Positions 1 to 45,910 of a DNA stretch of 45,910 bases are shown in pieces. The notes below the pieces were generated by a model that saw only the letters and a list, made by a program, of their open reading frames with translations, did not search any database and was not told the origin of the DNA. Numbering within the stretch: position 1 is the first letter of the stretch; every line of letters starts with the position of its first letter. A program made the position numbers and the translations under genes. This stretch comes from an uncultured Sulfolobales archaeon. GTDB lineage: Archaea > Thermoproteota > Thermoprotei_A > Sulfolobales > NBVN01. The DNA lies in contig CALIBI010000019.1 in NCBI GenBank assembly GCA_938045815.1, positions 1-45,910 on the forward strand. Direction: 5' to 3'.

Positions 1-2
1 AC

Positions 3-206
3 AAAATCTTTACTCCTAAAACTGTGGCGGAAGGTTATTTACGTGTCTTTATGGGTGAGAGTAGTGACGATTTTATGATGAGGTTGTCGACAGGGATTTG
101 GGACATTCCATCGTTATTAAGCGAGGAAGAAAGAGATCTTAGAGTGTTAATCCCCTTAATGAAGTTAGCTAGTGAGTTCCTGACTACAACGAGGAGGAGG
201 TCTTAA
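3..206 (+). CDS. C-terminal end of a hypothetical protein, truncated by the window edge
   Basis: Frame is open to the left window edge upstream of the listed GTG at 24. The stop overlaps the ATG of the next gene (TAATG), suggesting an operon. Confidence 0.5.
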   Translation, partial: KIFTPKTVAEGYLRVFMGESSDDFMMRLSTGIWDIPSLLSEEERDLRVLIPLMKLASEFLTTTRRRS

Positions 207-2410
207 TGAGTAGGCTAGAGTTGAGTAAATTTAAGAGGTCTAGGCTCAGAGTTATTTGGGTATCACTCGTAATTTCGTTGTGGGTTGTATTAACTAGTTA
301 TGCGTTAGGTCTGACGAAGGAGCCTATAGGGATTTCACTTACAGGTGCTTTAATAATCTTGACTTTACTTGTTCCTATCGTATATCCTAAAGACACACCT
401 CATTATGACTCACTAATTTTCTCGCCTCTCTTCGTGAGTTATATGTTGCTTCTTAATGTAGCCTTCTCGTTATATGGTGCTAAATTGCTGTTGATGGGTA
501 GTCTTTACGTGCTTTTCTCAACGCTCCTTTTATCAGTTGTGATAACATGGAATCTGGTCTCAAAACTAAATATTTGGGAGTTGAGTGTCCATCTGCCTAT
601 ATTCTTCTTCATTACGTTCACGTTATCAGATGGCTTATGGGGGGTTGGTTCCAGTGTTTATGAGTTTATATGGTTGCTCTCACTTTCGATCATCACAGTT
701 AGAAACTTCAAAACTTATTTTTCAGGTATCTTGAGTCTGATATTAGCTCCCCTAGTTTTCCTAGGTCTCTACTACATACTACCTGATCTTACGGGAATAC
801 CTCATATGGGTTTAGGATCGACTGCAGAGTTTACATGCGTCTACGTATCTCTCATAGTTAGTTTCACCGTAGCTTCCTTCATAAACATAATTTCTTACAG
901 CTTGACAGGTAAAGAAACAGCTAATTTGATTATAAACATCGTGAGATACCTAATGTCAGCTCTGACTTTCATTGGTTTATTCTATATTTCCATGTCCGTT
1001 ACTCTCCTAACACTATTCTATACATACTTAGAGTATAACTTAACTTCAGCTTTATTAGTAACCATAATAGTCTCGTCTATCACAGCGACTGTAGGGTACA
1101 CGGGGATGATATCGGAGAAGAGAAAATACTTAAGTTCGGTTCTGGAGGTCTTGGAACGCAATGTACAGACTCTTGAGGCAGTCTATAATGAGATGTATGA
1201 GACTGGCTTATGGTCTGAAAGAACGCTTAAAGAAGTTGAGAATAAACTAAATAACATAAAAGGTAGCTTAGAGATATCTAAGAACATTATTTTTAAGAAG
1301 TTTGTTCCTGTAAGTAAACTTCAGTTAGTTAATGATGTTCTCAAAAATAATGAGAGGCAGTTGAATGAGCTCTCAGATTACATGAAGTCTATGTATAACT
1401 ATGCACTGATCACTTACTCGAAGGTAGTAGCTTTAGTCTCAGCAACTCCTTACGGCAACCGCTTAAGAGAGAGTTCTCAGAGTTTTCAAGAGGTAGAGAA
1501 AGTTGATATGATACCTCAGTATGTGGGTTCGGTAGCTAATGTGCTGAGAGAAAGCTGTGTAACGCTTAAGAACCTAGTCCTAAACACATACGTAGTTGCG
1601 TCAGAACAACTACCTATAACACCAATAGAGACTGGTAAGATAGAAGGAATAGATTGTATGTCTAGTAAGTCTTTGCTGGAAGATACATACTTCCTGCTCA
1701 AGAACTATGACAACATAATTAACGTAGCCTTACCTAGGCTTAGAGAACTACACAGTAAGTTACTACAAGCTAAGGGATTAGTAATTGATAGGTTAAGGAG
1801 AATAAAGGAGAAATCTCTAGAAGATTTCGAGTCTTCAGTGAGCTTAGAAAAACTACGTAATGAGCTAGATGAGGTTCCTGAGATATTGAGTGAGTTGGAG
1901 GTACTCTCCTACCTGAGAAGATACTCTACACTATATAGCAACTTACTCACGATCTTAGACGAATTAATTAATACGTTAATCACGGACATGGAAAAAGTAA
2001 GCCTAAAAATAAGAACTGCTTATAGAGAGAACGTAGAAGTAGGAGATATGTTGTTAGGGAGGATAAAGAGGAATATAGACCTTATTAGATCCAAGCTTGA
2101 TAAAGATGCTATTCGATCTCCCAAAAGTCTTACGGAAGGATTTGAGAATTTGCTTACAGAACTACCCATCATACTTGAGAATACCATGTTAGTTTTAGAG
2201 AGATTAATAATTCTTAACAACTTATCTAAATACTTAACTTTATTTAGTGACTACATATTGCAGGAACTCGCAGAAAGAAAATCTATCAACGTTAATGAAC
2301 TGCCTTTCTCTACAGAAGTCTCGGTACAACTTATTTGGGTGCTTCTAATAAACAGAAGTGATATAGAGGTTTATGAAGGCGTAATACGTCTGAAGGAGGG
2401 AGGAGGTTAG
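206..2410 (+). CDS. Hypothetical multi-pass membrane protein with a long C-terminal helical/coiled-coil region
   Basis: 734 aa. About 10 hydrophobic segments in the N-terminal ~300 aa, then ~400 aa of charged heptad-like helix. No recognisable enzyme motif. Confidence 0.85.
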   Translation: MSRLELSKFKRSRLRVIWVSLVISLWVVLTSYALGLTKEPIGISLTGALIILTLLVPIVYPKDTPHYDSLIFSPLFVSYMLLLNVAFSLYGAKLLLMGSLYVLFSTLLLSVVITWNLVSKLNIWELSVHLPIFFFITFTLSDGLWGVGSSVYEFIWLLSLSIITVRNFKTYFSGILSLILAPLVFLGLYYILPDLTGIPHMGLGSTAEFTCVYVSLIVSFTVASFINIISYSLTGKETANLIINIVRYLMSALTFIGLFYISMSVTLLTLFYTYLEYNLTSALLVTIIVSSITATVGYTGMISEKRKYLSSVLEVLERNVQTLEAVYNEMYETGLWSERTLKEVENKLNNIKGSLEISKNIIFKKFVPVSKLQLVNDVLKNNERQLNELSDYMKSMYNYALITYSKVVALVSATPYGNRLRESSQSFQEVEKVDMIPQYVGSVANVLRESCVTLKNLVLNTYVVASEQLPITPIETGKIEGIDCMSSKSLLEDTYFLLKNYDNIINVALPRLRELHSKLLQAKGLVIDRLRRIKEKSLEDFESSVSLEKLRNELDEVPEILSELEVLSYLRRYSTLYSNLLTILDELINTLITDMEKVSLKIRTAYRENVEVGDMLLGRIKRNIDLIRSKLDKDAIRSPKSLTEGFENLLTELPIILENTMLVLERLIILNNLSKYLTLFSDYILQELAERKSINVNELPFSTEVSVQLIWVLLINRSDIEVYEGVIRLKEGGG

Positions 2411-2412
2411 AA

Positions 2413-3288
2413 TTGTCTACTAGATGCTACGAGAATAGAATAGAGTATAAATGTGTTGTAAGAGCCAGTAATACTGTGTTAGTATTAGAAAAACTAGAGA
2501 TGCCGGGTGAAACAAGGAGAGTATCTCCTGAGAATGTTAAAGAATTAGTGAGGCTCTCTAGCGGGGAGCTTGAAATAAAAACAGCTGAAGGTGATGTAAT
2601 AAGGATACTCATTAATGAACTAATAAAAAAAGATATAGGGCAATTCATGTTTTTCTACTACTTCATGAAGGAACAGCAAAACATTAAAGACCTTCTTGAA
2701 AGAAATTTACATAATTATGTTTTCTTAATCTCACCAGCTTTTAGAATTCTTCAGACACTCACTAAGGGTAGTGTTCCTCAATGGAGTTTCTACATGGAGT
2801 TAATTGAGAGACTGCAAGACTTGAGCAATACCTTCTCACTACTAGGCATGAATGATCTTAGCGAGACCCTATCGAGGTATGTGAAGGCATTCATGAGTTC
2901 CTTAGAAAGAAGAAGCATAACGGCACTAGTAGTTTCCTTAGGGAATTACGTGAAGTTCTTAACAATTTACTTTAATTCTCTCTTAAAGGAAATAAGAGGT
3001 ATTGATTTCTCGTATTTTGTTGATCTAACATTGATTGCATACATATACTTCTATTCTAGAAGTTTAGGGTTACCACTTCAAGCTGAGAGAGCTCGCGTAG
3101 GATTTGAGCACCTAATCCAAGAACAAATCCTTAAGTTTGGTTTGCTTGATGAGACTCTTAAAGAGAGAATCAAGACAGCTCTAGAATTACTATTCCAGAC
3201 ATCAAGAAGACCTGAAGAAATTCCTCAAAGACTTGTAGAAATACTTGAAGAAGAGATAAGCAGATACGTATCACAAGCACCACAATAA
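2413..3288 (+). CDS. Hypothetical helix-rich protein
   Basis: 291 aa ORF, TTG start preceded by GGAGGGAGGAGG, immediately downstream of the previous ORF. Confidence 0.75.
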   Translation: MSTRCYENRIEYKCVVRASNTVLVLEKLEMPGETRRVSPENVKELVRLSSGELEIKTAEGDVIRILINELIKKDIGQFMFFYYFMKEQQNIKDLLERNLHNYVFLISPAFRILQTLTKGSVPQWSFYMELIERLQDLSNTFSLLGMNDLSETLSRYVKAFMSSLERRSITALVVSLGNYVKFLTIYFNSLLKEIRGIDFSYFVDLTLIAYIYFYSRSLGLPLQAERARVGFEHLIQEQILKFGLLDETLKERIKTALELLFQTSRRPEEIPQRLVEILEEEISRYVSQAPQ

Positions 3289-3342
3289 CATCAATAATGA
3301 CATAACTACCAGACATCTTAAAGAACAGGATTTTCAGCGTAG

Positions 3343-4011
3343 TCAAAGACATTTTGTTAGGAACTTCATTATTTCGTATAAAGTGTTAACTAAGAGGTAT
3401 CTGGACTCTGCTGGAGGCTTTACTTCACCGTAGTTGAGGAGGATTGGGTACCCTACAGCGTTAAGAGCCTCAAAATCCCACTCACTGTCACCTACGTACA
3501 TAAACTCACTAAGTGGTATTCTGAGCTGTCTTGATAACTTCTCTAGGAACTCTCCTTTTTTAAGGGGATTAACTACTTCAACACCTTTCGGTATTAAGTA
3601 CCCCTTCTCATCAAATACTAGTCTATTAGCGAATGCAGCGTCTATTCCTAGCTCCCTTCTTACAATCTCGGCGAGTAGGTCTATCCCACCACTAACGATG
3701 AGAGTGTATACTCCTCTTCCTTTTAAGAAGTTAACTAAGTCCTTAGCACCCTCAATTAACTCGTATCTGGAGAATGCCTTAATTATTTCTTCCTTAGTAG
3801 GCGGTCTCCCAAAAGCTTTAATTATAGCTTCTAAATCTCTCCTCATCCACTCCTCATACGTTATTTCTCCTCTCAGGAATTTTTCAGCATCATTGCTCTC
3901 ACTAACTAGGCTTAGTGAGCCAAAGTATTCGTGTAGAGCTCTCCAAGAAGACCTCCATTTTGTTAGGACGCCATCCATGTCGAAAGCCGCTGCACGTATT
4001 CTGCAGAGCAA
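3343..4011 (-). CDS. HAD-superfamily phosphatase, phosphoserine-phosphatase-like
   Basis: Motif I AFDMDGVLT, motif II IVSGG, motif III YVGDSEWDFEAL. Confidence 0.85.
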   Translation of the reverse strand: MLCRIRAAAFDMDGVLTKWRSSWRALHEYFGSLSLVSESNDAEKFLRGEITYEEWMRRDLEAIIKAFGRPPTKEEIIKAFSRYELIEGAKDLVNFLKGRGVYTLIVSGGIDLLAEIVRRELGIDAAFANRLVFDEKGYLIPKGVEVVNPLKKGEFLEKLSRQLRIPLSEFMYVGDSEWDFEALNAVGYPILLNYGEVKPPAESRYLLVNTLYEIMKFLTKCL

Positions 4012-4052
4012 AATACTTCAGCCCTCCTTGAAGCTTTAGGGTATTTTTGGTG

Positions 4053-4682
4053 TTAAGTTATGTGTGTTTGTTGGTGGTTTACGTATCTATATCCCTCCTC
4101 ATAAGCTCTCAGAGAAAGTTCCTTAGCTCTACCTTTAAAGAAGTTTGATATAGCTTCTTCTATTTTCTCTTTAACGAATAATCCTGAAACTCTGTTCAAA
4201 ACTCCTAACAGAACCATATTAGCTCCTCTAGAACTACCTAGACTTGAAGCAATATCCCTAGCTGGAACAACAATAACGTTCTCGGGCTTAACTATATTCG
4301 TGATTTGCTTAATTACTTGTTCTCTTAAGGTAGAATTTTTACCTGCTAAACTCATTGATGTTGGTGGTTTTATTGTATTGTCTAGTATTAAGACACCGTC
4401 ATCACGTAGATACTTCAGCGTTCTAGCACATTCTAAGACCTCCATACACACGACGTAGTGTGCTTCGTTGAAACTAAATAGTGGTGAATATACTTCTCTA
4501 CCGATACCTACCCTTACGTAACTGACCACACTGCCGAACCTCTGAGCCATACCTAGAGTTTCGCCAGTCCTTACGTAATATCCTGAGATAACGGCGCTTA
4601 ACGCTATAACTCTAGACAGAGTTAAGCCTCCTTGACCGCCAACCGATGATATGAGTATGTTAAATACTTTATCCTTACTCAT
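4053..4682 (-). CDS. iorB: Indolepyruvate:ferredoxin oxidoreductase, beta subunit
   Basis: SSVGGQGGLTLSRVIALSA...GETLGMAQRFGSVVSYVR is typical of IorB. Overlaps iorA. Confidence 0.92.
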   Translation of the reverse strand: MSKDKVFNILISSVGGQGGLTLSRVIALSAVISGYYVRTGETLGMAQRFGSVVSYVRVGIGREVYSPLFSFNEAHYVVCMEVLECARTLKYLRDDGVLILDNTIKPPTSMSLAGKNSTLREQVIKQITNIVKPENVIVVPARDIASSLGSSRGANMVLLGVLNRVSGLFVKEKIEEAISNFFKGRAKELSLRAYEEGYRYVNHQQTHIT

Positions 4683-6561
4683 GAGGACTCACCTCAACAA
4701 TAGCTTTATACGGGCAATATCTAGCACAGAGACCACACCCTACACAGTCATCTAGTGAGATCTTAACTTTATTATCGTCACCTACATATAGGGCTGGACA
4801 GCCAGTTAGTCTAACGCAAGCCAGACATCTAACACACTTATCACTAAGAACAGTGTATTTCTTCTTTACTCCTTCTTTCCTAACCTTAAGTAGAGCGCAA
4901 GGAGCCTTAGCAACTATTACGTTAACGCCTGGCTTCTTAATGAACTCACTCACCTTATTGATCATCATATCTATCTCAAAAGGATCGACTACAGCTAAGT
5001 TATCAACCCCTATAGACTTGAGTATCTCAACAATCTCAACAGGTTTCGTAATTCTACCAGATTCTGTAATCTCCCAAGAAGGTGTTGATTGATGCCCCGT
5101 CATAGCAACAACAGAGTTATCAAGCACTAGAACAAGCATATCTACTCTCTTATTGACTGCCTCAATTAATGGCTGAATCCCTGCGTGAAAGAAGGTTGAG
5201 TCTCCTATAATAGCTATAACGGGCTTATCGAATCCCCCCACCTTAAGACCCATAGCCATCGAGATGCTGGCCCCCATACTGTGTTCTGTCCATATAGCGT
5301 TGAGTGGTGGGTTAACACATAACGCATAACAACCAATATCTCCGAAAACAGGTATCTCATCACGATTATAGCCTGCCTTAGCTATGCCAAGAAGCATAGC
5401 AATACATGAGTTCCTGTGAGGGCAGCCAGGACATAAGGGTGGCGGGCGTGGAGGAACTTCAAGATCCTTGATCGCTCCACTATGTAAGTACTCAGCGACT
5501 TCATAACCTAACACTTTTGAGATTGCTTGAGAAACTACACGCGTGTTGAGCTCGCCCTCCAGAGGTAGGTAACCACTTAACTTACCGAATACTTTTATCC
5601 TTAAGTCTTGGTCTTGCAGCAATGCTCTAATAGATTCCTCTAAGTACGGATTTAGCTCCTCAACAATCAATACTTCCCTGCATTCACTCAGAGAATCTAG
5701 TAAGAAGTTTCTCGGAATCGGGTACAACACATCTACCTTAACTACCCTAACCTTACGTTCCCACGACTCTACCCTACCTAGAACTTCCATCACGTAATTA
5801 TAACTCACACCCTCAACAACAACACAGCTAGAACCGCTACCTAACACTCTGTTTAGTCCGTATTTTCTTGCGAGGTCTTCAGCTATCTTAAGCTGATTAT
5901 TAAGCCATTTATGTCTTTCTAAATTCCACGTCATACCTGCTCTCACGTACCTCGGAGGATCTTTACGAAACTCACGATACTTCTTAGGGGGTCTCACATC
6001 ACCTGTTATAACCTCACTCACCGCGTGGTTGACTCTAGTAGTAGTTCTAAGTATAACTGGCAACATGATATCCTCGCTGAAGAGTTGAGATACTACGGTA
6101 AAGTCTTTTGCTTCCTGAGGTGATGAAGGAGTTATCATAGGTAGTTTAGAAAGCTTAGCATACCATCTACTGTCTTGTTCTGTCTGGGTCGTTATGGGTC
6201 CTGGATCATCAGCTACTAATATCGTGAGACCCCCGTTAACTCCTGAGTAAGCTGCTGATAGGATAGGGTCTGAAGCAACGTTAATGCCTGGTCCCTTCAT
6301 AGTCACGAGAGATCTAGCACCACCTAAGGAGGCACCTAACGCTATCTCAAAAGCTACTCTCTCATTCACAGCCCACTCAGCATATAGGTCTAGACCATCA
6401 CCATATTCGTGAAGAGTCATGAGGACTTCACTAGACGGGGTTCCTGGATATCCTGTCACCACATAAGTTCCTGATTCAATAACACCCCTAGCTATGGCTT
6501 CATTACCCATAAGAGCAAGTCTTATTCCAGCAGGAGCTTTCAACGGATTTAAAACACTCAC
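4675..6561 (-). CDS. iorA: Indolepyruvate:ferredoxin oxidoreductase, alpha subunit
   Basis: GYPGTPSSEVL, TPP domain GDIGCYALCVNPP...GDSTFFHAG, and two C-terminal Cys-rich [4Fe-4S] motifs (CVRCLAC, CVGCGLCARYCP). Confidence 0.95.
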   Translation of the reverse strand: MSVLNPLKAPAGIRLALMGNEAIARGVIESGTYVVTGYPGTPSSEVLMTLHEYGDGLDLYAEWAVNERVAFEIALGASLGGARSLVTMKGPGINVASDPILSAAYSGVNGGLTILVADDPGPITTQTEQDSRWYAKLSKLPMITPSSPQEAKDFTVVSQLFSEDIMLPVILRTTTRVNHAVSEVITGDVRPPKKYREFRKDPPRYVRAGMTWNLERHKWLNNQLKIAEDLARKYGLNRVLGSGSSCVVVEGVSYNYVMEVLGRVESWERKVRVVKVDVLYPIPRNFLLDSLSECREVLIVEELNPYLEESIRALLQDQDLRIKVFGKLSGYLPLEGELNTRVVSQAISKVLGYEVAEYLHSGAIKDLEVPPRPPPLCPGCPHRNSCIAMLLGIAKAGYNRDEIPVFGDIGCYALCVNPPLNAIWTEHSMGASISMAMGLKVGGFDKPVIAIIGDSTFFHAGIQPLIEAVNKRVDMLVLVLDNSVVAMTGHQSTPSWEITESGRITKPVEIVEILKSIGVDNLAVVDPFEIDMMINKVSEFIKKPGVNVIVAKAPCALLKVRKEGVKKKYTVLSDKCVRCLACVRLTGCPALYVGDDNKVKISLDDCVGCGLCARYCPYKAIVEVSPHE

Positions 6562-7925
6562 GGCTTTAACCCCTTACTAAATTCCTTCATAAATATTAAT
6601 GCCCTACTCAAAATCCAGGACGAAGAAACTACTGGGAAGTATTTTGAGGTTCTGGCGGCAATCTCGTATGAGCCCTCACCAGCGAAGTACCCTACGACAG
6701 GCAGACTGAAGTAGGATTGTTTCTCTTCAATAATCTTAGCAATCTTTTCAGGACTCTCAGCGGCTGTCGGAACGTAAGCAAGTATTGCTAAATCGTAGTA
6801 TTCTCTGAGCTCACTCAATGTTAGGATATCTGCTAGAGTCTCTATGTATGTGTCTCCGCCTAAGTCTAGCGGGTTAGATGCTATACCTCTCAAACCCAAC
6901 CTACTTAGTGTTTCAACAAGCTTGGGTGGGGGTCTAGGGATCTCAAAACCTCCTAAATCTAGGTGTGATGCTGCAAGCACTCCTAACCCGCCAGAATTAG
7001 TGACTATTACGATTCTTGAGGGATCGAGTCTTCTCAGACGTCTCGCAAGTTCGCAGACTTCTACGGCGTCTTGAATTTCTGTAGCTAGGTAGCCTCTAAT
7101 CTTTGAGACTGCTGCTCTGAAAACTTCGTAGCTGGGTGTTAAACCACCGGTGTGAGACCTAACTGCTTCTGAGCTCTGCTTACCTACCCCACCCTTAATA
7201 ACACATAAGGGCTTCATAGCATTCAATAACTTAAGACCGTTCTCCACGAATTTTCTTCCATCACGTAACCACTCAAGATAAAGTATTAACGCGTCAGTAT
7301 TTTCGTCCTCAGCAGCGTACTCTAATACCTCCTCGGGAGAGACATCAGCACAGTTACCTAAGCTTACGAAGAAAGAAACACCTGATGAGTATCTCCTTAA
7401 CTCACTAATTACTACCCCGCCCACAGCCCCGCTCTGCGCGGCTACACCAACACTCCCTCTAGTGGGGAGTACTTCTATGCTTGCGTGAAGGAAGAAGTTA
7501 CTGAGAGTTATTCCGGCGGAGTTAGGTCCTACAACCCTAATCTTGCAGGATCTGACTATGTCTTCCAACCTCTCCTGTAGGTTGTGCCTCTCCTCCTCAC
7601 TAAAACCTGACGAAATTACTACAGCTAGCTTCACTCCTGCGAGAGCAGCTTCCTCAACCACCTGTACCGCTGCGTTAGCAGGGACAGCTACTATAACAAT
7701 ATCTGGTTTCTCGGGGAGTTCCTTAATACTCTTGTAAGACTTCATACCTAAGACGTAATCATATTTTGGGTTGATTACGTAAATCTTCTTACTAAAACCA
7801 TATTTTAAAATATTTTCGAGTATTACGTTACCTACCTTACCCTTTACTGGGGAACCACCTACTACCGCGACAGATTCTATAGATTTAAAAACCTCCGCTA
7901 ATGTGGGGTTCACGCACTCCCTCAC
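6558..7925 (-). CDS. Acyl-CoA/acetate-CoA ligase (ADP-forming), alpha subunit
   Basis: CoA-binding Rossmann start (SVAVVGGSPVKGKVG), RVVGPNSAGI, catalytic phospho-His region RSHTGGLT. 455 aa, the size of a stand-alone alpha subunit. Overlaps iorA. Confidence 0.9.
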   Translation of the reverse strand: MRECVNPTLAEVFKSIESVAVVGGSPVKGKVGNVILENILKYGFSKKIYVINPKYDYVLGMKSYKSIKELPEKPDIVIVAVPANAAVQVVEEAALAGVKLAVVISSGFSEEERHNLQERLEDIVRSCKIRVVGPNSAGITLSNFFLHASIEVLPTRGSVGVAAQSGAVGGVVISELRRYSSGVSFFVSLGNCADVSPEEVLEYAAEDENTDALILYLEWLRDGRKFVENGLKLLNAMKPLCVIKGGVGKQSSEAVRSHTGGLTPSYEVFRAAVSKIRGYLATEIQDAVEVCELARRLRRLDPSRIVIVTNSGGLGVLAASHLDLGGFEIPRPPPKLVETLSRLGLRGIASNPLDLGGDTYIETLADILTLSELREYYDLAILAYVPTAAESPEKIAKIIEEKQSYFSLPVVGYFAGEGSYEIAARTSKYFPVVSSSWILSRALIFMKEFSKGLKP

Positions 7926-8023
7926 CTACTCCTAATTACTGGATGACCTACAAGATATTAACTTATAACTTAACATTAAATTACCTAATAGTAGGACTCA
8001 CACACGTTGGGTAGGGATAGCCT

Positions 8024-8605
8024 ATGAGTGGGTTTCTTATACTAACTTGGAAAAAAATAAATGAAGCTATTCTTAGGTTAGCTCAAAACATAATTAGTGA
8101 GGGTTTAGAAACAGACTTAATAGTAGGTATATTAAGAGGAGGATATATCGTTGCAAGGATACTAAGCGATATGCTCGGAACTGATAATATAGGGGTAGTT
8201 GAGGTAAAGTTTTATAAGGGAATTGAGGAAAGAGCTGAAAGACCTATAATAACTCAGCCTTTAACGGTTGACGTCAAAGGGAAGAGCGTCTTAATAGTAG
8301 ATGATGTAGTTGATTCCGGAAGAACCTTAGAGATAGTTACTGAGCAAGTTAGATTAAGAGGTGCCAAATCTGTCAGGACTGCAGTATTATTCTACAAACC
8401 TAAATCAATAATTAAGCCAGACTTCTACGCACAAGAAGTAAGAGAGTGGGTTGTGTTCCCGTGGGAATTATGTGAATTCGTAAGAGAGTTAAAAATGCAT
8501 GAACATATAGAAAACCCCGAATTACTTATTGCTAAATTAAGATCTATAGGATTTCCTGAAGAAGAAAGATCTCTGCAAGAACTCATGATAATTTGCAGGA
8601 TCTGA
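8024..8605 (+). CDS. Purine phosphoribosyltransferase (xanthine/guanine type)
   Basis: PRPP-binding motif SVLIVDDVVDSGRTL; ILRGGYIVARILSD; C-terminal FPWE. Confidence 0.88.
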   Translation: MSGFLILTWKKINEAILRLAQNIISEGLETDLIVGILRGGYIVARILSDMLGTDNIGVVEVKFYKGIEERAERPIITQPLTVDVKGKSVLIVDDVVDSGRTLEIVTEQVRLRGAKSVRTAVLFYKPKSIIKPDFYAQEVREWVVFPWELCEFVRELKMHEHIENPELLIAKLRSIGFPEEERSLQELMIICRI

Positions 8606-8821
8606 GCTACGTCCACGCTTTTCCAAGCGTGTTTCCGGAACTTTTTAGTTAATCAAAACTCCAACAACTGAGTAAGATGTCACGCACTTAGTCGTGAATA
8701 CGCTAAATTTTTCCTCGGGAAAATCCATACTCGTAAGGTAAGGGAAACTAGAGTTGATTAAGAAGTCTTGGTTATGTTATTTATTTTTCCTTAAAACATT
8801 GTTTTAGGTGAGGGTGCTTTT

Positions 8822-9481
8822 ATGGTTCTGGTTAGGTGGCATGGTCACGCGTGTTTTGAGCTAGTTGATGAGGAGGGCTTCACAATAGTTATTGATCCTC
8901 ATGATGGAGCTAGTATAGGGCTTCCTGCACCTGTTGTTAGAGCCGACGCCATCCTGATAACGCATGATCATTTTGATCATAATGCTTACCAACTGGTTAG
9001 GAGGAGTGGTGAGACTAAGATCTTCAGTATGCGTAAAGGAGAGTTTAGAGTAGGTAAGCATAAGGTAATTGGTGTTGAAGCATATCATGACAAGTTTAAA
9101 GGCAGGAGGAGAGGTAAGGATATCCTCTACTTGATAGAGGTAGAGGGTGTTAAGTTCCTTCACGTAGGTGACTTAGGAGATATACCGGACCCACAAGACA
9201 TTAACTTAATTAAAGAACCGCACGTTGCGTTCGTCCCGATCGGAGGAACATTCACTCTAGAACCTGAGGAAGTCTTAGAGTTTGTCAAGACTATTAGACC
9301 TAAGGCTGTAGTACCTATGCATTACTGGCTTGAGGGCACGACACTACCTCTCAAACCGCTTGATTACTTTCTTAAACTCACTCCCTACGAGGTTTTGAGG
9401 GTTGGTAGAGAATATAGCTTCGTTCTAAAAGAATTGGAGGAGTGGCCGGAAACGAAAGTTGTAGTCTTTTCGTTAAAGTAA
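8822..9481 (+). CDS. MBL-fold metal-dependent hydrolase (UPF0173-like)
   Basis: WHGHACFEL, THDHFDHNA, HVGDLGD, MHYW. Confidence 0.9.
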   Translation: MVLVRWHGHACFELVDEEGFTIVIDPHDGASIGLPAPVVRADAILITHDHFDHNAYQLVRRSGETKIFSMRKGEFRVGKHKVIGVEAYHDKFKGRRRGKDILYLIEVEGVKFLHVGDLGDIPDPQDINLIKEPHVAFVPIGGTFTLEPEEVLEFVKTIRPKAVVPMHYWLEGTTLPLKPLDYFLKLTPYEVLRVGREYSFVLKELEEWPETKVVVFSLK

Positions 9482-9507
9482 GAATACATAACACAGTATT
9501 TTTTCTT

Positions 9508-9690
9508 TTAAGTCAGAACAACGTGTCTTATCTTAACTCCTTGCTTTTTAGGGCTTATGTTTTCTTTAGACATGTAGTTAAGGAGCGCTAGCCTTATTAT
9601 CTCAGACCTGGAAATACCTAACTTAGAAGCTAACTCATCAAGTTTCCTCAACGTGATCTCGTCTAACTTGAAAGTCACTATTCTCATCAT
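9508..9690 (-). CDS. Ribbon-helix-helix (CopG/Arc-type) DNA-binding protein
   Basis: 60 aa: MRIVTFKLDEITLRKLDELASKLGISRSEIIRLALLNYM. Confidence 0.8.
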   Translation of the reverse strand: MMRIVTFKLDEITLRKLDELASKLGISRSEIIRLALLNYMSKENISPKKQGVKIRHVVLT

Positions 9691-9787
9691 GCCACCATTA
9701 AATGATTACTCTTAGGAAGTATTCAATACACAGCAGGTAATCACTATATGGATTCTTCTTTAAATTAAAAGACATGAAGTAGGATAA

Positions 9788-9798
9788 CTTTATATACT
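9788..9798 (+). promoter_or_regulatory. Archaeal TATA box for the RHH gene at 9817/9823
   Basis: CTTTATATACT about 25-30 nt upstream of the start codon, consistent with a leaderless mRNA. Confidence 0.55.
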
Positions 9799-9816
9799 CC
9801 TCTTACAATATTACTC

Positions 9817-10170
9817 TTGAGGATGAAGAACATTCCGACAGTACACCTATCACTCCCGGACAAGCTCTACGAAGAGCTACGGCAACTAGCTAGTAGTATG
9901 GGTATTCAGGTAACAGACCTAATCAAGATATTTATTAAGCAGGGACTTTACGGAAACCTACAAGTTGAGAACCCGACTCTCCAAAAGCTAAATAATTATG
10001 ATGGTGAACTCACGTACGTTAAAGGCAAGATCTACATGATCGAAAAACTCATGAATGACTTAGTAGATAAGATAGACAACCTAGAGAGGAGATTAGAAGA
10101 GCTAGAATCACCAAACCTTCTAGCCAGAACTAGGAAACCACTCCTCAAGAATCAGCAAATCAAAGCTTAA
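9817..10170 (+). CDS. Ribbon-helix-helix protein with a C-terminal coiled coil
   Basis: IPTVHLSLPDKLYEELRQLASSMGIQVTDLIKIFIKQG, then a coiled coil. The start may be the ATG at 9823. Confidence 0.75.
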   Translation: MRMKNIPTVHLSLPDKLYEELRQLASSMGIQVTDLIKIFIKQGLYGNLQVENPTLQKLNNYDGELTYVKGKIYMIEKLMNDLVDKIDNLERRLEELESPNLLARTRKPLLKNQQIKA

Positions 10171-10194
10171 TAACCTCATACTAATTATTTTACT

Positions 10195-10258
10195 GGCCCC
10201 GCAGAAGTTCCCCGAGTAACGGGGTATTATGATGCGGGGAGGGCCACCCCCGGCCCTT
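10195..10258. ncRNA. Candidate structured RNA or GC-rich stem-loop element, strand unknown
   Basis: Outer stem CCCCGCA (10197-10203)/TGCGGGG (10233-10239), inner stem CCCCG (10210-10214)/CGGGG (10220-10224), and a second hairpin AGGGCC/GGCCCT (10240-10257). Strongly GC-rich against AT-rich surroundings, between convergent genes. Confidence 0.45.
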
Positions 10259-10266
10259 CTTACCTA

Positions 10267-11355
10267 CTACCTAGTCACAGACAGCGTTATTATTTCGATC
10301 ATTTCTTTATATTCTCTGCTACTCAGTAGCTTATCACGTATAGGTTTTATAAAGTTGATTAAGTAGTTGGCTACGGCGTTTTTGAGATCGAGTGGGTGAA
10401 TCGCTCCGTTCACGTACAACTTAATTAGTTCTTCTTGCGTCCATACGTCTATAGGTCCTCCGAACTTCTGTGGTCTATCTATCGTTAACTTCTTTTCATC
10501 ACCCCTGAATATTATGTGCTTAGCTATCTCTATTACGGGATTGCCTTCAACGATTCTTGGTGGGCAGTAGGCTTTAAGTACTTTATCTTTTATGGTTTCG
10601 TCCGTGTCTGTAACGAAGATGGCCGATTCCGGTTTCGATTTACTCATTTTATGCTCCATCATGAGTTCCTCAAGAGCTTCCTCGTTGAGTCCTGTTAGGT
10701 CCATTCTACCGAGTCCTTGAAGTGACGGTATTAATGGTGTGTGAATAGCTATTACCTTACGCTTCTTTAGCTTCTCAGCAACGTCTCTTTGAAGCATGTG
10801 TGCTTTTCTCTGGTCAGTCCCTCCTAAAGCTACGTCAACCCCCAACTCAAAAATATCTGTTACCTGCATGAGCGGGTATATTAGCTTGGAGAAGTCTGAC
10901 TCCCCCTCATCAGCTCTCCTACCCAGTATCGTTAGAGCTCTCTTCACTCTAGCTAAGCTAGCTGACTTAGCTACCTTAAGTAAGGTGGCCCAATAATTCG
11001 GGTTGTTAACCAGGTCTTCCGCATAAACAACTCTGTACCTACCTTCAATACCTAGCGAGTCAATCACAGTAACTACGTGCTTAGCAGCCGTTTTGATTAA
11101 GCTCATATCACCACCTAACTTATCGTTAACCCACGCATGCCAGGTAGCTGCGAGGAGATTCATCCTAACACCGGCTTCAACCAGATCCTTAAATTTAAGA
11201 GCCCACACAAACCAACCTACGTGGAAAATACCGCTAGGCTCGAACCCTAGGTACCCGGACCCGCCTCCCGTCTCGAAAAAATTTCTTAGTTCCTCAATAG
11301 TCACTACCTCAGCTACGTCCTTAACCACTAACCTAATCCTAGATTCAATATCCAC
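10267..11355 (-). CDS. tyrS: Tyrosyl-tRNA synthetase, archaeal type
   Basis: GYLGFEPSGIFHVGW (HIGH-like), ALGGTDQRKAHMLQRDVA, KMSKSKP. Confidence 0.95.
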   Translation of the reverse strand: MDIESRIRLVVKDVAEVVTIEELRNFFETGGGSGYLGFEPSGIFHVGWFVWALKFKDLVEAGVRMNLLAATWHAWVNDKLGGDMSLIKTAAKHVVTVIDSLGIEGRYRVVYAEDLVNNPNYWATLLKVAKSASLARVKRALTILGRRADEGESDFSKLIYPLMQVTDIFELGVDVALGGTDQRKAHMLQRDVAEKLKKRKVIAIHTPLIPSLQGLGRMDLTGLNEEALEELMMEHKMSKSKPESAIFVTDTDETIKDKVLKAYCPPRIVEGNPVIEIAKHIIFRGDEKKLTIDRPQKFGGPIDVWTQEELIKLYVNGAIHPLDLKNAVANYLINFIKPIRDKLLSSREYKEMIEIITLSVTR

Positions 11356-11440
11356 TCAGGCACACCTAACTAAAACATCAATACGATAAAAAAATAAGTT
11401 AGAGGTGTGAGGTAGTGTTGTAGATCAGCTACTAGCCTCA

Positions 11441-11821
11441 CTAACTCTTAATTCTTGACAAGAACTTCTCTCTATCTACCACAGCTCTCTCGTGTAGACC
11501 GTAACCTATTAAGTTTCCTGAGCACCAAGCCTCAAGCCAGAACACGAGTTTCCTACCATCAGATTGCAGGAGGGTTGCGTGTATCTCTACCTCACTACCT
11601 ACGGGTGCTGGACGTACATGATATACGTCTACATGAACACCCACAGTAGTCTGATTTTCAGGTAAGTGTTCGTCAGCAAAAATGCGGCAAGTCTCCTCCA
11701 TGAAGAGAATCATGGAAGGCGTGGAAAGAACCTCTACGTTTCCTGAACCTACATGTTTTGCAGAGTGTTGCTGTGTCGTAACGTATTTCCTCACGTACTT
11801 CATACCAGGTACGAGACTCAT
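11441..11821 (-). CDS. Hotdog-fold thioesterase family protein (FlK-like)
   Basis: 126 aa; STPSMILFMEETCRIFADEHLPENQTTVGVHVDVYHVRPAPVGSEVEIHATL. Confidence 0.8.
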   Translation of the reverse strand: MSLVPGMKYVRKYVTTQQHSAKHVGSGNVEVLSTPSMILFMEETCRIFADEHLPENQTTVGVHVDVYHVRPAPVGSEVEIHATLLQSDGRKLVFWLEAWCSGNLIGYGLHERAVVDREKFLSRIKS

Positions 11822-11910
11822 TATTACTCACTAACTAAGTATGGTGCCAGTATCTTATAAATGACATGCCAACAACGCTAGAAACTAAGGCTGACACTTA
11901 GCTACGTCAC

Positions 11911-12603
11911 TTAACATAATAACAGCGTGAGGATTAAAGTAGCTAAGACTACTAAGGTAATGAATGTGTGTTTAATACTATACTCGTAGGAAGGCTTGTA
12001 ATCAGGCTTACTAAACAACCCCTCCTCATACAGGGACACGTATTCCTCAGTAGTTAATACAGCAATAGCTAGACTCTTCCAAGCTTCCACCTTCTTCATC
12101 TCACCAACTAGTAACGCTGTCTCCATATCCCTCATTACGTGCGGTATAACTCTCCAGGTAAGAACAGGATATAAGGAAAGATTCCCTAAATTAAGCAGTC
12201 TTAACACAAACGAGATCTCTACAGGGTTTAGGAAGTAAAAAAAGCAAAGAAAAGAAAGACTTACAGTAAACACCCTCAAAGCTATTAAAGCTGATGTCAA
12301 GAAACTCATAGTGAAAGGTAGTGAGACTACAAAATACCACGTGCTAGGTATTAACGCTAAAACGCTTGAATAAGCAACTACTTTACTAGACCCTCGTATA
12401 ACGTATGTGAGCAGAACTGAAGCAAGAACGACTAGCAAGCGCTCAATACCACCTCTAGCTACCAAAATTTGGGTAGCTAGTAGTGCTAGATTGATTATGA
12501 TAGGGACGTGTCTTCCCTCAATATCTCCGTAAATGAAAACAGACCTAAATAGTAGTGATGTAATCAATCTTAAAAGCTCAGTAATTCTTTTAAGAACGCT
12601 CAA
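11911..12603 (-). CDS. ECF transporter transmembrane (T) component
   Basis: Hydrophobic 230 aa CbiQ/EcfT-like protein, with METALLVGEMKKVEAWKS resembling the coupling helices. Follows the ECF ATPase gene. Confidence 0.7.
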   Translation of the reverse strand: MSVLKRITELLRLITSLLFRSVFIYGDIEGRHVPIIINLALLATQILVARGGIERLLVVLASVLLTYVIRGSSKVVAYSSVLALIPSTWYFVVSLPFTMSFLTSALIALRVFTVSLSFLCFFYFLNPVEISFVLRLLNLGNLSLYPVLTWRVIPHVMRDMETALLVGEMKKVEAWKSLAIAVLTTEEYVSLYEEGLFSKPDYKPSYEYSIKHTFITLVVLATLILTLLLC

Positions 12604-13849
12604 TACATACCACCTTATTAGCTATCATCTCTACGAAGGGGTCGTGAGAAGCTATCACGAATCCCACACCCATATCAGCAGCCTTAATAATTGCTTCGAT
12701 AACGCGCAGCTTGTTTAGCGGGTCTAGACCTGCTGTAGGTTCATCCATGAGGATATACTCGTAGTTTCTTGAGAGAGCTGAAGCTATAGCTAATCTCCTC
12801 CTCTCACCACTACTGAGCTTCATAATAGGAGTTTCAGCCTTATCACTAATACCTAAATACTCAAGGTATTTCAAGCCATTCACACCGACTTCCTCGGCTG
12901 GAGTAGGGTGACTTAAGTAAAGTAGAGAGTTATCAGGAACTAAGACAGCCTTACAGTGCCTCGTCTCAGAACTAACTATTTTATTATTTCTGAGGCACCC
13001 ACTCGCTATTAGCTTAAGCAACGTAGTCTTGCCTGACCCGGAAGAACCCTTAACAACTACAACTTCCCCCTTACATACCTCGAAGCTTATGTTGGTTAGT
13101 AGAGGTTCTTCTGAATCAGGGAACTTAAAACTGTCAACACGTATCTTTAGGCACTCACCATCTCCTGAATTCGGTGGTCTTAGCTCGCGATTCATGTAAT
13201 CAGTAACTTCCTTAAAAGGATTTTCCGACGTCTCAGTTAGTCTCCCTCCACTGAGATACAAGACCTTACTCACGTAATCACTCCACAACGTTAAGTCGTG
13301 ATCTACTACAACAAACGTTCTGCCATAATCCCTACTAAGCTTACCAACAAATCTTACTAAATTCTCAGAATTGCGTTTATCTAGGTAGGAGGTAGGCTCG
13401 TCTAAAAGAATTATTTCCTTCCCTGAATTCACGGCTATCACGAAAGCAAGTCTCTGAATCTCGCCAGCACTTAAGGTATACGTAGTTCTGCTAACGTGCT
13501 GACCTAACCCGAACTCTTCAAGAACTCTTCTCAGAGTGTTTGTGGATTTTATGTTGGTGTAGCCCGCAACCTCTGACCATACGTAGGGGGTTGAAATAAA
13601 AAACCAAGGTTCTTGATGAACATACATGGTTCTTCTCTTAAGTGATTCGAGAGGCGGATTAGAGAAACCCTTAACAGTACCCTTAATAGCTGAAGGTATT
13701 ACACCACTCAAGGTTTTCAGCAGTGTTGATTTCCCAGAACCTGAGGGCCCAACTAGTAGGACTACAGAGCTTTCCTCAATACTGAAGGAAACATCCTTCA
13801 GTATGTGGGAGTTATTAATCCATACGTTGATGTCTTTCACTTCTATCAA
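12590..13849 (-). CDS. ECF transporter ATP-binding protein, tandem A-A' fusion
   Basis: Two Walker A motifs (GPSGSGKST, GSSGSGKTT), two signature motifs (LSAGE, LSSGE) and two Walker B motifs (LLDEPT, LMDEPT). Confidence 0.9.
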   Translation of the reverse strand: MIEVKDINVWINNSHILKDVSFSIEESSVVLLVGPSGSGKSTLLKTLSGVIPSAIKGTVKGFSNPPLESLKRRTMYVHQEPWFFISTPYVWSEVAGYTNIKSTNTLRRVLEEFGLGQHVSRTTYTLSAGEIQRLAFVIAVNSGKEIILLDEPTSYLDKRNSENLVRFVGKLSRDYGRTFVVVDHDLTLWSDYVSKVLYLSGGRLTETSENPFKEVTDYMNRELRPPNSGDGECLKIRVDSFKFPDSEEPLLTNISFEVCKGEVVVVKGSSGSGKTTLLKLIASGCLRNNKIVSSETRHCKAVLVPDNSLLYLSHPTPAEEVGVNGLKYLEYLGISDKAETPIMKLSSGERRRLAIASALSRNYEYILMDEPTAGLDPLNKLRVIEAIIKAADMGVGFVIASHDPFVEMIANKVVCIERS

Positions 13850-13857
13850 ATCAGGTA

Positions 13858-14604
13858 CTACCCTCTAGCTCTATTAATAAACGTGATAACAGGTGATGAG
13901 AATGCTAAACCTACTAGAGCTTGACCTAAGTTAACAGGAACCTCAACGAAAGCTTCTTCAGGAGGTATTCCCTGAAGAGGGTTAGAGACAAAGTACTCGT
14001 AAAGGAAATATCCTGTAACCATTATCAGCCCACTAAGTAGGACCGGAATAACGAAACTTATGCTTTCACCCTTAGCTCTAATTACGAAGTAAGTTACTGA
14101 AGCAGTGACAGTTAAACCAATCAGGATCCAGAACCATGTAGTTATTGTGAATGTTGCGGAAAGCGCCATGACTTCAAAACCCATAATACTAAGCGGCACA
14201 GAATATACCTCAACTTCTCCAGTGAAAAGAACTACTCCTAACCCAGCTATCAAAACCCCTAGAAACACCCCTATGATCAACGAGGCTACTCGCACTCTAG
14301 AATGAGGTAATTCCTTCCTGAAGAAAGAAATTAGTAGTGATGCTACGAAGCCTTCAGTAAACTTAATCACTAGCGTGCCGGGCGCGAAGATCCCGTAACC
14401 AGTCACCAGGTCTGCTAGAGCTGAACCAACTCCTCCCGCAATACCTGCGGTGAGCGGTGAAGTCAGTGCTGCGATAGTGTATATAGCTACCTCACCAAGA
14501 TTAAAATAGCCTCGAGTAGCTGGTGTGTATACTTGAAGTACTATGGTAGCTATTAAGACCAACGCAGTATATAGGGAAACCCTAACCACGTTCATTAACT
14601 GCAC
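13858..14604 (-). CDS. ECF transporter substrate-binding (S) component, substrate unknown
   Basis: Six-TM-like protein with GYFNLGEVAIYTIAALTSPLTAGIAGGVGSALADLVTGYGIFAPGTLVIKFTEGF. Confidence 0.8.
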   Translation of the reverse strand: MQLMNVVRVSLYTALVLIATIVLQVYTPATRGYFNLGEVAIYTIAALTSPLTAGIAGGVGSALADLVTGYGIFAPGTLVIKFTEGFVASLLISFFRKELPHSRVRVASLIIGVFLGVLIAGLGVVLFTGEVEVYSVPLSIMGFEVMALSATFTITTWFWILIGLTVTASVTYFVIRAKGESISFVIPVLLSGLIMVTGYFLYEYFVSNPLQGIPPEEAFVEVPVNLGQALVGLAFSSPVITFINRARG

Positions 14605-14675
14605 CCACGTACCACAACATAAGAATGTTTTTAGGTGATTAATTCACTATTAGGTTCACCATTAGCTAGCAACAT

Positions 14676-16007
14676 TCACATGAGATACTTCAAGCCTAAC
14701 TCCGTTATAGAGACTACCTTCCTAGTTCTCCCCTCAACCTTCTCGTAACCAACTACTTTCAGGAGACCTAATTCAATAAGTTCTTCTACGTGCTTGTATA
14801 TAATCCTCTTGCTTACGTTGAGTCCATGCTTCTGCTTAAGTTCTTTCCACAGCATGTATGGGTGAGCTGGGTTGCCGTAAGCAAGAACCTCTAAGATTTT
14901 CGTTTTAGTAAAGCCTAGAGTTACTATATGTTCTTCAGGTTTCACGGTCTTCCCGAGAAGAGCCTTAATAACGTATGGGTCTTGTAACGGGTCGCCCGAC
15001 ATTAAGGCTACAGTAGTGAGGTTTTTCATGTTTTTAGTGAGTACTTTCTTAAGTGCAGCTATGCATGAAGCTCCTACAGGACCTATTAAGAAGCCCTCCA
15101 TCTTAACCATGAGTTCACTGGCTTCAAGTGCTTCATCATCGCACACACTAACAACTTCTACGAGGTCCTGTTCTTCAAGTTTTTTAAGGTATTCTTGGAG
15201 CATGGGCTTAGCAACGTAGATATCTCTTAGTAGTGGGGATTCTTTACATGCTCTGACTCCTAAGATCTTGTGTTGGACTCGTAGATCCTCAAGCACGTAA
15301 TGAATACTTAAGGCTAGAACTCCATCACCTATCGGAGCTACGATCATTAAAGGCTTCTTCTTGCCTAGCGAGTAGATTATTTCAATAGCTATTGTTCTGT
15401 ACCCGTCAATTAAGAATGGATTAGTAGGTAATACTATTGTGTCATAAAACTGCGTGCTCTTTAAGGCTTTAGATAATGCTTCCTCATAACTATCAACGAA
15501 TCTAACCTTATCACTCACTAAGAGTGTTTTATATGCTTTGTTCAGAGTAACGCTGGACGGTATGTATGCTTTGCTGGATATCCCGGCACGCTTCAGGTAT
15601 GTTGATAAAGATATGGCTAAGTCTCCGGTGGACGGGATCACTACGGACCTAATTTTGAAGTACTTTAGAGCTGTAGCTAGCGTAGCAGAACCTCTATCTA
15701 TGAAGGAGCCTGTAGGATTCTTAGATTCGTCTTTTAAATACGGCGTTAAGCCAATACTCTTCCCGATCTTAGCAGACTTTACGAGGGGAGTATTACCCTC
15801 ACCTAAAGTAATCTTTGGCGTCATGCGTGAAGTATATAAGTTGCTACTCCAAGCCCAAATTCCTGATCTCTTACCCCTTCTTAAAGGCTCGGAAGAACGA
15901 GTTATTAAGAGACCCCCGCAATTAGGGCAGCGATCAATATACCTAACCTCACCCACCTCATAACCACACCTAACGCAGCGAAGCTCGATCCCCAACTCTA
16001 GCCACAC
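14676..16007 (-). CDS. Threonine-synthase-like (PLP fold-type II) pseudoenzyme fused to a C-terminal winged-helix domain
   Basis: N-terminal zinc ribbon (CVRCGYEVG...CPNCGG), EGNTPLV, NPTGSFIDRG (Lys to Ile), PSTGD (Asn to Asp). The C-terminal ~80 aa (KILEVLAYGNPAHPYMLWKELKQKHGLNVSKRIIYKHVEELIELGLLKV...TELGLKYL) is wHTH-like. Confidence 0.85.
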   Translation of the reverse strand: MWLELGIELRCVRCGYEVGEVRYIDRCPNCGGLLITRSSEPLRRGKRSGIWAWSSNLYTSRMTPKITLGEGNTPLVKSAKIGKSIGLTPYLKDESKNPTGSFIDRGSATLATALKYFKIRSVVIPSTGDLAISLSTYLKRAGISSKAYIPSSVTLNKAYKTLLVSDKVRFVDSYEEALSKALKSTQFYDTIVLPTNPFLIDGYRTIAIEIIYSLGKKKPLMIVAPIGDGVLALSIHYVLEDLRVQHKILGVRACKESPLLRDIYVAKPMLQEYLKKLEEQDLVEVVSVCDDEALEASELMVKMEGFLIGPVGASCIAALKKVLTKNMKNLTTVALMSGDPLQDPYVIKALLGKTVKPEEHIVTLGFTKTKILEVLAYGNPAHPYMLWKELKQKHGLNVSKRIIYKHVEELIELGLLKVVGYEKVEGRTRKVVSITELGLKYLM

Positions 16008-16070
16008 CTAAGACGTAATTCGATAAAAAGATAAAACACTAAAATCTATAAATCTATTTAGGTATTCACG

Positions 16071-16526
16071 ATGACTGAGTGGCCTAGAATAGCTGTGGGG
16101 GCAGTAGTTCTTAAAAATAATGATGAGATCCTGCTTATTAAGAGGAAGTATCCTCCATCACCTAATCTGTGGTCAATACCTGGTGGGCACATAGAAGTAG
16201 GGGAACCCGTGCTAGTAGCCCTATTTAGGGAATTAGAGGAAGAAACCTCACTTAAAGCTAGTAAGGCAACACTACTAGCCATAACTGAATACATTAGACT
16301 AAGGAAAGACTACAGCGTAAAATACCACTACATAATATTAGATTACCTAATCACCGACGCCGAAGGAGAGCCTACAGCAAACGAGGAATCTCTTGGCATA
16401 GGATTCTTCAGGTTTAGTGAGGCTTTAAAGCTAGAATTAACAGACACTACTAAAGAATTAATAAGACTAATAATGAGTGAAGGTACGAGCAAGGTGAAAC
16501 ACATAGTTAACGTAGTCTACGAGTAG
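16071..16526 (+). CDS. NUDIX hydrolase
   Basis: Nudix box GGHIEVGEPVLVALFRELEEETSL. Confidence 0.92.
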   Translation: MTEWPRIAVGAVVLKNNDEILLIKRKYPPSPNLWSIPGGHIEVGEPVLVALFRELEEETSLKASKATLLAITEYIRLRKDYSVKYHYIILDYLITDAEGEPTANEESLGIGFFRFSEALKLELTDTTKELIRLIMSEGTSKVKHIVNVVYE

Positions 16527-16535
16527 CGACTCCGT

Positions 16536-17837
16536 CTAAGGATAAATACGGCCTCTCCACCTAGGGAAGGGTATTGCGTCCCTTATATGCTCTATCCCCG
16601 AAACCCACATAACTAACCGCTCAATACCTAACCCGAAACCTGAGTGAGGTACGCTTCCGTACTTCCTTAAATCAAGGTACCACTCATAGTCTTGATAGTT
16701 AAGTCCTTCAGCGATTATCCTATTATATAGTTTCTCGTAGTTATCTTCCCTCTGCGAACCACCGATAATCTCGCCGTAACCCTCAGGAGCAAGTAAGTCA
16801 AACCCTAACACTACCTCAGGCCTCTTAGGGTCTTCTTTCATGTAGAAGGCTTTTATGTGTTTGGGGAAGTGCGTCACGAAGAACGGGGTTTCAAACTCTT
16901 CTGTTAAAGCTTTCTCTTCATCAGCACCGTAATCATCACCCCACTTAATGTTAAAGCCTTTCTTCTGGAGAATCTTGATTGCTTCATCGTACGTTATCTT
17001 GGGGTAAGGAATCTCAAGAGCTTTCTCCAGCTTAGAAGTGTCTCTATTGAGTAATTTAAGCTCTTCTTTTCTTTCTTCCATGGTCTTAGCTACCGCATAG
17101 CTAACCATATCCTCCGCGACCTTCATCATGTCCTCCATATCGTACCAAGCAGCCTCCACTTCCAAGTGCCAGTACTCGCTGAGATGCCTCCTAGTTCTTG
17201 ATTTCTCAGCTCTAAATGAGGGTGTTAAAGCCCAGACCTTATTCAGAGGGAATATCAAAACCTCAAGATATAGTTGAGCTGACTGAGAAAGATAAGCAGC
17301 TTTATCGAAATATTTGACTTCAAATAAAGTAGCACCCCCCTCTACTGCTGACCCAGTAAGTATTGGTGGTGTGGTTTCCCACCATCCATTCTTTATCAAC
17401 CAATCTCTTAAAGCCTGAATCATCGTGTGCTTAATCTTAAGTAACGCTATCATCTGCCTAGATCTGAGCCAGAGATGCCTCACGTTTAGTAGGTATTCTA
17501 TGTCCTCACCTCCCTTTATCGGGAAGGGAGGTGAGTAACCATAAACAATTAAGTTGCTAGCCACTATTTCTTTACCGCCTGGAGCCCTAGCATCAATCCT
17601 CACAACACCTTTAACCTCAACACTAGATTCCCTAGTCAGCTTCTCTACGAAGTCCCAGTCACTAGACAAGCAACTCTTATCGAAAACTACCTGAATGTAG
17701 CCTGAGTGATCTCTAACCCACGCGAAAACCTTGCCGCCAACCTTAAAAATCCTGTAGACCCAGCCACGAATAACTACTTCAGACCCCTCATCAAATTTTT
17801 CGAAGACTTCACTTATGTCTGGTGTCTTAGGAAACAT
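16536..17837 (-). CDS. asnS: Asparaginyl-tRNA synthetase
   Basis: OB-fold anticodon domain, YLSQSAQLYLE, FRAEKSRTRRHLSEYWHLEVE, GGSQRE, HSGFGLGIERLVMW, FPRWRGRIYP. The ATG at 17837 is preferred over 17870. Confidence 0.92.
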   Translation of the reverse strand: MFPKTPDISEVFEKFDEGSEVVIRGWVYRIFKVGGKVFAWVRDHSGYIQVVFDKSCLSSDWDFVEKLTRESSVEVKGVVRIDARAPGGKEIVASNLIVYGYSPPFPIKGGEDIEYLLNVRHLWLRSRQMIALLKIKHTMIQALRDWLIKNGWWETTPPILTGSAVEGGATLFEVKYFDKAAYLSQSAQLYLEVLIFPLNKVWALTPSFRAEKSRTRRHLSEYWHLEVEAAWYDMEDMMKVAEDMVSYAVAKTMEERKEELKLLNRDTSKLEKALEIPYPKITYDEAIKILQKKGFNIKWGDDYGADEEKALTEEFETPFFVTHFPKHIKAFYMKEDPKRPEVVLGFDLLAPEGYGEIIGGSQREDNYEKLYNRIIAEGLNYQDYEWYLDLRKYGSVPHSGFGLGIERLVMWVSGIEHIRDAIPFPRWRGRIYP

Positions 17838-18085
17838 CCCCTCACTACCTACACAAATTAGGATTCGCAAGTTTAAATAACTATTAACGTCTAGATGACT
17901 TCAAGCACGTATTAGTCATGATTAATTAACTACTAAATCTAGAAAAACCTTACGCAGTAATCACTTTAACTACGATCACGCTAACCCGTTATTAACTACA
18001 CGTAAGCTTCCTTCAAATTTCTACGTTAACCTAAAACTAGATAGGTTGGAGGTAATGGGAATAGTTTTGATGTATTCAGCTCAAA

Positions 18086-19663
18086 CTACATCGGAATTAG
18101 GCCGTGTTTCTTTGGTGGTGTTCTAAATCTTACTTCCCGTTTTGTGAGCATGAATTCAAGAGCTCTCACTAGTGTGGGTCTAGTTTCTGCTGGTTCTATG
18201 ACGGAGTCTATGTAGCCTCTTGCAGCAGCTATGTATGGGTGGAGGAACTTATTCTTATACTCAGTAGCTAATTTATTGAGTAGTTCTTGTCTTTCTTCAG
18301 GTGTTTTAGCTTTTGAAAGTTCAGTTCTCCATATTATTTCGGCAGCTCCCTCAGCACCCATAACAGCTATCTCGGCAGTAGGCCAGGCTACTACGAAGTC
18401 CGCGCCTAAGTGTCTGGAACTCATAGCTATGTAGGCACCCCCGTAAGCTTTCCTCACTATGACAGTCAACTTAGGCACTGTTGCCTCACTATACGCGTAA
18501 AGCACTTTAGCACCATGTCTTATTATGCCGTTGTGTTCCTGATACGTGCCAGGTATGTATCCCGGAACATCTACGAAGGTAACTATAGGTATGTTAAACG
18601 CGTTAAGTATCCTAACAAACCTAGTTATCTTGTCTGAGGCGTTTATATCGAGGGCTCCCGTGAGAACCATTGGCTGGTTAGCTACTACACCGACTACCCA
18701 CCCATTCAGTCTCGCGAACCCTGTTATAGCGTTTCTAGCGTAATCTCTCGACACCTCAAAGAAGGAGCCCTTATCAAAAACAGCTTCGATAACTTCGTAC
18801 ATATTGTAGGCTTTTAGAGGATCTTCAGGAACGAGAGTATTTAGTTTCTCCTCCATTCTTTCGGGAGGATCACCTGAAAGTATTCTGGGAGGTGCCTCCA
18901 TATTGTTTGAGGGGAGGTAACTAAGTAGTTTCTTTACTAAGCTTATAGCTTCTTTATCGTCTCTAGCTATGAAGTGCGCTACACCACTCTTGGTTACGTG
19001 GATTCTGGGGCCTCCTAACTCCTCCTCCGTGACTTCCTCCCCTATAGCTGCCTTAACTACCCTAGGACCTGTTATGAACATGTAGGAGGTTTTATCAACC
19101 ATTATAACGAAATCCATGAGTGCTGGAGAATATACTGCACCACCAGCACAAGGACCCATTATGACAGCTATCTGAGGCACTACTCCTGAAGCCATGACAT
19201 TCATGTAGAATATGTCTCCATAACCCTTAAGAGAGTCTACACCCTCCTGTATCCTGGCACCGCCAGAATCGTTAAGGAATACTACGGGCATGCCGGCAGA
19301 CATAGCGTACTGCATTGCCTTAACTATCTTAGCAGCATGCATCTCGCCTAACGACCCGCCCATAAACGTGAAATCTTGAGCTATCCCTATGACGGGCCTA
19401 TTATTAACCCTACCCATAACAGTGACTACACCATCACCGTAGGCTTTCCTTTCAGTCATGCCGAACTCCGTGGCTCTATGAGTTACCAGCATATCGAACT
19501 CCAGCATAGTATTAGGATCAAAAAGCAGTTCAAGTCTTTCTCGCGCTGTCAACTTCCCCTTAGCGTGCTGCGCCTCAATAGCTTTCAAACCACCACCTAG
19601 CTTAGCCTCCTCCTTAAGTCTCCTCAACTCAAGTATCCTGGACTGTAAGGACTCCTCCACCAA
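18086..19663 (-). CDS. Propionyl/methylmalonyl-CoA carboxyltransferase subunit (carboxylase beta or decarboxylase alpha)
   Basis: LRRLKEEAKLGGG...HAKGKLTARERLELLFD, GGARIQEGVDSL, GPCAGGAVYSPALMDF, FVDVPGYIPGTYQEHNGIIRHGAKVLYAYSEATVPK. Confidence 0.93.
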   Translation of the reverse strand: MVEESLQSRILELRRLKEEAKLGGGLKAIEAQHAKGKLTARERLELLFDPNTMLEFDMLVTHRATEFGMTERKAYGDGVVTVMGRVNNRPVIGIAQDFTFMGGSLGEMHAAKIVKAMQYAMSAGMPVVFLNDSGGARIQEGVDSLKGYGDIFYMNVMASGVVPQIAVIMGPCAGGAVYSPALMDFVIMVDKTSYMFITGPRVVKAAIGEEVTEEELGGPRIHVTKSGVAHFIARDDKEAISLVKKLLSYLPSNNMEAPPRILSGDPPERMEEKLNTLVPEDPLKAYNMYEVIEAVFDKGSFFEVSRDYARNAITGFARLNGWVVGVVANQPMVLTGALDINASDKITRFVRILNAFNIPIVTFVDVPGYIPGTYQEHNGIIRHGAKVLYAYSEATVPKLTVIVRKAYGGAYIAMSSRHLGADFVVAWPTAEIAVMGAEGAAEIIWRTELSKAKTPEERQELLNKLATEYKNKFLHPYIAAARGYIDSVIEPAETRPTLVRALEFMLTKREVRFRTPPKKHGLIPM

Positions 19664-19749
19664 TTTAAACTCCCAGATATATTTGTGAAAGCATTAAAAA
19701 CAATCCATAAGGATTTATTGATTATTTTTAAGGAGTATCACTTAATTAT

Positions 19750-20241
19750 ATGAACGGGCTGAAGGAAGTGAGCAACTCAGTATACGTCGTAGAAGTTGAG
19801 GGAAGGAAATACAGAGTTGAGGTAGTAGAGAACAGTAACGGTACCTACTTAGTTAGAGTTAATGATAAAAACATAGTGGTTAGAGTTAGTGAAACCGAAA
19901 TTACTCAGGAACCCGAACTCAACGTGGTTGAAGCGTCTTCAGTAAGTGAGGTCGTGCAAGAGACCCGACCAGCTGAGACAGGACTAGAACATGTTCTTGA
20001 GATGAGAGGACCTGAAGTTCCTTCAGGAGCTACTATAATATCCTCAGAGATTCCTGGAAAAATACTCAAAATACTGGTTTCAGAAGGCTCTAAGGTAGGT
20101 GTTGGGGATACCGTAGTAACCATAGAATCCATGAAGATGGAGCTAGAGATAAAATCTCCGAGAAACGGGGTAGTGGAGAAGATTTACGTGAGGGTGGGAG
20201 ACACCATAAACGTAGGCGATAAAATCGCTTTAATTAGGTAG
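19750..20241 (+). CDS. Biotin carboxyl carrier protein
   Basis: C-terminal biotinyl domain: IPGKILKILVSEGSKVGVGDTVVTIESMKMELEIKSPRNGVVEKIYV. Confidence 0.9.
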   Translation: MNGLKEVSNSVYVVEVEGRKYRVEVVENSNGTYLVRVNDKNIVVRVSETEITQEPELNVVEASSVSEVVQETRPAETGLEHVLEMRGPEVPSGATIISSEIPGKILKILVSEGSKVGVGDTVVTIESMKMELEIKSPRNGVVEKIYVRVGDTINVGDKIALIR

Positions 20242-20264
20242 GTTTCTCGGGTTTCGTGAACTCG

Positions 20265-21257
20265 CTAGATCTCGTACGGTACTACGTAACCCTTATTCTC
20301 TCTCCCACCAACAATCACGTAGTATTCGTTATCGGGTACTGACTTCTCGAGCACCCCGGAAATCCTTAATAGTCCTCCTCTATACAGGAGGAAATTGTAT
20401 TCTGCCTCATAACTAATTACCTCTTTAATCTTAACCCCCTCAAGAACCCTATCTACTCGAGTTCTTGAAGGGTAGAAGAGAGATCTACAGTCTCCCCCGA
20501 GGACCTCAGCTACCAGGCTTACAGGCTTGATTGGTTTCAGAACTAGCTCACCATACCTGTAGCTCCTATTATCAACAAACGTGAAAGTTATTGGCACTCC
20601 TTTAAAACACGTGAACTTGTAGGGTGGTGTTATCTTGATGTATGTTTCTGGTTCTATTCCTAAGATTCTTGAGTTTTCCAAGATTTTAGTCATGATTTTT
20701 TCTTCAGGTAATTTATCTATCTCTAGGTCTGCCTGAACAAATTCCAGTGCTTCCCTACAGCCGTATATAACTAGATCAACATCTGAGTGAGGACCGTGAA
20801 TACCTGCGAGAATAGATCCCGTAATACCCATACTACTAACACTTAAGCCTGTAAGATCGCTAATGATGTCCGATACCTCAACACTAACTAACTCTATAAA
20901 ATCACTAACATGTTTTCTCAATTCCCGCAGCTTTTCCTCAGGTTTAAGCCATTCTACAACTTCTGAGGTTCTGACTACCGGTATTGAAACACCTAGCGTT
21001 GGGTCGTGAAATCTGTTTCTAGCTTCTGAAGAAACTCGTAAAACCTCCTCAACACTATACTCCCTAAGCACTCTCTCGTAATAAGAGCTCCCCCTACCCC
21101 AGAGAGTAGGCTTTTTTGAAGGGACGTACTTGAGGTAAGCAGCTATTAAGCCGTTTGGGTGTGTGTTCCCGATAACTAAGTATATTCTCTTATCTCGATC
21201 AATTACTAAGTCATGGTCTAGAAAACTCCTAGTCTCAGACGGTTCGCTACCAATCAT
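20265..21257 (-). CDS. Nucleotidyltransferase-domain protein (pol-beta superfamily)
   Basis: GITGSILAGIHGPHSDVDLVIYG matches the minimal NTase GS...DxD motif. Confidence 0.75.
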   Translation of the reverse strand: MIGSEPSETRSFLDHDLVIDRDKRIYLVIGNTHPNGLIAAYLKYVPSKKPTLWGRGSSYYERVLREYSVEEVLRVSSEARNRFHDPTLGVSIPVVRTSEVVEWLKPEEKLRELRKHVSDFIELVSVEVSDIISDLTGLSVSSMGITGSILAGIHGPHSDVDLVIYGCREALEFVQADLEIDKLPEEKIMTKILENSRILGIEPETYIKITPPYKFTCFKGVPITFTFVDNRSYRYGELVLKPIKPVSLVAEVLGGDCRSLFYPSRTRVDRVLEGVKIKEVISYEAEYNFLLYRGGLLRISGVLEKSVPDNEYYVIVGGRENKGYVVPYEI

Positions 21258-21347
21258 CTAGATCATCCAGTCCCGCCTCATCACCAAAGTAAGTTTGGTT
21301 TAGCGGGTTATAATTCTGAATCAAGCAATATCTTTGGTTAAGTAAAA

Positions 21348-22508
21348 ATGAGAGAACTTAGTATTACTGTGGCTGGGGGGTTCCTGGGTTCTTCATTAGA
21401 GTTTGTTGAAGGTCCTCTCACGCTAGTTATCGAGGGGAACAGGATTCACAGCATATCTCGCGGGATTGGAGGCGCTCACGACATGCGTGGTTACGTAGTT
21501 CTCCCCCCTCTAGCCAATATGCATACCCACATACTAGATTACGTGAGTCCTGAGATTGGTTGGGACCTAGATATAGATTCTGTTGTTGGTGAGCCTTACG
21601 GGCTTAAGTACTTAATACTTAGTAAATCAGAGACTAGTCTACTAGACTCAGTAATAGGTGAGGCTATAGAGTCTATGCTGGGTTCAGGCGTAGGATACGT
21701 TGCTGAGTTTCGTGAGTTAGGGGTTAAGAATCTCAAATTAGGTAGCAAGAAACTGAGAACCCACTACGTTCTTAGTATGTCTTCAAAACATGAGAGAGTA
21801 AGTAGTGAGGTGGAGGAAGTCATCACGTACTCGGACGGCATTGGTATTTCCTCACCACACTACTTCGCTTTAGAAGATTTGGGGAGTATCTTCAGGTTAG
21901 CCAGGAATTCAGGTAAGTTGGTTCATTCACACATTTCAGAAACGAAGGATACGCATGAGGAAAGAGACTTAGAGAGGCTTTTGAGTGTTGGTAGACCTGA
22001 CGCAGTAGTTCACGGTGTTTGGTTAAGTTCTGAAGAACTTCAGCTTCTTAAGGACCTAAAAATCACTCTAGTTTTGTGTCTTAGGTCTAACATGTGGTTT
22101 ATGTCTGGCTTACCTAAACTGAAGAGTATTTATGAGGTGGGGGTTGACGTAGCTGTAGGCACGGACAACTTAGGGTGGGTTAAGCCTGACTTATGGAGGG
22201 AGGGTGAGTTACTCTTACTTCTTGCTCGTAACGTTGGGGTTAATGATCCGGTCTGGGTTCTTAAAGCTCTGACCAACACTAACCCAGTAGGTGTGCAGAA
22301 CTACTTGGTTGAGGGGGCTTACGCCAACATATTATTTGTGAAGTACTCTGGAACTCCTCTCGAGAGAGCACATAATAAGCACCTAGCGCTAGTTAAGAGG
22401 GGAGGGCCTGAGTTAGTTGCTGCTCTCATGCTTGATGGTAAGTTTAAGCACTTAGGTGGTGGGCTTGAGGAGACCTTACGTGAGAGTTTACGCGACTATA
22501 TCGATTGA
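21348..22508 (+). CDS. Amidohydrolase-superfamily aminohydrolase (deaminase type)
   Basis: Metal ligands NMHTH, HSHISET (HxxE motif of deaminases), VVHGVWLSSEE and VGTDN. Confidence 0.85.
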   Translation: MRELSITVAGGFLGSSLEFVEGPLTLVIEGNRIHSISRGIGGAHDMRGYVVLPPLANMHTHILDYVSPEIGWDLDIDSVVGEPYGLKYLILSKSETSLLDSVIGEAIESMLGSGVGYVAEFRELGVKNLKLGSKKLRTHYVLSMSSKHERVSSEVEEVITYSDGIGISSPHYFALEDLGSIFRLARNSGKLVHSHISETKDTHEERDLERLLSVGRPDAVVHGVWLSSEELQLLKDLKITLVLCLRSNMWFMSGLPKLKSIYEVGVDVAVGTDNLGWVKPDLWREGELLLLLARNVGVNDPVWVLKALTNTNPVGVQNYLVEGAYANILFVKYSGTPLERAHNKHLALVKRGGPELVAALMLDGKFKHLGGGLEETLRESLRDYID

Positions 22509-23127
22509 CGGCAAGATAGCTTCAAAGACCGGTGACTCGAGACTTAGTTGCCCGTACGACAAATTAAGACTACACTCTATGAGATCAGTAGTTGATGGCG
22601 TTATGGTGGGTGCTAACACGATCATTAAGGATGATCCTCAACTCACTGTCAGACTTGTTGAGGGGAGAAACCCTGTAAGGATAGTCGTTGACGGTTCTCT
22701 GAAAATACCTCTTAATGCGAGAGTGCTTGACGTGAGTACAGCACCAACAATCATAATAACATCTTCTGTTGCTGAGACATGGAAAGTAGAGCAGCTGAGG
22801 AGATTAGGGGTAGATGTAGTTATTGTGGAGAGTGAATCAACTCAAGTAGACATGAGTAAAGCCCTAGAAATACTGTATGAGAAAAACCTGAAAGACTTAC
22901 TTGTTGAGGGGGGAGGCACCCTACTATGGTCCCTAGTTTCGCAAAAACTCATAAACGAATTCAGAATAACTATCTCCCCCTACGTAATAGGAGGTAAAGA
23001 CTCAGTATCTCTAGTTGAGGGTGAAGGTTTCGGTAACATGAGTGAGTGGCTAAAACTAAAACTAATAAATCACAAGATCTGTAGGTGTGGTGATGAAATA
23101 CACCTAGTGTATAGAGTTGAAGACTAG
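22480..23127 (+). CDS. arfC: 2,5-diamino-6-(5-phosphoribosylamino)pyrimidinone reductase (RibD C-terminal/ArfC family)
   Basis: VYATISIDGKIA, GVMVGANTIIKDDPQLTVR, LLVEGGGTLLWSL. GTG at 22480 with GAGGAG at 22467-22472 is the preferred start. Confidence 0.85.
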   Translation: MRVYATISIDGKIASKTGDSRLSCPYDKLRLHSMRSVVDGVMVGANTIIKDDPQLTVRLVEGRNPVRIVVDGSLKIPLNARVLDVSTAPTIIITSSVAETWKVEQLRRLGVDVVIVESESTQVDMSKALEILYEKNLKDLLVEGGGTLLWSLVSQKLINEFRITISPYVIGGKDSVSLVEGEGFGNMSEWLKLKLINHKICRCGDEIHLVYRVED

Positions 23128-23354
23128 TCTATATAACATAACAGCCGCACGATGTTTACTTAAGCATAATCAAAAACAATTTACTAGGACTTGTTATGTA
23201 AGGCTTGAGAGTTCTTTGATGTTTAGCAGCACTAAATCTAGTTAAGATCTTGTTGAGACTCAGGATAATGCCAGATACACTATAACGGTGACTCGTGAAG
23301 TAAAAATAAAATATAAATATTCTACGAAGTAGATTAAACTTGAAGGTGTGTTTA

Positions 23355-24782
23355 ATGAGTATGAAACATGTCTTACTTTCATCGCTGAGTGCTTTAGTGC
23401 TAATAGCCATCATAACGTCTGCTACTATATCCCCCATAAATACTGGGACTGTTAGAGAATTCCCTACTCTCAAGCAATCCTTAATATCTAGTTACGTACC
23501 CCCCAACGAGACAGAATGCGATATTATTGTGCCGGATGATTATCCTAGCATAAACATGTCTGTTACGGCGGCACAGCCCGAGCAAACAATCTGTGTTAGA
23601 CCTGGAACTTACCTTGAAGTAAACGGGACCGTTATAAGTAAGAAAGGCTTAAGACTCCTAGCTCTTGGAAGACCCGAAATACCTGAGGAGAACGTGGTCA
23701 TTAAGAGAAGCGGCTTCTTAATAAGAATTCAAGCCAGCGATGTTGTTGTGGGAGGATTCGTTATAGTTCAGGAAGGTAGCTGGCACGGCATAGATGTCTA
23801 CACAGGTTCCCAGAACGTGACTATAATGCATAACAAGGTAACAACGACGAACGCCTCAATAAGTGGTTACTACGGAATCAGAGTATACAGGTCTTCAAAT
23901 GTTCTGATTACCTACAACACTATCTACGGATGGGCTAATACGTACGGGATTTTCATTAATGAAGCAAGTAACAACACCATAGTTAATAACACAATATTCA
24001 ATAACGGCAATGGAATTAGGATTCGTGGAACATCAACCTACCCAGCCAGGTATAACAAAGTATTATTTAACGTAATAACTAATAACACTTACGGGATATA
24101 CTTCTCAGTAGCGGCTGGAGGCATTCTTTCAGATAACGAGATATACCTAAACACATTCAATAATACCAACAATTACGGCATGCACGGAACTCCTGGCACT
24201 AATCGCTGGTACTCCACTACTGAATATACGTACGTATATAATGGCCAGTACTTCACTAGTTACTTAGGGAATTACTGGAGTGACTACACAGGCACTGACT
24301 CAGATAATAACGGGATCGGTGATACTCCCCACGTTATTGATCCTAACAACGTTGATGAGTACCCGCTCATGAAGCCGCATCAAGAATACTTTAGAGGTGT
24401 GGAAACAACCACACCAACAGAAACTACTACGACAGAGACAACCACGGAGACACCGACAGAAACAGAGACAGCTACTACCCCAGGAATGACAGTGACTGTT
24501 ACTGAGACTAAAACCATCGTAGTCACGACGATGAAAACAGAGACCAAAATAACTACTACGACTGCTACAGAGACCGAAATAATTACTAGGACTGCTACTG
24601 AGACATTATCGGTGACTGAAACAATCTCATCCGTTACTACGCTTAGAACAACCTCTACAGTGAAGGTCACAGAAACATCTCCAGTAGAGGTTCACGTAGT
24701 CGACTACACCGTCACGACAATAGTAGGTATAATATTATTGCTGGTTGGTTTCTCAGTAGGGTTTGTTCTCAGAAGGAAGTAA
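23355..24782 (+). CDS. Secreted, membrane-anchored NosD-like parallel beta-helix protein with Thr-rich stalk
   Basis: N-terminal signal peptide, NosD/PbH1 repeats (NVTIMHNKV, NVLITYNTIYGW, NNTIVNNTIFNNGNGI), Thr/Glu-rich stalk, and C-terminal TM plus RRK. Confidence 0.85.
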   Translation: MSMKHVLLSSLSALVLIAIITSATISPINTGTVREFPTLKQSLISSYVPPNETECDIIVPDDYPSINMSVTAAQPEQTICVRPGTYLEVNGTVISKKGLRLLALGRPEIPEENVVIKRSGFLIRIQASDVVVGGFVIVQEGSWHGIDVYTGSQNVTIMHNKVTTTNASISGYYGIRVYRSSNVLITYNTIYGWANTYGIFINEASNNTIVNNTIFNNGNGIRIRGTSTYPARYNKVLFNVITNNTYGIYFSVAAGGILSDNEIYLNTFNNTNNYGMHGTPGTNRWYSTTEYTYVYNGQYFTSYLGNYWSDYTGTDSDNNGIGDTPHVIDPNNVDEYPLMKPHQEYFRGVETTTPTETTTTETTTETPTETETATTPGMTVTVTETKTIVVTTMKTETKITTTTATETEIITRTATETLSVTETISSVTTLRTTSTVKVTETSPVEVHVVDYTVTTIVGIILLLVGFSVGFVLRRK

Positions 24783-24819
24783 AGTTTATTTCGTTTTTAG
24801 ATTTGTATTTAGTTAACAA

Positions 24820-26169
24820 TTATTTTATGAGTGCTACGAATATATCATTAACGTTAGTGCCGGTGTATCCCGTATATATGGCTCTCCCTAACTCCTGGAA
24901 GAAGGTATAGCTGTCGTTATTTAGTAGGTATTCGTGGGGGTTTAATTTTTTCTTAACAGCTTCCTCAAAGAGCCACCCATCCACTACAGCACCGGCAGCC
25001 GGACTAATACCGTCTATCCCGTCTGTTCCGGCACAAGCAGCTACTACGTCGTGAAACCCCCTAATAGAAATAGTGAGCGAGAGACATAATTCTTGGTTCC
25101 TCCCTCCTACACCGTTCCCCCTAACCGTGACTGTGGTTTCCCCGCCTGCTAGCAGTGCGGCCGGCTTACTCAATGGTTTTGAGTAATACGTGATGTTTTT
25201 GATGATGGAGCCAAGAATTCTGCCAGCCTCACGAGCTTCACCCTCGAGCATAGATGTTAGTATCATGGTGTTGAAGCCTTTTCTTGAGAGGGTAGAACTC
25301 ATGTGATCTAGAACCGACTGATTACTGGCTATGATGAGATTATGAACCTTACTAAAGAGTGGATCTCCTTCTTTCAAGGTATCAGGCGCTTTACCAGCCA
25401 ACCCTTTCTCTACGAACACCTTCACATCATGAGGTAACTTATCCCATAATCCTCTCCTCATTAATACTTGGTAAGCATCATTGAATGAAGTATTGTCTGG
25501 TGCCGTAGGTCCTGAAGCTATTATGTCTAGTCTATCACCAACTACGTCACTAACAATTAACGTGATAATTTTTTCAGCTCTCACGTACTTAAGTAGCTTG
25601 CCTCCCTTCACCCTAGAGAACTTCTTCCTGACAGTATTGAGCTCCACTATATCAGCACCTCTCTTCATAAGTTCCTTAGTAACTAGAGATATTTCATCAA
25701 GAGTCAATCCATCTTCAGGAACCTCAAAAAGCGCTGAACCACCACCAGATACTAGCACAATAACTAAGTCTTTCTCCTTAACCTCCTTCTCCAGATAATT
25801 TAGTAGGTTGAGAGAAGACTCTAAAGTATTTGTTGCTGGGAGCGGGTGATCACCCTTCAATAATTTCACAGAACCAACCCAGCCCTCAATATCTGGGGTT
25901 ATCACGACACCACCACATACTACCTTACCAAGTAAGTCTTGAAGAGCTCTCAACATTTTAGCAGAAGCTTTACCAAACCCTACCACATGCACGCACTCAG
26001 GAATAGAGATCTCATACCCTCCCAGAATGAGTTTGCCTTCTCTTACGCTGAGATTCTTTATTACCGCATCGTAAGGATCTGCCCTAGATAAACCCTCCTC
26101 AACAACTTCTAGCAGAGTCTTATGAAGTGGTGAAACAGCTAACTCATTAAAATTTTGAATAAACCTCAT
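24820..26169 (-). CDS. gckA: Glycerate 2-kinase (MOFRL family)
   Basis: VLVSGGGSALFEVP, ASGPTAPD, GGETTVTVRGNGVGGRNQELCLS, ACAGTDGIDG. Confidence 0.9.
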   Translation of the reverse strand: MRFIQNFNELAVSPLHKTLLEVVEEGLSRADPYDAVIKNLSVREGKLILGGYEISIPECVHVVGFGKASAKMLRALQDLLGKVVCGGVVITPDIEGWVGSVKLLKGDHPLPATNTLESSLNLLNYLEKEVKEKDLVIVLVSGGGSALFEVPEDGLTLDEISLVTKELMKRGADIVELNTVRKKFSRVKGGKLLKYVRAEKIITLIVSDVVGDRLDIIASGPTAPDNTSFNDAYQVLMRRGLWDKLPHDVKVFVEKGLAGKAPDTLKEGDPLFSKVHNLIIASNQSVLDHMSSTLSRKGFNTMILTSMLEGEAREAGRILGSIIKNITYYSKPLSKPAALLAGGETTVTVRGNGVGGRNQELCLSLTISIRGFHDVVAACAGTDGIDGISPAAGAVVDGWLFEEAVKKKLNPHEYLLNNDSYTFFQELGRAIYTGYTGTNVNDIFVALIK

Positions 26170-26249
26170 AGTAGACCCTAACTAGAATTGCTTCATACTC
26201 ACTAATATTGCTTTTATTAAGACCCTTACATCGAGTGACGCGTACGTCG

Positions 26250-27977
26250 CTAAATTCTTAAAGAACTAACTAACGCTTCCGAAATCTCGCTAGTCTTCAC
26301 CAAGCCTCTCAAACCTACTTCCCTAGCTATTAGCGTTGACTGGAGTGGCATGAAGCCTTGAGTTCTCAGCCACTCAATATCGCTTAAGACTTCTCTTACG
26401 GTGCCAAGACGTTTTATAGAGCCATTATCTAACACGACCACTTTATCAGCTACTTCACTAATTAGCTGGAGATCATGCGCTACTAAGATTACGGTGCCCC
26501 CGCTCTCGACAAATCTTCTTAAAGATAACAGAAGCTGGAGACTCCTCTTATAATCGAGTCCTGAAAACGGTTCATCCAAGACTAGTGCTTGAGGCTTTAA
26601 AGCAAGTATTGAAGCTATAGCTAACCTGTGTTTCTCACCAAAACTAAGGAGGTGGGGTGAGATATCTAACGGCTTAACTAAATCAACTATCTCGAAGGCT
26701 TCCTTAATTCTGCTTTCTATTTCATCTTTCTTTAAACCAGTCTTCTTAAGAGAGAAGCTCATTTCCTCATATATTGTGCTCGCGAAGAATTGAGCTTCTG
26801 GATTCTGCATTACCATCCCAACGATCCTAGCTAATGTGGACGTGGGTGTTTTTCTAGTATCTCGCCCTGCTACAATCACGCTACCTTTCACAGGCTTTAA
26901 TAAACCGTTAAATTGCTTCACTAGAGTTGTTTTCCCAGCACCGCTATGTCCTATAATAGCTACGAACTCCCCCCTACAGATGTCTAAATTAATGTTTTTG
27001 AGAACCCATGGTAAGTCCTTCTTGTACCTGAACCAGAGATCTCTAACACTGATTAAGGAGTCGTTACACGGCTTAATAGACTCCTCTACGGGAGCGATAT
27101 GATGTAGCGTGCTTGTGTTAAGCCCTACCTTATTTATTATGTTGAGCGCCTCATTCAGTGTTACAGGCATCTTATTTCTGATGAGGTTCGGCTTACGCTC
27201 ACTTATCTTATAGAAGATTTCAGAAACTTGTGGAGGTCTTACTCCAGTTTTCTGAATTAACTCAACATCATTAAATATCTCTTGCGGTGTTCCTTCACCC
27301 GTAAACTCGCCGTCCTTCATTATCACGATCTTGTCAGCATGTTCCGCTATCCACTCAATTCTGTGCTCAACCACTAGTAAAGAAAGATTCGTCTCTCTCT
27401 TCAGCTTCTCGACTAGACTTAATATCCTGGTGGTTCCTACGTGATCCAGCATAGAAGTAGGCTCGTCTAAAACAAGAATTTTAGGTCTTAGAGCAAGTAC
27501 TGATGCTATGGCTAGTACTTGCTTCTCTCCGGAACTAAGTTCGTGTGGATCTTCAAACTCTCTGCCTCTAAACCCAATAAAGTCTAGGATTTCAGTTACT
27601 CGGTTTTCAATTTCCTTTCTATCTAGGTTTAAGTTCTCCAACCCAAACACTAACTCCTCAAGAACTGTAGGCATTATAACCTGGAGTTCAGGATTCTGAA
27701 AAACAAAACCTATATGTCTGCTCAGTATTTCAGGTCTTACTTCTTTAGTATTCATCCCTAGAACACTCACGTTACCTTTTAATTCTCCTCTTATTACGTG
27801 CGGTATCATCCCGACCAGGGTGTATAAGAATGTTGACTTGCCGCAACCTGAAGGACCCATGATAACTACTGTTTCTCCCTCTCTCATTTTAAAGTTAAGG
27901 TTTTTTAGAACCCACTCATTACTAGCTGAGTACTTAAACCATAGATCCTCAACACTAATTACTGTAGACATACTCAC
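26250..27977 (-). CDS. ECF transporter ATP-binding protein, tandem A-A' fusion
   Basis: Two ABC domains: GPSGCGKST/LSSGEKQ/LDEPTS and GHSGAGKTT/LSFGEKH/LDEPFSGLD. Confidence 0.92.
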   Translation of the reverse strand: MSMSTVISVEDLWFKYSASNEWVLKNLNFKMREGETVVIMGPSGCGKSTFLYTLVGMIPHVIRGELKGNVSVLGMNTKEVRPEILSRHIGFVFQNPELQVIMPTVLEELVFGLENLNLDRKEIENRVTEILDFIGFRGREFEDPHELSSGEKQVLAIASVLALRPKILVLDEPTSMLDHVGTTRILSLVEKLKRETNLSLLVVEHRIEWIAEHADKIVIMKDGEFTGEGTPQEIFNDVELIQKTGVRPPQVSEIFYKISERKPNLIRNKMPVTLNEALNIINKVGLNTSTLHHIAPVEESIKPCNDSLISVRDLWFRYKKDLPWVLKNINLDICRGEFVAIIGHSGAGKTTLVKQFNGLLKPVKGSVIVAGRDTRKTPTSTLARIVGMVMQNPEAQFFASTIYEEMSFSLKKTGLKKDEIESRIKEAFEIVDLVKPLDISPHLLSFGEKHRLAIASILALKPQALVLDEPFSGLDYKRSLQLLLSLRRFVESGGTVILVAHDLQLISEVADKVVVLDNGSIKRLGTVREVLSDIEWLRTQGFMPLQSTLIAREVGLRGLVKTSEISEALVSSLRI

Positions 27978-28795
27978 ACGCCCCTTAAGAAGTAATATGT
28001 AGAGAAACCTGTTAACTTAAGGATAATTAACGACGCGTATATTACTGCTAGCAGCAACAGTGATATTGTGTCTTTCCTACTCCATCTAGGAGGGAAGTAG
28101 TATGATCTTTTAGGGTACGCTCCGAACCCTCTAACACTTAAAACTATGCTTAAGTCCCACACGTAACTCATCATCCTTATTACTAAAGGAACGAAAATAG
28201 GAACTACGTAAACTATCTTCTTGACAGGATTTCTTGAATCAACTTCTAGTCCTCTAGCTTTCTGAACATCAACTATGTTCCTTATCTCCATGAACGTGTA
28301 GGGGAGTAAACCTAAGGCTAGGGCAAACATAAAGCCTGCTTTATAAGGTAGCCCGGCTCTAGTGATGACGTAATGTAAGTCATACATCTTAGTAGTACTC
28401 ATGACTAACAAGAAAGCCGTAATTGGGTTTACTATCAAGAAGAACTTCCCAGTTCCTACCAAGAGACCTACATCAGTTAATCTTATGTTAGCTAGAGGGA
28501 AAGTAGCTACGTAGATGCCTACGTCCTGATACATAGATGCCCACACTAAAGTAGTCACTAGAAAGAATACTATGCTGTATGCTATAGTTAAAATGGCTCT
28601 TTTCACAGATATTTTAGCGAGTATTAGCCCTACTATAAGTGATAAGTACACGAATACTGAAACAGAACCATCCCACTGACTAACCACGGAAGCTGAGAAA
28701 GCTAAGACAAACCAAGCTAATTTCACACGAGCATCTAACCTATGTATTACGGACTCCCTAGGAATGTAGAGCCCTGATAGAGACACTTTAGTCAC
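27974..28795 (-). CDS. ECF transporter transmembrane (T) component
   Basis: CbiQ/EcfT features: SVIHRLDARVKLAWF, VDVQKARGLEVD, VIRMMSYVWDLSIVLSVRGFG. Overlaps the ATPase gene. Confidence 0.9.
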   Translation of the reverse strand: MTKVSLSGLYIPRESVIHRLDARVKLAWFVLAFSASVVSQWDGSVSVFVYLSLIVGLILAKISVKRAILTIAYSIVFFLVTTLVWASMYQDVGIYVATFPLANIRLTDVGLLVGTGKFFLIVNPITAFLLVMSTTKMYDLHYVITRAGLPYKAGFMFALALGLLPYTFMEIRNIVDVQKARGLEVDSRNPVKKIVYVVPIFVPLVIRMMSYVWDLSIVLSVRGFGAYPKRSYYFPPRWSRKDTISLLLLAVIYASLIILKLTGFSTYYFLRGV

Positions 28796-28892
28796 CTGAC
28801 GGTTTCTTACGATTCTTATGATTCTTATAATGACTTAAGTTTAAAAACTTTTAAGTAGAACGCGATACCCTTAGTTAGAGAGCTACATAACA

Positions 28893-29906
28893 CTATAAAA
28901 CAGTTATGTGAACTTTTATTTCTCTCCTATCAAAACTCTTCTCGAACGCCTCGACACCCTTACTTAAAGGAAATTCTGAAGTAACTAATCTATCTACCTG
29001 AACTACCTTCTCTCTTAGTATTTTTATGGCTTTCTTAAAGGGACCGCACCTACTCCCTACAAGACTGACTTCCTTCACTACTAGCTTAGTCACGTCGATT
29101 TTGGTTGGGATGCCGTGAGTAGACTTAACTGCTATGACACCTCGTGGTCTCACAATCTCGATAGCTTCCTGAAGTCCTTCAGGAGTTCCTGAAGCCTCAA
29201 CTACGTAATCAAACCCCGCTCCTTCAGGAGTGTTTCTGGCAATCGCCTCAGCTAATTCTTCACTTGATAACACTTCGTGCGCGCCCATCTCGAGAGCTAT
29301 ACTCCTCTTAGGAGTGTTTGGTCTAGCTACAGCTACCAAGAATCTTGGTTCATAAAGTCTTGAGAGAAGTCCTAAAGCTAGGAGCCCTATAGTCCCAATC
29401 CCTATCACTGCTATGTTTGAGTTGCGTTGAGGTGGTGCTAACTCAGTCATCTCGACTACTGCGGCAAGAGGTTCAACGAAGGCTGCTTGTAGAGGTGTTA
29501 GATCGTCCACTATATGTATTAAATCAAGTCTACTCACCACGTACTCGGCAAAACCGCCGTCAACAGATATACCTAAAGTCTTTCTGTATGGGCAGTGTGT
29601 AGATAAACCGTTCCTACAATACCAACACTTACCACAGTGAAAATTTATTTCTGTAGTAACTCTAGCGCCGATTAAAGACTTATCAGAATTTGAGTTCCTA
29701 CCTAAATCAACAACCCTGCCGGAAACTTCATGACCAAGTATTATGGGGATTTTACCGGGCACGTAGGTTCCTTTATAGAAAGCCTTATCAGTACCGCAGA
29801 TACCTGATCTCTCAACCTTAATCAATACTTGGTTCTCGCTTAAATCAGGCTCAGGGACTTCTGTTAACCTCAAAACACCTGGCGCGTGGAGAACTAGGGC
29901 TTTCAT
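28893..29906 (-). CDS. Zinc-dependent medium-chain alcohol/polyol dehydrogenase
   Basis: CGTDKAFYKG, GHEVSGRVVDLG, CGKCWYCRNGLSTHC, IGIGTIGLLALG. Likely start is the internal ATG (MKALVLHAPG) at 29906. Confidence 0.88.
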   Translation of the reverse strand: MKALVLHAPGVLRLTEVPEPDLSENQVLIKVERSGICGTDKAFYKGTYVPGKIPIILGHEVSGRVVDLGRNSNSDKSLIGARVTTEINFHCGKCWYCRNGLSTHCPYRKTLGISVDGGFAEYVVSRLDLIHIVDDLTPLQAAFVEPLAAVVEMTELAPPQRNSNIAVIGIGTIGLLALGLLSRLYEPRFLVAVARPNTPKRSIALEMGAHEVLSSEELAEAIARNTPEGAGFDYVVEASGTPEGLQEAIEIVRPRGVIAVKSTHGIPTKIDVTKLVVKEVSLVGSRCGPFKKAIKILREKVVQVDRLVTSEFPLSKGVEAFEKSFDRREIKVHITVL

Positions 29907-29962
29907 CTTAATCAACCCATAATAAGTAGTTACGAATTTATTATTTTCCATATCCTCAATAA

Positions 29963-30700
29963 TCAAGCTCGTTTCACGTTAGTTGGTGTTTTGATGAGTG
30001 CTTCCAGAACGCTACTAGCTACTTGCTTTACGAACTTCTCTAGCTCATCTGCTAGGAAGAATCTAGTTGGTTTGATTAGTGAGTTACTCACGATTAGCAC
30101 GGAAGCTGTTCTCACGTTTCTTAAGAGACCTAGTACATACAATATGGCTGTCTCCATATCTACCGCAACAACACCTCTCTTAACCCACTTACTAATAAAT
30201 CCTTCCTCAGTATAGAAAGCATCGCAACTCACTATAGGAGCTATTAAATACTTAATACCGGAAGAACGTATTTCCTTGATTATATTCTCAAATAACTGAA
30301 AATCGGGAACAGCTGCTTGAGAAACTGGTTCACCCAAGTACTGATAAAAAATCCCACCAGAATAGTATGATGCTCCAGAAGGTATAACTACATCACCTAC
30401 ATCTAGCTCATTAATCATAGCACCGCAAGTCCCTAACCTAACTAAGACTCTAGCACCCAACATAATTAATTCCTCTATCACTAGGGCTGCTGACCCAGAA
30501 CCTACTCCATGAACAGCTAGAGTAATCGGTTCTCCCTTAAAGAAGCCCGTATAAACGTAGTAATTTCTAACACTACTTACCAATCTAGGCATCTCCAGGA
30601 ATTCTTTTAGTAAATTAATACGTGCTGGATCACCAGCAATAATAACTCTTTCAGCAATATCTTCTCTCCTGTGAACTCTTATATGAACCGTCTCACTCAT
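29963..30700 (-). CDS. Nucleoside phosphorylase (NP-I family)
   Basis: VIIAGDPARINLLKEFL, HGVGSGSAALVIEELIMLGARVLVRLGTCG, VAVDMETAILY. Confidence 0.92.
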   Translation of the reverse strand: MSETVHIRVHRREDIAERVIIAGDPARINLLKEFLEMPRLVSSVRNYYVYTGFFKGEPITLAVHGVGSGSAALVIEELIMLGARVLVRLGTCGAMINELDVGDVVIPSGASYYSGGIFYQYLGEPVSQAAVPDFQLFENIIKEIRSSGIKYLIAPIVSCDAFYTEEGFISKWVKRGVVAVDMETAILYVLGLLRNVRTASVLIVSNSLIKPTRFFLADELEKFVKQVASSVLEALIKTPTNVKRA

Positions 30701-30786
30701 ATGATTTTCTCTCCACGTATTCTTGACTTAAACTTAAATATAAAAATTTATATAGTTCAAATAATTATTATAGTGAGGTAAACCCT

Positions 30787-31062
30787 ATGATAGATCCGTA
30801 TCTCGTCTTAACCGTTATAGGAATAGTAATACTTGTTATCGGTGTAGTTCTCTTAGCTGGAAAGATGAAGGGAGGGCTTATATTATCGCTGATAGGAATC
30901 TTATGGCTTTTCACTATGGGACTCTATTACGCCTTCACTTACACCGGAGTATATAGCTCAGGTCTTTACCCAATAGCTAACATAATAGGTGTCGTGCTTT
31001 TGATTGTTGGCTTAGTCTTAGTGCTTCGTTACTGGGCACGAACAGGTGTATTGAGGAGGTGA
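30787..31062 (+). CDS. Small hypothetical membrane protein
   Basis: 91 aa with three hydrophobic segments. Overlaps the start of the downstream S-component gene. Confidence 0.75.
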   Translation: MIDPYLVLTVIGIVILVIGVVLLAGKMKGGLILSLIGILWLFTMGLYYAFTYTGVYSSGLYPIANIIGVVLLIVGLVLVLRYWARTGVLRR

Positions 31063-31925
31063 GTATGATGGCTTCTAAGTCTGTCTCATCTGCTTTATGG
31101 ATTATTGCTTTCATAATAGCTGTTATCTTCGTGGTTTTCATATTCTATATAGGGTTCGACATACTGACTAAGGGGCTTGATAAACCTGGTGAGTGGATCA
31201 TAACACAGCCCTTCAACGTCTTAGTAGGATATGAAATAGTAGGAACAGATGGAGCATTCTTAGTTAGCGGAGTTTTATGGGTTGTAGGCACAATCATATT
31301 CTTCATGGAGTTAAGCGGCAGAACTTTCAAAGGTTTTAGGATAGTAAGGCAAGAAATAAAATGGGACGCGATTGATGTCTCTACTACTGCATTATCTGCA
31401 GCTGTTTACGGTGGTGCGTTAGCAGCTACTGGAGGAATTCCCATAATACCGGGCTTTACGTGGGTGAGACCTGGTAATGCTCTAGCACCACTCTTCGGAA
31501 TACTATTCGGTATTCCCGGAGCTTTAGGAACATCGATAGGAAACTTCATAGCTGACGCGTTAGCTGGATACTTAGGTGTAGGAAGTATAGGAGGTTTCAT
31601 AGGAAACTTCATAATAGCTTACGTGCCTTACAAGTTAATGAGAGACCACAGCTTCAGGACGCCGCGCAGCATAATTGAATTCTACGTATGGGGAGTTCTG
31701 GTAGCTAGTGTGTGGTGCTCGCTATACATTTCTTGGTGGCTTGATGCCCTACAGCCTGTCATAGGACTACCTAGAGGGTTCATTTGGGGCTTCTTTGCAC
31801 CTTGGGTAATATTCAACAACGCATTCATAACAGCTATAGTAACTCCAATATTAGGCTTCATACTATATCCACCAATAAAGGCGCGAGGTCTCTACTGGGC
31901 TGACAGAATAAGAATCATAGGATAA
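31059..31925 (+). CDS. Putative ECF-type substrate-binding (S) membrane component
   Basis: VRPGNALAPLFGILFGIPGALGTSIGNFIADALAGYLGVGSIGGFIGNFIIAYVPYKL is S-component-like. Close to ECF A and T genes. Confidence 0.65.
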   Translation: MSMMASKSVSSALWIIAFIIAVIFVVFIFYIGFDILTKGLDKPGEWIITQPFNVLVGYEIVGTDGAFLVSGVLWVVGTIIFFMELSGRTFKGFRIVRQEIKWDAIDVSTTALSAAVYGGALAATGGIPIIPGFTWVRPGNALAPLFGILFGIPGALGTSIGNFIADALAGYLGVGSIGGFIGNFIIAYVPYKLMRDHSFRTPRSIIEFYVWGVLVASVWCSLYISWWLDALQPVIGLPRGFIWGFFAPWVIFNNAFITAIVTPILGFILYPPIKARGLYWADRIRIIG

Positions 31926-32010
31926 GTATAACGCCTTTTTAAGGCAACTTAATACTTTAAGCTTAATTTTTAATGTTCTGTTTAAATAGAAATACTGAGG
32001 TGTTTATGTA

Positions 32011-33330
32011 GTGCTTGTATGTTTGAGAGGCTTCATAATATCTATGAGTGAGACGTACGGTCTAGTGAATGACGGACTTGTTGTTTTCGACGACACTACC
32101 GGATTAATAGAGGACGTGGTAGAATGGGATGAAAGAGACTCTGTTAAGTGTGATCTTATTGAAGGAAACGAGTACGCATTAGTAATGCCTGGACTAATAA
32201 ACACTCATACGCACGTACCGATGCTTATTCTCCAGGGATTAGGAGCTGGCTTAACAGGGTTTGATTGGTTAAGGAAAATCTGGTGTGTTGAGGGTTTGCT
32301 AAGACCTGAGCACGTCTACATATCTGCTAAGGCTTCAATACTCTTGATGTTGGAGAACGGTATTACTACTTTCGCTGATCACTATTTCTATGAGGAGGAA
32401 GTAGTTAGAGCTGTTGAGGAACTGGGTGTCAGGGGTGTTCTAGCTAAGACTGTCATAGAGTATAGTGAGCACGCACCAAAACACTCGATTGAAGACTCTA
32501 TTAACTTCGCAATGAGATTTCGCGGGATAGCGAATGATAGAGTAAGAACCATGCTTGGGGTTCACGCAATGTATTCATGCGGCACTGAAACACTGCTTAA
32601 AGCTGTTGAGTATTCTCAAAAGTATGGTGTGAGAATTCACATGCACTTTTCAGAATCTCTGCACGAACTAGAGTATGTTAGAGACAAGTACGGTAGGACA
32701 CCTACCAGCCTAGCAGAAGAACTAGGAATCCTTAAAACAAAGCCTTTACTAGCTCACGCTACGTACCTCAGTAATGAGGATATCGAGACACTCTCTAAGC
32801 ATAAAGTGTATGTAGCTTACTCGCCATTCACGATAATGAGTTGGGGTCAGGATATAGCGAGAGTCAGTGATTTAGTAGAGAAAGGTGTAACAGTGTCCCT
32901 AGCTACTGACGGACCGGTAACAGACGGTGACTTAAGTCTCTTCAAGCAAATGAAGCTAGCCATAGCCGCGCAGTCAAGTCGTTATAAAACACCGATTAAG
33001 CTCCAGCCAAGAGAAGTTCTTGAGATGGTTACTAAGAAAGCTGCAGAGAGTCTTGGAATAGATGATCTAGTCGGGATTTTAGAACCAGGTAAGAAAGCCG
33101 ACATAATAGTATTGAAACCTCCTAAGACTAGGTTAGTGGGCTTGCGTGACAACCCCTTCACCACCGTGGTCTTCAACCTAGGAGACGAGAGCGTTAATGA
33201 CGTGTATGTTGACGGGAAAAAGATAATCTCTAATAAAACGCTACTGAGAATAAATATAGAAAAGCTTCATAAACAACTAGTAGATACTCGCACAAAGCTT
33301 TTTGAGGAAGCTATAGTGTGTGATAGGTAA
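32011..33330 (+). CDS. Amidohydrolase-family nucleoside deaminase (SAH/MTA/adenosine deaminase-like)
   Basis: PGLINTHTHVPMLILQG, HMHFSES, LAHATYLSNEDIE, LATDGPVTDGDLSLF, LGIDDLVGILEPGKKADIIVL. Confidence 0.85.
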   Translation: MLVCLRGFIISMSETYGLVNDGLVVFDDTTGLIEDVVEWDERDSVKCDLIEGNEYALVMPGLINTHTHVPMLILQGLGAGLTGFDWLRKIWCVEGLLRPEHVYISAKASILLMLENGITTFADHYFYEEEVVRAVEELGVRGVLAKTVIEYSEHAPKHSIEDSINFAMRFRGIANDRVRTMLGVHAMYSCGTETLLKAVEYSQKYGVRIHMHFSESLHELEYVRDKYGRTPTSLAEELGILKTKPLLAHATYLSNEDIETLSKHKVYVAYSPFTIMSWGQDIARVSDLVEKGVTVSLATDGPVTDGDLSLFKQMKLAIAAQSSRYKTPIKLQPREVLEMVTKKAAESLGIDDLVGILEPGKKADIIVLKPPKTRLVGLRDNPFTTVVFNLGDESVNDVYVDGKKIISNKTLLRINIEKLHKQLVDTRTKLFEEAIVCDR

Positions 33331-33349
33331 ACCGTAACTAGAGACTTCT

Positions 33350-34012
33350 TCAAGGTGGGGAGGAGCTCATTTGCGTGAGAACTCTCATAACAACTTCTAC
33401 AGGATTCTTAGCGCTAGTTACTGCACCACCCATTATAACTATGTCTATACCCTCATCCACTATCTTCTTGACGTCCTCCGGTTTAATACCTCCCGCTACA
33501 GCCACCTTAAGTGATGTTTCTCGTTTTATTTTTGTTGCTTCACTTAGCAGGTCTGAGGCTCTTAAGCCACGCATTCTCTGCACACTTATTCCCACATGGT
33601 GCACGACCGCTTCTATGCCTAGGCGATTCAGTTCTTGCGCTCTTTGAAGAGGTTTCGGATGACTTATTAAGTCTCCTATCACTAGCTTGCCGTAACTACG
33701 TGCAGTCTCTACTGCTTCTTTAATTGTCTCGTCTTCTGCTACAGCTAGTACTGTGTACGCGTCAGCACCTACCTCATACATCATCGCGCCTTCTATTCCT
33801 GGTACATCCATGGTCTTAGTGTCTGCTACGACGAAGCAGCCCGTAAGATCCTTCAAAGACTTCACTGCTAGCTTACCCCAAGACTTGATTAGTGGTGTTC
33901 CTGCCTCAAGCCAGATGTTCTCGCATTTTGTTGCGGAAGCTATCTTAACTGATAACTCGAGAACCCTCATCAAATCTGTTAAATCGAGAGCTATCTGAAG
34001 TATCGCCACCAT
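33350..34012 (-). CDS. 3-hexulose-6-phosphate synthase (OMP decarboxylase-like/HUMPS)
   Basis: LQIALDL, WLEAGTPLIKSWG, VVADTKTMD, VHHVGIS, VAGGIKPEDV. Confidence 0.88.
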   Translation of the reverse strand: MVAILQIALDLTDLMRVLELSVKIASATKCENIWLEAGTPLIKSWGKLAVKSLKDLTGCFVVADTKTMDVPGIEGAMMYEVGADAYTVLAVAEDETIKEAVETARSYGKLVIGDLISHPKPLQRAQELNRLGIEAVVHHVGISVQRMRGLRASDLLSEATKIKRETSLKVAVAGGIKPEDVKKIVDEGIDIVIMGGAVTSAKNPVEVVMRVLTQMSSSPP

Positions 34013-34082
34013 AATCACCACAGTGTTGTATTCCCCACGACTTATAAATACGTCTCTACGTTATGCGTGTGAGAAGGGGGGC

Positions 34083-35669
34083 TCACGACCTACGTAAGAA
34101 TCTTCCTGGCTTAACCTCAGTATGCTTACCCTCCCTAATCACCAATTTTCCGTTAACTAGTAAGTACTCTACACCTGTAGAGTATATGTGCGGATTCTCA
34201 AAAGTTGCTCTATCCCTCATAGTGTAGTAATTAAACACTACCAAATCAGCTTTGAAACCAGGTCTCAGCAACCCTCTATCATGAAGTCCTAACTTCCTGG
34301 CGGGTAAGGAAGTCATTTTCCTCACAGCTTCCGGGAGACTTAACACCTTAAGCTCTCTCACATACCTAGCTATGATTCTGGGGAAAGTCCCGTAATTCCT
34401 GGGATGTGGCATACCCTTACCAAACCTCATTACGCTGCCGTCACTTCCTATAGCTACTAGGGGATGTGACACTGCTTTAGTTACGTCCTCATCATTCATA
34501 GTATGTATTACGACACTCGTTAATCCCTTGTCTTCTATGAGTAACTTAGCTATAGTGCTCACTGGGTCAGATTCCCACACCCTTGATATCTCCTCTATAC
34601 TCCTCCCTAAAACTTCCGGATGACTTTCTGAGTAAGAAATTCTTATTTTATCCCAATCACTATGTCCTTCTTCAGGTATTCCGTACCTCTCCAAGAAGTT
34701 CCTCAACTTACTTAATAGATTCGGGTTACTTAATTTTTCAATCATTTTCTCAGGACCCTCCTCCCTGACCCAGGTTGGTAGTAGGGCTTCTAAGCCTGTA
34801 GAACTTGCTGTGTAGGGGTAGGCGTCAGCACTGAAGTCGTAACCCCTCCTAACGTATTCTTCAATAAGATTCAAAACCTTAGGAACACTCCCCCACGCAG
34901 GAGGTCCAGCAGCCTTAACGTGTGATATCTCTAGGCTGACGCCGCTAGCTAAACCTACTTGTATTGCTTCAATAACAGCGTCAAGAAGTCCGACCCCCTC
35001 ATTCCTTATGTGTGTTGAGTAAATACCGCCGTATCTTGAGACAATCTTAGCTAACTCAATTAGCTCATAAGTATCGGAGAACATGCCGGGGACGTAAATA
35101 AGTCCTGAAGACATCCCGAAAGCACCTGCGCTCATCGCTTCATTCAGTAATTCACTCATTTCGCTAAGTTGTTTTTCTGAAGGTCTAACATCACCTACAC
35201 CTAGAACAGCGCTCCTTAGAGTTCCGTGACCGACTAAAGCAACTACGTTTAAGCTTTTCTTAAGCGCCTCAAGATGCTTAAGGTACTCACTAAAAGAATA
35301 CCAAGGTATACTACCAACTTCCTTGATGAATTCCACCTCACTATACTCAAGGAACTCCCTATTATTCTCTGTTAGTGGAGCGGGAGAATACCCACAATTA
35401 CCTACCACAATAGTAGTGACTCCCTGAGTAACGTAGTTATCGGCTGTGGGAGTTATGAAGATACTACTATCACTGTGATTATGGATATCTATGAAGCCTG
35501 GAGCAACAAATAAGTCGTTAGCATTAATTATTTCCTCAGCGCTCTCACCAGACAAATCTCCTATCTTAACTATAGTATCGTCAATAATCCCGATATCTTT
35601 CCTGTAGGGAGGTGCTCCACTACCGTCAACAAGTATCCCTTTCCTAACTATTACGTCATATACACGCAT
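34083..35669 (-). CDS. N-acyl-D-amino-acid deacylase (D-aminoacylase family)
   Basis: FIDIHNHSD, VVGNCGYSPAP, SSGLIYVPG, STHIRNEG, SHVKAAG, GSDGSVMRFGKGMPHPRNYGTFPR. Confidence 0.92.
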   Translation of the reverse strand: MRVYDVIVRKGILVDGSGAPPYRKDIGIIDDTIVKIGDLSGESAEEIINANDLFVAPGFIDIHNHSDSSIFITPTADNYVTQGVTTIVVGNCGYSPAPLTENNREFLEYSEVEFIKEVGSIPWYSFSEYLKHLEALKKSLNVVALVGHGTLRSAVLGVGDVRPSEKQLSEMSELLNEAMSAGAFGMSSGLIYVPGMFSDTYELIELAKIVSRYGGIYSTHIRNEGVGLLDAVIEAIQVGLASGVSLEISHVKAAGPPAWGSVPKVLNLIEEYVRRGYDFSADAYPYTASSTGLEALLPTWVREEGPEKMIEKLSNPNLLSKLRNFLERYGIPEEGHSDWDKIRISYSESHPEVLGRSIEEISRVWESDPVSTIAKLLIEDKGLTSVVIHTMNDEDVTKAVSHPLVAIGSDGSVMRFGKGMPHPRNYGTFPRIIARYVRELKVLSLPEAVRKMTSLPARKLGLHDRGLLRPGFKADLVVFNYYTMRDRATFENPHIYSTGVEYLLVNGKLVIREGKHTEVKPGRFLRRS

Positions 35670-35842
35670 TAAATTACCTCATAAACAATCTATAATCTCT
35701 TATTAATAAAGTTTTCACTAAATCAATAATATGGTCAAAATAACTTAGGTAGTTACCTTAGCTTATGATCAGGTCTGTCAGATTGACTTCAAATTATTAA
35801 GAATATTTATTAGCTTAGTTACACTAATCTCTCGGAGGTGTC

Positions 35843-37483
35843 ATGATGCGCTTTAATAAAGCGGTGTCTAAGATTGTTATCACAGTGTTAGTTTTGATTG
35901 TAGCTATTGCTTTAGTGGCTACGTACTTCGTGTTTGCGCCTATACCTACTCAAACACCTACTACGTCGCCTACAGAAACTACTCCTCAGCTGAAGAGGAC
36001 ATTAGTTATCGCGATACCTGAGGAGCCTATGGGGCTAGATGTCCAGCAAGTAACTTGGGCTAATGAGGTGCATGCCTTGATTTTCCAGCCTCTAGTAGTG
36101 CTTGGACCCGACACGACGTTAGTTCCTGATTTAGCGTTAAGATGGGAAGTCTCTGAGGACGGTACTGTCATAATTTTCTATTTGCCTGAAGGAGCTAAGT
36201 TCTCTAACGGAGATCCACTCACGGCTGAAGCAGTCAAGAAATCTATTGAGAGGTATAGGAATATTTCGCCATACGCGGAGGACTTCGCTGACGTGGAGGA
36301 GATAGTAGTGCTAGACACGTATACACTTAAGCTAATCCTTAAGAACCCAGCACCATATCTTTGGGCTGTGCTCGTAACTGTTTATGGAGCGCCTGTCAAC
36401 GCTAGGGTGGCTGAGGAAATCGGTAATGATGCCTTCAACAGGCTTCCGATAGGTAGTGGTCCCTACAAGGTTAGTGAGTGGGTTAGAGGTTCACACGTAG
36501 TTCTCGTAAGAAACGATAACTACAGAACTAACATGCCTTTCGTGACTAATAAAGGTCCTAACCCATACATAGACGAAATAATAATAAGATTTATACCAGA
36601 AGACCTTACCAGAATAGCTGAGCTTGAGGCAGGCCGTGTAGATATTGTTAGAGGTGTGCCTCTAGATGAGGTTAAGAGACTTAGAGAGAATCCGAACATA
36701 CAGCTCTATGAAACCCTATCACCAGGCATACACTACATAATGGTTAATGTACTGAAGGAACCACTAAATGATGTAAGAGTGCGTCAAGCAATAATGATAG
36801 CAATTAATAGGGATGAGATAGCTGCGATACTAGATAATAACGTAATTCCTTGGTATTCCTTCCTCTCACCATCACAGATATGCTATAATAAGTCTGTTGA
36901 GGACTTAGCTAAGAGTCTCTATTCATATGATCTGAATAGAGCTAAAGAACTACTTAAAGAGGCTGGCTGGGTAGACACAAACGGTGACGGAATAGTTGAT
37001 AAAGATGGTGTTCCATTAAAACTCACTCTACTCTCACCAACAGACGATCCAGCACTCAAGAAGTCTGCCCCCTTAATTCAGGCACAACTAGCTAAAATAG
37101 GTGTGAGTATAGAGATTAAGGAGTACACGTACGATTACGTAAGAGAATTAACTAGGGAATGGAATTTCGAGTTAGCTCTGAGAAGGTTCTCGTGGGCTGA
37201 CCCAGACATACTGATATACCTCATTCACAGTGAGTACGGTAACTACACGTATTCAAACCCTGAAGTAAATGAGTTGCTGGAATTAGGTCGCTCCGTAGCT
37301 GACATGACCGAAAGAACTAAGGTTTACTCCAGAGCTCAGGAGATATTGTTAAGAGATCTCCCGCTAATACCTCTCTTCGTACTCAAAGAGTATACTGCTG
37401 TCAGCAAGAACGTTAAGGGACTGATAGTACTCCCACCTTATGGTACGCTAATAATAAATGACGTGCGGGTAGAGCAGAGATAG
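35843..37483 (+). CDS. Dipeptide/oligopeptide ABC transporter, substrate-binding protein
   Basis: SBP_bac_5 features: membrane anchor plus Thr/Pro linker, LALRWEVSEDGTVIIFYLPEGAKFSNGDPLTAEAVKKSIER, VRQAIMIAINRDEI. Confidence 0.93.
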   Translation: MMRFNKAVSKIVITVLVLIVAIALVATYFVFAPIPTQTPTTSPTETTPQLKRTLVIAIPEEPMGLDVQQVTWANEVHALIFQPLVVLGPDTTLVPDLALRWEVSEDGTVIIFYLPEGAKFSNGDPLTAEAVKKSIERYRNISPYAEDFADVEEIVVLDTYTLKLILKNPAPYLWAVLVTVYGAPVNARVAEEIGNDAFNRLPIGSGPYKVSEWVRGSHVVLVRNDNYRTNMPFVTNKGPNPYIDEIIIRFIPEDLTRIAELEAGRVDIVRGVPLDEVKRLRENPNIQLYETLSPGIHYIMVNVLKEPLNDVRVRQAIMIAINRDEIAAILDNNVIPWYSFLSPSQICYNKSVEDLAKSLYSYDLNRAKELLKEAGWVDTNGDGIVDKDGVPLKLTLLSPTDDPALKKSAPLIQAQLAKIGVSIEIKEYTYDYVRELTREWNFELALRRFSWADPDILIYLIHSEYGNYTYSNPEVNELLELGRSVADMTERTKVYSRAQEILLRDLPLIPLFVLKEYTAVSKNVKGLIVLPPYGTLIINDVRVEQR

Positions 37484-37502
37484 TTAGCGCTAGGTATCTA
37501 AG

Positions 37503-38447
37503 ATGGGTTTACTCACATACGTTTTAAAGAAGTTTTTAATAGGAATCCCTGTTATTTTCGGTGTAACGATAATTCTTTTCTACATAATGTATACGTTGCC
37601 TGGAGACCCAATAAAACTTCTCTTAGCTGGGGAGAGAGTAACTCCAGCTAGAATAGAGGAGTTAAGAAGGGCTTGGGGGCTTGACCAGCCCGTCTACATA
37701 CAGTATTTCTACTGGCTTTCTCATATTGTTAGGGGTGATTTGGGAGTTTCTATAGTTACTAAGGAGCCTGTTGCTCTACTCATATCTCAGAGACTTCCTT
37801 ATACACTAACCTTGATGCTTATCTCAACGCTACTATCATACAGTATAGGTGTTTTGGCAGGACTTATAACAGCGTTAAAGAGAGGCACGCTGATAGATGG
37901 TTTTGTATCTATAGTAGGAGTTATTAATTACTCAATACCTGGCTTCTGGTTCGGTCTAATGTTAATGCTATCTTTTGGCTACTACCTGCAGCTCCTACCG
38001 ATATCTGGTTATGAAGGACCGCACTCTTTAGTACTGCCTGCATTATCCTTAGCACTCCCCTCATCAGCCTACGTAATGAGGCTTACGAGAGCTGAGATGG
38101 TTGAGGTTCTCAACGAAGACTACATAAGGACTGCTCGGGCTAAAGGACTTAATAAGAGGAGAGTGTTGTTAGTTCACGCACTCAGAAACGCGATGATACC
38201 TGTAGTCGTTATGTTTTTCCTTAATATGCCTTGGTTAATAGGTGGTGCAGTAGTTATAGAGACTTTATTCGCTTTGCCAGGGATGGGCAGGTTGCTGTAC
38301 GTGTCAATAATAAGACAGGACTACGCCGTAGTTCAGGGTATAGTACTAATAATAACTGTTCTTACGGTAGTCTTCAACACCTTAGGAGACGTTGTAGTGG
38401 CTGTTCTAGACCCGCGCATACGTGTAGAGAGAGGTGGTGGCTTATGA
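37503..38447 (+). CDS. Dipeptide/oligopeptide ABC transporter permease (DppB type)
   Basis: VTIILFYIMYTLPGDP, LGLDQPVYIQYFYWL-like region, ALPSSAYVMRLTRAEMVEVLNEDYIRTARAKGL EAA loop. Confidence 0.95.
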   Translation: MGLLTYVLKKFLIGIPVIFGVTIILFYIMYTLPGDPIKLLLAGERVTPARIEELRRAWGLDQPVYIQYFYWLSHIVRGDLGVSIVTKEPVALLISQRLPYTLTLMLISTLLSYSIGVLAGLITALKRGTLIDGFVSIVGVINYSIPGFWFGLMLMLSFGYYLQLLPISGYEGPHSLVLPALSLALPSSAYVMRLTRAEMVEVLNEDYIRTARAKGLNKRRVLLVHALRNAMIPVVVMFFLNMPWLIGGAVVIETLFALPGMGRLLYVSIIRQDYAVVQGIVLIITVLTVVFNTLGDVVVAVLDPRIRVERGGGL

Positions 38448-39316
38448 TATCGCTTATTAGAGAAAAGATTAAGTCGCTGAGCAGCAGTGAAGAGATAAGT
38501 CTCTTCTTGAAGCACAAGAGAGGTATGGCTGGCTTAATTCTTTTGTCTTTTATGTTGTTCATTGCTTTAACAGCAGACTTCATAGCTCCTAAGAGGTTTG
38601 ATGAAGTAGACCCCTCATCCAGATTATTACCACCATCTACAGCAAATATTTTCGGAACCGACCAGCTAGGGAGAGATGTCTTCAGCAGGGTTGTTTTCGG
38701 TGCTAGGATAGCTTTGTGGGTAGGTCTACTAGTAGTCGTAATTGAGGCTGGGATAGGAGTTCCTCTAGGCTTGGTAGCTGGGTACTACGGAGGATCAATA
38801 GATAAGCTAATATCAGCGATTACTGACATGCTTTGGGCTTTCCCACCAATAATTTTGGCTTTAGCTATAGTGACTATACTGGGTCCTGGATTAACTAATG
38901 TAGTTATAGCCGTCTCCGTAGTTAGTTGGGCCCCCTACACGAGAGTAGTAAGAGCTAAGACTCAATCAATAATGAGTAGGGAATTCATAATTGCTGCGAG
39001 AGCTGTTGGTGAGTCTAGTTTAAGCATAATGTTCAGGTATGTCTTACCTAATACTCTATCATCTGTGATAGTCTTAGCAACTTTAACTATACCTTCAGCA
39101 ATACTCTATACTACAGCACTCAGCTTCTTAGGTTTTGGCGCTCAACCCCCAACTCCTGACTGGGGTGCTATGCTTAACGAGGGAAAAGACTACATATTTA
39201 AAGCACCGTGGTGTTCCGTATTTCCTGGATTATTTATAACCCTAACCGCATTAAGCTTTAACCTCCTAGGTGATGCCTTAAGAGACGTTCTAGATCCTAA
39301 GCTGAGGCTGGGGTGA
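38444..39316 (+). CDS. Dipeptide/oligopeptide ABC transporter permease (DppC type)
   Basis: FGTDQLGRDVFSRVVFGARIAL, SREFIIAARAVGES. ATG at 38444 follows GAGGTGGTGG and overlaps dppB; the longer ORF start at 38231 is spurious. Confidence 0.94.
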   Translation: MISLIREKIKSLSSSEEISLFLKHKRGMAGLILLSFMLFIALTADFIAPKRFDEVDPSSRLLPPSTANIFGTDQLGRDVFSRVVFGARIALWVGLLVVVIEAGIGVPLGLVAGYYGGSIDKLISAITDMLWAFPPIILALAIVTILGPGLTNVVIAVSVVSWAPYTRVVRAKTQSIMSREFIIAARAVGESSLSIMFRYVLPNTLSSVIVLATLTIPSAILYTTALSFLGFGAQPPTPDWGAMLNEGKDYIFKAPWCSVFPGLFITLTALSFNLLGDALRDVLDPKLRLG

Positions 39317-39321
39317 TGTGA

Positions 39322-40296
39322 ATGTCCAGAATATTGCTTGAGGTGAGAGACCTACACATATGTTACGAGACTAGCAGAGGTTGCGTTAGAGCAGTTGATG
39401 GGGTAAGCCTAGTGATTTATGAGAGCGAAACTTTCTGTTTGGTTGGTGAGACGGGGTGCGGCAAAAGTACGTTGGCTCTAGCCATACCTAGGCTCCTTCC
39501 CCCTAACGCGAGACTCTTGAGCGGCGACATATTCTTTAGAGGCATGAACTTACTGAGGATTAATGAGAATGAGTTACAGAAGATTAGAGGAAAAGAGATA
39601 GCGATGATTTTCCAGAACCCCATGACTTCCCTGAATCCTGTTCACATGATAGGCTTCCAAGTAGCTGAAGTGCCGGCAACACATTTCAGGATATCATGGA
39701 GGGAAGCACTACTCACCGCAATAAAGCAGCTAGGTAAGGTAGGGATACCTGACCCCGACTTGAGATCCAGAAACTACCCTCACGTGTTTAGTGGAGGAAT
39801 GAAACAAAGAACTATGATAGCTATGATGACAACCTGCAAGCCCAGTCTACTAATAGCTGACGAACCTACCACAGCTTTAGACGTCACTATACAAGCCCAG
39901 ATACTTAAGTTATTGCATGAACTCAAGAACGAGTACGGTCTTACACTACTACTAATAACACACAACTTCGGTATAGTGGCTGAAGTATGTGATAGGGTTG
40001 GAGTAATGTATGCTGGGAAGCTTGTTGAGGTAGCTGAAGTAAGAGAGATCTTTGAGAATCCTCAACACCCCTACACTAAGGGATTAATAGGGTGCGTGGT
40101 AGCCAGGAAGAAATCGAAGACGAGATTAAATCAAATAGCTGGAGCACCACCTAGTCTCCTAAACCCACCAAACGGCTGCAGATTTCACCCAAGATGCTCT
40201 TACACGACCCCTAAGTGCTTGAGAGAAGAACCTCAATTAATTGAGGTGTGTAGAGGTCATCTGGTTGCTTGCCATAATTACGAGAGAGTTGGGTGA
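39322..40296 (+). CDS. Dipeptide/oligopeptide ABC transporter ATPase (DppD type)
   Basis: Walker A GETGCGKST, VFSGGMKQR signature, ADEPTTALD, C-terminal FHPRCSYTTPKC. Confidence 0.95.
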   Translation: MSRILLEVRDLHICYETSRGCVRAVDGVSLVIYESETFCLVGETGCGKSTLALAIPRLLPPNARLLSGDIFFRGMNLLRINENELQKIRGKEIAMIFQNPMTSLNPVHMIGFQVAEVPATHFRISWREALLTAIKQLGKVGIPDPDLRSRNYPHVFSGGMKQRTMIAMMTTCKPSLLIADEPTTALDVTIQAQILKLLHELKNEYGLTLLLITHNFGIVAEVCDRVGVMYAGKLVEVAEVREIFENPQHPYTKGLIGCVVARKKSKTRLNQIAGAPPSLLNPPNGCRFHPRCSYTTPKCLREEPQLIEVCRGHLVACHNYERVG

Positions 40297-41315
40297 TACT
40301 TACGGAACTCTTAATAGTTAAGGACTTAAAGAAGTATTTTGAGTTCAAGAAGAGTTTATTCTCTAGAACACAGTATGTGCGTGCAGTTGACGGAGTATCC
40401 TTCAGTGTTGAGAAAGGAACTACTTTAGGGGTTGTCGGCGAGTCGGGCTCCGGCAAAACTACTCTAGGGTTAACTATTCTAAGATTAATTGAGCCAACGT
40501 CAGGGAAGATAATATTCAATGGTAGTGACGTGACGCGTCTTAACAATAAGGAACTAAAACACTTCAGAAAATCTACTGGAATAGTTTTTCAAGACCCTTA
40601 CTCATCACTGAATCCGAGAATGAGAGTAAAAGAAATACTTGAGAGACCCCTTAAGATACATAGTAATGATGATGAAGAAGCACGCCTGGAGAAGATAATT
40701 AAGACCTTAGAAGAAGTTGGTTTGAGCGCGGAGCACTTAATGAGATACCCACACGAGCTTTCGGGAGGTCAGCAGCAGAGAGTAGCTATTGCGAGAGCAA
40801 TAATACTTAGGCCGCTCTTAGTAGTTCTTGATGAACCAACCTCCTCTCTTGACGTATCGGTACAGGCGCAGATACTGAACTTGTTACTAGATCTTCAGAA
40901 CAAACATGAGCTGACATACATATTCATCACTCACGACTTACTAACAGCTAAACACGTTAGTGACTTCATTATGGTGATGTATTTGGGCAAGGTTGTAGAA
41001 TACTCGACTACGCACGAGGTTTTCAGAAACCCTAGACATCCCTACACAGTCTCTCTATTCTCCTCAATACCTATACCAGACCCCAAGTTAAAGAGTAGGA
41101 AACGCATAGAGGTAGTAGGCGAGCCTCCAAGCCCTCTCAACCCGCCTGAAGGTTGCAGATATCATCCTAGATGTCCTTACGCTACGGAAGTATGCAAGCT
41201 AAAAGAACCCGAACTACTCGAATTAAGTGATAAACACTTCGTGGCGTGTCATAGAGTAAACGAGCTAGATTTTAGTGAGTTTCTTAACGATATGAGTAGT
41301 TTTTTATCTGATTAA
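40293..41315 (+). CDS. Dipeptide/oligopeptide ABC transporter ATPase (DppF type)
   Basis: GESGSGKTT, LSGGQQQR, LDEPTSSLD, C-terminal YHPRCPYATEVC. GTG start overlaps the dppD stop (GTGA). Confidence 0.95.
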   Translation: MILTELLIVKDLKKYFEFKKSLFSRTQYVRAVDGVSFSVEKGTTLGVVGESGSGKTTLGLTILRLIEPTSGKIIFNGSDVTRLNNKELKHFRKSTGIVFQDPYSSLNPRMRVKEILERPLKIHSNDDEEARLEKIIKTLEEVGLSAEHLMRYPHELSGGQQQRVAIARAIILRPLLVVLDEPTSSLDVSVQAQILNLLLDLQNKHELTYIFITHDLLTAKHVSDFIMVMYLGKVVEYSTTHEVFRNPRHPYTVSLFSSIPIPDPKLKSRKRIEVVGEPPSPLNPPEGCRYHPRCPYATEVCKLKEPELLELSDKHFVACHRVNELDFSEFLNDMSSFLSD

Positions 41316-41339
41316 TTAGTATTACATTGGTGAGCTTAA

Positions 41340-42689
41340 TTGAACCTTACTGATCTCGAGAACTTTATTCAGGAGAGACTAACTAAGTATAGGTTTCCAG
41401 GCTTGAGTATAGCTCTGCTGAGAGGTAATGAAGTAATATATTCTAGAGGTTTCGGCTTCCGAGATATTACGGAGTCACTTCCTGCAACTCCAAACACGAA
41501 CTACTGTATCGGCTCCATAACTAAAGCATTCACAGCTGCAGCAATCATGCAACTAATCGAGAAAGGTTTGATGAGTCTTGAAGATCCTGTAAATAAGTTT
41601 ATTGATGTGATTAAATCTAGCGATATTAAGGTTTATCATTTACTCTCGCACACGTCAGGCATACCTGCACTAGGTTATGCTGAAGCCTTAATAGATAGTT
41701 ATTACGGACTAAGCGATCGTTGGTTTCCTATAGCTACTCCAGATGACGTAATAAGCTTCATGAGGAATTATAATGAGTGGCTTATACACAGACCTGGTGA
41801 GAGATGGTTTTACCTAAACGAGGGCTACGTTCTTCTGGGGAAGATAATAGAGAAAGTTAGTGGTATGAGTTATGAGTCTTACGTTAAGACTAATTTACTG
41901 GATAAACTAGGGATGAGGAGGAGCTACTTCAGCAAGGATGAGTATTTGAGAGATAACGATAGAGCTACACCATACCTCATAAATAAGGAGGGCAAACACG
42001 TCAAAGCAGAACCAGTCTTCGGAATCTCAGCTGATGGAGGCTTATTCAGTAACGTGATAGATTTGCTGAAGTTTGTTGAAGCCCTAATTAATAGGGGTTC
42101 CCGCGGCGACGTGGAGATCCTCAGTAAAGATTCTGTTGCTCTAATGGAGAAAACATTCATTCAATTACCTTATGAGACACCAGTAGCTGATTCTTACGGT
42201 CTTGGCTTAATAATACGTCATGATTTCTTTGGTCACAAGCTAGTCGGTCATAGCGGGTCCGTGTTAGTTTATACAGCTTACGTGGGTTACGTACCTGATG
42301 AGAAGATAGGTGTAGCGATCTTAGCTAACGCTTCGGGTTATCCACTCTCTCTTATTGGTGGGTATGCTTTAGCCATACTATTAGGAAAGAATCCTGAGAA
42401 GGAGTTATCTTACGTGCTGACTGAGAGAGTATATGAGAAATTAGTGGGGACATATAAAAACTACAAAGAAACTGTCAGGATACACGTTAAGAGGAGTGGG
42501 GACATGTTGTTCCTGGAAGAAGATTCTAGAGATTCAAATCCCGTGCCTCTAGTGCCTGAGAAAGTATCTGAGGATTACGCGTTATTTAAGGTTTACACGT
42601 TAGCTAGCAAAATCCCGGTAGAATTCTACGTAAGAGACTCAAAAATCGTGATGATTTACGACAGATACGAATTAATAAAGTCGAGTTAA
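41340..42689 (+). CDS. Serine beta-lactamase-fold hydrolase (class C / D-aminopeptidase-like)
   Basis: SxxK motif GSITKAF, YxN motif FYLNEGY, HSG motif GHSGSV. Confidence 0.9.
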   Translation: MNLTDLENFIQERLTKYRFPGLSIALLRGNEVIYSRGFGFRDITESLPATPNTNYCIGSITKAFTAAAIMQLIEKGLMSLEDPVNKFIDVIKSSDIKVYHLLSHTSGIPALGYAEALIDSYYGLSDRWFPIATPDDVISFMRNYNEWLIHRPGERWFYLNEGYVLLGKIIEKVSGMSYESYVKTNLLDKLGMRRSYFSKDEYLRDNDRATPYLINKEGKHVKAEPVFGISADGGLFSNVIDLLKFVEALINRGSRGDVEILSKDSVALMEKTFIQLPYETPVADSYGLGLIIRHDFFGHKLVGHSGSVLVYTAYVGYVPDEKIGVAILANASGYPLSLIGGYALAILLGKNPEKELSYVLTERVYEKLVGTYKNYKETVRIHVKRSGDMLFLEEDSRDSNPVPLVPEKVSEDYALFKVYTLASKIPVEFYVRDSKIVMIYDRYELIKSS

Positions 42690-42727
42690 GACTAAAACGA
42701 TTTAGCTTTTTGTTAAGTTACAGATAC

Positions 42728-43912
42728 TCATAAGTGCTTAGTTCTCTTGAAGTAGTTATACGCTAGTAATGCGTGTAGTGCTGTCCCTAACCACAACACG
42801 TCTTCGTCTACGTTGAATTTTGGGTGATGGTGTGGGTATATGATACCTTTGTCTTTATTCTTTACTCCGAGCGATATGAAAGCACCGGGTACTTCCTGGA
42901 GGTAGTACGAGAAGTCTTCAGCCCCCATAGTCATTAAGGCTTCGGAAGTATTAGTTATTTTGCTAGCTACTTCTAAAACGAAGTCAGCTAGTTCCGGAGT
43001 ATTAATTACTGGAGGGTAGGAAACCTCACTTAATTCTAGAATACCCTCACACTCCCACGCTAGTGAGTAGTGCTTAACTACGGTCTCTATCCTGGCTAAC
43101 ACCTTCTCCCTTACGTTCAAGTCAAACGTTCTTAAAGTTCCGGTGATTCTTACTTCATCAGGTATTACGTTGCTAGCTTTACTTCCCTCAAACTTCGGTG
43201 TGGTTATAACGACAGGCGTTAAAGCGCCTACGTTCCTAGTAACTATTTTCTGGAGCGCGTTGTAGATATCGGCTGCAGGTGCTGTAGGATCTTTAGTTAG
43301 TTCCGGGTGTGCTGCGTGGCCTCCCATACCCTTAATTCTTATTACGAAGGAGTCTGCTGAAGCACACATAGGCCCTCTCCTAGTAGCTACGGTGCCTGCC
43401 GGCAGGTCAGACCAGACGTGAATACCGAATATAGCACTAACGTCTTTAAGATGTCCTTCTTCCATTATCTTCTTTGCTCCCGCACCCCCCTCTTCAGCCG
43501 GCTGGAATATTAGCTTGACACTACCTCCTAAGTATTCTTTGATGCTTGAGAGCACTCTAGCAGCACCTAACAGCATAGCTACGTGTGCGTCATGACCGCA
43601 TGCATGCATCTTACCCTCAACCCTAGACTTATACGGTACGTCATTTTCTTCCTGTATCGGGAGAGCATCCATATCAGCTCTCAGAGCCACGACGTAATCT
43701 CCTCCACCCCTAACAAAACCTACTACACCTGTTTCAGCAGCCCTAACATACTCAATGCCAACGCTAGTTAACTCCCTCATAATAATCTCTGACGTTCTAA
43801 ATTCCTCAAACCTTAACTCAGGATACATGTGTATATCTCTCCTCAAGCTAACGACGTAATCACTTAAGGACTTAGCCAGCTCAATAATCTTAACTTCAAC
43901 AGGGTCTAGCAC
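42728..43912 (-). CDS. M20-family amidohydrolase/carboxypeptidase
   Basis: [68 protein letters not shown]-like, [17 protein letters not shown]. Confidence 0.95.
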
Positions 43913-43971
43913 TAGCTAAACACCAAATACAAGAAAGATGAAATAATATAAATTGTGTTTGAAGCATACCC

Positions 43972-44604
43972 TTAAGTAAGTAGTCTCTTAAGATAAGGAT
44001 TACTCCTCCTCTCACGATCTAGAGTCGTGATATCGCCGTGTCCAGGTAAGACTAAATAATCACCAGGTAGTTTAACTAGCTTAATCAGCGAGTTTCTCAT
44101 ATCTCTTGATGAGGATCCGGGGAGATCCGTCCTCCCTACGGTACCCTTAAAGAGAGTATCACCTGTTAAAAGCAGGTCCCCTACCACGAGACATAAACTA
44201 CCTCTGGTATGACCTGGCGTGTGGAGAATCTTAATTTCTAATTCCTTAGTGAATTTTAAGGTGGTCTCACCACTTATTGCTTCAGTAAGTTCTGGTAACT
44301 CAAACACGTCACCGTAAAGATCCTCAGCTAAGAACCTACTCTTACTAAGTAGCTCAAAATCTAACTCATGCATCAACAATTTAGAGTTGTAGAGTCTGGA
44401 TACCCGGTTAGCGTAAAAGACGTGATCAAAGTGACCATGCGTAGCGATAACCAGACCCACCTTAACAATACCTAAACTCTCTATAACTCTTGCTATGATA
44501 TCTGGGTGAACTCCCGGATCTATTATGATTCCGAACTCATTATCGTGTACTACGTAGGTGTTGGTTCTTAAAGGACCGCCAACAATCTTGTGGTAGTTGA
44601 TCAT
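43972..44604 (-). CDS. MBL-fold hydrolase (glyoxalase II-like)
   Basis: ATHGHFDHV, HTPGHTRGSLCLV, TGDTLFKGTVGRTDL, PGHGDITT. Confidence 0.92.
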   Translation of the reverse strand: MINYHKIVGGPLRTNTYVVHDNEFGIIIDPGVHPDIIARVIESLGIVKVGLVIATHGHFDHVFYANRVSRLYNSKLLMHELDFELLSKSRFLAEDLYGDVFELPELTEAISGETTLKFTKELEIKILHTPGHTRGSLCLVVGDLLLTGDTLFKGTVGRTDLPGSSSRDMRNSLIKLVKLPGDYLVLPGHGDITTLDRERRSNPYLKRLLT

Positions 44605-44717
44605 GCGAGCATACCTAAAATAATGCTCGTAGGGGATAATAACAAGTAGTTAAGTCTTCACAATAATATGTAACTTAAAAAGTATCTCGCACTTAAACCT
44701 AGTTGACTGATCTTAAT

Positions 44718-45910
44718 TTACTGAAACATTTTCTTTTGTTCTTCAATACTCTTCACTATCTCCTTAACTTCATCTCTGGATAAGAGACCGATCTCAGCGA
44801 GTCTCGTTAAAGAAACCTCTATCCTCTCTAACGAGATGTTGATGAGTAGGTTTTTGGCTTCGATTTCTGACTTCATATCTTCTCTTTCTATTAACTCTTT
44901 AGTCCAGGACAGGTAGTTACGTAAACCCTCAACTTCAACAGGGTTGAGTTTCGAGCTTAGCCACCCACCAGGTTCTAAGATGGTTGGAGTGATTATTATT
45001 GAGCGTGATGACCCGTTCGAGACGTATGACGTGTAGATTATTGGGATCATATATAATCCTTCACCACTAGAGGGGACCGAGAGGCTAATCTTTTCTATTT
45101 CTCTCTCTACTTTAATTAATCCTTCTCTATACTCCTGAAGATTACCTCTTATATTGTCAGACCTCCTGTCAGCTTCTCGAATAAGTGATTCAAGCTCGTG
45201 CTGTAGAGCTTCTTTCTCCTGAAGAAGTGCCTTAACCTTATTGTTCTCGGCCTCAACCATCGCCTCAAATTTCTTTTCAACCTTCTTAAGCTCATTCTCG
45301 TATTCTGTTTTCTCCTCGCTTAACTCATCCTCAAGACTTTCTAGAGTTTTCTTTAGTTCGCTTAATCTTTTCTTTAAGTCTGAAGTATCTCTCCCGTAAC
45401 TCTTCGCTTTCTCGATCTCCTCCTCAATCCGCCTAATATTTTCCTGTGTTTCCGCTATTCTATTCTTAATAGTGTCTATGTGGGGTTGATATCTCCCTCT
45501 AACTCCTGCTAACTCTTCCTCCTTCTTCTTCCTGAGCTCCTCGATATTTCTTAACACAACCTCTCTAGTCTCTCCTATCTTCCGATCTAACGCCGTGAAT
45601 TTATCTTCGTATTCTTTCTGAATACTCTTCTTCCAGTTACTCAGGAACTCACTAACCCTCCCTAGTACGTTACCCACGTAATTCACCAAGTCGTTAATCT
45701 TACTTAGTGTTTGCTTGATTTTTTCTGACACCCTAACATGATCTGCACCGACCCACGGAAGCTCTACGAGTGGGATGTTATAAGGCATGACGTGATTCGC
45801 GAATAGCTTGAAGTCGTTGACTAATGAGGTGTCTGAAACAACATTCTCTAACTCCACAGTCTCCTTAAGGACGTTCTTCTTACCGCCAGCAATCTCTTCT
45901 ATCAGCTTAT
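44718..45910 (-). CDS. Coiled-coil protein, truncated by the right window edge
   Basis: 379 aa ORF with a long charged coiled coil. The frame stays open and coding-like upstream (KLIEEIAGGKKNVLKETVELENVV) to the window edge. Confidence 0.75.
   Translation of the reverse strand, partial: KLIEEIAGGKKNVLKETVELENVVSDTSLVNDFKLFANHVMPYNIPLVELPWVGADHVRVSEKIKQTLSKINDLVNYVGNVLGRVSEFLSNWKKSIQKEYEDKFTALDRKIGETREVVLRNIEELRKKKEEELAGVRGRYQPHIDTIKNRIAETQENIRRIEEEIEKAKSYGRDTSDLKKRLSELKKTLESLEDELSEEKTEYENELKKVEKKFEAMVEAENNKVKALLQEKEALQHELESLIREADRRSDNIRGNLQEYREGLIKVEREIEKISLSVPSSGEGLYMIPIIYTSYVSNGSSRSIIITPTILEPGGWLSSKLNPVEVEGLRNYLSWTKELIEREDMKSEIEAKNLLINISLERIEVSLTRLAEIGLLSRDEVKEIVKSIEEQKKMFQ

Follow-up and report, generated by a model that had tools for sequence, protein, structure and literature searches.

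A threonine synthase-like protein with a winged helix and without the PLP lysine is a predicted vitamin B6-responsive regulator in Thermoproteota

Results

The locus and its genes

The window analyzed here is a DNA stretch of 45,910 nucleotides from an uncultured Sulfolobales archaeon. The open reading frame at 14676-16007 on its minus strand has GTG as its start codon and encodes a protein of 443 amino acids, in which a threonine synthase-like pseudoenzyme is joined to a C-terminal winged helix, and which we call the regulator. It is followed on the same strand, after 71 bp, by an ECF S-component (13858-14604), predicted to be the substrate-binding subunit of a vitamin B6 transporter of the HmpT/PdxU-like kind (PF07155, E 8e-24), then by a tandem ECF ATPase with two ABC domains in one protein (12590-13849) and by a probable ECF T-component (11911-12603). 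The last assignment relies on position and conserved synteny, and a Pfam search with this protein gave no convincing match. On the other side of the regulator, a Nudix hydrolase gene (16071-16526) is a conserved divergent neighbor across family f1; in some f4 genomes, a Nudix gene adjoins the S gene or the regulator (L086, L090, L192, L195).

The regulator starts with a zinc ribbon formed by C11, C14, C27 and C30 (15918-15977, minus strand); in an alignment of 48 homologs, the last three cysteines are invariant and C11 is nearly so. Residues 66-338 (14994-15812, minus strand) form a PALP domain, characteristic of fold-type II PLP enzymes, according to both Pfam (PF00291, E 1e-39) and Foldseek. 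The best sequence match in the PDB is a threonine synthase (2d1f, E 9e-26), and the top Foldseek matches of an AlphaFold2 model (pLDDT 91, pTM 0.82) are threonine synthases as well (2zsj_A, E 1e-20). The alignment with 2d1f pairs SFKDRG with SFIDRG, and STGN with STGD. On the minus strand, the region reads GGC TCC TTC ATA GAT AGA GGT, so that Ile103, encoded by ATA at 15701-15699, occupies the position where the Schiff-base lysine is expected. Asp129 (15621-15623, minus strand) replaces the asparagine that contacts O3' of PLP, and the phosphate-binding loop is altered to GDGVL (15315-15329, minus strand; canonical GNAGN). A reading of the sequence on its own had claimed a threonine synthase scaffold with these lesions, and its observations were borne out: EGNTPL, NPFLIDGYRT, SGDPLQDP, PSTGD and PIGDGVL are all present, as is SFIDRG with its ATA codon at 15699-15701.

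That reading had also likened the last 80 or so residues to a winged helix-turn-helix, and three lines of evidence agree with it. Residues 371-442 (14682-14897, minus strand) match the PadR winged helix in Pfam with an E-value of 7e-5, albeit at 23.1 bits, below the gathering threshold of 27, and the same domain is matched with E 0.01 or better in 42 of the 48 homologs. A profile of the C-terminal domain retrieves PadR-family regulators from the PDB (3elk, E 2e-9; 5dym; AphA). Finally, the C-terminus is predicted by AlphaFold2 to fold as helix-helix-helix-strand-strand. We refer to it as a predicted PadR-like DNA-binding domain.

The gene is under purifying selection, with a dN/dS over its whole length of about 0.07-0.11 within the genus for pairs that are unsaturated at synonymous sites, and the position of Ile103 is isoleucine in all five genomes of the genus. 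We considered decay, chance or a sequencing error as the origin of the lost lysine and rejected them, given a dN/dS of about 0.1, the presence of the isoleucine throughout the genus and the single clade that such proteins form across the phylum.

Lysine loss accompanies winged-helix fusion

We collected 108 homologs from 231 genomes of the class and from a sample of the phylum Thermoproteota; many of these genomes are metagenome-assembled. Of the 87 homologs in the winged-helix group, which includes two proteins cut at contig ends, 85 lack the PLP lysine, with Ile, Leu, Met, Val, Ala, Thr, Arg, Phe or Tyr in its place. The homologs without the fusion have the lysine in 20 of 20 cases, and one more such sequence is truncated at this position. 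When the lysine column was left out of the alignment, a tree of the enzyme domain still grouped the fused proteins in a single clade (87 rows, SH-aLRT 93), one half of which is mostly Arg-type and the other mostly hydrophobic-type. Retention of the lysine in fused orthologs would have spoken for an enzyme, and just two of the 87 have it; both nest in the Arg half of the tree, within a clade that had exchanged lysine for arginine, and are therefore probably reversions.

The sequence-only reading had asked whether both the lysine loss and the exchange of the O3' asparagine are conserved in fused orthologs. The loss proved general, but the exchange did not: the position is asparagine in all 20 unfused homologs and aspartate in 33 of 46 members of the hydrophobic-type clade, whereas Arg-type members retain the asparagine, together with a GSG-type phosphate loop and mostly also a TGxGLK motif. 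This makes PLP binding without a Schiff base plausible for the Arg-type. The window subtype is more diverged than the Arg-type, with both the O3' asparagine and the phosphate loop changed, so that PLP itself may not be its ligand. Much of the surroundings of the lost lysine is nevertheless kept, and E70, T73, K92, N97, P98, D104 and R105 are invariant in the 48-sequence alignment.

A degenerate-peptide scan of GTDB contigs yielded only two close relatives, from a Desulfurococcaceae archaeon and a Sulfolobales archaeon. The family as a whole is large, and its members are often annotated as threonine synthase. The NCBIfam model NF004170 (PRK05638), named “threonine synthase”, spans the fusion architecture over its full length and appears to describe this fused family. 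All 12 of its members above cut-off that we found carry the arginine and the winged helix, and the enzyme name therefore looks wrong.

The transporter and vitamin B6 synthesis

The profile of the S-component has a single convincing match in the PDB, HmpT of L. brevis (4hzu_S, E 6.5e-16). Of the seven residues named for HmpT, E41, Y120, N140 and Q143 correspond to E38, Y199, N225 and Q228 of the archaeal S-component, four positions that do not vary among 20 archaeal sequences. Pyridoxamine has been extracted from HmpT and identified as substrate by mass spectrometry (PMC4860826), and both PdxU and PdxU2/HmpT belong to PF07155 (PMC9997740).

Genes of this S-component family adjoin or diverge from most Arg-type and many hydrophobic-type regulators across the phylum, as judged from neighborhoods in which genes were called with a simple ORF picker. 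In some families, among them f7, f31 and f51, the regulator has no S gene beside it. Within the class, the S-component is present in 54 of 61 regulator-bearing genomes. Conversely, our search detected no regulator in 49 of the 103 S-bearing genomes of the class, which indicates that other controls of the transporter exist. In one genome (G096), which also has PdxS, an 85-amino-acid regulator remnant (L193:4003-4260) adjoins the S gene.

The only route of PLP synthesis in Archaea is that of PdxS/PdxT (PMC9997740). Neither the window genome nor any of the four other genomes of its genus has PdxS. Across the 231 class genomes, 24 have both the S-component and PdxS, 79 only the S-component, 90 only PdxS and 38 neither, an anticorrelation with an odds ratio of 0.13 (Fisher P 9e-13) that persists after stratification by family (OR 0.26, P 2e-4). 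ThiC (OR 0.22) and RibH are also anticorrelated with the S-component across the class, if more weakly, so that phylogeny contributes, and our phylogenetic tests are coarse. When family f9 is left out and only genomes at least 90% complete are counted, the P-values are 2e-4 for PdxS, 0.12 for ThiC and 0.20 for RibH. Riboflavin, suggested as a substrate by the Pfam name of PF07155, was rejected on the grounds that the RibH association is not significant without f9. Among 32 further regulator-bearing genomes, nearly all from outside the class, PdxS is absent in 28. In another genome, G116, the regulator, pdxS and pdxT follow each other in this order on the same strand.

The window genome encodes a PF08543 kinase, which could phosphorylate imported vitamers. 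In other families, a PurM/AIR-synthase-like gene (a relative of HypE, ThiL and SelD) is often found 3' of the S gene (L133:7290-8315, also L131, L139, L142, L150, L157 and L200), and it is possibly a B6-related kinase. A TldD/PmbA pair also recurs next to the regulator or the S gene (L067, L069, L085, L165). At 26250-28795 and 31059-31925, the window contains a second ECF-like module, consisting of a tandem ATPase and a T-like protein, with a QueT-like membrane protein (PF06177) nearby.

Candidate operators

Upstream of the S gene, at 14645-14662 on the minus strand, lies a direct repeat with a period of 12 bp, ATGGTGAACCTAATAGTG, which is a candidate operator on comparative grounds. Comparison by eye shows a conserved TATA-like element, CCTAAAAAC, just downstream of it (14627-14635, minus strand). 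In family f1, 13 genomes with an I-type regulator have the repeat ATAkTGAAnnnnATAkTG upstream of the S gene, and 13 of its 15 best matches in 650 kb (both strands) are upstream of S genes; it is absent from the four f1 S promoters in genomes that lack an I-type regulator (P 4e-4). The window copy has one mismatch to this pattern, and in the whole window genome it is the only site with two or fewer mismatches to the genus consensus. By itself the motif is not rare, with 0.26 copies expected in the window, so that an operator search confined to the window is uninformative and the signal is a comparative one. In the window subtype, matches at pdxS promoters are weak, with three mismatches in both G170 and G163.

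Regulators of other families go with other motifs. In the Arg-type family f4, the inverted repeat CTTAAAG-N5-ACTTTATA is present at 15 of 15 S promoters. A perfect copy lies at the pdxS gene of G091, and a further copy of this type at that of G230, where the contig is short and the assembly more contaminated. In 12 Arg-type genomes outside f4, a 22-bp palindrome, TAGTAWAGTTNNAACTWTACTA, occurs at 14 distinct sites, 13 of them at the S gene and one at the start of pdxS (G275). Weaker copies, with three or four mismatches, precede pdxS at the corresponding position in G456 and G382. The S promoters of family f7 have a different direct repeat, ATAyTTCGAT. As the motifs were found by eye and counted afterwards, the counts are descriptive. 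Independent checks are provided by a reversed-pattern control for TAGTAWAGTTNNAACTWTACTA, which gave no matches, by the sites at pdxS and by the f1 genomes without the regulator.

Discussion

Together, our data suggest that the regulator is an enzyme-derived, B6-responsive transcription factor that arose from a catalytically dead threonine synthase, a prediction to which we assign a probability of roughly 0.8. This reading is the best one because lysine loss with fusion, gene linkage, the mutual exclusion of S-component and PdxS, and the promoter repeats combine in its favor. The fold-type II domain, having lost the Schiff-base lysine and kept much of the surrounding pocket, would reversibly sense PLP or a B6 compound close to it, and the PadR-like winged helix would bind the repeat in the promoter of the downstream S-component gene. 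In the window lineage, which is without the PdxS/PdxT route, the regulator would thus match the uptake of B6 to the cellular level of PLP. The family as a whole very probably switches the genes for vitamin B6 uptake and synthesis on and off. DNA binding, the ligand, its non-covalent binding and the direction of control are features that we infer. The ligand may be PLP, a B6 vitamer or an adduct of PLP with an amino acid, and is least settled for the window subtype.

The enzyme ancestry leaves room for a sensor of amino acid metabolism. Such a sensor would recognize threonine, phosphohomoserine or a PLP-amino acid aldimine, and the B6 genes would be part of a regulon for PLP-dependent amino acid metabolism. 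The fold of the regulator is after all that of threonine synthase, the window subtype has a changed phosphate loop, the structure 1d6s captures the external aldimine in a lysine-less mutant of a fold-type II enzyme, and in family f26 an Arg-type regulator diverges from a lysine-bearing thrC (L137, L147, L164, L165, L166). However, the recurrent partners of the regulator are the HmpT-like S-component and, in one case, a pdxS/pdxT cluster, not threonine genes; the palindrome in the 12 Arg-type genomes occurs at S or pdxS genes only; and the thrC-like copies of the window genome sit on other contigs. As partners and operators point to B6, we do not favor amino acid regulation as the main role and consider it unlikely. 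Of the ligands named in the sequence-only reading, PLP or another B6 compound has thus gained ground, and an amino acid or phosphohomoserine has lost it.

We regard it as very unlikely that the transporter carries another vitamin, such as hydroxymethylpyrimidine or thiamine, and that the regulator senses the corresponding pathway. HmpT was originally named for hydroxymethylpyrimidine (PMC4860826), and the S-component is somewhat anticorrelated with ThiC, but the latter association fades without f9 when that with PdxS does not, and neither the regulator-pdxST cluster of G116 nor the candidate operators common to S and pdxS promoters would be expected. Still less probable is a protein that remains an enzyme and uses its winged helix in another role, for example in protein-protein contacts. 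The many invariant fold and pocket residues and the two lysine-bearing fused homologs would suit an enzyme; the replacement of the lysine by nine different residues in all other fused homologs, and the conserved operator-like repeats beside the gene, would not. Moreover, the window genome has lysine-bearing relatives on other contigs, namely threonine synthase-like proteins of 424 amino acids (SYKDRG) and 357 amino acids (SFKDRG) and a protein with SFKVRG.

The proposed B6-responsive transcription factor resembles PdxR of the MocR family, in which an enzyme-derived, PLP-related sensor is likewise joined to a winged helix. PdxR controls pdxST and the B6 transporter gene pdxU, and there are repeats in its target promoters (PMC5320631). 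In MocR/PdxR, however, the sensor is a fold-type I aminotransferase domain and the winged helix is GntR-type and N-terminal, whereas the window protein has a fold-type II PALP domain without lysine and a PadR-like winged helix at the C-terminus. MocR proteins have been reported to be absent from Archaea (PMC5320631). The window protein is thus predicted to be functionally like PdxR, yet is not a MocR member. The proposal that catalysis was lost and that the enzyme fold became the sensory part of a transcription factor, an archaeal fold-type II analog of MocR/PdxR, has gained support from the family-wide coincidence of lysine loss and fusion, the linkage to the S gene, the G116 cluster, the anticorrelation of S-component and PdxS and the promoter repeats common to S and pdxS genes.

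With threonine synthase, the regulator shares the fold, the zinc ribbon and the EGxTPL, NPTG and DR motifs, but where the enzyme has the PLP lysine, the O3' asparagine and the GNxGN loop, the regulator has Ile103, Asp129 and GDGVL. It resembles the PadR family in the sequence and predicted fold of its winged helix, which differs in being the C-terminal extension of a large enzyme-like domain. The S-component has the family membership and pocket residues of HmpT/PdxU2, but is archaeal, and in the window it is accompanied by a tandem ATPase of its own and by a probable T-component that is divergent. ThiR and RbkR are archaeal vitamin regulators with enzyme domains, and in them, too, an enzyme fold from the biology of the vitamin is the sensor of a DNA-binding domain or its partner; they serve thiamine and riboflavin, however, and have different folds.

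Position may hint at the direction of control. In Arg-type genomes, the palindromes coincide with the TATA box or the start, as would suit repression. The direct repeat of the window lies just upstream of the TATA-like element, a placement that would suit activation by the apo form, the mode reported for PdxR (PMC5320631), but is compatible with repression too. We consider it fairly probable that the regulators form a Thermoproteota-wide family of factors that arose by a single fusion of a PadR-type winged helix to a lysine-less threonine synthase, sense PLP without a Schiff base and control the import and synthesis of B6, with repressors among the Arg-type and possibly activators among the hydrophobic-type, to which the window belongs. 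This joint reading covers palindromic operators over the promoter for the Arg-type and direct repeats upstream of TATA-like elements for f1 and f7 members.

Our searches of the open-licence literature revealed neither a prior description of an archaeal B6 regulator nor one of this fusion. If our prediction is correct, Archaea would gain their first described regulator of vitamin B6 supply, and evolution would have been convergent, with Bacteria and Archaea each making a PLP enzyme, of unrelated folds, into a B6 sensor. The mechanism may even lie in the lost lysine, in whose absence a cofactor that is otherwise bound tightly would become a signal that can be exchanged. The prediction would also account for proteins that currently bear the name threonine synthase, provide a predicted B6 transporter for archaea without PdxS, and supply concrete candidate operators. 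A further palindrome, TGAACGTTCA, is found near pdxS (L223, L226, L228, L229, L239) and elsewhere at S promoters (L182, L192). We found no link between this motif and the regulator family; it is possible that it represents a second B6 operator, with another regulator.

Follow-up and report, generated by a model that had tools for sequence, protein, structure and literature searches.

The open reading frame at 21348-22508 (+, 386 aa) of the window, the 45,910-nucleotide stretch of archaeal DNA analysed here, is predicted with a probability of about 90% to encode the archaeal riboflavin deaminase, a 2,5-diamino-6-ribitylamino-4(3H)-pyrimidinone 5'-phosphate deaminase of the MJ0699/PRK07213 family that would act directly after the reductase ArfC. 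The family to which this amidohydrolase belongs sits beside and co-occurs with the other riboflavin genes, so it is very probably the enzyme of the archaeal deamination step. A sequence-only reading of the window had proposed that the amidohydrolase could catalyse this deamination, and co-occurrence and operon membership strongly supported the proposal. If true, it would close a riboflavin step that is experimentally open; the product of this step also feeds coenzyme F420.

Gene pair and start codon of arfC

The window is contig G000:C19, part of an archaeal genome of 1.52 Mb and 98% completeness. The amidohydrolase frame ended at 22508 and, as the sequence-only reading had noted, overlapped a reductase of the RibD/ArfC family. 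The product of this second gene (22465-23127, +) scored 224.6 bits against TIGR01508, above the cut-off of 186.45, and was the only protein of the window's genome with a RibD_C match. It is a genuine ArfC, the 2,5-diamino-6-ribosylamino-4(3H)-pyrimidinone 5'-phosphate reductase.

The start of arfC had been placed at GTG 22480, with the Shine-Dalgarno motif GAGGAG at 22467 and an overlap of about 29 nt. Both elements were present in the sequence and the overlap itself stood, but comparison with relatives made TTG 22465 the likelier start, with an overlap that is then probably 44 nt (22465-22508, +). The reason was that the residues RPYV were conserved in the relatives of the window and that some of these (L014, L015, L016) carried ATG or GTG directly before RPYV. 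In the window, RPY lay just upstream of GTG 22480 and the V was encoded by this GTG itself; GTG 22480 as the only start was rejected in view of this conservation. Starts at GTG 22456/22459, with an overlap of 50-53 nt, and at GTG 22480, with 29 nt, are possible alternatives. Within the window's family, 15 genomes had both genes on one contig, and in every one of them the two abutted or overlapped on the same strand, judged by profile coordinates; the arfC frame overlapped the amidohydrolase in the 11 of those genomes where the frame was resolved. The overlap is real, chance being no reasonable explanation, and it suggests that the two enzymes, which would act one after the other, are translated in a coupled way.

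Family assignment and phylogeny

The amidohydrolase matched Pfam Amidohydro_1 with 60.6 bits (cut-off 25, E 2e-16), which placed it in the amidohydrolase superfamily. Amidohydro_1 was the sole domain found; the Pfam matches held neither the cytidine-deaminase-fold domain expected of a RibD-type protein nor the creatininase family domain (PF02633) expected of ArfB. The best NCBIfam model was NF005552 (PRK07213, "chlorohydrolase"), a name that misdescribes the likely function. This model was aligned to residues 14-360 of 386, near full length, with 165.6 bits, and the next best model reached 54.9 bits; the weak matches included models of S-adenosylhomocysteine (SAH) and 8-oxoguanine deaminases. 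The score of the window protein lay below the curated NF005552 cut-off of 294 bits, and five other members of the family in the phylum scored 304.7-342.3.

A quick, unrooted tree with some long branches compared 37 members of the family with six COG0402 paralogs, all of SAH/5'-deoxyadenosine deaminase type. The family members, including MJ0699, were split from the six paralogs on one branch with an SH-aLRT of 100. One of the paralogs was found in the same window: this second COG0402 amidohydrolase (32011-33330, +) grouped with the SAH/5'-deoxyadenosine-deaminase-type proteins, apart from the riboflavin family. In addition, a single-sequence AlphaFold model of the window amidohydrolase had a mean pLDDT of 32, which made it unusable for a check of the beta/alpha barrel.

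Active-site residues and proposed mechanism

Thirteen residues were invariant among the 37 family members. They included the deaminase set H59, H61, H195, E198, H222 and D273, which aligned with TM0936, an SAH deaminase (PDB 2plm) that shares with the window protein the HxH, H and D ligands and the HxxE motif. The deaminase-type HxxE (within HSHISET), HGVWLS and GTDN motifs named in the sequence-only reading were all located, with the key residues intact. All the following positions are on the + strand. The first motif, H59-T-H61-I-L-D64 (HxHxxD, 21522-21539), would contribute two metal ligands, H59 and H61, together with the family-specific D64, and was invariant in the 37 members; all six paralogs had M in place of D64. 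The HxxE motif, H195-I-S-E198 (21930-21941), aligned with H200 and E203 of TM0936 (PDB 1p1m/2plm), and by this homology H195 would be a metal ligand and E198 the proton donor. H222 (22011-22013), which opens the H222-G-V-W-L-S motif, aligned with a conserved His of TM0936 and is the putative catalytic His. In the G271-T-D-N274 motif (22158-22169), the predicted metal ligand D273 and the family-specific N274 were both found in 37/37 members, and N274 was G in the six paralogs. Furthermore, E123 (21714-21716) was invariant in the family and D or E in the paralogs.

Two more sites set the family apart. K87 (21606-21608) was invariant and family-specific, and may contact the phosphate or the ribityl chain. 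The R246-S-N248 signature (22083-22091) had N248 in 37/37 and R246 in 35/37 members, with no R at position 246 in the six paralogs; R246 is a candidate substrate contact. Thus D64, K87 and N274, invariant in the family, and R246 were all absent from the paralogs. Compared with the COG0402 deaminases (TM0936, guanine deaminase and 8-oxoguanine deaminase), the window family differed in having D64, K87, R246 and N274 and in an occurrence tied to riboflavin genes.

In the proposed reaction, the 2-amino group of 2,5-diamino-6-ribitylamino-4(3H)-pyrimidinone 5'-phosphate would be hydrolysed, yielding 5-amino-6-ribitylamino-2,4(1H,3H)-pyrimidinedione 5'-phosphate and ammonia. A single metal ion, coordinated by H59, H61, H195 and D273, would bind a water molecule that H222 and D273 activate. 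E198 would protonate the ring nitrogen, and the hydroxide would attack C2 as in guanine deaminase. The ribityl phosphate may be contacted by the family-specific D64, K87, R246 and N274. In bacterial RibD and fungal Rib2, the same type of reaction in the same pathway falls to a domain with the cytidine-deaminase fold, which belongs to a different superfamily; here a metal-dependent amidohydrolase-superfamily enzyme would take its place.

Comparison with MJ0699 and earlier predictions

In Methanocaldococcus jannaschii (G246:C1), the ArfC was identical to PDB 2azn over all 214 aligned residues, and the member of the amidohydrolase family lay at 624694-625836, two genes past a fibrillarin homologue identical to 1fbn. 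This homologue is presumably MJ0697, and the family member was placed as MJ0699 on that basis. MJ0699 and the window protein shared 29% identity over 288 aa (2e-32), the same invariant residues and the same co-occurrence with ArfC. They differed in that the amidohydrolase and arfC genes of M. jannaschii were 27 kb apart, whereas the window protein is divergent and its gene overlaps arfC.

According to PMC8305020, three riboflavin gaps remained in haloarchaea, with candidates for two of them. Table 6 of that paper, citing Rodionova 2017 NAR, enters HVO_2483/MJ0699 as a "prediction", placed after arfC and before the gap for the phosphatase (EC 3.1.3.104). The main text names no function for it; by elimination, the gap predicted for MJ0699 is most probably this deaminase. 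The sequence-only reading had regarded the archaeal deaminase as not securely assigned. This held for experiment, as the searchable literature, outside which Rodionova 2017 fell, gave no proven archaeal enzyme for this deamination, but MJ0699/HVO_2483 had already been predicted (PMC8305020, Table 6). The deaminase proposal is therefore not wholly new and appears to be an independent rediscovery of a published prediction.

The present analysis added phylum-wide co-occurrence, operons and family-specific residues. A published prediction for a single gene was thereby extended to near one-to-one co-occurrence with operon support across the phylum, and residues to mutate were named. It is also quite likely that riboflavin-making archaea in general, from methanogens to this phylum, use a deaminase of the amidohydrolase superfamily for riboflavin and the F420 precursor, in places translationally coupled to ArfC. 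The family now called "chlorohydrolase" would then get a corrected name, and the step would offer a clean example of two unrelated folds that perform one and the same reaction in separate domains of life.

Co-occurrence with riboflavin genes

The sequence-only reading had suggested a phyletic profile of the amidohydrolase against riboflavin genes. Sixty near relatives were sampled first and then 200 genomes of the phylum that were at least 90% complete. Presence was called at ≥120 bits for the amidohydrolase A1 profile, at ≥100 bits for TIGR01508 (ArfC) and at E ≤1e-6 for PF00885 (RibH). Of the 200 genomes, 81 had both ArfC and the amidohydrolase, 12 had ArfC only, one had the amidohydrolase only and 106 had neither. 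For RibH and the amidohydrolase, 79 genomes had both, three had each one singly and 115 had neither, so that the overlap was 79/82 each way. The amidohydrolase was present in every genome that had both ArfC and RibH (78/78), and the suggested profile came out in favour of the proposal. The Fisher p values for co-occurrence were 1e-41 and 7e-48; these values ignore shared ancestry, as the 200 genomes are not mutually independent and were counted without a species tree. Several joint absences inside groups argue against simple inheritance. In the genus of the window, all three genes were present in G000 and G002 and absent from G001 and G003; in family f9, the three genes were confined to genus g27.

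The 12 genomes with ArfC and no amidohydrolase appeared at first to be counter-examples, but RibH was missing from all of them. ArfC-like reductases without RibH or this deaminase were found in G037, G047, G098, G119, G130, G131, G149, G164, G180, G191, G192 and G232. Three genomes (G074, G138 and G144) had ArfC and the amidohydrolase and gave no RibH match, and the single-contig genome G124 (C1:975009-976073) had RibH and the amidohydrolase and gave no ArfC match. In the Methanococci, the amidohydrolase family was present in 27/27 genomes and ArfC in 26/27, the exception being G263, a genome of only 1.0 Mb. In the genomes of f13, f45 and f41, RibH was present and a second, RibC-like PF00885 match was absent.

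Genomic context and riboflavin operons

The amidohydrolase lay within 150 bp of arfC on the same strand in eight family codes and in both gene orders: f13 (32/32), f33 (3/3), f45 (1/2), those of G116, G074, G144 and G221, and the window's family. The amidohydrolase preceded arfC in all these pairs except in f33, where arfC led. In other groups, away from arfC, the gene was found with ribC-ribH. It adjoined this pair in 10/10 genomes of f11 and in 2/2 genomes of f9, on the opposite strand in the latter; in 3/4 genomes of f7 it had ribC-ribH next to it and arfC no more than 2.7 kb away, and in f18 it was next to ribC-ribH in one genome. Neither arfC nor ribC-ribH was close to it in f26, f6, f5 and most of f18. 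The recurrent adjacency and operons ran against the outcome that the sequence-only reading had held out as damaging, namely orthologs distant from riboflavin genes.

Annotated operons were found in G036 (arfC-arfA(GCH III)-ribB-ribC-ribH-amidohydrolase) and in G110 (riboflavin synthase-ribB-ribH-arfA-amidohydrolase-arfC), with similar ones in G221 and G239. Together these joined the amidohydrolase to GTP cyclohydrolase III (GCH III), DHBP synthase, RibH, riboflavin synthase and ArfC. In the operons of G036 and G110, which belong to two lineages, the amidohydrolase was the only enzyme gene without an assigned function, and the steps without a gene were deformylation, deamination and dephosphorylation. 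Of the genes scanned in operons L148, L157 and L156, none could be recognised as encoding a phosphatase for EC 3.1.3.104. The riboflavin operons L157, L156 and L155 (G110, G221 and G239) carried a riboflavin synthase of the bacterial type (Lum_binding, PF00677).

Assignment of the pathway step

The sequence-only reading had counted another confirmed archaeal deaminase in this lineage as evidence against itself. For the bacterial type, full-length RibD was absent above the TIGR00326 cut-off from the 200 phylum genomes. The TIGR00326 matches of ArfC genomes covered mainly the reductase half, and that of the window's genome was limited to the reductase half of ArfC; weak generic matches to the deaminase half were few, scattered and mostly in genomes without RibH. 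Furthermore, a protein of the creatininase family, which we take to be the family of ArfB, was present in 81/82 amidohydrolase genomes, G159 being the one without a match. Each of the 32 f13 genomes had a single copy, and the window's genome had one separate PF02633 protein (9.5e-49). The creatininase family has many functions, and these proteins are putative ArfB enzymes; deformylation thus has another candidate. With RibD absent and a separate candidate available for deformylation, deamination was left as the step for an enzyme with the active site of a ring deaminase. Guanine deaminase, of the same superfamily, removes the 2-amino group from a 2-amino-4-oxopyrimidine ring.

Three other explanations were weighed against the deaminase assignment. 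The amidohydrolase might instead be the formamide hydrolase that serves the ArfB step and takes formate off the product of GTP cyclohydrolase III, as the operons hold GCH III and no recognised arfB, which leaves that step likewise open there. The wide presence of creatininase-family proteins and an active site of HxxE, His and Asp, which is that of ring deaminases, make this very improbable. The ArfB locus of M. jannaschii is presumably MJ0116. The organism has a known ArfB besides MJ0699 (Grochowski 2009, as cited in PMC9478397), which also speaks against a formamide hydrolase. Just as doubtful is a deamination of the ribosyl substrate before reduction, in the bacterial order, with ArfC reducing the product. 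The positional coupling of the two genes would suit this order, and co-occurrence is blind to the order of steps, but reduction is reported to come first in archaea (Graupner 2002, as cited in PMC8305020; PMC13028884).

The least probable explanation, with a very slim chance, was that the protein is a COG0402 deaminase with a general role on purines or on SAH/5'-deoxyadenosine, found in the company of riboflavin genes without sharing their function. The COG0402 homology and the weak matches to SAH and 8-oxoguanine deaminase models would fit such an enzyme. Against it, NF005552 outscored all other models by over 100 bits, the six SAH/5'-deoxyadenosine-type paralogs grouped apart (SH-aLRT 100) and differed at D64, K87, R246 and N274, and the presence of the amidohydrolase tracked RibH.

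Neighbouring genes in the window

The divergent gene upstream of the amidohydrolase (20265-21257, -) encoded a 330-aa protein that matched the NTP_transf_2 domain weakly and no NCBIfam model. Judged from the translations only, the region 26250-28795 (-) encoded a fused double ATPase and EcfT-like membrane protein that resembled an ECF vitamin transporter.
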